DNA of 36,647 nt from a bacterium (GTDB lineage: Bacteria > Patescibacteriota > Minisyncoccia > Phycocordibacterales > UBA918): positions 6,511 through 43,157 of the forward strand of contig PAMC01000008.1 in NCBI GenBank assembly GCA_002710785.1, in the 5' to 3' direction. The position numbers were made by a program, and so were the translations under genes. Below are positions 1-36,647 of this stretch, piece by piece (positions within the stretch are counted from its first letter, which is position 1; each line of letters starts with the position of its first letter). A model generated the notes under the pieces. That model ran no database searches and was not told the DNA's origin. It saw only the letters and a list, made by a program, of their open reading frames with translations.

Positions 1-201
1 GTAGAGAGCCCCTAAGAGCGCAAGGAGGCCAGCGCCGCGGAACCACCACTTGTACTCACCGTAGAAGGTGTCGGCGAGACTCGAGGCAAAACTGACCGTT
101 GAGATACCTAAGAGCACCAAAATAAGCGGCGAGAGACAGCAGAGTGACGCGATCACGACTGGGATACTGCTAATTTTAAGCGCCTCAGTTAATTTACTCA
201 T
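1..201 (-). CDS. Partial membrane protein, MerT-like (C-terminus beyond window)
   Basis: On the minus strand an ATG at 201 opens a frame that runs uninterrupted off the window edge (67 codons; missing from the ORF track because it is partial). The peptide starts MSKLTEALKIS and has a hydrophobic segment at about residues 13-40 with an adjacent Cys pair (SLCCLSPL), then FYGEYKWWFRGAGLLALLGALY, the start of a second hydrophobic stretch. A Cys pair in the first membrane helix followed by PLxLVLLG resembles MerT-type mercuric transport proteins and small relatives common in CPR genomes. That resemblance is by eye only. No Shine-Dalgarno is obvious upstream. Confidence 0.55.
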   Translation of the reverse strand, partial: MSKLTEALKISSIPVVIASLCCLSPLILVLLGISTVSFASSLADTFYGEYKWWFRGAGLLALLGALY

Positions 202-310
202 ATATAAAACGTAGCATGTAATACTTCTTGGTACGGCACGGCAGCAGCTTCCTTTCACGAAATGGAAAATATGCTAGTATCGAATGAGAACATCACCAGC
301 GGAGGACACG

Positions 311-805
311 ATGTCGCGCCTCGAAGATTTCACTGAAATTCACCCGATTGACGTTGTGGAGACGCTGGCCACCCACCACGAATGGCAATTCGAGCGTCTT
401 GCTGATGACCAAATCGCGATGGTCATTGAAGGTCAGTGGCGATCCTATTCAGTAACCCTCGCCTGGTCGGACTATGACAAAGTGCTCCGTATGATTTGCA
501 CCTTTGACATGGAGCCGCCACAAGATGCACTTCCTGCGCTCTACGAGGTCCTGAATCTCGTAAACGAGAAGTGCTGGGCCGGCGCCTTCGGCTACTGGTC
601 AGAGCAAAAACTGATGGTCTACCGCTACGGCTTGATCTTGGCCGGCGAACAGCTTGCTAGCGAGGATCAAATTGCCCGTATGATCGATACAGCAGTTCTC
701 GCGAGTGAGCACTACTACCCAGCCTTTCAGCTGGCCGTATGGGAAGGATTTGGTCCGCAGGAGGCACTAGAAACAGTAATTGCCGAATCGTACGGCCACG
801 CCTGA
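311..805 (+). CDS. YbjN-domain protein
   Basis: 164 aa. I use the ATG at 311 rather than the track start at 284 because GGAGG lies 8 nt before it; this is one of few true Shine-Dalgarno sites in the window. The protein reads PIDVVETLATHHEWQFERLADDQIAMVIEGQWRSYSVTLAW, then a CTFDMEPP segment, LNLVNEKCWAGAFGYWSEQKLMVYRYGL, and a C-terminal YYPAFQLAVWEGFGPQEAL. This order matches the YbjN family (fold related to type III secretion chaperones), particularly the form I know from alphaproteobacteria. No enzymatic role is established for that form. The gene stands alone between divergent and convergent neighbours, with its own terminator. A transfer origin is plausible (inference). Confidence 0.75.
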   Translation: MSRLEDFTEIHPIDVVETLATHHEWQFERLADDQIAMVIEGQWRSYSVTLAWSDYDKVLRMICTFDMEPPQDALPALYEVLNLVNEKCWAGAFGYWSEQKLMVYRYGLILAGEQLASEDQIARMIDTAVLASEHYYPAFQLAVWEGFGPQEALETVIAESYGHA

Positions 806-812
806 CGCAAAT

Positions 813-847
813 TCCCGACACAAGCTTACGTGCCGGGGATTTTTTTT
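813..847 (+). terminator. Intrinsic terminator of the ybjN-like gene
   Basis: CCCGACAC and GTGCCGGG form a stem with one mismatch around a short loop, followed by eight T residues. It lies 8 nt after the stop codon. Confidence 0.75.
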
Positions 848-879
848 ATAAAAAAGCCCAGCGCGAGATGCGCAGGGCT
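848..879 (-). terminator. Intrinsic terminator of the minus-strand secreted-protein gene
   Basis: Read on the minus strand, AGCCCTGCGC-ATCTC-GCGCTGGGCT folds into a stem with one A-A mismatch followed by a T tract. It lies back-to-back with the plus-strand terminator at 813-847, as expected between convergent genes. Confidence 0.7.
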
Positions 880-892
880 CGAACTCGTTTGG

Positions 893-1240
893 TCATTGGT
901 CGATGTAGAATACCAGCACCTCGCGATACATGATCTGGCGAATTACTGCACTGGTCGTGACTCCATTCATGTCCGTCAATTTCAGGACAGGAGAAACCGG
1001 CTGCCCCACAGTACCGTCCACGAGATCAAGCACACCACACCTCCCTGAACCAGGGAGCCTGACTGCAGCTTCAACGGCAACATCCATCCCGTAATGCTCC
1101 CACATGTGGACGATCGTAAACAGCCGGGTAAGGCTACGACATCCAAAGTATGGTTCAGTCGAGTAGCTTAGCTGTACCTCCTGGCTGTGAGCGCGGCTGG
1201 TGCAGAGCAGGGCCGTTAAGATAGTGAGAATATACAGCAT
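893..1240 (-). CDS. Small secreted protein of unknown function
   Basis: 115 aa. The start is supported by GGAGGG 8 nt upstream of the ATG. Residues 1-19 (MLYILTILTALLCTSRAHS) form a short signal peptide with a likely cleavage after AHS. The mature part (about 96 aa) has two Cys (one in the YFGCRSLTR segment, one in SGRCGVLD) that could form a disulfide, and no repeat or motif that I recognise. It is convergent with the ybjN-like gene, and a terminator follows its stop. It shares a strong Shine-Dalgarno with the ybjN-like gene and the 19003-19704 gene, unlike the ribosomal genes, which hints at a separate origin (inference). Confidence 0.65.
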   Translation of the reverse strand: MLYILTILTALLCTSRAHSQEVQLSYSTEPYFGCRSLTRLFTIVHMWEHYGMDVAVEAAVRLPGSGRCGVLDLVDGTVGQPVSPVLKLTDMNGVTTSAVIRQIMYREVLVFYIDQ

Positions 1241-1294
1241 TGAGATTCCCTCCGTTCTTACTCAAAACTGTCATGTGCAGTATCCGTGAAGCAA

Positions 1295-1323
1295 TTGAAG
1301 TTTTGTAGTATTCAGTGTATAGT
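1295..1323 (+). promoter_or_regulatory. Putative sigma70-type promoter upstream of fusA
   Basis: TTGAAG (1295-1300), a 17-nt spacer, then TATAGT (1318-1323), about 110 nt before the fusA ATG. A second candidate -10, TATTAT at 1420-1425, lies 8 nt before the ATG and would give a leaderless fusA mRNA. The rest of 1241-1433 shows no gene. Confidence 0.5.
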
Positions 1324-1433
1324 TGCGGCGTCTTTTGGCCTGGTGGCCATTTTCTATTCTTACGCAGCACCCAGCTTTTGTTGTGGAGGTAGAGGACACA
1401 ATTACCTACTAATTACTCTTATTATAGATAGCT

Positions 1434-3602
<2,169 letters not shown>

Positions 3603-3610
3603 GTTTGCCA

Positions 3611-3647
3611 CGCAGCAAAAAACCGCCCCTGGCGGTTTTTTGCTGCG
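3611..3647 (+). terminator. Intrinsic terminator after fusA
   Basis: A perfect 17-bp stem, CGCAGCAAAAAACCGCC / GGCGGTTTTTTGCTGCG, with a 3-nt loop. The T-rich 3' arm supplies the uridine tract. It separates fusA from the surface-protein genes. Confidence 0.9.
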
Positions 3648-3678
3648 TGCATAACTGCAGTTGGCGCAGCCGGTGGCT

Positions 3679-3692
3679 GCTAAAATAGAGTC
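3679..3692 (+). promoter_or_regulatory. Extended -10 promoter abutting the start codon
   Basis: TGCTAAAAT (TGn plus -10 hexamer at 3681-3686), then 6 nt and the ATG at 3693. The predicted start site falls at or next to the start codon, so the mRNA is probably leaderless. Confidence 0.5.
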
Positions 3693-4640
3693 ATGATAGC
3701 GCGGTACGTCTCGTGGCCTATGTTCTTCGCAGCCCTCTGCTTGTGGCTGCTTAGTGCCTCGTTTGCGCACGCACAACTTTCGAGCCCCGTACCACTCTCG
3801 GGCTACGCCTGGAGCAGCACTATTGGCTGGGTGAGTTTCTCGGGTCCAGGCTACGGGGTTGATATTGAGACTAACGGCGACCTCGACGGCTACGCCTGGA
3901 GCAGCACGATCGGTTGGATTAAGTTTGGCGGTCTCTCGAGCTTCCCGAGTGGGGGAAGCGACGCTAACCTCGACATTAGCACCAATGAGGCTACCGGCTG
4001 GGCGCGAGCCTGCGCCGGCACCGAATTTGGCGACTGCTCAACCATGGCCGACCACCCGGGTGGCTGGGACGGCTGGATTTCGCTTAACTGCAGCAACACT
4101 GGCGGCTGTGGCACCAGTAGCTACGTAGTTGGTGCGGGCGGCGGTGTACTCACTGGCTACGCCTGGGGTAGTAGCGTTATCGGGTGGCTCGATGTCTCAA
4201 ACGTGACCTTCACCGCGCCGTGCTCACCTGGTTTCCAGTGTCTCGCCGACCTCTCAGGCTACGAGCAGACCGACCAGTGGTGCCAAGTGGTGAATACTAC
4301 CAACTGTAGCAGTCCGCTTATTTGTGACACGGGTAACCCAGGTAGCTGTGTGGCTAACACGCTAGCGGGCTCCATTAGTGTACGCCCGGCCGCGGCACGC
4401 TCGGGTGACACAACCGAAATCACCTGGAGCAGCACCGACGCAATTAGCTGTACCGTCGAGCAGCAAAACGCTGCCGGCAACGCGTCGCAGAGTTGGACCG
4501 GTCTCTCAGGTACGGAGACTTCCGACCCGGTTAACCAGTTCACCATCTTTAGCCTCATGTGTACTAACGCCGGCGGCATTCCGGAGTACGAGGTCGCTTC
4601 GACCAGTATGGACATTATTCCATTAAATATTGAAACCTAG
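3693..4640 (+). CDS. Secreted GYAWSSTIGW-repeat surface protein
   Basis: 315 aa. A signal peptide covers residues 1-27 (FFAALCLWLLSASFAHA), with cleavage likely before QLSSP. The mature part contains three copies of a GYAWSSTIGWVSF-type motif, two within the first 80 residues and a divergent one (GYAWGSSVIGWLDV) near 153. Cys-rich loops and an Ig-like segment follow (SISVRPAAARSGDTTEITWSSTDAISCTV). YAW..IGW repeats are typical of Parcubacteria exported proteins whose function is unknown; I infer a cell-surface or pilus-associated role. It heads a small group of envelope genes inserted between fusA and tuf. No Shine-Dalgarno; a -10 box lies 6 nt before the ATG. Confidence 0.75.
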   Translation: MIARYVSWPMFFAALCLWLLSASFAHAQLSSPVPLSGYAWSSTIGWVSFSGPGYGVDIETNGDLDGYAWSSTIGWIKFGGLSSFPSGGSDANLDISTNEATGWARACAGTEFGDCSTMADHPGGWDGWISLNCSNTGGCGTSSYVVGAGGGVLTGYAWGSSVIGWLDVSNVTFTAPCSPGFQCLADLSGYEQTDQWCQVVNTTNCSSPLICDTGNPGSCVANTLAGSISVRPAAARSGDTTEITWSSTDAISCTVEQQNAAGNASQSWTGLSGTETSDPVNQFTIFSLMCTNAGGIPEYEVASTSMDIIPLNIET

Positions 4641-4647
4641 TTCTTGT

Positions 4648-4989
4648 ATGGATACTGAGCAGCCACAATTTTCCAACGAAGTCACACCTGCCGCACCCAC
4701 TAACGGATCGGTGATTGCGCTGCTCGCTGTGCTGGCAGTGCTCCTGGTAGCGGTGGTCGGTTTGGGGGCGTACATTTGGTACGGCATGAGCAACACACCA
4801 GCCGATGAGGTGGTGGTTGAGGAAATTGCTGCTCCAGAGCCAGATCCGGCTGAAGGCGGCTATACCACCGAAGAGAAGGCAGCCATTTTAAGCTCGCTAC
4901 GTAAAAACCCAGCCGGGCTCTCAACCGAAGAAAAACGGGCGAAGCTGCAAGCGCTCAGCGGCGCTTCGAACAATGTTGACGCTAATTAA
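4648..4989 (+). CDS. Single-pass membrane protein with short acidic tail
   Basis: 113 aa from the ATG at 4648 (MDTEQPQF), preferred over the track's upstream TTG at 4630, which overlaps the previous gene. A polar N-terminus is followed by one transmembrane helix at about residues 22-45 (IALLAVLAVLLVAVVGLGAYIW), an acidic linker (ADEVVVEEIAAPEPDPAEGG), and a C-terminal pair of similar short motifs, TTEEKAAILSSLRKNPAG and STEEKRAKLQALSG. That double TxEEKxxxLxxL tail recurs in Parcubacteria envelope proteins; its function is unknown. It begins 7 nt after the surface-protein stop, so the two are probably co-transcribed. GTATG start context, no Shine-Dalgarno. Confidence 0.65.
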   Translation: MDTEQPQFSNEVTPAAPTNGSVIALLAVLAVLLVAVVGLGAYIWYGMSNTPADEVVVEEIAAPEPDPAEGGYTTEEKAAILSSLRKNPAGLSTEEKRAKLQALSGASNNVDAN

Positions 4990-5007
4990 TAGTATAATTG
5001 TTAACGT

Positions 5008-5616
5008 ATGAACACTTTTACCCAGTCTCTCAAAACCATTATACCCCTCACCATTGTGTGCAGCCTGCTCGTGGGCTACCAGTATCTTGGTGCGACATGG
5101 ACTGAGCCCGGCAGCAACCCGCCCAACGACAACGCCGAAGCTCCTATTAACACTGGTGCCACTGACCAAGTTAAAAACGCCGGCCTCTCGGTTGATGCAC
5201 TAGCGGTGTTTGGCGATACGCTGGTAACCGGCACCACCACGTCCGACCGCGTGAATGCCGCCGCCTACTGTGACGAGAATGGACAAAACTGTAATGCCGC
5301 TGGGGGAGACAGTATTGGGGTAGGGCAAACCTGGCAAGAATTCACGATCGGCCTTGGCGGCCAGCGTAAGGCTGGTACAGTATATACAAATGATACAGGT
5401 AAGCCCATTATGCTTTCAGTAGTTGTAGGCAGTAATGGAGTTATCGATATTCGCACAAGTAGTACTTCATCCTGGGTGCGTGTAGCTGGTAGATATGATT
5501 ACACCAATAATTTAAGATTCACATTAAATACTGTTGTGCCCAACAATCACCAGTATCGAGTCGACACAGGAAGTTGGCAACCTTTAATAATAGATGAATG
5601 GGCGGAACTCCGCTAA
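5008..5616 (+). CDS. Modular surface protein: PPxxNxxxPIN N-terminus with phage-tail-like C-terminus
   Basis: 202 aa. Residues 10-30 are a hydrophobic export/anchor segment (TIIPLTIVCSLLVGYQYLGATW). It is followed by the Parcubacteria motif WTEPGSNPPNDNAEAPINTGATDQVKNAGLSVDALAVFG, shared almost word for word with the paralog at 7619. The C-terminal domain (about 108-202: TWQEFTIGLGGQRKAGTVYTNDTGKPIMLSVVV...WAELR) resembles the TYTNxTGKPIxVSV...WxELR receptor-binding ends of phage tail fibres. From about 5340 the DNA becomes AT-rich with AGA and TTA codons unlike its neighbours, suggesting a recently acquired module. TATAAT lies 9 nt before the ATG. Confidence 0.7.
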   Translation: MNTFTQSLKTIIPLTIVCSLLVGYQYLGATWTEPGSNPPNDNAEAPINTGATDQVKNAGLSVDALAVFGDTLVTGTTTSDRVNAAAYCDENGQNCNAAGGDSIGVGQTWQEFTIGLGGQRKAGTVYTNDTGKPIMLSVVVGSNGVIDIRTSSTSSWVRVAGRYDYTNNLRFTLNTVVPNNHQYRVDTGSWQPLIIDEWAELR

Positions 5617-5643
5617 TTATTGCTTGCAAAAGCAGCGGGTTTT

Positions 5644-5651
5644 GCTACTAT
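5644..5651 (+). promoter_or_regulatory. tuf promoter, extended -10
   Basis: TGCTACTAT (-10 hexamer 5646-5651) with TTGCAA 16 nt upstream (5624-5629). The resulting leader of about 165 nt before tuf contains several short hairpins, for example ACGGC/GCCGT near 5667 and GTGAAA/TTTCAC near 5688-5710. Its regulatory role is unknown. Confidence 0.6.
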
Positions 5652-5823
5652 AGCCGGCACTGCATACGGCCTGGCCGTGTCAGAGCGTGAAAATATACTG
5701 CTCTTTCACACCTACGCGTACTAAGTGGTAGCGTAACTGTTCTCGTGACGGTACCCCTCAGTGCACGTACAGGCTTTTAGTAGCTGTGTGCGGTAATTAT
5801 TTATCTAATAATCATTTGCGATT

Positions 5824-7014
5824 ATGGCAGATTTTGATCGTTCAAAGCCGCACGTAAACGTAGGTACCATTGGTCACGTTGACCACGGTAAGACTACGCT
5901 TACCGCAGCTATCCTCAACGTACTCGCAGCCAAGGGTGATGGCTACAGCGCCAACCTTAAGGCAGTCGAGGACATCGACAAGGCGCCCGAAGAGAAGGCG
6001 CGCGGTATTACTATTTCTCTCTCTCACTCAGAGTACGAGACTCCTAACCGTCACTACGCGCACATCGACGCGCCTGGTCACGCCGACTACATCAAGAACA
6101 TGATTACCGGTGCTGCCCAGATGGACGGCGCAGTCCTCGTAGTAGCTGCTACCGACGGTGCGATGCCACAAACTCGTGAGCACGTACTCCTCGCGAAGCA
6201 GGTGGGTGTACCAAAGATTATCGTCTTCCTCAACAAGTGCGACATGGTCGACGACGAGGAGATGCTCATGCTCGTTGAAGAAGAGCTTCGTGAACTTCTT
6301 AGCTCACAAGGCTTCGACGGCGAGAATGCTCCAATTATTAAAGGTTCTGGTCTTAAGGCCCTTGAGGACCCATCATCTGAGTGGGGCGAGAAGGTTATCG
6401 AGCTCGCTGACGCGATGGACGAGTACTTCCCACTCCCAGAGCGCGAACTCGACAAGCCATTCCTTATGCCAGTTGAGGACATTTTCTCAATTGAAGGCCG
6501 CGGTACCGTGGTAACTGGTCGTGTAGAACGCGGTCAGGTAAAGGTTGGTGAAGAAATTGAGATCGTTGGTATCAAGGATACCACCGTTACCACCGTGACT
6601 GGTGTTGAGATGTTCAACAAGCAGCTCGATGCTGCACAGGCTGGTGACAACGCCGGTATCCTCCTTCGCGGTACGAAGAAAGAAGACGTACACCGCGGTC
6701 AGGTACTCGCTGCTAAGGGTTCTGTAACCCCACACACCGAGTTTGAGGCTGAGGTATACGTACTCTCAAAGGACGAGGGTGGTCGTCACACACCATTCTT
6801 CTCTGGTTACAAGCCGCAGTTCTACATCCGCACCACCGATGTTACCGGTGAGGTAACCCTCGCTGATGGTGTTGAGATGGTGATGCCAGGTGACACCGCT
6901 ACCTTTAAGGTGAAGCTCGTAGCGCCAGTAGCGCTTGAGGATCAGACCAACTTCGCGATCCGCGAGGGCGGTAAGACCGTAGGTGCTGGTGTGGTAACCA
7001 AGATTGTTGCTTAG
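5824..7014 (+). CDS. tuf: Elongation factor Tu
   Basis: 396 aa, normal EF-Tu length. It delivers aminoacyl-tRNA to the ribosomal A site. G1 is GHVDHGKT (residues 17-24), switch [10 protein letters not shown] (56-64), switch [10 protein letters not shown] (82-89; Ala where most bacteria have Cys), G4 NKCD (137-140) and a G5-type GSGLKAL (about 174). Domains II and III are complete ([34 protein letters not shown]). Codon choice is strongly biased (CTC, GGT, GTA, AAG), as expected for a highly expressed gene. No Shine-Dalgarno. rpsJ follows after 19 nt, the usual str/S10 junction. Confidence 0.98.
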
Positions 7015-7033
7015 GCAACTAACGACACCCAGT

Positions 7034-7372
7034 ATGGCTACAGCAAGTAAATCAAAGACCGGCGAGATTCAGAAGCTTCGTATTCGTGTACGCGCCTACG
7101 AGCACAAGATTCTCGACGCGTCGGTTAAGCAGATTATCGACACCGCCAACCGGTTCGATGCTGAGGTAGTTGGTCCGATTCCGCTACCAACCGAGATCAA
7201 GAAGTACACGGTTAACCGCTCTACGTTCGTCCACAAGGATGCGCGAGAACAGTTTGAGATGCGCATGCACAAGCGTGTGATCGACATCTTAAACCCGAGC
7301 GGTAAGGTGGTAGAGGCGCTTACGAACCTCTCACTGCCGTCTGGTGTAAACATTGACGTCAAGATGATGTAA
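7034..7372 (+). CDS. rpsJ: 30S ribosomal protein uS10
   Basis: 112 aa from the ATG at 7034 (MATASKSK). The track's earlier start overlaps tuf and adds unrelated residues. After a 12-residue tail the canonical S10 fold appears: KLRIRVRAYEHKILDASVKQIIDTA, then PIPLPTEIKKYTVNRSTFVHKDAREQFEMRMHKRVIDI with the conserved loop that contacts 16S rRNA and NusB. It is cotranscribed with tuf. The rest of the S10 operon does not follow directly: a terminator, a surface-protein gene and a nuclease gene intervene before rplC. Confidence 0.97.
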   Translation: MATASKSKTGEIQKLRIRVRAYEHKILDASVKQIIDTANRFDAEVVGPIPLPTEIKKYTVNRSTFVHKDAREQFEMRMHKRVIDILNPSGKVVEALTNLSLPSGVNIDVKMM

Positions 7373-7380
7373 TTCTTGTC

Positions 7381-7488
7381 GTAAAAATCGTAGATTGCTT
7401 CGTTGGACATCGATACATATAAACTCACTGGACTTTTGTCCCACTCGTTTATATGTTCTTGTCCGCCTCGCACCCCCTCGATTTTTAC
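7381..7488 (+). repeat. Intergenic palindromic element A (after rpsJ)
   Basis: Outer stem GTAAAAATCG (7381-7390) / CGATTTTTAC (7479-7488). An inner GGAC / GTCC pair (CGTTGGAC ... TTGTCCGCCTCGCA) is followed by stem CATATAAAC / GTTTATATG. The loop is CTCACT-GGAC-TTTT-GTCC-CACTCG. It is a member of the dispersed family described in the findings. No coding potential. Confidence 0.65.
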
Positions 7489-7546
7489 TGACAATAATTT
7501 AGCTTCTCATATGGAGCTAGATGAGAAAAAGCAGTAGCCAAAATAC

Positions 7547-7575
7547 ACAAAAACCACCACCCAGGTGGTTTTTGT
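7547..7575 (+). terminator. Intrinsic terminator of the tuf-rpsJ unit
   Basis: ACAAAAACCACC / GGTGGTTTTTGT, a 12-bp stem with a 5-nt loop and a T run. A weaker hairpin, TTCTCAT / ATGAGAA, lies just upstream (about 7503-7527). Confidence 0.8.
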
Positions 7576-7618
7576 ATATAAGTAATACACCACTGCGATC
7601 ATTTTGTATAATAGTGCT

Positions 7619-8287
7619 ATGAAATCCTACCCCCTTACTATCATCCCCCTCGCTATCGCCTGTAGTCTTCTACTTGGCTACCAATACCTTGGTGCTACTT
7701 GGAGTGAACCAACTGGCTCGCCACCAGCTAATAATGTTGACGCACCCATTAACGTAGGAAGTACTGATCAAGTAAAAAACGGTGGGTTAAGCGTTGATGC
7801 TCTCGCCGTCTTTGGTGATGTGGCGATTACTAGTGGAGGCACTTTAATTGTTTCCAATATATGTAATGCAGATCAGTCTACTTGTGGGACTGTTGAAGAA
7901 TTTCTCGCCACCTCAACGAGTGGTGGTGGCTCAACACCGGGCAATCTGTTCGCTAATCAACACACTGAAACGCAGTGCACCTCTCTTGGTGGTGAAGTTG
8001 TAGCGGTAGGTGGAGAGACCATATGTCGGTTTCCTCAAAACAGTTGTCCATCTGGCTGGACTAATTTTAGTGATTGGAGCACTACTGAAAACCGCAGTTG
8101 TACTGGAACAGGGTATTGGGGATGTTCTGTTGGAACCGTCAATACCGGATCTCATCCGTGGTCAAATATTGCTCCTGAGAGCGTGACGTATCGTACGAAT
8201 GGTATAAAAGTTGATGGTGAGAATCAATGTCAGAGTTACACTACACTTACCTGTAGTGCGACAGTGACCCAAATTGGTTGTTACTAG
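7619..8287 (+). CDS. Modular surface protein, paralog of the 5008 gene
   Basis: 222 aa from the ATG at 7619; TATAAT lies only 6 nt upstream, so the mRNA is probably leaderless and the track's TTG start would sit inside the promoter. Hydrophobic segment IIPLAIACSLLLGYQYLGATW, then WSEPTGSPPANNVDAPINVGSTDQVKNGGLSVDALAVFGD, nearly identical to the 5008 protein. Beyond residue 75 the two are unrelated. Here the C-terminus is Cys- and Trp-rich (FPQNSCPSGWTNFSDWSTTENRSCTGTGYWGC ... TVTQIGCY), with at least eight Cys suggesting an extracellular disulfide-bonded domain. One anchor module with swapped ends points to a surface display family. Confidence 0.7.
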   Translation: MKSYPLTIIPLAIACSLLLGYQYLGATWSEPTGSPPANNVDAPINVGSTDQVKNGGLSVDALAVFGDVAITSGGTLIVSNICNADQSTCGTVEEFLATSTSGGGSTPGNLFANQHTETQCTSLGGEVVAVGGETICRFPQNSCPSGWTNFSDWSTTENRSCTGTGYWGCSVGTVNTGSHPWSNIAPESVTYRTNGIKVDGENQCQSYTTLTCSATVTQIGCY

Positions 8288-8288
8288 C

Positions 8289-8316
8289 TTGCAAATTTAG
8301 CTAATACACGTATACT
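8289..8316 (+). promoter_or_regulatory. Promoter for the GIY-YIG/rplC operon
   Basis: TTGCAA (8289-8294), a 16-nt spacer, TATACT (8311-8316). It restarts transcription of the S10 genes after the terminator and the surface-protein gene, giving a leader of about 150-180 nt. Confidence 0.6.
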
Positions 8317-8332
8317 GCCCGCAGCTTTTTAA

Positions 8333-8446
8333 AGACCTACGTTCGATGATTGCAGCGCGGCTGCATGAGAACCACTGGGCAGAAATCGCGCCGTTTTGCG
8401 TGCGAGCATCTGCTCGCCTCAAAACGGCGCGATTTGTCGTTGGTCT
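8333..8446 (+). promoter_or_regulatory. Structured leader (element H) upstream of GIY-YIG/rplC
   Basis: Outer pairing AGACCTACG / CGTTGGTCT (one mismatch) encloses TGCAG/CTGCA and a perfect 16-bp stem AAATCGCGCCGTTTTG (8383-8398) / CAAAACGGCGCGATTT (8420-8435). The loop is capped by CGAGC-ATCT-GCTCG. No T tract follows, so it is not a simple terminator. The architecture resembles the dispersed elements, but the shared motif is weak. Confidence 0.5.
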
Positions 8447-8502
8447 AGAGAGCATTTATTAGTTCTTCTTCCATAATGAATCACGTTAATGATGAAGTAG
8501 TT

Positions 8503-8760
8503 ATGTATTACGTCTACGTTCTCCAGAGTGAGAAGAATGGACAATTATACATTGGCTCAACGAAAGACTTACGGAAACGTTTTAGTCAGCATAATCTTGG
8601 GCAGTCTACTTGGACTAAACGCAGTATTCCTTGGAAGTTGATTTATTATGAAGCGTGTTTAGTTGAAGCTGATGCTCGGGCTAGAGAGAAGTATTTCAAA
8701 TCTGGGCCAGGTAGACAGTCTTTAACAAAACGACTAAAACGTTTCCTATCATTAACGTGA
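8503..8760 (+). CDS. GIY-YIG domain nuclease (UPF0213/YhbQ-like)
   Basis: 85 aa from the ATG at 8503 (MYYVYVLQS), the usual start for this family; the track's ATG at 8476 would add nine residues. A single GIY-YIG domain: VYV (4-6) and YIG (16-18) strands, the catalytic Arg region DLRKRF (22-27), an EADARAREKYFKSG segment with a candidate metal-binding Glu62, and a basic C-terminal tail. Family members are small structure-specific or RNA/DNA nucleases of poorly known role. The stop overlaps the rplC start (GTGATG), so translation is probably coupled. The gene is AT-rich compared with flanking ribosomal genes (TTA, AGA, TAT codons), which suggests insertion into the S10 operon. Confidence 0.8.
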   Translation: MYYVYVLQSEKNGQLYIGSTKDLRKRFSQHNLGQSTWTKRSIPWKLIYYEACLVEADARAREKYFKSGPGRQSLTKRLKRFLSLT

Positions 8761-9383
8761 TGAAATTTATTCTCGGAACCAAAGACGGCATGACCCAAGT
8801 CTACGACGAGTCTGGTGTTGCCCATCCTGCCACCGTACTACGGGTTGGTGAGAACGTGGTGACCCAAGTTAAGACTCCCGACAGCGACGGGTACGCAGCT
8901 GTACAGGTAGCTACCGGCGCCAAGAATGCTGAGCGCACCAACAAAGCGGCCAAAGGTCACTTTGGTGAGACTGGCTTCCAGCACGTGCGCGAGTTTCGCA
9001 CCCGTTTCAACTTCGATGACTCAGTCGAGTCATTTGAGAAGGGGGCAACACTAGCGGCAGACGTGTTTGCTGTTGGCGACACTGTAGCAGTGTCTGCTGT
9101 CTCAAAAGGTAAGGGCTTCCAAGGTGTAGTAAAGCGCTACAACTTTAAGGGTGGTCCAGCCTCACACGGTCAGAAGCACTCACACCGCGAACCTGGTTCT
9201 ATCGGTGCCACCGGTCCAGCTCGTGTCTTTAAAGGTACACGTATGGCTGGCCGCATGGGTAGCGACCGCACCACCGTGAAGAACCTCGAGGTTCTGCAGG
9301 TGAATCCAGAGGAGAACCTACTCCTCATTAAGGGAGCAATCCCTGGTCGAAAAGGTACGTTAGTAGAAGTACGTGGACTCTAG
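8760..9383 (+). CDS. rplC: 50S ribosomal protein uL3
   Basis: 207 aa starting at the ATG that overlaps the nuclease stop. It begins MKFILGTKDGMTQVYDESGVAHPATVL, the standard L3 opening. The central part has KGKGFQGVVKRYNFKGGPASHGQKHSHREPGSIGATGPARVFKGTRMAGRMG, the rRNA-binding loop near the peptidyl transferase centre that ends with the conserved RMAGRMG. Length is normal. It binds 23S rRNA early in 50S assembly. First ribosomal gene of the rplC-rplD-rplW-rplB unit; only 1 nt separates it from rplD. Confidence 0.97.
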   Translation: MKFILGTKDGMTQVYDESGVAHPATVLRVGENVVTQVKTPDSDGYAAVQVATGAKNAERTNKAAKGHFGETGFQHVREFRTRFNFDDSVESFEKGATLAADVFAVGDTVAVSAVSKGKGFQGVVKRYNFKGGPASHGQKHSHREPGSIGATGPARVFKGTRMAGRMGSDRTTVKNLEVLQVNPEENLLLIKGAIPGRKGTLVEVRGL

Positions 9384-9384
9384 T

Positions 9385-10047
9385 ATGGAAACAACAGTAT
9401 TCAATCAGGCCGGTAAAGCGGCTGGCAAAGTAACCCTCCCAGAGAACATCTTCGGGGTGGCGTGGAATCCTGATCTGGTCCACGAGGTAGTGGTCGCGAT
9501 GCAGAGCAATGCGCGCGCTGGTACCGCTAAGGTAAAAGACCGATCGGAAGTGTCTGGTGGTGGCAAGAAGCCATGGCGCCAGAAGGGAACCGGTCGCGCA
9601 CGCCACGGATCTCGCCGGAGCCCGATTTGGGTTGGCGGTGGTGTGACGCACGGTCCTACTAACGAGAAAGACTTCTCTAAGAAACTCAATAAGAAGGTTC
9701 GTCAAAAAGCGTTGGCGGTAACCCTCTCGCGCAAGCAGGCCGATGGGGAGCTCGTCTTTGTAGAGGCGCTCAACTTTGAGGCACCAAAAACTGCCGACGC
9801 GAAGTCAACCCTCGCCGACATCGCCAAGGGAGCCAAGATGGCAGACCTCGCGACCAAGCGTAACAACGCAGCACTCGTCGTTCTAAGCGAGCGCGACGAA
9901 GCCGTTGAAAAGAGTTTCCGCAACTTCGGCAACATCGAAGTGAAGCCAGTCAAGGACATCAACCCGGTTGATCTCCTGACCTACAAATTCGTGCTCTTTG
10001 TTGAGCCCGAGAAAGCAATCGAGTCACTGAGTACTCGCGTTGCCTAA
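9385..10047 (+). CDS. rplD: 50S ribosomal protein uL4
   Basis: 220 aa from the ATG at 9385 (METTVFNQAGKAAGKV), in GTATG context right after the rplC stop; the track's GTG start is inside rplC. It contains the L4 hallmark loop RSEVSGGGKKPWRQKGTGRARHGSRRSPIWVGGGVTHGP, which lines the nascent-peptide exit tunnel. In enterobacteria L4 autoregulates the S10 operon; whether the structured leader at 8333-8446 serves that role here is untested. Confidence 0.97.
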   Translation: METTVFNQAGKAAGKVTLPENIFGVAWNPDLVHEVVVAMQSNARAGTAKVKDRSEVSGGGKKPWRQKGTGRARHGSRRSPIWVGGGVTHGPTNEKDFSKKLNKKVRQKALAVTLSRKQADGELVFVEALNFEAPKTADAKSTLADIAKGAKMADLATKRNNAALVVLSERDEAVEKSFRNFGNIEVKPVKDINPVDLLTYKFVLFVEPEKAIESLSTRVA

Positions 10048-10071
10048 CATTAGTCAACTAAGTAAAACGTT

Positions 10072-10446
10072 ATGGCACTTTTCAGTCGAAAGAAGACAGA
10101 CGAAAGTGAGGCGCCAGAGGTTGCTGCAAAAACAGCACCGGTGGCTACCGCCCAGCCAACCGACCGCAACCTCGCTTCGGTAATCGTAAAGCCACGCATT
10201 ACCGAGAAAGGAGTCGGCGCGAGCGAGCGCAATGTCTACACGTTTGTGGTCCGTAAGGACGCTAGCAAGCATGACATTGCCGATGCGGTAAAAGCCCTCT
10301 ACAACGTGACGCCGGTGAAGGTAAACACCGTTAACAAAGCTCCGCGATCGTTTATGTCGCGCAGTAAAGGACGAGTGGTACGAGAAAAAGGTCTAAAAAA
10401 GGCGTACGTGTACCTACGTCCTGGCGACACAATCACGCTCGTTTAA
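10072..10446 (+). CDS. rplW: 50S ribosomal protein uL23
   Basis: 124 aa. A low-complexity basic/Ala-rich N-terminal extension of about 32 residues (ALFSRKKTDESEAPEVAAKTAPVATAQPTD) precedes the core NLASVIVKPRITEKGVGASERNVYTFVVRKDASKHDIADAVKALYNVTPVKVNTVNKA. L23 sits at the tunnel exit and docks trigger factor and SRP. The core is typical and the extension is lineage-specific. The gene is followed by a 192-nt gap with element B and a further hairpin before rplB. Confidence 0.95.
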   Translation: MALFSRKKTDESEAPEVAAKTAPVATAQPTDRNLASVIVKPRITEKGVGASERNVYTFVVRKDASKHDIADAVKALYNVTPVKVNTVNKAPRSFMSRSKGRVVREKGLKKAYVYLRPGDTITLV

Positions 10447-10557
10447 TTTTCTAGTAGCGAACTGCTGTGGCGTTACTCCAAATAAATACTCGCTGGACAC
10501 GTTTGTCCCACTCGTAATTATTTTGGCTAGACTCCGCGCATTTCATCCACTAGAAAA
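10447..10557 (+). repeat. Intergenic palindromic element B (rplW-rplB)
   Basis: Outer stem TTTTCTAGT (10447-10455) / ACTAGAAAA (10549-10557); inner stem CCAAATAA / TTATTTTGG with one bulge. The loop is CTCGCT-GGAC-ACGTTT-GTCC-CACTCG, matching element A nearly exactly while the stems differ in sequence. It lies inside the rplW-rplB operon, so it will be part of the mRNA. Confidence 0.65.
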
Positions 10558-10583
10558 CGAAACGAATACCACTGAAATTATTA

Positions 10584-10630
10584 GTTAGGAAGATAAGCGG
10601 ACACAATGTGTCTTAGCACTAATTTCTAAC
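10584..10630 (+). promoter_or_regulatory. Two-tier hairpin just upstream of rplB
   Basis: GTTAGGAA pairs with TTTCTAAC, enclosing TAAG..GACAC-AAT-GTGTC..TTA. The structure ends 8 nt before the rplB ATG and could limit ribosome access. Function unknown. Confidence 0.4.
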
Positions 10631-10638
10631 CAGCAACC

Positions 10639-11487
10639 ATGAAGAAACTTAAACCAACTAGTCCCGGTCGTCGTAACATGACCGTGATCGAGTACAAGAA
10701 AAAACTTAGCTCGACGCAGAGTCGTCCACACAAAGCGCTCACCAAAGGCAAGCGCTCAACCGGTGGACGCAACAGCCAGGGCCGCATCACCACGTGGTAC
10801 CGCGGCGCAGGCAACAAGCGTAAGTATCGTGACATCGACTTCACGTACAACAAAAAGGACATCGAAGCCAAGATTGAGTCAATCGAGTACGATCCGTACC
10901 GCTCTGGCTTCATCGCGCTCGTCCTCTACAAAGACGGCGAACGTCGCTACGTGCTCGTCCCACAGGACATGCAAGTGGGCGACACCTTCGTAGTCTCAGA
11001 GAAGGCAAAGCCGCTCACCGGCAACCGCCTGCCGCTCGGCGCAATGCCAATTGGTACCTTCGTGTACAACATTGAATTGAAGCCGGGCGCCGGCGCTCGC
11101 ATCGCGCGCTCTGCTGGTAACTACGCCGAAGTCGTCGCGCACGACGCTGGCTACACCCAGCTGAAGATGCCGTCTACTGAGGTGCGTCGCATCATTTCTA
11201 CCGCCTGGGCATCAGTCGGCGAGGTCTCAAACGAAGAGCACCGTCTGGTAAACATCGGTAAAGCTGGTCGCGCCCGCCACATGGGCTTACGACCAAAGAC
11301 TCGCGGTAGCGCGCGTAACGCTGTCGACCACCCGTACGGTGGTGGTGAAGGCCGCTCACCGCGTGGCCACAAGCGCTCTCGCACCAAGCAGGGCCGACCC
11401 ACTGGTAAACGACAGAAGACCCGCAGCCCGAAGAAATACTCAAATAAATTCATTGTGAGTCGTCGTCGGGTAGGAAAACGACGTTAA
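10639..11487 (+). CDS. rplB: 50S ribosomal protein uL2
   Basis: 282 aa, normal length. It opens MKKLKPTSPGRRNMTV and has SKGRNSQGRITTWYRGAGNK-like RNA-binding strands (here STGGRNSQGRITTWYRGAGNKRKYRDIDF). The peptidyl-transferase-proximal motif is AVDHPYGGGEGRSPRGH, including the conserved His (residue about 232) next to GGGEG. L2 is required for subunit association and catalysis. It is the last gene of this half-operon. A 3.8-kb accessory island separates it from rpsS, which follows it directly in most bacteria. Confidence 0.97.
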   Translation: MKKLKPTSPGRRNMTVIEYKKKLSSTQSRPHKALTKGKRSTGGRNSQGRITTWYRGAGNKRKYRDIDFTYNKKDIEAKIESIEYDPYRSGFIALVLYKDGERRYVLVPQDMQVGDTFVVSEKAKPLTGNRLPLGAMPIGTFVYNIELKPGAGARIARSAGNYAEVVAHDAGYTQLKMPSTEVRRIISTAWASVGEVSNEEHRLVNIGKAGRARHMGLRPKTRGSARNAVDHPYGGGEGRSPRGHKRSRTKQGRPTGKRQKTRSPKKYSNKFIVSRRRVGKRR

Positions 11488-11606
11488 GAAGTCAAGAACG
11501 TACAGCAAAGCGTTCGCAGCTCAGCCTTAACGAAGTTAGAGTTAGGACAGCACCAAGTTCATTGTTTCGCGTTGCCGCGTTGGTCAATGTCGTGAATCAA
11601 TCTACT

Positions 11607-11647
11607 AATAACAAAAGCCGCTCGCTTCGCGAGCGGCTTTTGTTATT
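11607..11647 (+). terminator. Intrinsic terminator of the rplC-rplB unit
   Basis: A perfect 19-bp stem, AATAACAAAAGCCGCTCGC / GCGAGCGGCTTTTGTTATT, with a 3-nt loop. The preceding 11488-11606 contains only short, weak inverted repeats (CCT-T-AAC/GTTAGG near 11525-11550) and no ORF that I trust. Confidence 0.9.
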
Positions 11648-11700
11648 AACAGGTGGTCGTTATATGCATACGAAGTACGGTACACTAAGGAGCAAGTAAG

Positions 11701-11729
11701 CAGTTCGTCCCGTTGGATGAACTGTTTTT
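11701..11729 (+). terminator. Attenuator-like terminator in the leader of the 11750 gene
   Basis: CAGTTCGTCC-CGTT-GGATGAACTG forms a 10-bp stem followed directly by TTTTT, between a candidate -10 (TACACT, 11681-11686) and the ATG at 11750. A terminator between promoter and gene suggests conditional read-through. Confidence 0.55.
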
Positions 11730-11749
11730 ATAAAAATAATCAATACATT

Positions 11750-12019
11750 ATGGGATTTTTTGCAAAACTATTCGGCGGTGCTAAAGACACTGCTGCGAAC
11801 GTAGCTGACGGTGCAACCGATATGGCGGCTGGAGCTGCTGATATGGCCAGTGATGCAGCGGGTGCAGCCGTTGATACGGCTGGTACCGCTGCCGAAGCAG
11901 TAGGTGACGCCGCCACTGGTGCGGTAGATATGGTAAGTGACGCTGCTGGCGCAGTAGCTGATGAGGTGACCGAGCGTTTCGGTGGTGAAGCTGAAGCCAC
12001 TGACGAAACTAAACAATAA
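11750..12019 (+). CDS. Ala/Asp-rich repeat protein, LEA-like
   Basis: 89 aa from the ATG at 11750 (MGFFAKLFGGAKDTAANV); the track's upstream ATG lies in the attenuator hairpin. After the N-terminal MGFFAKLFGG the protein is almost entirely Ala, Asp, Gly, Met, Thr and Val in a loose 7-11-residue periodicity (ATDMAAGAADMASDAAGAAVDTAGTAAEAVGDAATGAVDMVSDAAGAVADEV). This is compatible with an amphipathic helix like those of LEA/stress-desiccation or apolipoprotein-like proteins. The tail is acidic. The function is unknown and the LEA analogy is compositional only. The next gene starts 5 nt after its stop. Confidence 0.6.
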   Translation: MGFFAKLFGGAKDTAANVADGATDMAAGAADMASDAAGAAVDTAGTAAEAVGDAATGAVDMVSDAAGAVADEVTERFGGEAEATDETKQ

Positions 12020-12023
12020 GATC

Positions 12024-12350
12024 ATGTTTGAGGGTTTTTTTGGTCCAAAGTCAAAATCTGTTGAGGACGCTTTCACAGAGTTACAAGAGGGCGACGAGTC
12101 ACTGCGGGCTGATTTAGTGACAAAAGCGAAAGAGATTCAATACACCCAAGGAGATGGTCTACCAGACCATCAGCGTGCGTATCTTAAAGGGTTGTACCGT
12201 GAGTTCGATCAACTGTTAGATGCAGCTAAAATTACCCTTAAACCGGCACGCGCATTGCATAGTGAAGCTGATCCTACGCATGATGAAGCGCGCACCCAGT
12301 TAATTACTAAATTGCTGGCCGAACCAGAATCTGCTGAGGATACTATATAG
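12024..12350 (+). CDS. Small protein of unknown function
   Basis: 108 aa from the ATG at 12024 (MFEGFFGPKSKSVEDAF), 4 nt after the stop of the Ala/Asp-rich gene, so it is probably the second gene of the same unit. The track start at 11982 is inside the upstream gene. Soluble, mostly helical and acidic, with a TQGDGLPDHQRAYLKGLYREFDQLLDAAKITLKPARAL centre. I do not recognise the family. The N-terminal pattern M-x-x-F-F-G-P-K loosely echoes the MGFFAKLFGG of its neighbour. Its stop lies 3 nt before a pseudogene remnant whose hairpin can terminate this transcript. Confidence 0.6.
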   Translation: MFEGFFGPKSKSVEDAFTELQEGDESLRADLVTKAKEIQYTQGDGLPDHQRAYLKGLYREFDQLLDAAKITLKPARALHSEADPTHDEARTQLITKLLAEPESAEDTI

Positions 12351-12352
12351 TT

Positions 12353-12413
12353 AGACTCCCGGCTTTCGCTCGCGGTAGGAAAACACGAAGTCCCGTAGGG
12401 ACTTCGTGTTTTC
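12353..12413 (-). pseudogene. 3'-end remnant of a DUF2103-like gene
   Basis: Read on the minus strand, this segment encodes ENTKSLRDFVFSYRERKPGV followed by a stop. That equals the last 20 residues of the intact gene at 14641-14955 except the first residue (Glu for Lys). Immediately upstream in this frame there is a TAA, so only the end survives. The segment also contains a 16-bp hairpin, GAAAACACGAAGTCCC / GGGACTTCGTGTTTTC (12379-12413), able to act as a terminator for the plus-strand genes. Confidence 0.7.
12379..12413 (+). terminator. Hairpin terminator within the remnant
   Basis: A perfect 16-bp stem with loop GTA and a TTTT in the 3' arm. It is placed to end the 11750-12350 transcript and is shared in sequence with the end of the 14641-14955 gene. 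Confidence 0.6.
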
Positions 12414-12482
12414 TGGTTATACACAGGTCCAGTTCTCACTCCCTCCAAACCGTCCGTTTCTCGGTATTATTAAAGTAATGGG

Positions 12483-12508
12483 GGTAGGCATTTTGTGCCT
12501 GCCTTTTT
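12483..12508 (+). terminator. Second terminator upstream of the lyase-like gene
   Basis: GGTAGGCA-TTTTG-TGCCTGCC followed by TTTTT. It insulates the lyase-like gene from read-through. Confidence 0.65.
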
Positions 12509-12536
12509 CGTGTCCCCGCACACATTATTACGTTTT

Positions 12537-12549
12537 TAAACTCATTATC
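12537..12549 (+). promoter_or_regulatory. -10 box abutting the lyase-like gene start
   Basis: TAAACT (12537-12542), 7 nt, then ATG at 12550. This is the same spacing as other putative leaderless genes here and supports ATG 12550 as the original start. Confidence 0.45.
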
Positions 12550-12920
12550 ATGATTACTTCAACCTTACGACGCACGAGCTACAGCCTGCTCATGGCAGCG
12601 CTGCTTTTGTAGTAACACTCGAAGCAGAAGATGGCGATCTTGAAGCACCAATGGAAGCGGCTGGAGAATATATTGCCACGAGCAAAGCCAAAAGAGGCTC
12701 TGCAACATACAGCGTAACTGTGCCGGAGGATGGCGTGTACACTGTACAGTTTAAAGTCTTCTCTGACACCAAGTCGCGCTCTCAGATTAAGTTTTCGGTC
12801 AACGATTCTAAACACGAAACGCTGCGTTTTTACGACAAGCATGAGCGCGAAGAGTCAGTCTGGAAAACCGGCAGTAAGGCTGAGTATGAAGTAGAGCTTG
12901 AAGCGGGTACACACACTTGA
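12550..12920 (+). pseudogene. N-terminal part of the pectate-lyase-like gene (signal peptide plus carbohydrate-binding-like domain), frame-disrupted
   Basis: ATG 12550 starts a signal-peptide-like MITSTLRRTSYSLLMAALLL that hits TAG at 12610. A shift of frame (for example one extra T in the CTTTTG run) would continue into VVTLEAEDGDLEAPMEAAGEYIATSKAKRGSATYSVTVPEDGVYTVQFKVF ... GTHT. This is a jelly-roll carbohydrate-binding-like domain matching the C-terminal domain of the following ORF (IEAESGVLTEPMERRDNYI ... GTHTLTLRG). The domain stops at TGA 12918-12920 within an (AC)4 tract; two more bases (AC)5 would restore GTHTLEIEGRDRD, the start of the next ORF. So one gene appears broken twice, both times in simple repeats. 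Confidence 0.65.
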
Positions 12921-14640
12921 AATTGAGGGGCGTGACCGCGACTTGCAGATCGACGCACTCCGTATCATGAGCGAAGACGTCACTGCGTCAGACGACGGAG
13001 GCTCGACTCCTGAAGTTGAGGAATCGTCAGAGCCTGAGTCTGAAACCAGCTCTACACCTGACCCGGTTGCACCCGCTCGTCCAACCACGGGCGACAATTA
13101 CGAGGCACTGCTCAATAATGTTGTTGGCTTTGCTCAGGGAGTAACTGGCGGTAAGGGCGGTGAGCTCTGTCGCGTTACTCGACTTTCAGACAGTGGCGAC
13201 GGTTCGCTGCGCGACTGTGCTACTAAAGGCAACACCTGGGTTGTGTTTGATGTGTCTGGAGAAATAGCGTTGCGTAGTCCGCTGCGTATTGCCAACGACA
13301 CAACTATCGATGGACGTGGCGCAGACATTACCATCACCAACCGTGGCCTTAGCACCGCTGGCCGTGAGAACATTGTCATTCACAATCTAAAAATCGACGA
13401 CATTAATGGTGACGGTATTGCAGTGTACGACGCCAAAGATATTTGGATCGACCACGTGAGCGTGAGCGACACGAGTGACGGCGCCATCGACATAACTAAG
13501 CAATCACGTAACGTGACGGTCTCGTGGTCGCACCTCACGAACCAAAATAAGACGATGCTCATTAGCGCAAATAACAGCCACACGGAAGATGAGATTATTA
13601 CCGTCACGCTGCACCATAACTGGTACGAGGGTACTATGCGTCGCAATCCGCTCATCCGTTTTGGCTCACTGCATATGTACAACAACGTGTTGAGTAACTG
13701 GGGTACCAGTGGCGGCGGTGATGGTGTGAACTCTGTCTATGGTGCACGTGTTCTTCTCGAGAACAACGTGTTTGAAGCTGGCGCCAACACCATGGCGGTG
13801 CGAACTACCGTACCAAACTACATGGAGGTACCTGGTTACATTAAGGCTCGTGGCAACTTGGCGCGTAACGGTGCACGAGTCTTTAGCGCTGAGCCAGAGC
13901 GGGTATTCGAGGCTTCGGACCTCTACGAGTACCGTCTGGCTGCTGCCAACAATAGTTTGGCGAGCGCCGTTAAGACCTACGCCGGCTGGCAACCAGCTAG
14001 CTTCTTCAGCTCGGGCCAATTTGCAGCAGAAGCGGGTGCACGTAATGCCGATGGCAACCACAGTGGTGTCCCTGCACCAGTGGTGAGTGAGCCTGCGGCG
14101 ACTCCTGAATCAGTAGTCAGTGAGCCAACGACAGAGCACGAGACGGCACCTACTGTGGTGTCGCAACCCCGCTCAGCGGTGACGCGTGATGCGTTCGTTA
14201 TTGAGGCCGAGTCAGGCGTACTTACCGAACCGATGGAGCGACGCGACAACTACATTTTTACTAATAAAGATGGAGAGGGAACCGCTACGTACTCGTTTGA
14301 GGTCACAGAAGCTGGTGAGTACCGGTTTGAAGTGAAAGCCCGCGCTCGTCGCACAAATGCCGACTCACTCTACATCTCGGTAAACCAGGAACCAGAGACC
14401 ACATTGCATATTTATGAGCGTGACGAACAGGGTGGTTTCTACTGGAAAGAGAACGACCCGTACGTGGTAAGGCTTGCTGCAGGTACGCACACACTCACCC
14501 TGCGTGGTCGCGAAGACGACACCTTCATCGACGCTGTACGGATCATGCCACTGCAGCGTGAACTGGGTTCGATGACACGAGAACAAATGCTTGAGCTAGT
14601 TCGCGAGTTAATCCGACGTATAGAGCAGCAAAGAAATTAG
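12898..14640 (+). CDS. Secreted pectate-lyase-like protein (polysaccharide lyase family 1 type), main ORF
   Basis: About 580 aa; the natural reading probably continues from 12550 through a frameshift near 12916, so the listed TTG start is likely artificial. Residues about 5-22 (LEIEGRDRDLQIDALRIM) complete an N-terminal carbohydrate-binding-like domain, then a Ser/Pro/Glu linker. The parallel beta-helix lyase domain has VTRLSDSGDGSLRD, WIDHVSVSDTSDGAIDIT, NVTVSWSHL and HHNWYEGTMRRNPLIRFGSLHMYNN; the RRNPLIR segment matches the catalytic/substrate Arg region of PL1 lyases. A second Pro/Glu-rich linker leads to a C-terminal copy of the binding domain (IEAESGVLTEP ... DTFIDAVRIMP) and a short helix (TREQMLELVRELIRRIEQQ). 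Probable substrate: pectin-like uronates (family inference). Confidence 0.75.
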   Translation: MKRVHTLEIEGRDRDLQIDALRIMSEDVTASDDGGSTPEVEESSEPESETSSTPDPVAPARPTTGDNYEALLNNVVGFAQGVTGGKGGELCRVTRLSDSGDGSLRDCATKGNTWVVFDVSGEIALRSPLRIANDTTIDGRGADITITNRGLSTAGRENIVIHNLKIDDINGDGIAVYDAKDIWIDHVSVSDTSDGAIDITKQSRNVTVSWSHLTNQNKTMLISANNSHTEDEIITVTLHHNWYEGTMRRNPLIRFGSLHMYNNVLSNWGTSGGGDGVNSVYGARVLLENNVFEAGANTMAVRTTVPNYMEVPGYIKARGNLARNGARVFSAEPERVFEASDLYEYRLAAANNSLASAVKTYAGWQPASFFSSGQFAAEAGARNADGNHSGVPAPVVSEPAATPESVVSEPTTEHETAPTVVSQPRSAVTRDAFVIEAESGVLTEPMERRDNYIFTNKDGEGTATYSFEVTEAGEYRFEVKARARRTNADSLYISVNQEPETTLHIYERDEQGGFYWKENDPYVVRLAAGTHTLTLRGREDDTFIDAVRIMPLQRELGSMTREQMLELVRELIRRIEQQRN

Positions 14641-14955
14641 CTACACCCCGGGTTTACGCTCGCGGTAGGAAAACACGAAGTCCCGCAAGGACTTCGTGTT
14701 TTTCAGTGTCTCGTACACAGCGGTCGGCTCTTTGGTGTGCACGGCGACTTTTTGCACGCTTTGGCCGGTAATAATAAGCTCAAGGCCGGCAGTTGTCTCC
14801 ACAGCAGTCACAAACCGCTTGCCGCCCCGACGGCTACCAGTTTTAATCTCACCTGGCGCAATCATCTTTAGGTTTGGTAGCTTAGTCAATTCTCGTACTA
14901 CCAAGGTCGCAGTTTCGGTAAGGGAAGTATGTTCGCGACCGCGTGGTTTGGGCAT
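14641..14955 (-). CDS. Small conserved protein, possibly DUF2103-like
   Basis: 104 aa. MPKPRGREHTSLTETATLVVRELTKLPNLKMIAPGEIKTGSRRGGKRFVTAVETTAGLELIITGQSVQKVAVHTKEP: a basic N-terminus with a helix, then a strand-rich core with GxIKxGxRRGGKR and a GLELIITGQSVQKVAVHT segment. This resembles the small DUF2103 group, but the match is from memory and only moderate. Function unknown. Its 3' end (KNTKSLRDFVFSYRERKPGV) contains a 15-bp hairpin that can terminate the convergent lyase-like transcript, and a detached copy of that end lies at 12353-12413. The start is near the divergent rpsS promoter. Confidence 0.65.
   Translation of the reverse strand: MPKPRGREHTSLTETATLVVRELTKLPNLKMIAPGEIKTGSRRGGKRFVTAVETTAGLELIITGQSVQKVAVHTKEPTAVYETLKNTKSLRDFVFSYRERKPGV
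14669..14704 (+). terminator. Hairpin terminator inside the 3' end of the convergent gene
   Basis: GAAAACACGAAGTCC-CGCAA-GGACTTCGTGTTTTTC, a 15-bp stem with a T5 tract on the plus strand. It lies 28 nt after the lyase-like stop, within the coding end of the 14641-14955 gene. Confidence 0.65.
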
Positions 14956-14977
14956 GCTGCCAGCTTAGCACAGTGTA

Positions 14978-15006
14978 TTGACTTACGGGGGTATTTTGCG
15001 TACTAT
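14978..15006 (+). promoter_or_regulatory. Near-consensus promoter of the rpsS-rplE operon
   Basis: TTGACT (14978-14983), exactly 17 nt, TACTAT (15001-15006). It is the closest match to a sigma70 consensus in the window. The leader it implies is about 250 nt (15013-15262); it holds an 8-bp hairpin GAAATTGC/GCAATTTC (about 15102-15121) and element I. Confidence 0.8.
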
Positions 15007-15136
15007 AGCGGCGTTCCAAACCTCAACTACATTGCGCCTGGCAGCACAAGGTAGTTACAGAACCACATCTCACAGAGCCGTTAACTCGGGTGAGGTACTC
15101 AGAAATTGCCCCGGCAATTTCATTACTAAAATAAGG

Positions 15137-15259
15137 AAATTTCTCAAAAATCGATGGGTGGCGCGAAAGGCCAGAAATCGGGAGGGAGACGTAGTCTTGC
15201 GCTACGGTGACTGACAGATTTCGCCGCTCGACAAAGCCAAGCGCGATTTTTGTAAATTT
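15137..15259 (+). promoter_or_regulatory. Structured rpsS leader (element I)
   Basis: AAATTTCTCAAAAATCG (15137-15153) pairs with CGATTTTTGTAAATTT (15244-15259) except for a small internal loop. Inside are GAAATC / GATTTC and CGTAG-TCTTGCG-CTACG. The 3' arm ends 3 nt before the rpsS ATG, so folding would mask the start region. The 78-aa ORF of the track across this leader is not credible. Confidence 0.55.
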
Positions 15260-15262
15260 ACT

Positions 15263-15592
15263 ATGGCACGATCCCTATATAAAGGTCCCTACGTCGATCC
15301 GAAACTCCTCAAGAAAATCGATGGCAAAAAGCCAGCCGAAGCAGGAGTTATTAAGACGTGGGCACGCGATTCACTGATTTCACCAGAAATGGTGGGCTTT
15401 ACCTTTGGTGTTCACAACGGTAAAGATCACATCGAGGTCACTCCCACTGAGGAGATGGTCGGCCACCGACTCGGCGAATTTTCTCCAACCAAGAAGTTCT
15501 ACCGACACGGCGGTAAGATGCAGAAGGAGCTTGATCAGAAGAAGAAAGAAGCTGAAATTGCAGCTGCAAAGGCTGCTAAGGCTTCTGCGTAA
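15263..15592 (+). CDS. rpsS: 30S ribosomal protein uS19
   Basis: 109 aa. [20 protein letters not shown] ... [55 protein letters not shown] is the canonical S19 core, which binds the 16S head and contacts A-site tRNA. A charged Lys/Ala helix of about 20 residues ([25 protein letters not shown]) extends the C-terminus beyond the usual 92-95 residues. First gene of the operon driven by the 14978 promoter; its start lies directly behind a stable leader structure. Confidence 0.96.
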
Positions 15593-15603
15593 TCGATTGA
15601 CGT

Positions 15604-15654
15604 ATGAACCCCGTTAGAGGTCAACAGCGATCTATAGCGAAGTTCATTAGTTAG
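15604..15654 (+). other. Possible 16-codon leader peptide before rplV
   Basis: ATG AAC CCC ... TAG encodes MNPVRGQQRSIAKFIS in the same GTATG context as true starts here. It lies wholly between rpsS and rplV. Its first codons form the 5' arm of a 14-bp stem that pairs with early rplV codons, so translating it would alter that fold. Whether it is translated cannot be judged from sequence. Confidence 0.3.
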
Positions 15655-15700
15655 ACAAGAAACGTATGAAAAACAAGAATACACGAACCTCTAACGGGGT
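15608..15700 (+). promoter_or_regulatory. Long-range stem across the rplV start (element J)
   Basis: ACCCCGTTAGAGGT (15608-15621) and ACCTCTAACGGGGT (15687-15700) are perfect 14-nt reverse complements. The second copy lies in rplV codons 8-12. Pairing would enclose the rplV start at 15666 in a loop of about 65 nt. Confidence 0.55.
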
Positions 15701-16016
15701 GAAAGCAACACTCAAGAACTACCGTCAGTCACCGCGCAAGGTTCGCCTCATCGCTGACCTCGTACGCGGCAAACGCGCGTCTGACGCCCTCACCACTTTG
15801 CAATTTGTCGATAAGCGCGCCGCTGGCCCCTTTGCGAAAGTCATTCGCTCAGCGATGGCGAACGCAGCCCAAACCGGCAAAGATGCAGACACTCTGAAGA
15901 TTACTAAGGTTACGGTTGATAAAGCACCAACGTACAAGCGGTTTATGCCGCGGGCACGTGGTTCGGCATCCCGTATTAACAAGCGCAACAGTCACATCAC
16001 TGTTGAGCTCGGATAA
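15666..16016 (+). CDS. rplV: 50S ribosomal protein uL22
   Basis: 116 aa, normal length. KATLKNYRQSPRKVRLIADLVRGKRASDALTTLQF is the typical N-terminal half, and the C-terminal beta-hairpin KRFMPRARGSASRINKRNSHITVEL reaches the exit-tunnel constriction. Start ATG in CGTATG context with no Shine-Dalgarno. The 5' coding region takes part in the long-range stem with the rpsS-rplV spacer, so translational control is possible. Confidence 0.97.
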   Translation: MKNKNTRTSNGVKATLKNYRQSPRKVRLIADLVRGKRASDALTTLQFVDKRAAGPFAKVIRSAMANAAQTGKDADTLKITKVTVDKAPTYKRFMPRARGSASRINKRNSHITVELG

Positions 16017-16027
16017 ATCAATACCGT

Positions 16028-16738
16028 ATGACACACGTAGCTCACCCCTACATTCAGCGCATCGGTATTAACCGCGACTGGCGTAGCCGTTGGTTTACCA
16101 ACGACCCGCAAAAGTTTCGGGAGTACCTTCGCACTGACGCTGCAATTCGTAAGCTTCTCAACCAGAAGCTCACAGGCATGTCAGTTGATGCAATTGAAAT
16201 TGAACGAGACGAAAAGCAACTTCGCATTATCGTCAAAACTGCACGACCAGGCCTTGTGATCGGTCGTAGCGGAGAAGGGGCTACGCAGCTCAAGAAAGAC
16301 ATCGACATGCTGCTGCGCACCCTCAAGCTCTCTGAGAAACCAGAGATTAAGCTCGACATTGAAGAAATTCGCAACCCAGAAACGAGCGCCGCTGTGGTTG
16401 GCCAGATGGTTATGGAAGGCCTCGAAAAGCGCATGCCGTTTCGTCGGGTCCTCAAGCAGACCGTCGAGAAGGTAATGGCTAACCGCGATGTTGAAGGAGT
16501 TCGTATCATCGTTTCTGGTCGCCTTGGTGGCGCCGATATGGCCCGCCGCGAAGAGCTTAAGAAAGGTCGAATCCCACTACAAACCCTCCGTGCTGATATC
16601 GATTTTGCGCGCGTCCGGGCCAACCTCCCGTACGGTGTGATCGGTATTAAAGTCTGGATTTACCGCGGTGACGTATTCGCCGATCGTAATGCTGGTAAGC
16701 AAGACGACAGCGCGCCTCGTCGCGCACGCCGTGCCTAA
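16028..16738 (+). CDS. rpsC: 30S ribosomal protein uS3
   Basis: 236 aa. The KH domain signature is RPGLVIGRSGEGATQLKKDIDML (around residues 74-96). The C-terminal half contains RRVLKQTVEKVMANRDVEGVRIIVSGRLGGADMARREELKKGRIPLQTLRADIDFA, the mRNA-entry/helicase face, ending in a basic tail. It starts 12 nt after rplV in CGTATG context and is complete. Confidence 0.97.
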   Translation: MTHVAHPYIQRIGINRDWRSRWFTNDPQKFREYLRTDAAIRKLLNQKLTGMSVDAIEIERDEKQLRIIVKTARPGLVIGRSGEGATQLKKDIDMLLRTLKLSEKPEIKLDIEEIRNPETSAAVVGQMVMEGLEKRMPFRRVLKQTVEKVMANRDVEGVRIIVSGRLGGADMARREELKKGRIPLQTLRADIDFARVRANLPYGVIGIKVWIYRGDVFADRNAGKQDDSAPRRARRA

Positions 16739-16748
16739 GTAATTGCGT

Positions 16749-17183
16749 ATGTTATTCCCAAAGAAAGTTAAGCACCGCAAGTGGCAGATTGGTCGCAAGA
16801 GCCCGGAGAGGCTCGCGCGCCCCGAAACCCGCGGCATTACCGTGGCGTTTGGTAGCTACGGCCTGAAGGCAGTGACTCCAGCCCGCGTACGCTCAAACCA
16901 AATTGAGGCGGCCCGTCGCGTGATCTCACGTACCCTCGGCAAGACCGGTAAGACGTGGATCCGCATCTTTCCCGATAAACCAATTACCAAAAAGCCAGCT
17001 GAGGTTGGTATGGGTAAGGGTAAGGGAGACCCAGACCACTTTGTGTTTGAGGTGGCACCAGGCCGCGTTCTCTTTGAGATCGACGGTGTACCAGAGGAGG
17101 TAGCGCGCGAAGCGCTCCGCAAGGCAGCAGCCAAGCTGCCACTAAAAGGTCGATTTGTTACCCGTGAGGAAACTCGAGCCTAG
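16749..17183 (+). CDS. rplP: 50S ribosomal protein uL16
   Basis: 144 aa from the ATG at 16749 (MLFPKKVKHRKWQIGR), 10 nt after rpsC; the track's TTG start adds two residues only. Conserved features include FGSYGLKAVTPARVRSNQIEAARRVISR and the loop GMGKGKGDPDHFVFEVAPGRVLFEIDG, which reaches the A-site tRNA region. L16 is needed for the late, active 50S conformation. Confidence 0.97.
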   Translation: MLFPKKVKHRKWQIGRKSPERLARPETRGITVAFGSYGLKAVTPARVRSNQIEAARRVISRTLGKTGKTWIRIFPDKPITKKPAEVGMGKGKGDPDHFVFEVAPGRVLFEIDGVPEEVAREALRKAAAKLPLKGRFVTREETRA

Positions 17184-17189
17184 TTGCGT

Positions 17190-17384
17190 ATGAAAACAAT
17201 GCAAGAAATCGAAAAGATGTCAGACAAAGACCTCGCCAAGTTCGTCGAAGACGAGCGCGCAGTAATGCAGCAACATCGTTTTGGCACCGGCGGTCGCAAC
17301 GTGATGGCTGCCCGCGCGGCGAAGAAAAACGTCGCTCGCGCCCTCACCGTGTTAACCGCTCGCAGTAATGCGGCAACTAAGTAA
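17190..17384 (+). CDS. rpmC: 50S ribosomal protein uL29
   Basis: 64 aa from the ATG at 17190 (MKTMQEIEKMSDKDLAKFVEDERAVMQQHRFGTGG). The two-helix hairpin pattern and operon position identify L29. The second half (RNVMAARAAKKNVARALTVLTARS) corresponds to the conserved ArgxxKkxIARixT helix but with the Lys/Arg order altered. It sits near the tunnel exit beside L23. The identification rests partly on its place between rplP and rpsQ. Confidence 0.88.
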   Translation: MKTMQEIEKMSDKDLAKFVEDERAVMQQHRFGTGGRNVMAARAAKKNVARALTVLTARSNAATK

Positions 17385-17389
17385 TTGGT

Positions 17390-17638
17390 ATGAGTGAAAC
17401 AACAACCAAGACTGGCGGTCGCGTGCTTCGCGGCACCGTGGTGGCCAGCAAAATGAAAGACACCATCACCGTGGCGGTTGAACGCTACGTCAAGCACAAC
17501 AAGTACAAGAAGTACCAGCGTCGTACCAAGAAGTATCTCGTACACGATGCGGGTAACAGCGCTGCAGTAGGCAGCAAGGTCGAAATTAAAGAAACAGCAC
17601 CGATGAGTAAGCGCAAGCGCTTCACCCTCGTTAAGTAA
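17390..17638 (+). CDS. rpsQ: 30S ribosomal protein uS17
   Basis: 82 aa. An OB-fold with the S17 signatures RGTVVASKMKDTITVAVERYVKHNKYKKYQRRTKKYLVHD and the KVEIKETAPMSKRKRF strand/loop (SKxKRF motif). It is an early 16S 5'-domain binder. Start ATG 5 nt after rpmC (GGTATG context). Confidence 0.96.
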   Translation: MSETTTKTGGRVLRGTVVASKMKDTITVAVERYVKHNKYKKYQRRTKKYLVHDAGNSAAVGSKVEIKETAPMSKRKRFTLVK

Positions 17639-17645
17639 TTCGCGT

Positions 17646-18017
17646 ATGATTCAACCACAATCAATCGTTAAGATTACCGACAACTCTGGCGGTAAAATTG
17701 GTCGCGTGTTTAAGGTGCTTGGTGGCTCTAAGAAGCGCTACGCTGAGCTCGGCGAAATGGTCGTGCTCTCAGTACAGACTGCCGAGCCGCGTAAGCCAGT
17801 AAAGAAAAAGGACGTCGTGTACGGTATCGTGGTGCGCCAGCGCAAGCCATACCGTCGTAAAGACGGTTCGTACGTCAGTTTCGACGACAACGCGGTTGTG
17901 CTCGTCGACAAAGAGAAGGGAGAGCCGCGCGCTAACCGCGTGTTTGGCCCGATTCCGCGCGAAATGTCGGAGAAGGGCTACCAGCGCATCGCGTCGCTCG
18001 CACCCGAAGTTGTTTAG
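17646..18017 (+). CDS. rplN: 50S ribosomal protein uL14
   Basis: 123 aa, the family's usual size. MIQPQSIVKITDNSGGKIGRVFKVLGGSKKRYAELGEMVVLSVQTAEP, then KKKDVVYGIVVRQRKPYRRKDGSYVSFDDNAVVLVDKEKGEPRANRVFGPIPREMSEKGYQRIASLAPEVV. It forms an inter-subunit bridge and is the RsfS docking site. 17 nt separate it from rplX. Confidence 0.97.
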   Translation: MIQPQSIVKITDNSGGKIGRVFKVLGGSKKRYAELGEMVVLSVQTAEPRKPVKKKDVVYGIVVRQRKPYRRKDGSYVSFDDNAVVLVDKEKGEPRANRVFGPIPREMSEKGYQRIASLAPEVV

Positions 18018-18034
18018 TCGCTAATCCACCAACT

Positions 18035-18334
18035 ATGAAAATCAAAAAAGGAGATTCAGTGATGGTTATCGCCGGTAAGGACAAAGGCAAGACAGGCACC
18101 GTCAGTCGCGCCCTCCCCAAGACCGAGCAGGTAGTTATCGAAGGGGTGAATGTGGCGACCAAGCACCAAAAAAATCGCCGCGTGCGCTCACAAGGGCAGA
18201 TTATCGAAATTGAGCGCCCGATCCACGTCTCAAACGTTGCGCTCGCAGTTGACGGTAAGCCATCTCGTGTTGGCTACCAGGTGAGTGAGGGCACAAAAGA
18301 GCGTATTGCTAAGAAAACCGGCAAGACCGTGTAA
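18035..18334 (+). CDS. rplX: 50S ribosomal protein uL24
   Basis: 99 aa. It starts MKIKKGDSVMVIAGKDKGKTGTVSRALPKTEQVVIEGVNVATKHQK, the KOW motif that initiates 50S assembly, and ends with the RPIHVSNVALAV...RVGYQV segment. An in-frame AAAAAAGGAG stretch is internal and is not a Shine-Dalgarno for another gene. Confidence 0.97.
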   Translation: MKIKKGDSVMVIAGKDKGKTGTVSRALPKTEQVVIEGVNVATKHQKNRRVRSQGQIIEIERPIHVSNVALAVDGKPSRVGYQVSEGTKERIAKKTGKTV

Positions 18335-18344
18335 GTAATCGAGT

Positions 18345-18896
18345 ATGGAAAACACCAAAACCAAACTAACGACTGCCTTTGCGGCACTCAAGGGTACGCT
18401 CGGCTACGGTAACGTCATGCAGACGCCACGGATTGAGAAAATTGTGGTCTCAACCGGTACTGGCAAGATTGATGACAAGCAAAAAATTGCCATCATCGAA
18501 GATCGCCTCGCTCGCATTACTGGCCAAAAGGCCTCACCACGCCCAGCCAAGAAGTCGATTGCGTCGTTTAAGCTACGTGAGGGCGATATTATTGGCTACC
18601 AAGTGACGCTGCGCGGTGCACGCATGCAGCACTTCCTCGACAAGCTCATCCACGTTGCGCTCCCGCAGACCCGCGACTTCCGCGGTCTTAAGTTGAGCGC
18701 CATTGACGAAATGGGCAACTACACTATCGGGATCAAAGACAACACTATTTTCCCGGAGTGTGCCGATGAGGAGCTTAAAGATGTCTTCAGCCTCGCGATT
18801 ACCATCGTGACGACTGCCAAGAGCAAAGAAGAAGCTAAGGCGTTCTTAGAACACCTCAACCTTCCGCTCCAGAAAGAAGAAGCAGCGACTGAGTAA
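18345..18896 (+). CDS. rplE: 50S ribosomal protein uL5
   Basis: 183 aa. PRIEKIVVSTGTGKIDD, ITGQKASPRPAKKSIASFKLREGDIIGYQVTLRGARMQHFLDKLIHVALPQTRDFRGL and NYTIGIKDNTIFPE identify L5, which binds 5S rRNA and bridges to the 30S head. Normally rpsN follows. Here a strong terminator and a minus-strand gene intervene, so the spc operon is split at this point. Confidence 0.97.
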   Translation: MENTKTKLTTAFAALKGTLGYGNVMQTPRIEKIVVSTGTGKIDDKQKIAIIEDRLARITGQKASPRPAKKSIASFKLREGDIIGYQVTLRGARMQHFLDKLIHVALPQTRDFRGLKLSAIDEMGNYTIGIKDNTIFPECADEELKDVFSLAITIVTTAKSKEEAKAFLEHLNLPLQKEEAATE

Positions 18897-18910
18897 GTCA
18901 CAGTACTCGC

Positions 18911-18953
18911 TACACAAAACGGCCGGCAGCGTAGCTGCCGGCCGTTTTGTGTA
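18911..18953 (+). terminator. Intrinsic terminator after rplE
   Basis: A perfect 20-bp stem, TACACAAAACGGCCGGCAGC / GCTGCCGGCCGTTTTGTGTA, with loop GTA and a TTTT in the 3' arm. Confidence 0.9.
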
Positions 18954-18957
18954 CACA

Positions 18958-18991
18958 GAAAAAGAAAAAGGCCGCGCAAATTGCGCGACCC
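18958..18991 (-). terminator. Intrinsic terminator of the minus-strand membrane-protein gene
   Basis: On the minus strand GGTCGCGCAATTTGCGCGGCC is followed by TTTTTCTTTTTC. Confidence 0.65.
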
Positions 18992-19002
18992 CAAAGAACT
19001 TG

Positions 19003-19704
19003 TCACTCGGCAGGCAACGTGTTGGCCGGCGAAATTTCTGCAAGATGATCTCTGACCTCTTCCAGCATCAGTGTCGTGTCGGGATCAGTCTGCTCCGCGA
19101 CATGGCTCGTCATAGAATAGAGCAGGGCGTGGACTGCAGTCAAAGCCTCTTGCGAGGCTGTGTATCTCGCCAGTCCGCCTGTGCGGTCGATGATCGCCAA
19201 AGTTTCCTCGACGATCCTCCGCGTCTCGTTGATGACATGCTCATGCCGGCTAAACTCGCGCTGTAGACCCATCACGAGCTCCAAAACACCACGTTCTCTT
19301 CGGTAGTCCTCGAGATCACCTCCCAGGTGTTTTTGCAAGGCCAGCTCGACACCGAAGGCAATATCACGATCGACATCGTGAAGCCGGTGCACCTTTTCAT
19401 CATAGACGCGCAGTGCGAAAGACGCTAACGACGCCAAAAAAAGGAGGATGGTCATCGCTCCGTTGGCGAAGTGTGCTTGCAGGAGTTCTTCCAACGCTAG
19501 AATTTCTCCCGAGCTGACATACTCAGCGTACTGCCGAGAGAGTAGGTAGCCGCTGAGTATCATGAGCACAAGGAGTGCCCAACCGGTCACCAAGAACCAT
19601 GGTTGACGCCAACGAAGGCGTCTGCACCGGTCTAGGCGTTCAGCGGTTTCCAGCTGAAGCCGTTCCTGGGGAGTGAGCGGCGTTACCGCAACTTTTTGTG
19701 ACAT
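19003..19704 (-). CDS. Two-TM membrane protein of unknown function
   Basis: 233 aa from the ATG at 19704 (MSQKVAVTPL), chosen because GGAGAAGGG lies 5 nt upstream; the track's start at 19755 adds 17 unlikely residues. A basic N-terminal segment (ERLDRCRRLRWRQ) is followed by two transmembrane helices (about 36-57 and 80-102), then a cytoplasmic or peripheral helical domain of about 125 residues rich in Glu, Arg and His (YDEKVHRLHDVDRDIAFGVELALQKHLGG ... LLYSMTSHVAEQTDPDTTLMLEEVRDHLAEI). I do not recognise the family. It lies against the ribosomal operons, between rplE and rpsZ, with its own Shine-Dalgarno and terminator, suggesting insertion. Confidence 0.6.
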   Translation of the reverse strand: MSQKVAVTPLTPQERLQLETAERLDRCRRLRWRQPWFLVTGWALLVLMILSGYLLSRQYAEYVSSGEILALEELLQAHFANGAMTILLFLASLASFALRVYDEKVHRLHDVDRDIAFGVELALQKHLGGDLEDYRRERGVLELVMGLQREFSRHEHVINETRRIVEETLAIIDRTGGLARYTASQEALTAVHALLYSMTSHVAEQTDPDTTLMLEEVRDHLAEISPANTLPAE

Positions 19705-19778
19705 GTACCCTTCTCCGATTTCGCTTTTGTTCTGCCGACTACCATACAACACCATCTCATTTTTGCAATACTTTAGGC

Positions 19779-19806
19779 TTGAATTTTGCGCTCAATACCG
19801 TATAGT
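19779..19806 (+). promoter_or_regulatory. Promoter of the rpsZ-secY operon
   Basis: TTGAAT (19779-19784), 16 nt, TATAGT (19801-19806). The 90-nt leader contains hairpins GCTGAC/GTCAGC (19819-19836) and TCGGC/GCCGA (about 19858-19875). Confidence 0.65.
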
Positions 19807-19901
19807 AGGCGCACCTCAGCTGACGGTCGAGTCAGCGAGATATTAGTAGGGTGTGAGTCGGCATCAACTAGCCGATACCATACCGATATAACCATAACCA
19901 G

Positions 19902-20087
19902 ATGGCACGAAAAGCAATCGTGGTCCGCGCGCAGCGCGAACCAAAATACAAGTGCCGGGTGGTCCGTCGTTGTAGTCTTTGTGGACGCAAGCACGGGTAC
20001 ATGCGCGACTTCGACATGTGCCGCATCTGCTTCCGTGAAGCTGCGCACGAGGGACACATCCCAGGTATCAAAAAATCATCATGGTAA
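19902..20087 (+). CDS. rpsZ: 30S ribosomal protein uS14, zinc-binding type
   Basis: 61 aa, the short Zn form of S14. The CxxC pairs C24-SL-C27 and C40-RI-C43 coordinate zinc, and [33 protein letters not shown] is the conserved C-terminus that packs in the 30S head. Promoter-proximal gene of the second spc half. Its last codons overlap the rpsH start by 7 nt, so translation is probably coupled. Confidence 0.96.
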
Positions 20088-20476
20088 GCGATACAGTCGG
20101 AGACTTCATCATTCAGTTGAAGAACGCTGGCGCCGTGGGTAAAACCCAGGTATTGCTACCGTATTCGAAACTGAAGCACGCTATTGCAACGAAGTTGGCA
20201 GACGCCGGCTACGTGGCAGAAGTAGCGGCTGATGGAGCGGGAGTAACGAAAAAACTCTCAGTAACCTTAAAGTACGACGCAGCTGGTCGCCACCACATCA
20301 ATGGGGTGAAGCGCATCAGCAAGCCAGGTCGACGTTTGTACGCAGGAGTAGCGGAAATTCATCCGGTTAAGTTTGGTAAGGGTAACCTCATTCTCTCAAC
20401 ACCTGCCGGCATCCTCACTGATGAGGAGGCACGCGCGCAGCACGTTGGTGGTGAGCAGCTCTTCACCATTTGGTAG
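20081..20476 (+). CDS. rpsH: 30S ribosomal protein uS8
   Basis: 131 aa. [45 protein letters not shown] is the typical N-terminus, and the C-terminal [13 protein letters not shown] and [26 protein letters not shown] are the 16S helix-21 binding signatures. In enterobacteria S8 represses the spc operon by binding mRNA at rplE. Here rplE is in a different transcription unit, so that circuit would have to differ. Confidence 0.97.
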
Positions 20477-20479
20477 CCT

Positions 20480-21013
20480 ATGTCTCGATTAGGAAAACAA
20501 ACCACAGAAATCCCGAGTGGGGTCGATGTGAGCGTGGCCGACAACACCCTAACGGTGAAAGGTCCAAAAGCAACCCTCACCCGTCCGGTGCACAAAGACG
20601 TAACCGTCGAGGTGACTGCCGACGGTGTGAGCGTGACGCCAAATAGCGAAACGAAGCTCGCCCGTTCACTCTGGGGCACCTTTGCTGCCCACGTTAAGAA
20701 CATGGTGCAAGGAGTAACCGACGGGTTCGAGAAGAAGCTCGAGATCGAAGGCGTGGGGTACCGCGCTGAGATGAAGGGACGCACCCTGTCACTAAACGTC
20801 GGCTTCTCACACCCAGTTGAGCTTGAGGTCCCCGAGGGGCTTGAAGCGACCGTCGAGAAGAACGTCATCACCATTACTGGTGCAGACAAGGACGCGCTGG
20901 GGCAGTTTGCTGCCAACGTGCGCAAGGTCAAGAAACCTGAGCCATACAAAGGTAAGGGTATTCGGTACCAGGGTGAGTACATTATCCGTAAGCAAGGTAA
21001 GAAAGCTGTCTAA
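20480..21013 (+). CDS. rplF: 50S ribosomal protein uL6
   Basis: 177 aa, the usual size. It has the two repeated L6 domains: IPSGVDVSVADNTLTVKGPKATLTR and the second half IEGVGYRAEMKGRTLSLNVGFSHPVELEVPEGLEATVEKNVITITGADKDALGQFAANVRKVKKPEPYKGKGIRYQGEYIIRKQGKKAV, containing the KPEPYKGKGIRY signature. It binds near the sarcin-ricin loop. The stop codon overlaps the 5' arm of element G. Confidence 0.97.
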   Translation: MSRLGKQTTEIPSGVDVSVADNTLTVKGPKATLTRPVHKDVTVEVTADGVSVTPNSETKLARSLWGTFAAHVKNMVQGVTDGFEKKLEIEGVGYRAEMKGRTLSLNVGFSHPVELEVPEGLEATVEKNVITITGADKDALGQFAANVRKVKKPEPYKGKGIRYQGEYIIRKQGKKAV

Positions 21014-21132
21014 ACGATCAAAATCACACCATTTGCTTTGTCGCCACTGCGATTTTGGCAGTCGCCGTATATCAAATACGTCTTCTTTCAAAATCTTGAG
21101 GCTTCGCGCAACTGGCCCAATTTTGAACGTTT
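21012..21132 (+). repeat. Intergenic palindromic element G (rplF-rplR)
   Basis: Outer stem AAACGATCAAAAT (21012-21024) / ATTTTGAACGTTT (21120-21132), 12 of 13 pairs. Inner stem GATTTTG (21051-21057) / CAAAATC (21089-21095) with CGTAT-ATCAA-ATACG in the loop, and GGCTTCGCGCA on the 3' side. Same architecture as elements A-D with a weaker motif match. It begins inside the rplF stop codon and lies within the operon. Confidence 0.55.
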
Positions 21133-21154
21133 AGATTTGTAATCAACATCTCGT

Positions 21155-21508
21155 ATGACAAACAAATCACAACAAAAGACAGCTGCTCGCACCGCCCGCC
21201 ACGCGCGCATTCGCGCTCGTGTTAAGGGCACCGCTGAGCGCCCTCGTCTTGCGGTGTACCGCAGCAATAAGTTCCTCTACGCTCAGCTCATTAACGACGC
21301 TGAAGCGAAGACAATTGCAGCGGCTGATACCCGCGCCAGCAAAGCCAAAACACCGGCTGAGCGCGCTGTAGAGCTCGGTAAATCTATTGCCGACGCTGCC
21401 AAGAAAGCCAAAGTTGAAGCAGTAGTATTTGACCGCGGCGGCTTTCTCTTTGCGGGCACTATTAAGGCCTTTGCCGATAGCGCACGCGAGAACGGCCTAA
21501 CGTTCTAA
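21155..21508 (+). CDS. rplR: 50S ribosomal protein uL18
   Basis: 117 aa. ARTARHARIRARVKGTAERPRLAVYRSNKFLYAQLINDAEAKTIAAADTRAS is the L18 core strand region that binds 5S rRNA, and the C-terminal FDRGGFLFAGTIKAFADSARENGLTF matches the conserved FDRgGyxYHGRVkALAdAARExGL motif, with FLFAG replacing YxYHG. Start in CGTATG context. Confidence 0.96.
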   Translation: MTNKSQQKTAARTARHARIRARVKGTAERPRLAVYRSNKFLYAQLINDAEAKTIAAADTRASKAKTPAERAVELGKSIADAAKKAKVEAVVFDRGGFLFAGTIKAFADSARENGLTF

Positions 21509-21531
21509 CCACTATTAGTTAATCAGTAATT

Positions 21532-22173
21532 ATGACTGAAGAAAAAAAGCCGGAAGCTACAACTGAGACTCCAACCAAGGAGGCTCCAGCAGCCACCAAA
21601 ACCGCTGCTACCGATGCACCTGCTACCGACCAGTCACGCGGAGAACGCAAAGAGCGTGCACCGCGTCGAGGTCGTGGTGGTGAACGCGGTGGTCGTGGAC
21701 GTCGCCCTCGCCGGGGTGACCGTGGACGTGAACGAACGCGTCCTGAGTATGATCAGAAAATCATCAGCATTCGACGCGTCACGCGTGTGATGGCTGGTGG
21801 TCGTCGCTTTAGCTTCTCCGTCTCCATGGTTATTGGCGACAAGAAGGGTAAGGTTGGCGTTGGCGTCGGTAAAGCCGGCGACACACAATTGGCGATCGAA
21901 AAGGCTATGCGCAACGCCAAGAAAAACCTCATCGTCGTGCCAATGAACAAAGAGCACGTTATCCCGCACGACGTACACACCAAGTACGCCTCAAGCGAGG
22001 TGATGATTATGCCAGCACCAGGCCGCGGACTCGTGGCTGGTAGCTCAGTGCGTACCGTACTTGAGCTCGCTGGTGTACGTGATGTAACTGCGAAGATTTT
22101 CTCTCGCAGTAAGAACAAACTTAATAATGCTCGCGCTGCTGTCGAGGCGCTCAAGCAGCTTAAAACCAACTAG
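21532..22173 (+). CDS. rpsE: 30S ribosomal protein uS5 with RGG-rich N-terminal extension
   Basis: 213 aa against about 165 in most bacteria. Residues 1-35 are Thr/Ala/Glu-rich and 36-70 are an Arg/Gly block (RGERKERAPRRGRGGERGGRGRRPRRGDRGRERTRPEYD). The core begins KIISIRRVTRVMAGGRRFSFSVSMVIGDKKGKVGVGVGKAGDTQLAIEKAMRNAKKNLI (dsRBD-like) and ends VRTVLELAGVRDVTAKIFSRSKNKLNNARAAVEAL. The RGG block should bind RNA near the mRNA entry site (inference). rplO follows after 2 nt, with no rpmD between them. Confidence 0.96.
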   Translation: MTEEKKPEATTETPTKEAPAATKTAATDAPATDQSRGERKERAPRRGRGGERGGRGRRPRRGDRGRERTRPEYDQKIISIRRVTRVMAGGRRFSFSVSMVIGDKKGKVGVGVGKAGDTQLAIEKAMRNAKKNLIVVPMNKEHVIPHDVHTKYASSEVMIMPAPGRGLVAGSSVRTVLELAGVRDVTAKIFSRSKNKLNNARAAVEALKQLKTN

Positions 22174-22175
22174 GT

Positions 22176-22619
22176 ATGCAGCTTCACGAACTAAAACCAA
22201 CCAAGAAGCGCACAGTCGCTAAGCGCATCGGGCGTGGTGGTAAACGCGGTAAGACCTCTGGCCGTGGTCACAAAGGTCAGAAAGCTCGTGCTGGTAACAG
22301 CACGCGTCCAGAAATCCGCGAGCAGATTAAGAAACTGCCGAAGCTCCGTGGTCACGGTGTAAACCGTGCGAAGACCGTTAACAACGAACGTGTCCTCCCC
22401 GCGGTGATTAACGTTGCGGCCCTCAATGAGTTTGACGGGACCGACGTCTCGCCAAAGACGCTCGTTGCCGCTGGCTTGGTAGCCAGTCGTCGCAAAAGCG
22501 CACCTGCAGTGAAGATTCTCGGCAACGGTGAGCTTAGCAAAAAGCTCAGCGTAAGTGGCTGTCTCGTGTCAAAAACCGCCAAGGAGAAGATCGAGAGCGC
22601 TGGCGGGAGCGTTGCGTAG
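22176..22619 (+). CDS. rplO: 50S ribosomal protein uL15
   Basis: 147 aa. MQLHELKPTKKRTVAKRIGRGGKRGKTSGRGHKGQKARAGNSTRPEIREQIKKLPKLRGHG is the glycine-rich N-terminal extension typical of L15, and the globular part ends VSGCLVSKTAKEKIESAGGSVA. It directly follows rpsE; uL30 (rpmD), usually between the two, is absent, as known for CPR bacteria. Confidence 0.97.
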   Translation: MQLHELKPTKKRTVAKRIGRGGKRGKTSGRGHKGQKARAGNSTRPEIREQIKKLPKLRGHGVNRAKTVNNERVLPAVINVAALNEFDGTDVSPKTLVAAGLVASRRKSAPAVKILGNGELSKKLSVSGCLVSKTAKEKIESAGGSVA

Positions 22620-22633
22620 TATACTAATATTCT

Positions 22634-23905
22634 ATGCAAACATTCTTCCGTAAGCTCAAGATCATCTTCACCGATGAGGCAATTCGCAACCGCGTCCTGT
22701 TTATCTTCGGTGCGTTGATTGTCTTCCGAGCGCTCGCTGCTATTCCGATTCCGGGTGTTGACCAGCTCGTGCTTGAGCAATTCTTCGAGAGCAACCAGTT
22801 TCTCGGTCTCCTCAACATCTTCTCGGGTGGTGGCCTCGCTAATCTCTCGATTGTGATGCTCGGTGTTGGTCCGTTTATTACGGCCAGCATTATCATGCAG
22901 CTGATGACAGTTATGAGTCCGAAGCTCAAGAGTCTCTACACCGAAGAGGGTGAGACGGGGCGCGCCAAGTTCACGCAGTACTCACGCCAGCTTACGCTGC
23001 CGCTTGCGATTCTGCAGGGCTTTGGCTTTCTGACACTCTTACAGAGCCAAGGCGTGATTGGCGGGCTAACGCAGTTCCAGTTCATTACGAACGTCATCCT
23101 CATCGTGGCTGGTTCAATGCTCCTTATGTGGGTTGGTGAGCTGGTGACTGAGTTTGGTATCGGTAACGGTGTCTCCATCATCATCTTTGCGGGTATCGTG
23201 GCAACCTTGCCGACGACGGCTTCGCAGCTTGTCTTTAGCTACACCGCGACTCAGCTACCGCTCTACATTGGCTTTACGTTGATTGCCCTAGCGGTAATCT
23301 ACGCGGTGGTAACCATGACCGAGGCTGAGCGCCCGGTACCGATTACCTACGCCAAGCAGTCGCGTGGGGGTAAGACGTACGGTGGTACTTCAAGTTACCT
23401 ACCGCTCCGTCTTAACCAAGCGGGTGTGATTCCAATCATCTTCGCCCTCTCACTCTTGCTGTTTCCGCAGATGATCCTCAACATTCTCTCGGCGTTTAAC
23501 ATGCCGTGGATCATCCCTGCAACTGAGACTATTAACGCCTTCTTCAACAACGTACCGCTCTACGCCGCCGCGTACTTCTTGCTGGTGTTCCTCTTTACCT
23601 TCTTCTACACCGCGGTAACTTTCGACCCAGATGCGATGGCCAAGAATCTCCAGCGCAATGGTTCGTTCATTCCGGGTATTCGCCCGGGTGGACAGACTGC
23701 TGAGTACCTCGGCAACGTAATTACGCGCCTGACGCTCGTTGGTGCGTCCTTCCTTGGTTTGGTAGCTATCCTGCCACTTGGCCTACAGGTAGCAACTGGT
23801 GTTGCCGCGTTTGCGATTGGTGGTACGGCGCTCTTGATTGCCGTGTCGGTGGTGCTTGACCTGGTACGACGTCTCGACGCTCAAGTTTCTCTCCGAGAGT
23901 ACTAA
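22634..23905 (+). CDS. secY: Preprotein translocase subunit SecY
   Basis: 423 aa with ten hydrophobic helices. It forms the protein-conducting channel with SecE. Signatures: an N-terminal amphipathic segment then RNRVLFIFGALIVFRALAAIPIPGVD, the plug/TM2 region NIFSGGGLANLSIVMLGVGPFITASIIMQL, LVTEFGIGNGVSIIIFAGI in TM4, and the C5 loop region NLQRNGSFIPGIRPGGQTAEYL with the Arg residues that contact SecA or the ribosome. It ends RRLDAQVSLREY. Last gene of the spc half-operon. The surface and secreted proteins in this window are plausible clients. Confidence 0.97.
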   Translation: MQTFFRKLKIIFTDEAIRNRVLFIFGALIVFRALAAIPIPGVDQLVLEQFFESNQFLGLLNIFSGGGLANLSIVMLGVGPFITASIIMQLMTVMSPKLKSLYTEEGETGRAKFTQYSRQLTLPLAILQGFGFLTLLQSQGVIGGLTQFQFITNVILIVAGSMLLMWVGELVTEFGIGNGVSIIIFAGIVATLPTTASQLVFSYTATQLPLYIGFTLIALAVIYAVVTMTEAERPVPITYAKQSRGGKTYGGTSSYLPLRLNQAGVIPIIFALSLLLFPQMILNILSAFNMPWIIPATETINAFFNNVPLYAAAYFLLVFLFTFFYTAVTFDPDAMAKNLQRNGSFIPGIRPGGQTAEYLGNVITRLTLVGASFLGLVAILPLGLQVATGVAAFAIGGTALLIAVSVVLDLVRRLDAQVSLREY

Positions 23906-24030
23906 CCAGAAGCAAAAAATCACTACGTCTACAGCGTTGGACTACGAAAAAAGGCCCTCCCTGGAGCATTCGTCCCAGTCGGGTCTTTTTTCTTGTCCGC
24001 CTTGTATCCGCAGCCATTTTTTGCTTCTGG
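23906..24030 (+). repeat. Intergenic palindromic element C (after secY), probably also a terminator
   Basis: A perfect 15-bp outer stem, CCAGAAGCAAAAAAT (23906-23920) / ATTTTTTGCTTCTGG (24016-24030). CGTTGGAC pairs by GGAC/GTCC with TTGTCCGCCTTG. The inner 12-bp stem is GAAAAAAGGCCC / GGGTCTTTTTTC, and the loop CTCCCT-GGAGCATTCGTCC-CAGTCG. The T-rich inner arm after GGGTC makes it a plausible terminator for secY. Confidence 0.65.
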
Positions 24031-24033
24031 ACG

Positions 24034-24064
24034 ATAAAAGCCCGCGCGAAGCGCGGGCTTTTAT
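24034..24064 (+). terminator. Intrinsic terminator, probably bidirectional
   Basis: ATAAAAGCCCGCGC-GAA-GCGCGGGCTTTTAT, a perfect 14-bp stem with A/T tracts on both sides, between secY and the convergent cmk-like gene. Confidence 0.85.
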
Positions 24065-24098
24065 GTTAAGAGTTTTTCAAAATTGACTTAGCTGCAAG

Positions 24099-24158
24099 GC
24101 GCGCAAGGAATTTGGTATGAGCCTTACTTAGTTGTAAGGTGAGCTGCCAAATTGCCGC
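24099..24158. other. Nested inverted repeats (element L) before the cmk-like 3' end
   Basis: AATTTGG (24109-24115) / CCAAATT (24147-24153) enclose CCTTAC-TTAGTT-GTAAGG; GGCG/CGCC may extend the stem. On the minus strand the loop reads CTCA-hairpin-CTCAT, a loose match to the dispersed element motif. Confidence 0.35.
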
Positions 24159-24197
24159 CGCGTAACACAGCAGATGAGTTGATTTTGGGGAACTCGT

Positions 24198-24836
24198 TTA
24201 GTATTCGTTCTTGTAGGAGTAGCCCAGGGGCACCTCACTATAGACAGGTACCCACACCTTAGACTTAAGCCACTTTTTGTACTCGTCAAAGACTGTGAGG
24301 GCCACCGTTTGCGGAGAGTGTCGCGAGGTATTGACCACCAGGTCAAAGCGCGAGCTATCGTACGGGTCGACGCCGTAGAGCGTTTTGTAACGTTTTTGTT
24401 CTTCCTGCATCCGCTTACGTACTTGCCAGTTTACCTCGCCTAGGTTTTGCATCATGCCGGCTCCCTTGGCCCGCTTCTTGTTGCTTTGCATGTCGCTAAA
24501 GATACGTGCACTCGCGGTGTCCATGTCGATGTCGAGGTAGACCTTAAACGATTCGGGGAGCCAGTAAAAACCGAGGCGGGAGTCGACAATTATGTCGTCT
24601 TTGTTGCGTAGCTCGCGCAGCTTAGCATCGATTTCGCGGTCGAGTGAGTGCTCGGTTTTGGCGCGCTCATTAAACTCTTGCAACGTCATGCCGCGCGATT
24701 CGAGCATCTCGCGCACCATATCACCAGAGGAGAAGCGAGTGTAACCGAGCATCTCGGCCACCTTATCAGCGGTCGAGGATTTGCCGCTACCCGGTTTGCC
24801 CGAGATGGTAATAATGTGCTTCTTCTCAATTTCCAT
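24198..24836 (-). CDS. Cytidylate-kinase-like nucleoside monophosphate kinase
   Basis: 212 aa from the ATG at 24836 (MEIEKKHIITISG); the track's longer start adds residues in the promoter region. P-loop SGKPGSGKS (12-20), then TADKVAEMLGYTRFSSGDMVREMLESRGMTLQEFNERAKTEHSLDREIDAKLRELRNKDDIIVDSRLGFYWLP, and the LID-like RIFSDMQSNKKRAKG. The order matches short archaeal-type CMP kinases (AAA_18/cytidylate kinase-like); the substrate (CMP/dCMP) is inferred. It lies divergent from gmk with 65 nt between the starts, and belongs to a cluster of nucleotide kinases. It has an unusual 25-residue C-terminal tail (KSKVWVPVYSEVPLGYSYKNEY). Confidence 0.8.
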   Translation of the reverse strand: MEIEKKHIITISGKPGSGKSSTADKVAEMLGYTRFSSGDMVREMLESRGMTLQEFNERAKTEHSLDREIDAKLRELRNKDDIIVDSRLGFYWLPESFKVYLDIDMDTASARIFSDMQSNKKRAKGAGMMQNLGEVNWQVRKRMQEEQKRYKTLYGVDPYDSSRFDLVVNTSRHSPQTVALTVFDEYKKWLKSKVWVPVYSEVPLGYSYKNEY

Positions 24837-24885
24837 ATTTGCGTATAGCATAGCACGCCGCCACATTGCAGATGTGAGTAAACCT

Positions 24886-24893
24886 GATACGCT
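24886..24893 (+). promoter_or_regulatory. -10 box abutting gmk
   Basis: TGATACGCT (extended -10; hexamer TACGCT 24888-24893), 8 nt, ATG at 24902. Probably leaderless. Confidence 0.4.
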
Positions 24894-24901
24894 AATGGTC
24901 T

Positions 24902-25498
24902 ATGCAAACCGAAGAATCAACTGGGCACGTAATCCTACTCATGGCTCCGTCTGGCAGCGGCAAAGGCACCCTGCTGAAAGGATTGGGGGAACTAGCTGAG
25001 AGAATCTACTTTGCAAAAACGTACACCAGCCGTGAGCCGCGCAAAGGTGCTGCGGAGAATCCAAAGTACGTATTTGTGTCTCGAGATGAATTTGAGGAGC
25101 TCATTAAAAACGACGAAATGATTGAGTGGGCTGAGTTTAGCGCCAATTACTATGGCACGCCGAGAAGTGAGTTTACTGATCCTTTGGCCAAGGATCAGGT
25201 TGTAATGAAAGAAATGGAGCTGCAGGGTGTTGAGCAGATCCAGGCTCTGTTGCCGAAAGAGCAGTGCACGGTTATCTACATTGACGCTGGATCCTGGGAA
25301 GATCTCAAGGAACGAATCATCGAGCGTGCGCCGATTAGTGATGAACATCTTGAGCTGCGTTGCCAACGATATCAGGAAGAGTCAAAGTTTAAAGAGCAAG
25401 CAGACGTAATCATTCGCAATCACAATGGCCGGGTGGAAGAAGCGCAAGAAGAATTTCGACAGGTTATAAAGAGTATCTTAGATAAACACAGCGTATAG
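24902..25498 (+). CDS. gmk: Guanylate kinase
   Basis: 198 aa, typical size. It phosphorylates GMP to GDP with ATP. P-loop APSGSGKGT (15-23). The GMP-binding region reads YTSREPRKGAAENPKYVFVSRDEFEELIKNDEMIEWAEFSANYYGTPRSEF, with the TSREPR and YGT residues in place. The LID segment RAPISDEHLELRCQRYQEESKF corresponds to the usual RgxdsxexixxRlxxAxxE. CPR bacteria generally salvage rather than make nucleotides, so a compact gmk-adk pair fits (inference). adk starts 3 nt after its stop. Confidence 0.9.
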   Translation: MQTEESTGHVILLMAPSGSGKGTLLKGLGELAERIYFAKTYTSREPRKGAAENPKYVFVSRDEFEELIKNDEMIEWAEFSANYYGTPRSEFTDPLAKDQVVMKEMELQGVEQIQALLPKEQCTVIYIDAGSWEDLKERIIERAPISDEHLELRCQRYQEESKFKEQADVIIRNHNGRVEEAQEEFRQVIKSILDKHSV

Positions 25499-25501
25499 AA
25501 T

Positions 25502-26098
25502 ATGGATATTAAAACGGTTATCTTTATTGGCCCGCAGGGGAGCGGCAAGGGAACCCAGATTGCCAAGCTCAAAGAGGTGCTTGAGGCCGACGATGCTCGC
25601 CGCCGGGTTGTCGACATTCAAACTGGCCGTCGATTTCGTGCGCTTGCTGCAAAGCAAGAGACGTTTGCAGAAGAGAAGGTCGCGCACACGCTCGATACCG
25701 GCATGCTGCAGCCTGACTTTCTCGTGGCGGTGCTGTGGGGGCAGGCTATGGTCGACCAGCTCGACGAGAAAAGCCATCTTCTGATCGACGGATTCCCTCG
25801 CACAGTTGGACAAATCCCCCACCTTGAAGATGCTTTTACCTTTTTTGAGCGGGGACGCGTCGATATCATTAACCTAGAGACACCTGAGGAGGTAGTGCGC
25901 GAACGCATGGAGAGTCGGGCGCGCGGTGACGACACTAAAGAATCAATCGAGGAGCGGCTGCGCTGGTACCGTGAGGACACGATGCCAGTCTTAGAGTACT
26001 ATCGTGCCCAAAATAGTGTCACGGTCCACGACCTTGATGGTACCGACAACATTGATGGCGTGCACCAGCAAATACTCGCCGCGCTCGGCCTGTTGTAG
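25502..26098 (+). CDS. adk: Adenylate kinase
   Basis: 198 aa. It interconverts ATP+AMP and 2 ADP. P-loop GPQGSGKGTQ (10-19), AMP-binding TGRRFRALAA and LLIDGFPRT (93-101), then the short-LID form RARGDDTKESIEERLRWYREDTMPVLEYYR, without the long zinc/LID insertion. adk behind secY is the classic spc arrangement. Here gmk has been inserted between, and map follows as usual. 3-nt spacing from gmk. Confidence 0.93.
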   Translation: MDIKTVIFIGPQGSGKGTQIAKLKEVLEADDARRRVVDIQTGRRFRALAAKQETFAEEKVAHTLDTGMLQPDFLVAVLWGQAMVDQLDEKSHLLIDGFPRTVGQIPHLEDAFTFFERGRVDIINLETPEEVVRERMESRARGDDTKESIEERLRWYREDTMPVLEYYRAQNSVTVHDLDGTDNIDGVHQQILAALGLL

Positions 26099-26133
26099 AC
26101 CATACATCACAGCTCGCTTTTTAACCAGAATTT

Positions 26134-26141
26134 GCTTTAAT
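26134..26141 (+). promoter_or_regulatory. Extended -10 abutting map
   Basis: TGCTTTAAT (hexamer TTTAAT 26136-26141), 7 nt, ATG at 26149 in GTATG context. It supports 26149 rather than 26140 as the map start. Confidence 0.4.
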
Positions 26142-26148
26142 GGCGGGT

Positions 26149-26928
26149 ATGTCTGAGGAGATTTCTATCAAAGATCAAGAAGCAATTGCGCTCTTGCGCA
26201 GGGGTGGCAAACTGCACGCACAGGTTTTGGATGAGCTCGAGAAAGAGGTCGTAGCTGGTAACTCTACGCTCGACGTTGATGACCGCGCCATGGAGCTTTT
26301 AGAAGCGCTCGGGCTTGAGCCAATGACACTCGGTTACCAACCACGCTTCGCCCCGAGACCGTACCCAGCGGCAACCTGCGTGTCAATTAACGACGAGGTG
26401 GTGCACGGCATTCCCAACGAAGACCCGGTCGCGTTTGAAGATGGGGATGTGGTCTCTATCGATCTTGTGACTGCCTATCAGGGCGTAGTACTCGACGCTG
26501 CGCGGACGGTTGGAGTAGGGGAGCTGGCACCGATTGACCAACAGCTCATCGACGTCACTAAAGCGGCCACCAAAGCTGGCATCGCTGCTGCCCAAGCTGG
26601 CAACCGGGTGAGTGATATCGGCAGGGCGGTGGAGGCTGCGGTACCCGAAGGCTTCGCGATCATTCGCGACTTTTGCGGCCACGGTGTTGGCTATGAGCTC
26701 CACGAGGCGCCGCAGATTCCTAACTTTTATATCAAAGGCAAATCACCAGTGCTTGAGCCGGGCATGGTGCTCGCGATTGAGCCAATGATTATTGTTGGCG
26801 ACGATCCGGGTGTGGTTGTAGATCGCGACGGCTATACAGCACTTACCACTTCTGGCCACAACGCCGCGCACATCGAGCACACCGTGCTGGTGACCGAGAA
26901 AGGCCCAGAAGTTTTGACGGTACGCTAG
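26149..26928 (+). CDS. map: Methionine aminopeptidase, type I
   Basis: 259 aa from the ATG at 26149 (MSEEISIKDQEAIALLRRGG). It removes the N-terminal Met of new proteins. Pita-bread fold ligands are visible: the two Asp of SIDLVTAYQGVVLDAARTV, His in CGHGVGYELHEAPQIPNF, Glu in LAIEPMIIV and Glu in AHIEHTVLVTEKGPEVLT. The substrate-side His is in NDEVVHGIPNE. No N-terminal zinc-finger extension. Normally map precedes infA, which is not in this window; here a spacer and ndk follow. Confidence 0.95.
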   Translation: MSEEISIKDQEAIALLRRGGKLHAQVLDELEKEVVAGNSTLDVDDRAMELLEALGLEPMTLGYQPRFAPRPYPAATCVSINDEVVHGIPNEDPVAFEDGDVVSIDLVTAYQGVVLDAARTVGVGELAPIDQQLIDVTKAATKAGIAAAQAGNRVSDIGRAVEAAVPEGFAIIRDFCGHGVGYELHEAPQIPNFYIKGKSPVLEPGMVLAIEPMIIVGDDPGVVVDRDGYTALTTSGHNAAHIEHTVLVTEKGPEVLTVR

Positions 26929-26961
26929 CCATTTGCATCGCTTTGCGTTGTACCCCACTTT

Positions 26962-27065
26962 CTTTCTAGCTGGCGACAAGTCGACATATGGTTGCACAAT
27001 CTGGCTTGTTTATAAATATCGTCTTTAACACGATTTTGAATTGGTGGACACGTATTGCTAGAAAG
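26962..27065 (+). other. Inverted-repeat spacer element E (map-ndk)
   Basis: CTTTCTAGC (26962-26970) / GCTAGAAAG (27057-27065) enclose AAATATCGT-CTTTAAC-ACGATTTT and GCGAC..GTCG. Size and architecture resemble the dispersed elements, but the core motif is not evident. The 3' arm overlaps the ndk promoter, so it belongs to the map 3' end rather than the ndk mRNA. Confidence 0.4.
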
Positions 27066-27083
27066 CAAGGGTCAAGGTATACT
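27055..27083 (+). promoter_or_regulatory. ndk promoter
   Basis: TTGCTA (27055-27060), 17 nt, TATACT (27078-27083); the leader is about 32 nt. Confidence 0.65.
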
Positions 27084-27121
27084 GCCCCCGCTTAAATAAC
27101 TTGTTTTTACAACGCATTACT

Positions 27122-27718
27122 ATGAATCGACAACCACACCAAGAGCGCTCACTCGTGCTCCTCAAGACCGACGCGGTACAACGCAGTCTGGTTGGTGAGA
27201 TTATCAAACGCTTTGAGCAAAAAGGCCTCAAGATTGCTGGACTGAAAATGCTTATGCCAACCGAGGCGCAACTTCAGGATCACTACAACAAAGACGATGA
27301 GTGGTACACCCGTAAAGGCGAGGGTATTGTCGATGACCTTAAAGCGCAAGGCCGAGCAGTTGAAAAAGAACCAATTGAGTACGGGAAAGACATTATTCGC
27401 ACGATTGTGCGCTACATGACCGAGTCGCCAGTGGTAGCGATTGTGATCGAGGGCGTTGGCGCTGTCTCTGCTGTCACCCGAGCGGTTGGTACTACAGAGC
27501 CAGCTACTGCCGACATCGGCACCATCCGCGGTGACTACACAATAGACACCTTCTCTCACGCGACGCTTGAGACTCGGGCGGTAAAGAATCTTATTCACCA
27601 ATCTGAGTCTGTTGAGGAGGCTGAGCGCGAAATTGCAATTTGGTTTGCAGAAGATGAGATTCACGATTATGTGACGGCGCAAGAGCGCATTATGTACGAA
27701 GCGATTAAGAACACCTAA
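27122..27718 (+). CDS. ndk: Nucleoside diphosphate kinase
   Basis: 198 aa from the ATG at 27122 (MNRQPHQERSLVLLKTDAVQRSLVGEIIKRFEQKGLKIAGLKML). It transfers phosphate between NTPs and NDPs through a phospho-His. Core motifs: KTDAVQRSLVGEI, GVGAVSAVTRAVGTTEPATADIGTIRGDYTID and NLIHQSESVEEAEREIAIWF with the active-site His. It is longer than the usual 130-155 residues because of an insert after residue about 56 (YNKDDEWYTRKGEGIVDDLKAQGRAVEKEPIEYGKDI), a type of insert seen in some archaeal and CPR enzymes. It completes the local set of nucleotide kinases. Confidence 0.93.
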   Translation: MNRQPHQERSLVLLKTDAVQRSLVGEIIKRFEQKGLKIAGLKMLMPTEAQLQDHYNKDDEWYTRKGEGIVDDLKAQGRAVEKEPIEYGKDIIRTIVRYMTESPVVAIVIEGVGAVSAVTRAVGTTEPATADIGTIRGDYTIDTFSHATLETRAVKNLIHQSESVEEAEREIAIWFAEDEIHDYVTAQERIMYEAIKNT

Positions 27719-27722
27719 TCAA

Positions 27723-27813
27723 CCCAATCTGCTTTGTTGCCGTTCGGTAAAATCATATTCACTCGACACACGTCGCATTCATATGATTTTCCTCCGGCGC
27801 CTCGCAGCTTGGG
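27723..27813 (+). repeat. Intergenic palindromic element D (after ndk)
   Basis: Outer stem CCCAATCTGC (27723-27732) / GCAGCTTGGG (27804-27813) with one mismatch; inner 10-bp stem AAAATCATAT / ATATGATTTT. The loop is TTCACT-CGAC-ACAC-GTCG-CATTC, and the 3' side carries CCGGCGCCTCGCA, comparable to GTCCGCCTCGCA in element A. Confidence 0.6.
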
Positions 27814-27837
27814 CTGCTAGCTGCCCTTAATGCATTG

Positions 27838-27880
27838 ACATGCAAAAGGCCGAGAGCGAAGCTCTCGGCCTTTTGCATGT
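27838..27880 (+). terminator. Intrinsic terminator after ndk
   Basis: ACATGCAAAAGGCCGAGAGC-GAA-GCTCTCGGCCTTTTGCATGT, a 20-bp perfect stem. Confidence 0.85.
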
Positions 27881-27939
27881 CCCAGTCGGGTCTTTTTTCT
27901 CATTCGTCGTGTATCTGACGCAAATGATTTATTTTTTGC
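27879..27939 (+). repeat. Truncated copy of the 3' half of element C
   Basis: GTCCCAGTCGGGTCTTTTTTCT is identical (22 nt) to 23972-23993. Similarity continues as TGTATCTGACGC versus TGTATCCGCAG and as a shared ATTTTTTGC. The 5' half of the element is missing here. Confidence 0.55.
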
Positions 27940-27965
27940 ACATATCGTGATGGGCGTGGTACGCT
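27936..27965 (+). promoter_or_regulatory. Promoter of the candidate 6S RNA
   Basis: TTGCAC (27936-27941), 18 nt, TACGCT (27960-27965); the predicted start lies at about 27972, the first base of the closing stem. Confidence 0.5.
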
Positions 27966-27970
27966 ACATC

Positions 27971-28124
27971 TGGAACCACATATACGTATGTTCCGCTTAA
28001 ACCTAATGTAAGGGCTGCCGACAGACGTGGTGCGTGATGAGACGCTTCTCGCGAAGCATTTCAGACACAAGCCAGTAACGGCGCCCACCTGGAGTTTCCC
28101 AGGAGCATACGGTTTGTGGTTCCA
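27971..28124 (+). ncRNA. ssrS: Candidate 6S RNA
   Basis: A noncoding stretch of about 154 nt between a promoter and a terminator folds end-to-end into one long interrupted rod. The closing stem is TGGAACCACA / TGTGGTTCCA, continued by CGTATGTTCC / GGAGCATACG (10 bp with one GU). Then comes a large central bubble (5' strand GCTTAAACCTAATGTAA; 3' strand carrying a small hairpin CCTGG-AGTTTC-CCAGG), followed by GGGCTGCCG / CGGCGCCC with one bulge and a terminal hairpin GCTTC-TCGC-GAAGC. Closing stem, open central bubble with a small 3'-strand hairpin, and terminal stem is the plan of 6S RNA, which mimics an open promoter to bind RNA polymerase. Identification is by architecture only. Another structured RNA is possible. 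Confidence 0.55.
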
Positions 28125-28157
28125 CGAAAAAATCCCACAGGAGTGGGATTTTTTCGT
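28121..28157 (+). terminator. Terminator of the candidate 6S RNA
   Basis: CACGAAAAAATCCCAC-AGGA-GTGGGATTTTTTCGTG, a perfect 16-bp stem with T6 in the 3' arm, directly after the closing stem. Confidence 0.85.
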
Positions 28158-28167
28158 GCTCTCAAGT

Positions 28168-28175
28168 GGTACTAT
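28168..28175 (+). promoter_or_regulatory. Extended -10 abutting the 28185 gene
   Basis: TGGTACTAT (hexamer 28170-28175), 9 nt, ATG at 28185. Confidence 0.45.
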
Positions 28176-28184
28176 ACAAGAGTA

Positions 28185-28568
28185 ATGTTGAAGCTCACGA
28201 CCGTCTTTTTCTTGCTTACCCTCGGCGTCTTGGCGGTTTTACATCGGTTGGCACTCGGATTCTACCTCTACTGGCGCTGGGAATGGTTCGATATTCTCAT
28301 GCACTTCTTCGGCGGCGCGGTAGCTGCACTTGGCCTCTTTACCATCCGTGACTTTTTGCATCGTATCCCCGAACGCTTTGAGTACGTCGTGCCGGTTATG
28401 TCTGGGGTTATTGTCACCACCCTCCTCTGGGATATTTTTGAGATTTTTGTGGTTGGCATACCGCTTGAGACACCTGGTCTGGCGCTCGATACCGGTATCG
28501 ACGTCGCCATGGGCACCATTGGTGGTTTTGTCGGGTTCTTAGTCGGTCATAGCTTGCGACGACTGTAG
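28185..28568 (+). CDS. Four-TM membrane protein, DUF2238-like pattern
   Basis: 127 aa from the ATG at 28185 (MLKLTTVFFLLTLGVLAVLH); the track's start at 28116 lies inside the upstream terminator. Four hydrophobic helices. Polar residues sit in the membrane segments WFDILMHFFGGAVAALG, VTTLLWDIFEIFVVGIPLETPG and LDTGIDVAMGTIGGFVGFLVGH. The spaced FDxxMHFxGG ... WDxFE ... DTxxDxxxGxxGG pattern resembles the DUF2238/VanZ-like group of small membrane proteins, function unknown. Its stop is 2 nt before the beta-CASP nuclease gene, so the two are co-transcribed. Confidence 0.65.
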   Translation: MLKLTTVFFLLTLGVLAVLHRLALGFYLYWRWEWFDILMHFFGGAVAALGLFTIRDFLHRIPERFEYVVPVMSGVIVTTLLWDIFEIFVVGIPLETPGLALDTGIDVAMGTIGGFVGFLVGHSLRRL

Positions 28569-28570
28569 GT

Positions 28571-29929
28571 ATGGCAACACTCGGATTTTATGGCGGCGTG
28601 GGCAGCGTCACGGGAGCAAACTTTATGCTCGATACTGGCAAGCTCGCCGTATTGATTGATTGCGGTCTGGTGCAGGGCGATAAGTTCGCCAAGCAGCAAA
28701 ACGCCGAACCATTTACGTACAACCCAGCTGACATCGATGTGTTGTTAGTTACCCACGCGCACGCGGATCACATCGGCCGTATCCCAAAGCTAGTGCGTGA
28801 TGGTTTTGTCGGCAAAATCTACTCGACAGCACCAACGCGTGAATTAGCCGCGATCATGCTCGACGATGCCGTCGGGATTATGGAGATGGAGGCCCGACGT
28901 GATGGCACTACGCCAATTTACAACGAAGCAGACATCGATACCGCCCTTGGTTTGTGGCAGGGTGTGGGGTATCACGAGCCAGTCGACATTGGCGACGGTA
29001 TTACCGCCACGTTTACCGACGCCGGACACATTCTTGGTTCAGCGATGGTACAGATTGAGCGCAATGGCAAAAAACTAGTGTGTACTGGCGATGTTGGCAA
29101 CGACCCGCAGCCGCTACTCTCGCCACCAGAGGTACCCAAAGACTATGACTACCTCATTATGGAGAGTGTCTACGGCGACCGCACCCACGAGGAGGTTGCG
29201 GAGCGCACAGCCCTCTTGCAGCAACATATTGAGCACACCATTGCAGTTAAGGGTACGTTGATTATTCCGGCCTTCAGTCTTGAGCGTACGCAGGCCATGC
29301 TGTTTGAGATTAACAACTTGGTAGAACAGGAGATTATTCCGCCGATTAAAACCTTTCTCGATTCGCCATTGGCGATTCGCGTCACCGATGTCTACCGCCA
29401 CTCACTCGAGTACCTCAAACCAGCGGTACAAGAGCAGATTAACGAAGGCGACGATATTTTTGCCTTTGAAGGCCTCTCGTTTACCGAGTCGGTTAAGGAG
29501 TCGCGTGAGATTGCTCGCTTTGGTGGGCCAAAAATTATTATCGCTGGCTCGGGCATGAGCCACGGTGGGCGGATCCGTACGCATGAGAAGCAATTTCTTG
29601 GCGAAACTACCACTACGGTGCTCTTGGTGGGCTACCAAACGGTTGGTAGCGTCGGTCGCTTGCTCCAAGATGGCGCTAAACATGTCACCATCGATGGTGA
29701 TGATGTTCGCGTTAAAGCCAAGATCGCCCGTATCCGCGGGTACTCAGGTCACGCCGACCGCGACCAGCTCTTAAATCTCGTCTACCGCAGCGACGCCAAC
29801 CCTAAGCAGATCTTTGTCACTATGGGGGAGGAGAAATCGTCGCTCCACTTAGTACAACGCTTACGCGACTACCTTGGTATGCCCGCCATGGCACCGGCCG
29901 AAAATCAAGAAATCGAGATCGATTTCTGA
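28571..29929 (+). CDS. Metallo-beta-lactamase/beta-CASP ribonuclease
   Basis: 452 aa. Metallo-beta-lactamase motifs: motif 2 THAHADH (61-67), motif 3 DAGHILGSA (150-158), motif 4 TGDVGN (172-177). The beta-CASP part has ESVYGDR (about 199), PAFSLERTQ, a GGRIRTHEKQFL segment after the GSGMSHGG motif, and a C-terminal SGHADRDQL. This is the CPSF73/YSH1-like bacterial group, zinc-dependent endo/5'-exoribonucleases acting in RNA processing or decay, distinct from classical RNase J in lacking the long C-terminal domain. The exact substrate is unknown. GGTATG start context, 2 nt after the membrane-protein gene. Confidence 0.9.
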   Translation: MATLGFYGGVGSVTGANFMLDTGKLAVLIDCGLVQGDKFAKQQNAEPFTYNPADIDVLLVTHAHADHIGRIPKLVRDGFVGKIYSTAPTRELAAIMLDDAVGIMEMEARRDGTTPIYNEADIDTALGLWQGVGYHEPVDIGDGITATFTDAGHILGSAMVQIERNGKKLVCTGDVGNDPQPLLSPPEVPKDYDYLIMESVYGDRTHEEVAERTALLQQHIEHTIAVKGTLIIPAFSLERTQAMLFEINNLVEQEIIPPIKTFLDSPLAIRVTDVYRHSLEYLKPAVQEQINEGDDIFAFEGLSFTESVKESREIARFGGPKIIIAGSGMSHGGRIRTHEKQFLGETTTTVLLVGYQTVGSVGRLLQDGAKHVTIDGDDVRVKAKIARIRGYSGHADRDQLLNLVYRSDANPKQIFVTMGEEKSSLHLVQRLRDYLGMPAMAPAENQEIEIDF

Positions 29930-29932
29930 TGT

Positions 29933-29940
29933 GCTAAAAT
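29933..29940 (+). promoter_or_regulatory. Extended -10 abutting the MAPEG gene
   Basis: TGCTAAAAT (hexamer 29935-29940), 9 nt, ATG at 29950. Confidence 0.45.
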
Positions 29941-29949
29941 AACTCGCAT

Positions 29950-30354
29950 ATGATTCTTCCAATTACAGCCCTGATGGCCGGCATCTTGGTACTGTGGGGC
30001 GCGTACCTTTCGCTGACGGTCTCGTTTGCGCGGGCGCGACACCAGGTGCCGCTCGGGAATGGGGGAGACGCCAGTGAGCTTAATCGCTTTGTGCGCGTGC
30101 ACGGCAACACTGCCGAGTATAGCGCGCTATTTATTGTTGTGCTCGCCCTCTTAGAATTTCATGGCTTGCGCAGTGAGGTTATGTACGTTCTGGGCGGTGT
30201 GTTTATTCTCGGCCGCGTGTTGCACCGTCAGGCCCTTCTGAGTGGGTCGCTCGCGATGCGCCTATGGGCCATGCAGCTGACCCACTGGCCGCTTATCATT
30301 GGAGCGCTCATTCTCGCCTACACTTGGTTTACGCACACCTTTTTGCTCGGGTAG
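29950..30354 (+). CDS. MAPEG-family membrane protein (YecN-like)
   Basis: 134 aa with four transmembrane helices. ILVLWGAYLSLTVSFARARHQVPLGNGGDASELNRFVRVHGNTAEYSALFIVVLALLEFHG holds the MAPEG signature RxHxNxxEY (RVHGNTAEY). GRVLHRQALLSGSLAMRLWAMQLTHWPLI follows in the third and fourth helices. Eukaryotic members are glutathione-dependent or eicosanoid enzymes; bacterial YecN-like proteins are largely uncharacterised. Its own promoter lies 9 nt upstream. It is convergent with rplT across a 40-bp palindromic terminator. Confidence 0.85.
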   Translation: MILPITALMAGILVLWGAYLSLTVSFARARHQVPLGNGGDASELNRFVRVHGNTAEYSALFIVVLALLEFHGLRSEVMYVLGGVFILGRVLHRQALLSGSLAMRLWAMQLTHWPLIIGALILAYTWFTHTFLLG

Positions 30355-30358
30355 CTAA

Positions 30359-30398
30359 ACAAAAAGAGCCGCACCCCTAGGGGTGCGGCTCTTTTTGT
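30359..30398. terminator. Bidirectional terminator, 40-bp perfect palindrome
   Basis: ACAAAAAGAGCCGCACCCCT / AGGGGTGCGGCTCTTTTTGT, 20 nt on each side, serving both the MAPEG gene (+) and the infC-rpmI-rplT operon (-). Confidence 0.9.
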
Positions 30399-30408
30399 GG
30401 GACAGCGT

Positions 30409-30753
30409 CTACTTAGCTGCTTTCACGACTGCCTCGAAGGCCTCCGGCATATCTTTGGCCATCGTGGCGAGAACCTTGCGGTCGAGCTCGATATTCTTGT
30501 CCTTGAGCGCTTTTACAAAGCGACTGTACTTCATGTCGTGTGGCATCAGGGCCGCGTTGATGCGTGTGATCCACAGTTTGCGGAAGTCGTTCTTCTTGTC
30601 TTTGCGGTGGGCAAAGGCGTGGGTGTGGGCATGAAAGATCGCTTCGCGGGCAGCTCGCTTTTTCTTTGAGCGGTCAAAGCGGTAGCCTTTTACCTGCTCG
30701 AGAATGTAGCGGCGGCGCTTTTGCGCCATCTTTCCTCCTTTTACTCGTGCCAT
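30409..30753 (-). CDS. rplT: 50S ribosomal protein bL20
   Basis: 114 aa. MARVKGGKMAQKRRRYILEQVKGYRFDRSKKKRAAREAIFHAHTHAFAHRKDKKNDFRKLWITRINAAL is the standard L20 N-terminal helix and core. The GGAGG seen inside its fifth to eighth codons is coding (KGGK), not a Shine-Dalgarno. L20 is an early 23S binder and in other bacteria represses its own operon by binding mRNA. Last gene of infC-rpmI-rplT, with 33 nt after rpmI. Confidence 0.96.
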   Translation of the reverse strand: MARVKGGKMAQKRRRYILEQVKGYRFDRSKKKRAAREAIFHAHTHAFAHRKDKKNDFRKLWITRINAALMPHDMKYSRFVKALKDKNIELDRKVLATMAKDMPEAFEAVVKAAK

Positions 30754-30786
30754 AGGATAGGGTATTAGAGAGTTAGTAAGTAGTCA

Positions 30787-30978
30787 CTAGGCTCCGCTCT
30801 TTGGGAGGAAGCGACGCGTTATACGCTTTGGGAGTGAAAGCTGCTGCGTGCGCTTACGACGAAGACGCTGCTGCCCACTCTGGCGAGCATTGAAGTGGTT
30901 CTGCCCTGGCTTGCGCGCAATGAGCTTGCCATTTTTGGTCACCTTAATGCGTTTGGTGTAACTCTTGTTAGTTTTCAT
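30787..30978 (-). CDS. rpmI: 50S ribosomal protein bL35
   Basis: 63 aa from the ATG at 30978 (MKTNKSYTKRIKVTKNGKLIARKPGQNHFNARQSGQQRLRRKRTQQL); the track's longer start adds four residues inside element K. The KTNKSxxKRikvTknGKixrrkpgxxH pattern identifies L35. The start codon follows the 3' arm of a long-range stem (GGTAATTTC / GAAATTACC) by 1 nt on the mRNA, so translation could be structure-controlled. Confidence 0.94.
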   Translation of the reverse strand: MKTNKSYTKRIKVTKNGKLIARKPGQNHFNARQSGQQRLRRKRTQQLSLPKRITRRFLPKSGA

Positions 30979-30979
30979 A

Positions 30980-31105
30980 GGTAATTTCAAGAAATTGAGT
31001 TATTTCTTTGTTAGACGGCTCAAACGCTCCCTCGCTCGGCACGTTGCCGCACTCGCTCTCGTTTGATTGTCTGCCTCGAACTAATTTCAATTACTCGAAA
31101 TTACC
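30980..31105 (+). repeat. Intergenic palindromic element K (infC-rpmI gap)
   Basis: Outer stem GGTAATTTC (30980-30988) / GAAATTACC (31097-31105). TTTGTTAGAC ... TTGTCTGCCTCGAA pairs by AGAC/GTCT. Inner stem TCAAACG / CGTTTGA, loop CTCGCT-CGGCA-CGT-TGCCG-CACTCG. The motif reads in the plus direction, as in elements A and B, although the operon here is on the minus strand. The rest of the gap (31106-31182) has no gene. Confidence 0.65.
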
Positions 31106-31182
31106 GGTCGAGGACTTGTTGATCGGGCCCTGCCAAGGGGTCGGCAAAGTGGCGCTAATATACCGTATTCAGACCAAAAAGT

Positions 31183-31863
31183 CTAGATCAGCCCGCCTTC
31201 AATATCCAAGAGCTCGTCGAGATCTTTCTTTTTCTTCTTGGCCACCTCTTTTGGCTCACTTTCATCCATGACCGACTCCTCAGTTGTTTCTTCCTCGAGC
31301 ACTTTTGGCCCCTTTACGCTCTTTCCAATACGTTCGATGGTTACTGTCCAACCCTTCGGGCTTTTCTTCATATCGTCAGCGATTTTGTACTCGGCAGGAA
31401 TAGTCTTCACGAAGCGATCGAGACGCTCCTTGAGAAACTCTGGCTCCATGTACTTGTAGCGGCCCCACAGAAAGAGGTCGACTTTCACGCGGTGACCTTC
31501 GTTAAGCCACTCAGCCGCCCGCTTGGCTTTAATCATTTGATCGTTTTCGCCGGTACCAATTTTTACCTGCACGCTCTTGGTCTCGGTAACGTGAGACTTC
31601 GACTTAACTTCAGCCGCTTTTCGTTTTTTCTCGTACTGGTACTGGCCGTAGTCCATAATTTTGGCTACGGGTGGGTTAGCGTTGGGGGAGATTTCAATCA
31701 GGTCGAGTTCGAGCGCATCAGCTTTAGCCAGCGCATCTTTAAGCGCCAACTCACCAAAGTTCTCACCCTCAGGGCCGACCACGCGCAAAGTGCGGGCTTT
31801 AATGCCGTTATTAACTCGGGTTTTGTCAGCCTGGGCTCGTGGTTTGCGTCGTCCTCGTTTCAA
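31183..31863 (-). CDS. infC: Translation initiation factor IF-3
   Basis: 226 aa. RVNNGIKARTLRVVGPEGENFGELALKDALAKADALELDLIEISPNANPPVAKIMDYGQYQYEKKRK is the N-domain plus linker, and the C-domain KSVQVKIGTGENDQMIKAKRAAEWLNEGHRVKVDLFLWGRYKYMEP binds the 30S platform and prevents premature subunit joining. A C-terminal acidic/basic tail of about 45 residues (LEEETTEESVMDESEPKEVAKKKKKDLDELLDIEGG) is extra. The only reasonable start is TTG at 31863; no in-frame ATG or GTG lies upstream before the promoter. infC is known for rare start codons that allow self-discrimination. Confidence 0.94.
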   Translation of the reverse strand: MKRGRRKPRAQADKTRVNNGIKARTLRVVGPEGENFGELALKDALAKADALELDLIEISPNANPPVAKIMDYGQYQYEKKRKAAEVKSKSHVTETKSVQVKIGTGENDQMIKAKRAAEWLNEGHRVKVDLFLWGRYKYMEPEFLKERLDRFVKTIPAEYKIADDMKKSPKGWTVTIERIGKSVKGPKVLEEETTEESVMDESEPKEVAKKKKKDLDELLDIEGGLI

Positions 31864-31934
31864 ATGATTGGGCCTTAATGAATAATACTCAAATGGAGTA
31901 TGGTTTACGGCTTTTGGGGCCGCAAGGTCTGCCG

Positions 31935-31943
31935 ACTATACCA
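31935..31943 (-). promoter_or_regulatory. infC promoter, extended -10
   Basis: On the minus strand TGGTATAGT (hexamer at 31935-31940) gives a leader of about 65 nt containing ATACTC-CATTT-GAGTAT. It is divergent from the promoter at 31979. Confidence 0.5.
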
Positions 31944-31975
31944 CGAAAATCAAGCGACACAAAGAGACGATTGAT

Positions 31976-31984
31976 TGGTATACT
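31976..31984 (+). promoter_or_regulatory. Extended -10 abutting the 43-codon gene
   Basis: TGGTATACT (hexamer 31979-31984), 6 nt, ATG at 31991; probably leaderless. Confidence 0.45.
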
Positions 31985-31990
31985 CATGCT

Positions 31991-32122
31991 ATGAAGCATT
32001 CCGGCAAAGTGGGCAAGCGACGCGGTTCGGCAGGGTATCGCACAAGCTCACGGTTTTTGCACGCCAAATGTCAGCGTAACGAACGGATAAAACACCATGG
32101 CAAAAAGCACCTTGCGGCTTGA
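31991..32122 (+). CDS. Small basic protein, 43 aa, unknown
   Basis: MKHSGKVGKRRGSAGYRTSSRFLHAKCQRNERIKHHGKKHLAA, too short for the ORF track. Thirteen Lys/Arg and five His with few acidic residues suggest nucleic-acid binding (composition only). Support for a real gene: an extended -10 box exactly 6 nt before the ATG, the spacing of other leaderless genes here. It overlaps the start of the Smr gene by 26 nt in another frame, which would couple their translation. Alternatively the promoter serves the Smr gene through a leader and this ORF is incidental. Confidence 0.4.
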   Translation: MKHSGKVGKRRGSAGYRTSSRFLHAKCQRNERIKHHGKKHLAA

Positions 32123-32354
32123 TCTACACCCGATTGCCAATGATGGGCGCGCGATCGACGGTGCACTTAAAGCGTTGTTTATCGAAGTGGCCCAAAAACG
32201 CGTGAAATCAGCTGAGATTATTTCCGGCAAGGGAGGTGGCCAGTTGATGAAGCGAGTGAAACGCTGGCTGCAGCAGAAACACATTAAAGCGCAGTACAAG
32301 CGAATCGAGGTCGACACCCAAAATCACGGCCGACTATTTGTACATTTTCGCTGA
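32097..32354 (+). CDS. Smr-domain protein (small MutS-related)
   Basis: 85 aa, a stand-alone Smr domain. TLRLDLHPIANDGRAIDGALKALFIEVAQKRVKSAEIISGKGGGQLMKRVKRWLQQKHIKAQYKRIEVDTQNHGRLFVHFR: LDLHP corresponds to the LDLHG motif and IISGKGGGQL to the HGKGxG motif (here SGKGGG, with Ser replacing His). Smr domains nick or cleave DNA or RNA, and some act in ribosome rescue. An in-frame TAA just upstream fixes the ATG at 32097. Convergent with the DUF1295 gene, 5 nt apart. Confidence 0.8.
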   Translation: MAKSTLRLDLHPIANDGRAIDGALKALFIEVAQKRVKSAEIISGKGGGQLMKRVKRWLQQKHIKAQYKRIEVDTQNHGRLFVHFR

Positions 32355-32359
32355 GAACT

Positions 32360-33184
32360 TTAAGACTCGTTTTTTCTCAACGTGGGGATCAAAAAGTTTG
32401 GCGTTTTTGCCATGTACGCGCGGTACGCGTCGGGGTAGTGCTCGAGGAAGTAGTCTTCAAGTATCGGACCAGTAACTCTGGTGAGAATGTAGGTAATTAC
32501 GAAGGGGGAGACAAAGGTTAGGCCGGCTGCTAAACCACTGCTCAGGGCAGCAAACGCGAAGCCCCACCAGATAGTCGCTTCGCCAAAGTAGTTTGGTCGG
32601 CGACTATAGCGGAAAAGGCCGGCTGTCATGAGGGTTTCGCTTTCAGTGCCGGCCCGCTTACGTGCTAAGAAGCGGTCGAGCTGCCAGTCGGCAGCTGCTT
32701 CGTAAAGCAATCCAAAGAGCATGAGCGCTACCCCGCTGTAAAAGACGACCGGCCAGATCACGATTTCTACCGCCAAGAGCCACCAGAGCGGACTGGCAAC
32801 TAAGATAATAATGAGCCCTTGGAGCAGGTTGACCTGCAGGTAGCTCCGTACGATCACGTACAGCGTTCCATTGGCACGCCAAGCAGCGCGCCATGTAGCG
32901 TACCGTGGGTCCTCAGGTTTGCCCCAGTTCTTTCGCGCGATACGCAAGCCCAAACGTACTGACCATAAGGTGAGCAGGCCGCCAATGAGCGTGGGTACGC
33001 CGTCAGGTTGGCCGGTAAGGTGCCAGGTACCCCAATAGCTGAGGGCAAAGATTGGACCATAAAAAATATCCATCACACTGTTGTCTTGCTTGAGCTGGGC
33101 GAACAAAAATACGGTGGTTACAGAGAGTAGCACCAGGGTGGCAAAGATGCCCGCGGTACTCAGAATAGTTGGGTCAAGTTGCAT
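32360..33184 (-). CDS. DUF1295 / steroid-5-alpha-reductase-like membrane protein
   Basis: 274 aa with six to seven transmembrane helices. SVMDIFYGPIFALSYWGTW, RLGLRIARKNWGKPEDPRYATWRAAWRAN and the C-terminal signature LMTAGLFRYSRRPNYFGEATIWWGFAFAALSSG ... TRVTGPILEDYFLEHYPDAYRAYMAKTPNFLIP match DUF1295 (related to 5-alpha-reductases and ICMT-type NADPH or SAM membrane enzymes). The substrate is unknown; lipid or isoprenoid is a guess from the fold. TACAAT lies 8 nt before the ATG on the minus strand, so it is probably leaderless. Divergent from the lysine-rich protein gene, with 60 nt between the starts. Confidence 0.85.
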   Translation of the reverse strand: MQLDPTILSTAGIFATLVLLSVTTVFLFAQLKQDNSVMDIFYGPIFALSYWGTWHLTGQPDGVPTLIGGLLTLWSVRLGLRIARKNWGKPEDPRYATWRAAWRANGTLYVIVRSYLQVNLLQGLIIILVASPLWWLLAVEIVIWPVVFYSGVALMLFGLLYEAAADWQLDRFLARKRAGTESETLMTAGLFRYSRRPNYFGEATIWWGFAFAALSSGLAAGLTFVSPFVITYILTRVTGPILEDYFLEHYPDAYRAYMAKTPNFLIPTLRKNES

Positions 33185-33227
33185 ATCAGTCTATTGTATA
33201 TCGCCCTGAGCGATGCAGAAGTGGTCT

Positions 33228-33235
33228 GGTATAAT
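33228..33235 (+). promoter_or_regulatory. Extended -10 abutting the lysine-rich gene
   Basis: TGGTATAAT (hexamer 33230-33235), 9 nt, ATG at 33245. Confidence 0.5.
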
Positions 33236-33244
33236 AGCTCTACT

Positions 33245-33850
33245 ATGGCCGGTGGAGCAGCGACCAAAACGGTAAAGAAAAAAGTGGTACGCAAAAAAGT
33301 TGCGAAAAAGACCACCAAAAAATCGACTAAAAAGACCACCAAGCGCGTTACTAAACGGGTGGTAAAGAAAGTGGCCAAAAAGACTGCTAAAAAAGTGGTG
33401 CGTAAAAAAGTAATTAAAAAGGTACTCAAGCGACGGGTGGTAAAACAGCCTGGACGCAAAGCACCAACCAACTTGCCATTCCGCCAGCGCCTCAATAAAA
33501 AACGACTGGGTATTGTGGGCGGTGTGCTCGCGGTAGTGTGCGGGAGCGCAGCCTACATTGGCATCACCGGTGATGGGGGTCAAATTAACGTTATGGAAGT
33601 ACTGGCTGAGCAGGGTGTTACACCACAGCAAGCTGCGGTACCAGCCAGCACCACACCGGTAGCGGAGCCGGTTACCGAAACGAGCACGAGCAGTGCCACG
33701 TCAACCGAAGATGGTAGCGCAACCAGCACTGAGTCGGTCGCCACCAGTACACCGGCTACCGCAGGTGCAACCTCCACACCCGATACAGCAACCACTACTG
33801 AGCCAGCTGCAGTGAGCGATCCGCAGACTAACACCGCTACGTCGACGTAG
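33245..33850 (+). CDS. Membrane-anchored lysine-repeat (histone-H1-like) protein
   Basis: 201 aa from the ATG at 33245 (MAGGAATKTV), chosen because an extended -10 box ends 9 nt upstream; the track's start lies before that promoter. Residues 7-72 are Lys/Arg/Val/Thr repeats of the form TKKxxKKVxKK, as in the DNA-binding tails of histone H1, AlgP and HctB-like proteins. One transmembrane helix follows (about 89-107, GIVGGVLAVVCGSAAYIGI) and a Thr/Ser/Ala/Pro-rich tail of about 90 residues (TETSTSSATSTEDGSATSTES). The positive-inside rule places the basic domain in the cytoplasm and the tail outside. A role in tethering nucleic acid to the membrane is inferred. The 3' end overlaps the convergent SET gene by 14 nt. 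Confidence 0.7.
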   Translation: MAGGAATKTVKKKVVRKKVAKKTTKKSTKKTTKRVTKRVVKKVAKKTAKKVVRKKVIKKVLKRRVVKQPGRKAPTNLPFRQRLNKKRLGIVGGVLAVVCGSAAYIGITGDGGQINVMEVLAEQGVTPQQAAVPASTTPVAEPVTETSTSSATSTEDGSATSTESVATSTPATAGATSTPDTATTTEPAAVSDPQTNTATST

Positions 33851-34256
33851 CCGCTTTACACGCAGGACACCGACAGCCGCCGTCGGGAATTAAGATGTCC
33901 TTCATATACTCCTCACCGTAGTTAATGGTGATCTCCTCACCCGGGCGAATTTTGCGCAGCGCACGAATGTACACCCGGTCTTCGGTCACCTCATGCTCTG
34001 CTTCGGCATTTGGCTTGCAGGCGTGGTTAATGTAGCGGGCGGTGTGACTCGGGTGCGAGCCATCGATAACCAGGTCTTTTTTAACCTCAAAGAGGTAGCG
34101 ACCCCCGCGACGCTCACTCTCAGCGTCGTCAACGCGTTCGCCGGTGTACTCAATAATCAGCTGCCCTTTGGGAATGCTCTCAGCAGCAAAGAGGCCTTCT
34201 CCCTCGATGCCGCTGCCAATTTCGACAGCTGGTCGGTAGTTGTCGTTTAGTGACAT
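33837..34256 (-). CDS. SET-domain protein-lysine methyltransferase
   Basis: 139 aa, a minimal SET domain. IEGEGLFAAESIPKGQLIIEYTGE (17-40) is the SET-N strand region, ARYINHACKPNAE (73-85) carries the NHxxxPN SAM/catalytic motif, and GEEITINYGEEY (106-117) has the conserved Tyr. A C-terminal CRCPAC (128-133) resembles a post-SET zinc cluster. It transfers methyl from SAM to protein lysine; the substrate is unknown. It is convergent and 14-nt overlapping with the lysine-repeat protein gene, an obvious candidate substrate. On the minus strand TATACT lies 7 nt before the ATG, so it is probably leaderless. Confidence 0.88.
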   Translation of the reverse strand: MSLNDNYRPAVEIGSGIEGEGLFAAESIPKGQLIIEYTGERVDDAESERRGGRYLFEVKKDLVIDGSHPSHTARYINHACKPNAEAEHEVTEDRVYIRALRKIRPGEEITINYGEEYMKDILIPDGGCRCPACKAATST

Positions 34257-34267
34257 GCGCGACAGTA

Positions 34268-34305
34268 TACAAAAAACCGCTCGCGGCTGCGAGCGGTTTT
34301 TTGTT
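34268..34305 (-). terminator. Intrinsic terminator of the acidic-protein gene
   Basis: ACAAAAAACCGCTCGC-GGCT-GCGAGCGGTTTTTTGT, a 16-bp stem. On the minus strand it follows the acidic-protein stop and precedes the SET promoter. Confidence 0.85.
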
Positions 34306-34313
34306 AATCGGTA

Positions 34314-35042
34314 TTACCGATTGAGTAGGATGAGCATAATGAGCTTACGAATCAGTTCCTGAATCTCAGCTCGAATGGCCTCAGCTTCCTCATCGTCGAG
34401 GTCGCCGGCTGCAATGAAGCCGTCCATGATGTCGTCGAGTCGCGCTTCGCGCTTCTCAACCCATTCACCATTACGACAAAACTTGCGATCCCGCTCGCCG
34501 TCGCGAAGCATATCTACCTTACACTTCACCGCGTGTGGCACCTTACGGGCGTCACCGGTTTCGCAGTACCGCTTGTTTCCAACTCCTGGTCGGTCGCAGC
34601 GGTCAGATTTGTCATCCTCTTCTTCATCTTCATCTTCATCTTCATCTTCATCCATATCTTCGTCATCGTCGTCCTCATCCTCAGTGGCATCTTCGGTGAG
34701 TTCGTCGATAAGCTCAGATACTTCCTCGTACGCGTCTACTGCCTCTTCGTACGCGTCTTCGTACTCTTCAGCATCGAAGCTAGCAATTGCTTCGTCAAGA
34801 TCAGCTTCGGCTTCGGCTAAATCTTCTTCAGCTTCAGCACGATCGTCCGAATCCTCTTCGAGGTCGTCGATTAATGCTTCCGCATCTTCGAGCAAACCTT
34901 CAACGAGTTCAATCTTATCACCGGCTTTGGTTTCCCAATCGGTGTCCCCAGTCTCTTCTGCAAACGCCATCGGGGCGATCGCAAACATGAGGGCGAGGGC
35001 AGCGATGCTGCCCAGTAGGTGGGTACGTAGAGTAATACTCAT
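34314..35042 (-). CDS. Secreted highly acidic protein with Asp/Glu tract
   Basis: 242 aa from the ATG at 35042 (MSITLRTHLLGSIAALALMFAIAPMAFAEE), a clear signal peptide cleaved after AFA. Residues about 30-120 are a Glu/Asp/Ala helical region (LEDAEALIDDLEEDSDDRAEAEEDLAEAEADLDEA). A tract of about 30 almost pure Asp/Glu residues with a hexanucleotide repeat follows, then a Cys-containing segment (CDRPGVGNKRYCETGDARKVPHAVKCKVDMLRDGERDRKFC, four Cys) and a helical C-terminus. Calcium or cation binding at the surface is plausible from composition. Function unknown. A candidate TATACT (minus strand, 35100-35105) and a weak GC stem with a T6 tract in the leader could provide attenuation. Confidence 0.65.
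   Translation of the reverse strand: MSITLRTHLLGSIAALALMFAIAPMAFAEETGDTDWETKAGDKIELVEGLLEDAEALIDDLEEDSDDRAEAEEDLAEAEADLDEAIASFDAEEYEDAYEEAVDAYEEVSELIDELTEDATEDEDDDDEDMDEDEDEDEDEEEDDKSDRCDRPGVGNKRYCETGDARKVPHAVKCKVDMLRDGERDRKFCRNGEWVEKREARLDDIMDGFIAAGDLDDEEAEAIRAEIQELIRKLIMLILLNR
34622..34651. repeat. Hexanucleotide tandem repeat (CTTCAT)5
   Basis: Five perfect CTTCAT units, within the Asp/Glu tract on the opposite strand (ATGAAG units, read in-frame as Asp-Glu). Length change would add or remove Asp-Glu pairs without a frameshift. Confidence 0.85.
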
Positions 35043-35152
35043 AGTGATTAACGTTAATTGCAATAAAAAAGCCGCAGCCCTCCCGCTGTGCTTACATATA
35101 GTATAGACGGCCTACATGGCAGATTCTTTCTCCTGGTGTGGAAAAGGTGCAG

Positions 35153-35158
35153 TATACT
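35153..35158 (+). promoter_or_regulatory. -10 box abutting the thermonuclease gene
   Basis: TATACT, 7 nt, ATG at 35166. Confidence 0.4.
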
Positions 35159-35165
35159 GATGTGT

Positions 35166-35642
35166 ATGTTGGAAATGCTGCTTGGATTGCTGCTGCAGTG
35201 GTACACCGCCCTAGCGCAGCCAGAATTGTCGCCATCTATTGCCACCAGTACCGCCACAGTTGTACGGGTTCTCGATGGCGATACTGTCGAGGTAGAGCTG
35301 GGCAATCGACGTGAGCGCGTGCGCTACATTGGTATCGATACTCCCGAGCCGTACGCTGGCACAGCCCCCGAGTGCTTTGCGAGCGAAGCCTCGGCAGCTA
35401 ACCGCGAGTTGGTGGCAAATCGGGAAGTGCAGCTAGTTGCCGACGCCGAAGACCGCGACGACTATAATCGGCTCCTGCGCTACGTGTATGTCGATGGTGT
35501 GTTTGTGAACGCTGAGCTCATGCGCGGTGGCTTCGCCACCGCGCTCCCCGTCAAACCCAACACCCGCCACGCTAGTTACTTTTTTGACTTAGAGACAAAA
35601 GCGCGCGAAGAGCCTCGCGGCCTCTGGAGCGCCTGCCGGTAA
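35166..35642 (+). CDS. Secreted thermonuclease-family nuclease (SNase domain)
   Basis: 158 aa from the ATG at 35166 (MLEMLLGLLLQWYTALAQ), fitted to the TATACT 7 nt upstream; ATG 35160 is an alternative. A short signal peptide is followed by the SNase OB-fold: STATVVRVLDGDTVEVELGNRRERVRYIGIDTPEP (Asp, Arg and Glu of the active site), CFASEASAANRELVANREVQLVADAEDRDDYNRLLRYVYVDG (second catalytic Arg in the DxYxR region) and NAELMRGGFATAL. Exported calcium-dependent cleavage of DNA/RNA would suit nucleotide scavenging by an organism lacking de novo synthesis, which fits with the nucleotide kinase cluster (inference). Confidence 0.88.
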   Translation: MLEMLLGLLLQWYTALAQPELSPSIATSTATVVRVLDGDTVEVELGNRRERVRYIGIDTPEPYAGTAPECFASEASAANRELVANREVQLVADAEDRDDYNRLLRYVYVDGVFVNAELMRGGFATALPVKPNTRHASYFFDLETKAREEPRGLWSACR

Positions 35643-35646
35643 CCTG

Positions 35647-36369
35647 CTACTCGCGCAGTCGTTGCCAGGCGACGATATCATCCCACGTTACCCGGCCGTC
35701 GCCGGTAAAGTCGTAGGCCACTTCGGTACCACCGATATTTAAGAGTAAAACGCTTACGTCTTGGAAGTTAACTGCTCCGTCACTATTAACATCGATGGGT
35801 GGCACGAGCGGTAAGATGGAGACAAAGTTTGGTTCGTGCTTTGGCAGTGGTATCGCGTACTCGGTAGTATCAACAGTAAAAAGAGCGTCCAGCGGCGTTG
35901 CGAGTGGTACGTCGTTACCTAACCCGTCGTGCGCCATGATCCGCGCTCCGTGGAGGGTGAGCGTGGTGTCGCCCGGTGTGCGCGCCCGCAGCGTTACCCG
36001 CAGCAGCTCGCCTTCGCCGGTAAAACCGCCGGGCTCAGTAGTACCGCTGGCAAAGTAAATGCTATTCTTTGCCCGGTTGTACCATGGTTCTTCGACCCAC
36101 AGGTTGGCAATCGAGGTGTTGTAGCTAATATTCTCGACTGTAAAGCGATCGCTCGCAAAAATTAGTTCGCCAGTGAAGGCATTAACTGGTACGTCGCTAC
36201 GTACCATAACGCGCACGTCGGTCGTCTCACCAAGGCCTATGGTGACGATATTTGGCTCAATGCGCATCTCAGCCACTGCCCGATCATTAAGCGCGACAGT
36301 CGCCACCAGGGTGCCCGTAAGCGCAACAATGGCCAGCAGTAGGGTTCGTATTGAAACGAGGTAGGGCAT
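35647..36369 (-). CDS. Secreted cohesin-like plus dockerin-like protein
   Basis: 240 aa from the ATG at 36369 (MPYLVSIRTLLLAIVALTGTLVATVAL), a signal peptide or anchor. Residues about 40-170 (MRIEPNIVTIGLGETTDVRVMVRSDVPVNAFTGELIFASDRFTVENIS ... LRVTLRARTPGDTTLTLHGARIMAHDGLGNDV) have the strand pattern of cohesin-type domains. The C-terminus has two calcium-loop segments, DVNSDGAVNFQDVSVLLLNIG and DFTGDGRVTWDDIVAWQRL, the duplicated F-hand of dockerin type I. Cohesin and dockerin normally sit on partner proteins; here both are on one. Convergent with the thermonuclease gene, 4 nt between the stops. CATACT lies 6 nt before the ATG. Confidence 0.8.
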   Translation of the reverse strand: MPYLVSIRTLLLAIVALTGTLVATVALNDRAVAEMRIEPNIVTIGLGETTDVRVMVRSDVPVNAFTGELIFASDRFTVENISYNTSIANLWVEEPWYNRAKNSIYFASGTTEPGGFTGEGELLRVTLRARTPGDTTLTLHGARIMAHDGLGNDVPLATPLDALFTVDTTEYAIPLPKHEPNFVSILPLVPPIDVNSDGAVNFQDVSVLLLNIGGTEVAYDFTGDGRVTWDDIVAWQRLRE

Positions 36370-36387
36370 GTATGTAGTATGCCACAC

Positions 36388-36647
36388 ATAAACAGCCTCC
36401 CCAGGCAGTTCATTAATGTGGTCTTATCATAACGCTTGCTCGAACTACTTGGTCGCGAAGCGACTAACGCTGGCCGCGCGGAGCGCGTGGTGATGCGATA
36501 CTTCTCCGTACGCATTCGCGTTCGTGGTGATGCTACTACGCACCTCCCACCGCCTCGTCACCTTGGCGGTACGCCCTCCAGAACCTCCTTTGCAGTATTC
36601 CTTTTTCTTTTGGGCCCGGGAATAGTTTTTGAATATGGAAAAGGAGT
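36388..36647. other. GC-rich spacer with several hairpins, no confident gene
   Basis: Short perfect stems follow one another: GTCGC-GAA-GCGAC, CGCGC-GGA-GCGCG, ATGCG...CGCAT, CCGCC...GGCGG. No ORF in either direction looks protein-like; the 36237-36515 minus ORF is an antisense shadow. The last bases (AAAAGGAGT) look like a Shine-Dalgarno for a gene beyond the window. This could be a structured RNA or its fragment; I cannot name it. Confidence 0.3.

Follow-up and report, generated by a model that had tools for sequence, protein, structure and literature searches.

6S RNA blocks the sigma-A/sigma-70 holoenzyme and serves the polymerase as a template for product RNAs (PMC8876501). These start in the 5' bubble, at U44 in E. 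coli and C40 in B. subtilis, and their synthesis unwinds the stem P2 and frees the polymerase, which in E. coli is aided by a hairpin in the 3' bubble (PMC8876501). The E. coli hairpin forms only during product-RNA synthesis; in B. subtilis 6S-1 the free RNA already carries a short 3' bubble hairpin of 5 bp (up to 7) (PMC8876501). Ms1 of Actinobacteria is ~300 nt long, has extra hairpins at both ends, and associates with core polymerase that lacks the primary sigma factor (PMC9130861). The earlier note had remarked that 6S genes of the candidate phyla radiation (CPR) are poorly documented. A literature search returned no paper that connects CPR, Patescibacteria (one irrelevant match) or Saccharibacteria to 6S RNA, although subscription journals were thinly covered and the evidence is weak.

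Here we describe an RNA encoded in a 36,647-nt stretch of DNA (the window), which is very probably the 6S RNA, in divergent form, of a tiny uncultured CPR bacterium. The host genome (G000) comprises 822 kb in 19 contigs.

The locus and its distribution

The RNA lies in the gap between the end of ndk at 27718 and the start of a small membrane-protein gene at about 28185. Its body, at 27970-28123 (+), is 154 nt long and noncoding.

27122-27718 (+): ndk, nucleoside diphosphate kinase (Pfam PF00334); upstream neighbour, conserved by synteny
27936-27965 (+): candidate promoter, with -35 TTGCAC at 27936-27941, an 18-nt spacer and a TG-extended -10 TACGCT at 27960-27965
27970-28123 (+): RNA body, ~154 nt, or ~188 nt including the terminator if unprocessed; placed by genus homologues, covariation and the coincidence of R2 with RF00013 (below)
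28124-28157 (+): intrinsic terminator, ACGAAAAAATCCCA-CAGGAG-TGGGATTTTTTCGT, a perfect 14-bp stem and then a T-run
about 28185-28568 (+): small membrane-like protein gene without a Pfam match
28571-29929 (+): metallo-beta-lactamase/beta-CASP RNase gene (Pfam PF10996, PF07521); downstream neighbour, conserved by synteny

The earlier note had described a noncoding region running from a promoter to a perfect terminator. The 154 noncoding nucleotides and the perfect 14-bp terminator stand, but the promoter had been rated generously: its -10 box matches the consensus at 3 of 6 positions, it is the weakest part of the locus in the window species, and a consensus promoter scan does not list it. In most relatives a TATAAT-like box occupies the equivalent position, ~4-6 nt upstream of the RNA. 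Boxes with at least 5 of 6 matches are present at 13 of 23 same-genus loci, where shuffling predicts 3.0, and at 19 of 22 order-level loci, where it predicts 3.5; a terminator follows the RNA directly at 22/23 and 19/22 of these loci, respectively. On this sequence evidence the RNA is a candidate independent transcript, with a putative promoter of its own and a predicted 3' end.

BLAST searches with this stretch of the window revealed relatives of ~70% identity across the genus, and contigs of the same genus carry the names Candidatus Kaiserbacteria, Elulimicrobium or Patescibacteria, which supports the CPR origin that had been proposed. A covariance model built from 24 same-genus sequences (R1) detects the RNA in 35 of 38 same-genus genomes and also matches order-level members, with a single copy in each. 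A second model (R2), for which 42 sequences of the genus and the order were used and the loci fetched by RF00013 (the 6S/SsrS family of Rfam) were left out, detects one copy each in 105 of 148 order genomes, representing 84 of 118 genera, and in whole-genome searches matches 43 of 287 phylum genomes. The gene order is also conserved. At almost every genus locus the RNA lies just 3' of ndk, and in most order loci it is flanked by ndk and the beta-CASP RNase gene, while the small membrane-like gene comes next after the RNA, directly before the RNase gene, in most genus loci. Within 1.5 kb of each of the 25 order-level loci L032-L056 lies at least one of map, ndk and the beta-CASP RNase gene, and this synteny provides independent support because the covariance model knows the RNA only.

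Two other readings of the locus were rejected. R1 scores ~19-36 bits on the antisense of its own members, so scores of ~20 bits are weak on their own; across the genus genomes the antisense scores of 26-36 bits stand against 90-151 bits sense. The antisense reading fails because the promoter, the terminator and the RF00013 orientation all agree on the sense strand, which is + in the window. Protein coding is contradicted by the genus alignment, in which indels break the frame; of the overlapping frames, the one at 27900-28088 (-) and the one that extends 28116-28568 upstream are open for mechanical reasons only.

Several further features of the window were observed. A long perfect hairpin, GACATGCAAAAGGCCGAGAGC...GCTCTCGGCCTTTTGCATGTC, at 27838-27885 after ndk is probably a terminator that keeps the RNA gene apart from ndk. 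A pectate lyase-like beta-helix gene (12898-14640, +, PF00544), unusual for such an operon, sits inside the ribosomal-protein cluster, flanked by apparent rplB (10639-11487) and rpsS (15263-15592), and the same cluster holds a GIY-YIG nuclease ORF (8476-8760, +, PF01541) between apparent rpsJ and rplC. This CPR genome also encodes a SET-domain protein of 139 aa (33837-34256, -, PF00856).

Fold, covariation and comparison with known 6S-type RNAs

The window RNA folds with an energy of -71.0 kcal/mol, compared with -43.1 +/- 4.1 kcal/mol for dinucleotide shuffles (z = -6.9). Both this fold and the covariation-backed consensus give a closing stem, a central bubble with a hairpin in its 3' strand, and a terminal stem, comprised of the following elements.

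27972-27979 (+): P1 closing stem, 5' strand, GGAACCAC; 8 bp with 28116-28123, 98.4% of cells paired, two-sided changes in 6 of 8 pairs
27985-27993 (+): P2 closing stem, 5' strand, CGTATGTTC; 9 bp with 28103-28111, 99.5% of cells paired
27994-28011 (+): central bubble, 5' strand, CGCTTAAACCTAATGTAA; family consensus CGATTAAA..., unpaired in the consensus structure
28012-28086 (+): terminal arm; base GGGC:GCCC (28012-28015/28083-28086), apical hairpin TGAGA...TTTCA, covarying helices 3-6
28087-28102 (+): central bubble, 3' strand; ACCT with a small hairpin CTGG...CCAG (28089-28092/28099-28102)
28103-28111 (+): P2 closing stem, 3' strand, GAGCATACG; covariation
28116-28123 (+): P1 closing stem, 3' strand, GTGGTTCC; covariation

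Across the 24 same-genus sequences 94.7% of cells are paired and two-sided changes occur in 26 of 46 pairs. None of 500 shuffles was as good, and when the partner was slid by 1-3 columns the paired fraction was 31-46%. This is a conserved RNA rather than a chance fold, and the 6S-like fold plan put forward in the earlier note is borne out by the fold energy and the two-sided pairs. The 3' bubble hairpin (helix 7) is paired in 90% of cells, with two-sided changes present, and the T at 27998 is invariant across the genus alignment. In the order-level loci L038, L040 and L041 a long hairpin extends the terminal arm, giving an RNA of ~176-178 nt compared with 110-130 nt in the shortest members; from this spread in length, the apical arm is highly variable.

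When the RNA is compared with the RF00013 6S/SsrS family, it shares the closing stem, the central bubble with a 3'-strand hairpin, and a terminal stem based on GGG:CCC and followed by ACCU. It differs in its short closing arm (8 + 9 bp), from which the RF00013 outer arm with the GUUCG...CGGCA consensus is missing, in its length of ~154 nt against 187 model positions, and in a terminal arm that varies among relatives. With B. subtilis 6S-1 it has in common a preformed 3' bubble hairpin, predicted at ~4-5 bp here, whereas the sequence appears to differ and so does the product-RNA start, C40 there and an expected U here. E. coli ssrS likewise starts its product RNA at a U, U44, in the 5' bubble, where by eye CCGAU resembles the family consensus CCGAUU; in contrast, R2 does not match ssrS, and the 3' hairpin that depends on synthesis in E. 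coli is predicted to be preformed here. Ms1 also has a central bubble and a 6S-related shape; unlike the 154-nt window RNA, which runs from promoter to terminator, it is ~300 nt with its additional end hairpins.

Homology to 6S RNA through relatives

The earlier note had proposed running RF00013 on the RNA. This search gives no match in the window, either at gathering thresholds or in a permissive local search, and none in the bacterium's own genome at E<=10; in a direct Rfam search of the window the terminator hairpin alone is matched, by chance. Taken literally, the proposed check would have thrown out the 6S idea. The RF00013 cut-off, however, is a rule for database searches and not a feature of the biology, and the model probably fails here because the compact P1-P2 arm lacks the RF00013 outer arm. 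A better match to another RNA class, which the earlier note had named as a result that would count against 6S, was not found either: when 12 genus loci were searched against Rfam, no family scored close to its threshold along the RNA, and the other Rfam searches over the RNA brought no rival family near its cut-off. RF00013 itself matches 22 of 287 phylum genomes, 3 of them above the Rfam cut-off, and 3 of 148 order genomes, none above it.

Since RF00013 misses the window RNA, the homology link was made via relatives. R1 matches 7 of the 20 phylum loci found by RF00013, all at the same place and on the same strand and none elsewhere in 61 kb, and R2 matches 16 of the 20. Wherever a phylum genome is matched by both R2 and RF00013, their single matches coincide in place and strand (13/13: G192, G197, G218, G221, G228, G230, G267, G271, G327, G364, G394, G408 and G443), and the three RF00013 matches in order genomes all fall on R2 matches (G071, G082 and G156). 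One order member, L043, aligns end to end with RF00013 at 26 bits.

The genus, order and RF00013-found CPR loci were combined in an alignment of 27 sequences fitted to the R2 structure. The core GGG...CCC-ACCU plus hairpin is present in 27/27 sequences and also in the RF00013 consensus, so that CCgAaaauuuuuauaauaGGG...CCCACCUgga of the latter lines up with UCcGauUAAAuaUuuuuucAGGG...CCCACCUggaa of the family; neither the C:G pair that closes the 3' hairpin nor the GGG:CCC at the foot of the terminal arm varies. Two-sided changes occur in 40 of 46 pairs, a count that is inflated by, and leans in favour because of, the fitting to the structure. Separately, the 3'-side pattern GCCCACCT-N5-18-AGGAGCATACG occurs once each in unrelated taxa such as Akkermansiaceae, Roseibacillus and Bacteroidales (loci L116, L121, L131, L119, L122, L124, L127 and others), as a pattern match only.

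R2 gives no match to E. coli ssrS at E<=10, and RF00013 is therefore the sole bridge to the best-studied 6S RNA. The 6S interpretation of the earlier note is supported by the coincidence of R1 and R2 with RF00013 in relatives and by the shared core. The window RNA is a conserved, covarying RNA with homologues among the CPR RNAs that are classed as 6S by Rfam. On this evidence it shares common descent with 6S RNA, and divergent 6S RNA homologue is the best name for it.

The RNA could alternatively descend from 6S RNA and bind polymerase, yet act in another way by now, for instance on core polymerase as Ms1 does. The replacement of the RF00013 outer closing arm by a shorter two-part stem would fit such a change, and Ms1 is a precedent for a 6S-like RNA that binds another form of polymerase (PMC9130861); we nevertheless consider this improbable, as the bubble core GGG...CCC-ACCU-hairpin, common to the CPR 6S RNAs recognised by RF00013, is kept, and Ms1 is a ~300-nt RNA with extra end hairpins (PMC9130861). 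Convergence on a 6S-like shape by a structured RNA of another class, either a trans-acting small RNA or an ndk 3' UTR, might be read from the direct failure of RF00013 and from its near-constant position just 3' of ndk within the genus, but is very hard to reconcile with independent models that coincide in 16/16 genomes, a -10 box position and terminator of the RNA's own, a separate hairpin terminator after ndk (~27838-27885), and the lack of any other Rfam family scoring close to its threshold along the RNA. We are thus left highly confident that 27970-28123 is the single-copy 6S RNA of a CPR bacterium of the Kaiserbacteria lineage, representing a divergent branch of the RF00013 superfamily.

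Proposed mechanism and significance

By analogy with known 6S biology, the closing stem and central bubble of this RNA would fill the active-site cleft of the primary-sigma holoenzyme in imitation of an open promoter, and capture of the holoenzyme would repress housekeeping transcription as growth slows. A primary-sigma target is available, since sigma-70 region 2 is matched six times in the genome, most strongly within a frame of 461 aa. Once nucleotides return, the polymerase may start at U27997 or U27998, as judged by position, and copy back through P2, the 5' strand of which (27985-27993) is the expected product-RNA template. The predicted product RNA is approximately 5'-A(A)GCGGAACAUACG, with predicted 5' ends 5'-AGCGGAACAUACG or 5'-AAGCGGAACAUACG, the complement of 27985-27998. 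The GG at 28102-28103 can pair with either P2 or the 3' hairpin, and opening of P2 would therefore strengthen the hairpin, which may then claim the shared GG and release the polymerase. Rather more speculatively, the CPR branch might be a compact 6S RNA with rules of its own, in which a short closing stem and two G residues shared by P2 and a preformed 3' hairpin let very short product RNAs release the polymerase, and which would be a major global regulator of transcription in very small genomes with host-dependent growth; we hold this to be possible but rather unlikely.

Among the sampled genomes the Rfam counts, with 0 of 148 order genomes and 3 of 287 phylum genomes above the cut-off, invite the conclusion that 6S RNA has been lost from CPR on a large scale. 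The window-seeded model reveals a widespread, overlooked CPR branch of 6S RNA, and the gene order ndk, 6S RNA, beta-CASP RNase provides a simple handle for its annotation and testing. Given that one copy is recovered in 105 of the 148 order genomes, global control of the polymerase by 6S RNA appears to have been retained through extreme genome reduction.

Follow-up and report, generated by a model that had tools for sequence, protein, structure and literature searches.

Methylation of the H1-like protein Hc1 by cpnSET of Chlamydia pneumoniae has been reported, as has methylation of MC1-alpha by Go1-SET (PMC3980110), and low-complexity lysine repeats occur in AlgP (PMC9239181) and in Streptomyces TopA (PMC7398561). 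A search of open-access papers found no report on SET proteins or lysine-rich nucleoid proteins in CPR/Patescibacteria. The window (the whole 36,647-nucleotide stretch of DNA analysed here) resembles the chlamydial case in that a bacterial SET enzyme and a lysine-rich H1-like protein are encoded in the same genome. Unlike Hc1 and Hc2, however, the protein, for which we coined the name KMP, is predicted to be anchored in the membrane, and its orthologs do not conserve the lysines. KMP shares low-complexity lysine repeats with AlgP and TopA but differs from both in that its repeat is a lineage-specific form of a mixed Arg/Lys tail carried on a transmembrane (TM) helix. The features of the locus are as follows.

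31183-31863, minus strand: infC (IF3), the conserved left anchor of the gene block
33227-33235, plus strand: extended -10 promoter of KMP, TGGTATAAT, 9 nt before the ATG at 33245
33245-33850, plus strand: KMP, a bitopic membrane protein of 201 aa
33245-33469, plus strand: basic tail of KMP, residues 1-75, with 27 K and 7 R; predicted cytoplasmic
33455-33469, plus strand: RKAPT motif of KMP
33506-33565, plus strand: single TM helix of KMP (~residues 88-107), predicted from hydropathy
33566-33850, plus strand: conserved GQI(N/D)V segment followed by the disordered Ser/Thr-rich tail of KMP; predicted extracytoplasmic
33837-33850, both strands: 14-nt convergent overlap of KMP and SET, a perfect palindrome, CTACGTCGACGTAG
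33837-34256, minus strand: SET-domain lysine methyltransferase of 139 aa, assigned by PF00856 and predicted fold
33858-33875, minus strand: CRCPAC, post-SET-like zinc cysteines, residues 128-133 of SET
34008-34028, minus strand: NHACKPN motif, residues 77-83 of SET

Judged by its sequence and predicted fold, the minus-strand product is a bona fide member of the SET-type protein-lysine methyltransferase family. The protein matches PF00856 over the full profile (positions 1-105; E=1.9e-25, 89.7 bits against a cut-off of 22.4), which bears out the minimal SET domain with NHxxxPN and CRCPAC described in the initial annotation. Its AlphaFold (AF2) model has a pLDDT of 90.2, the closest PDB folds to that model are MLL1-4 and NSD1 (E=6.5e-11 for MLL1, with many others matched), and its neighbours by sequence and fold are the SET domains of MLL, NSD and EHMT proteins. 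With MLL/NSD-type methyltransferases, to which its fold compares at a TM-score (query) of ~0.65-0.8, it shares a full SET domain, the NHxxxPN motif, the catalytic Tyr, the GxG motif and zinc cysteines; it is unlike them in its minimal length, in the CxCxxC spacing of its post-SET-like cysteines and in having no accessory domain. Among 75 relatives, N77, H78, C80 and N83 of NHACKPN, the catalytic Tyr Y113, G21 of the GxG cofactor motif, and C128 and C130 are invariant, and C133 is present in 65. The conserved catalytic residues, the Pfam match and the SET fold together make it likely that this is an active enzyme, with catalytic activity predicted from sequence and model.

The initial annotation also held bacterial SET enzymes to be uncommon, which fails for this order, where a survey of 397 sampled genomes (E<=0.001) found a SET match in 185, part of these matches being distant paralogues. 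No second SET gene was found in the window's genome (822 kb, 99.6% complete). Relatives at ~45% identity are encoded by Bradyrhizobium, Rhodopseudomonas and Tardiphaga, and seven alphaproteobacterial homologs were recorded in all, from these genera, Afipia and Reyranella. The alphaproteobacterial SETs nest inside a Parcubacteria clade of the tree (support 98/93, from few columns), tentatively suggesting, at limited resolution, transfer of SET between Alphaproteobacteria and Parcubacteria lineages.

The plus-strand gene had been described as encoding a lysine-repeat protein with one TM helix and a Thr/Ser tail, and its 201-aa open reading frame contains six KKxxKK registers and a single TM helix, laid out as a basic tail, the RKAPT motif, the helix and a Ser/Thr-rich tail that is also Ala-rich in the window. 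Most of the protein is of low complexity. The net charge over residues 1-75 is +34, and by the positive-inside rule the basic tail would lie inside the cell and the Ser/Thr-rich stalk outside. The label "histone-H1-like" survives only as a statement of lysine-rich composition: the window's KMP carries the lysine-rich repeat tail of an H1-like protein, which is not kept in most orthologs, a linker-histone globular domain was not found, and searches of Pfam and NCBIfam gave no family match, with zero Pfam matches for the protein. KMP is an undescribed protein family. Its orthologs were recognised by their layout, namely basic tail, R[K/R][A/S]PT motif followed by TM helix, (D)xGQI(N/D)V, VPVQ, GGL and Ser/Thr tail. 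The motif lies near the membrane. Its R, P and T do not vary among the 15 orthologs that were aligned, an invariance that is partly preselected because these sequences were chosen partly by R[K/R][A/S]PT; some remoter members, identified afterwards, lack the last residue of the motif. The gene adjoining SET on its other side (34314-35063, minus strand) encodes a protein, predicted to be secreted, that bears long runs of acidic Asp/Glu repeats, near the basic-tailed KMP.

The two genes converge with the exact 14-nt overlap that had been reported, and adding one flanking base per side extends its palindrome to the 16-bp GCTACGTCGACGTAGC at 33836-33851. Because the overlap is a perfect palindrome, KMP and SET both end in ...TST; overlap lengths vary among relatives. 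The extended -10 element backs the KMP start at 33245, and its closeness to the ATG implies a leaderless mRNA. A two-hexamer sigma-70 scan found no KMP promoter, and the promoter call is based on the extended -10 element and its recurrence upstream of orthologs, a -10-like box lying just 5' of the start in 20 of 24 family members by a loose pattern. Since KMP lies on the opposite strand with its own conserved promoter, the two genes are not co-transcribed.

Conserved adjacency of KMP and SET in relatives was found within the genus but not beyond the family. All 17 genus genomes with both genes keep them within ~9 kb (13 pairs directly adjacent, three split by xfp-ackA and one by ~8 kb), and the pair is likewise adjacent in one further genome of the same family (G417). 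At ~60 SET loci outside the family, no neighbour with a basic tail, TM helix and Ser/Thr tail was found, and clustering of neighbours revealed no recurrent SET partner outside the genus. The KMP profile matched 22 of the 38 genus genomes and eight of the 397 order genomes, six of those eight from the genus; it missed a divergent lysine-rich KMP adjoining SET in G015. In the genus, the genes occupy a block ordered ndk, MBL nuclease, rplT-rpmI-infC, (DUF1295), KMP, SET, xfp, ackA and HK/RR. In six genomes lacking this SET, KMP is still in its slot near infC and/or xfp-ackA; SET is present with KMP undetected in seven genus genomes; and in five genomes (G029, G017, G018, G020 and G001) SET occupies the infC-side slot without KMP. 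Counted over the 38 genus genomes, both genes occur in 17, SET only in seven, KMP only in six and neither in eight, where absence is uncertain at contig ends (e.g. G021) and G060 is scored as SET-less because its distant SET paralogue (E=3e-6) sits elsewhere. This co-occurrence is not significant by a Fisher test that ignores phylogeny (p=0.17), and the obligate co-occurrence of a pair like cpnSET and Hc1 was not found, each gene occurring alone. The linkage at genus level is real and, on these gene orders, appears best read as conserved synteny: as each gene holds its slot in the block without the other, the cause of the adjacency looks positional, although the persistent proximity in the genus, with 13 of 17 pairs directly adjacent, counts against a purely positional reading.

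The composition of the KMP tail bears on the writer/substrate pair proposed in the initial annotation, in which methylation of the KMP repeat by SET would tune the binding of KMP to DNA or RNA. The fraction K/(K+R) stands at 0.79 for the window's KMP and at 0.57-0.83 across the clade with the closest SETs. Most of the remaining orthologs have values of 0.14-0.45, but three reach 0.57-0.62. Likewise, the window's KMP has six KKxxKK registers, whereas each of the other profile-aligned orthologs has 0-2. The sole conserved Lys of the tail, that of RKAPT, is Arg (RRAPT) in three SET-bearing genomes. GC bias as a cause of KMP lysine content was ruled out (Spearman -0.10, p=0.66). The lysine repeat is, as far as the aligned orthologs show, restricted to the small clade of the window, most orthologs being Arg-rich. 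This exchange of Lys for Arg, together with RRAPT in SET-bearing genomes, suggests that conservation preserves the positive charge of the tail rather than a methylatable residue. Nevertheless, the five SET-lacking genomes measured have a low tail Lys fraction (0.14-0.37) and Lys-dominated tails coincide with the clade of SETs most like that of the window, a weak association of SET presence with lysine content that lies in the direction predicted by a writer/substrate link and is confounded by phylogeny.

Adjacency within the genus, an intact SET domain, the lysine-rich tails of the window's own clade and the precedents of cpnSET on Hc1 and Go1-SET on MC1-alpha (PMC3980110) all favour such a link. 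The conserved target lysines of a SET-substrate pair were not found, however, as Arg replaces Lys in most KMP orthologs, including most of those in SET-bearing genomes; moreover, KMP and SET each persist alone, and SET is common in the order without KMP. The writer/substrate reading is thus possible but unsupported, the conservation evidence appears to lean against it, and we consider it unlikely. Since either gene persists where its neighbour is missing, and only this small lineage has the lysine repeat, a dedicated system of an enzyme and a histone-like target is not supported.

KMP shares exact KKxxKKxxKK repeats with two other proteins of the window's genome, RpoD and a YtxH-like protein. 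RpoD, the primary sigma factor (contig C3:45069-46451), has an N-terminal lysine-repeat tail that across the genus is mostly 0.3-0.45 Lys with almost no Arg, with or without SET. The YtxH-like protein (contig C18:37818-38294) has KKxxKK tails at both ends; 35 of the 38 genomes of the genus encode it, and its tail is nearly pure Lys where read, which was at 12 of 30 loci, one of these masked. Like KMP, it combines one TM helix with KKxxKK repeats, but it is the product of a different gene, away from SET, and is the more conserved membrane-anchored lysine-repeat protein of the two. These repeats, and the nearly pure Lys of the RpoD and YtxH-like tails, would fit a SET whose substrates are lysine-repeat tails in general, including that of KMP in this lineage. 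The RpoD and YtxH-like tails, however, are Lys-rich in SET-lacking genomes as well, the mean K of the RpoD tail being 0.37 with SET and 0.31 without (Mann-Whitney p=0.41, with some tails badly cut, to one residue in G027 and 10 in G004), and neither gene is linked to SET in the window's genome, making action on the class improbable. Because the YtxH-like protein is near-universal and RpoD tails occur regardless of SET, a membrane-tethered lysine-repeat protein is a general trait of the genus, independent of SET.

The position of SET beside or near infC-rpmI-rplT in the genus, with or without KMP, raises the alternative that SET modifies the translation machinery, for example IF3 or the adjacent L20/L35. 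IF3 has a lysine-rich C-terminal extension, and the genus orthologs seen end in a KSKKKSLDELLEGG-type tail. Outside the genus, however, infC lies within four genes of SET at only four surveyed loci, and synteny could explain the proximity, so that we hold this alternative, too, to be improbable.

We propose instead, with a probability of roughly two in three, that KMP and SET are independently evolving neighbours in a conserved block, that the substrate of SET need not be KMP and that KMP is likely a tether. The two genes would be neighbours through the shared block of this Parcubacteria (Kaiserbacteria-type) genus, and SET, from a family found widely across the order, would be a small protein-lysine methyltransferase of the cytosol. 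The conserved property of KMP would be positive charge, as Lys or Arg, together with R[K/R][A/S]PT near the membrane, and since both are conserved, KMP most likely tethers nucleic acid or ribosomes electrostatically to the membrane, as judged from its anatomy.

It is very unlikely, in our estimate, that the window's lineage, with its Lys-dominated tails, recruited SET as a methyltransferase for the lysine-repeat tails that are tethered to the membrane and those carried by the sigma factor; if true, methylation by SET would tune a link between nucleoid, transcription and membrane in a CPR cell. In sum, an attractive guess is corrected, in that a conserved gene block best accounts for the adjacency of SET and a lysine-rich protein. 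The analysis also yields a compact SET family that is common in this order of Parcubacteria, a bitopic family, hitherto undescribed, that conserves R[K/R][A/S]PT, and tails of lysine repeats in both the primary sigma factor and a membrane protein near-universal in the genus.
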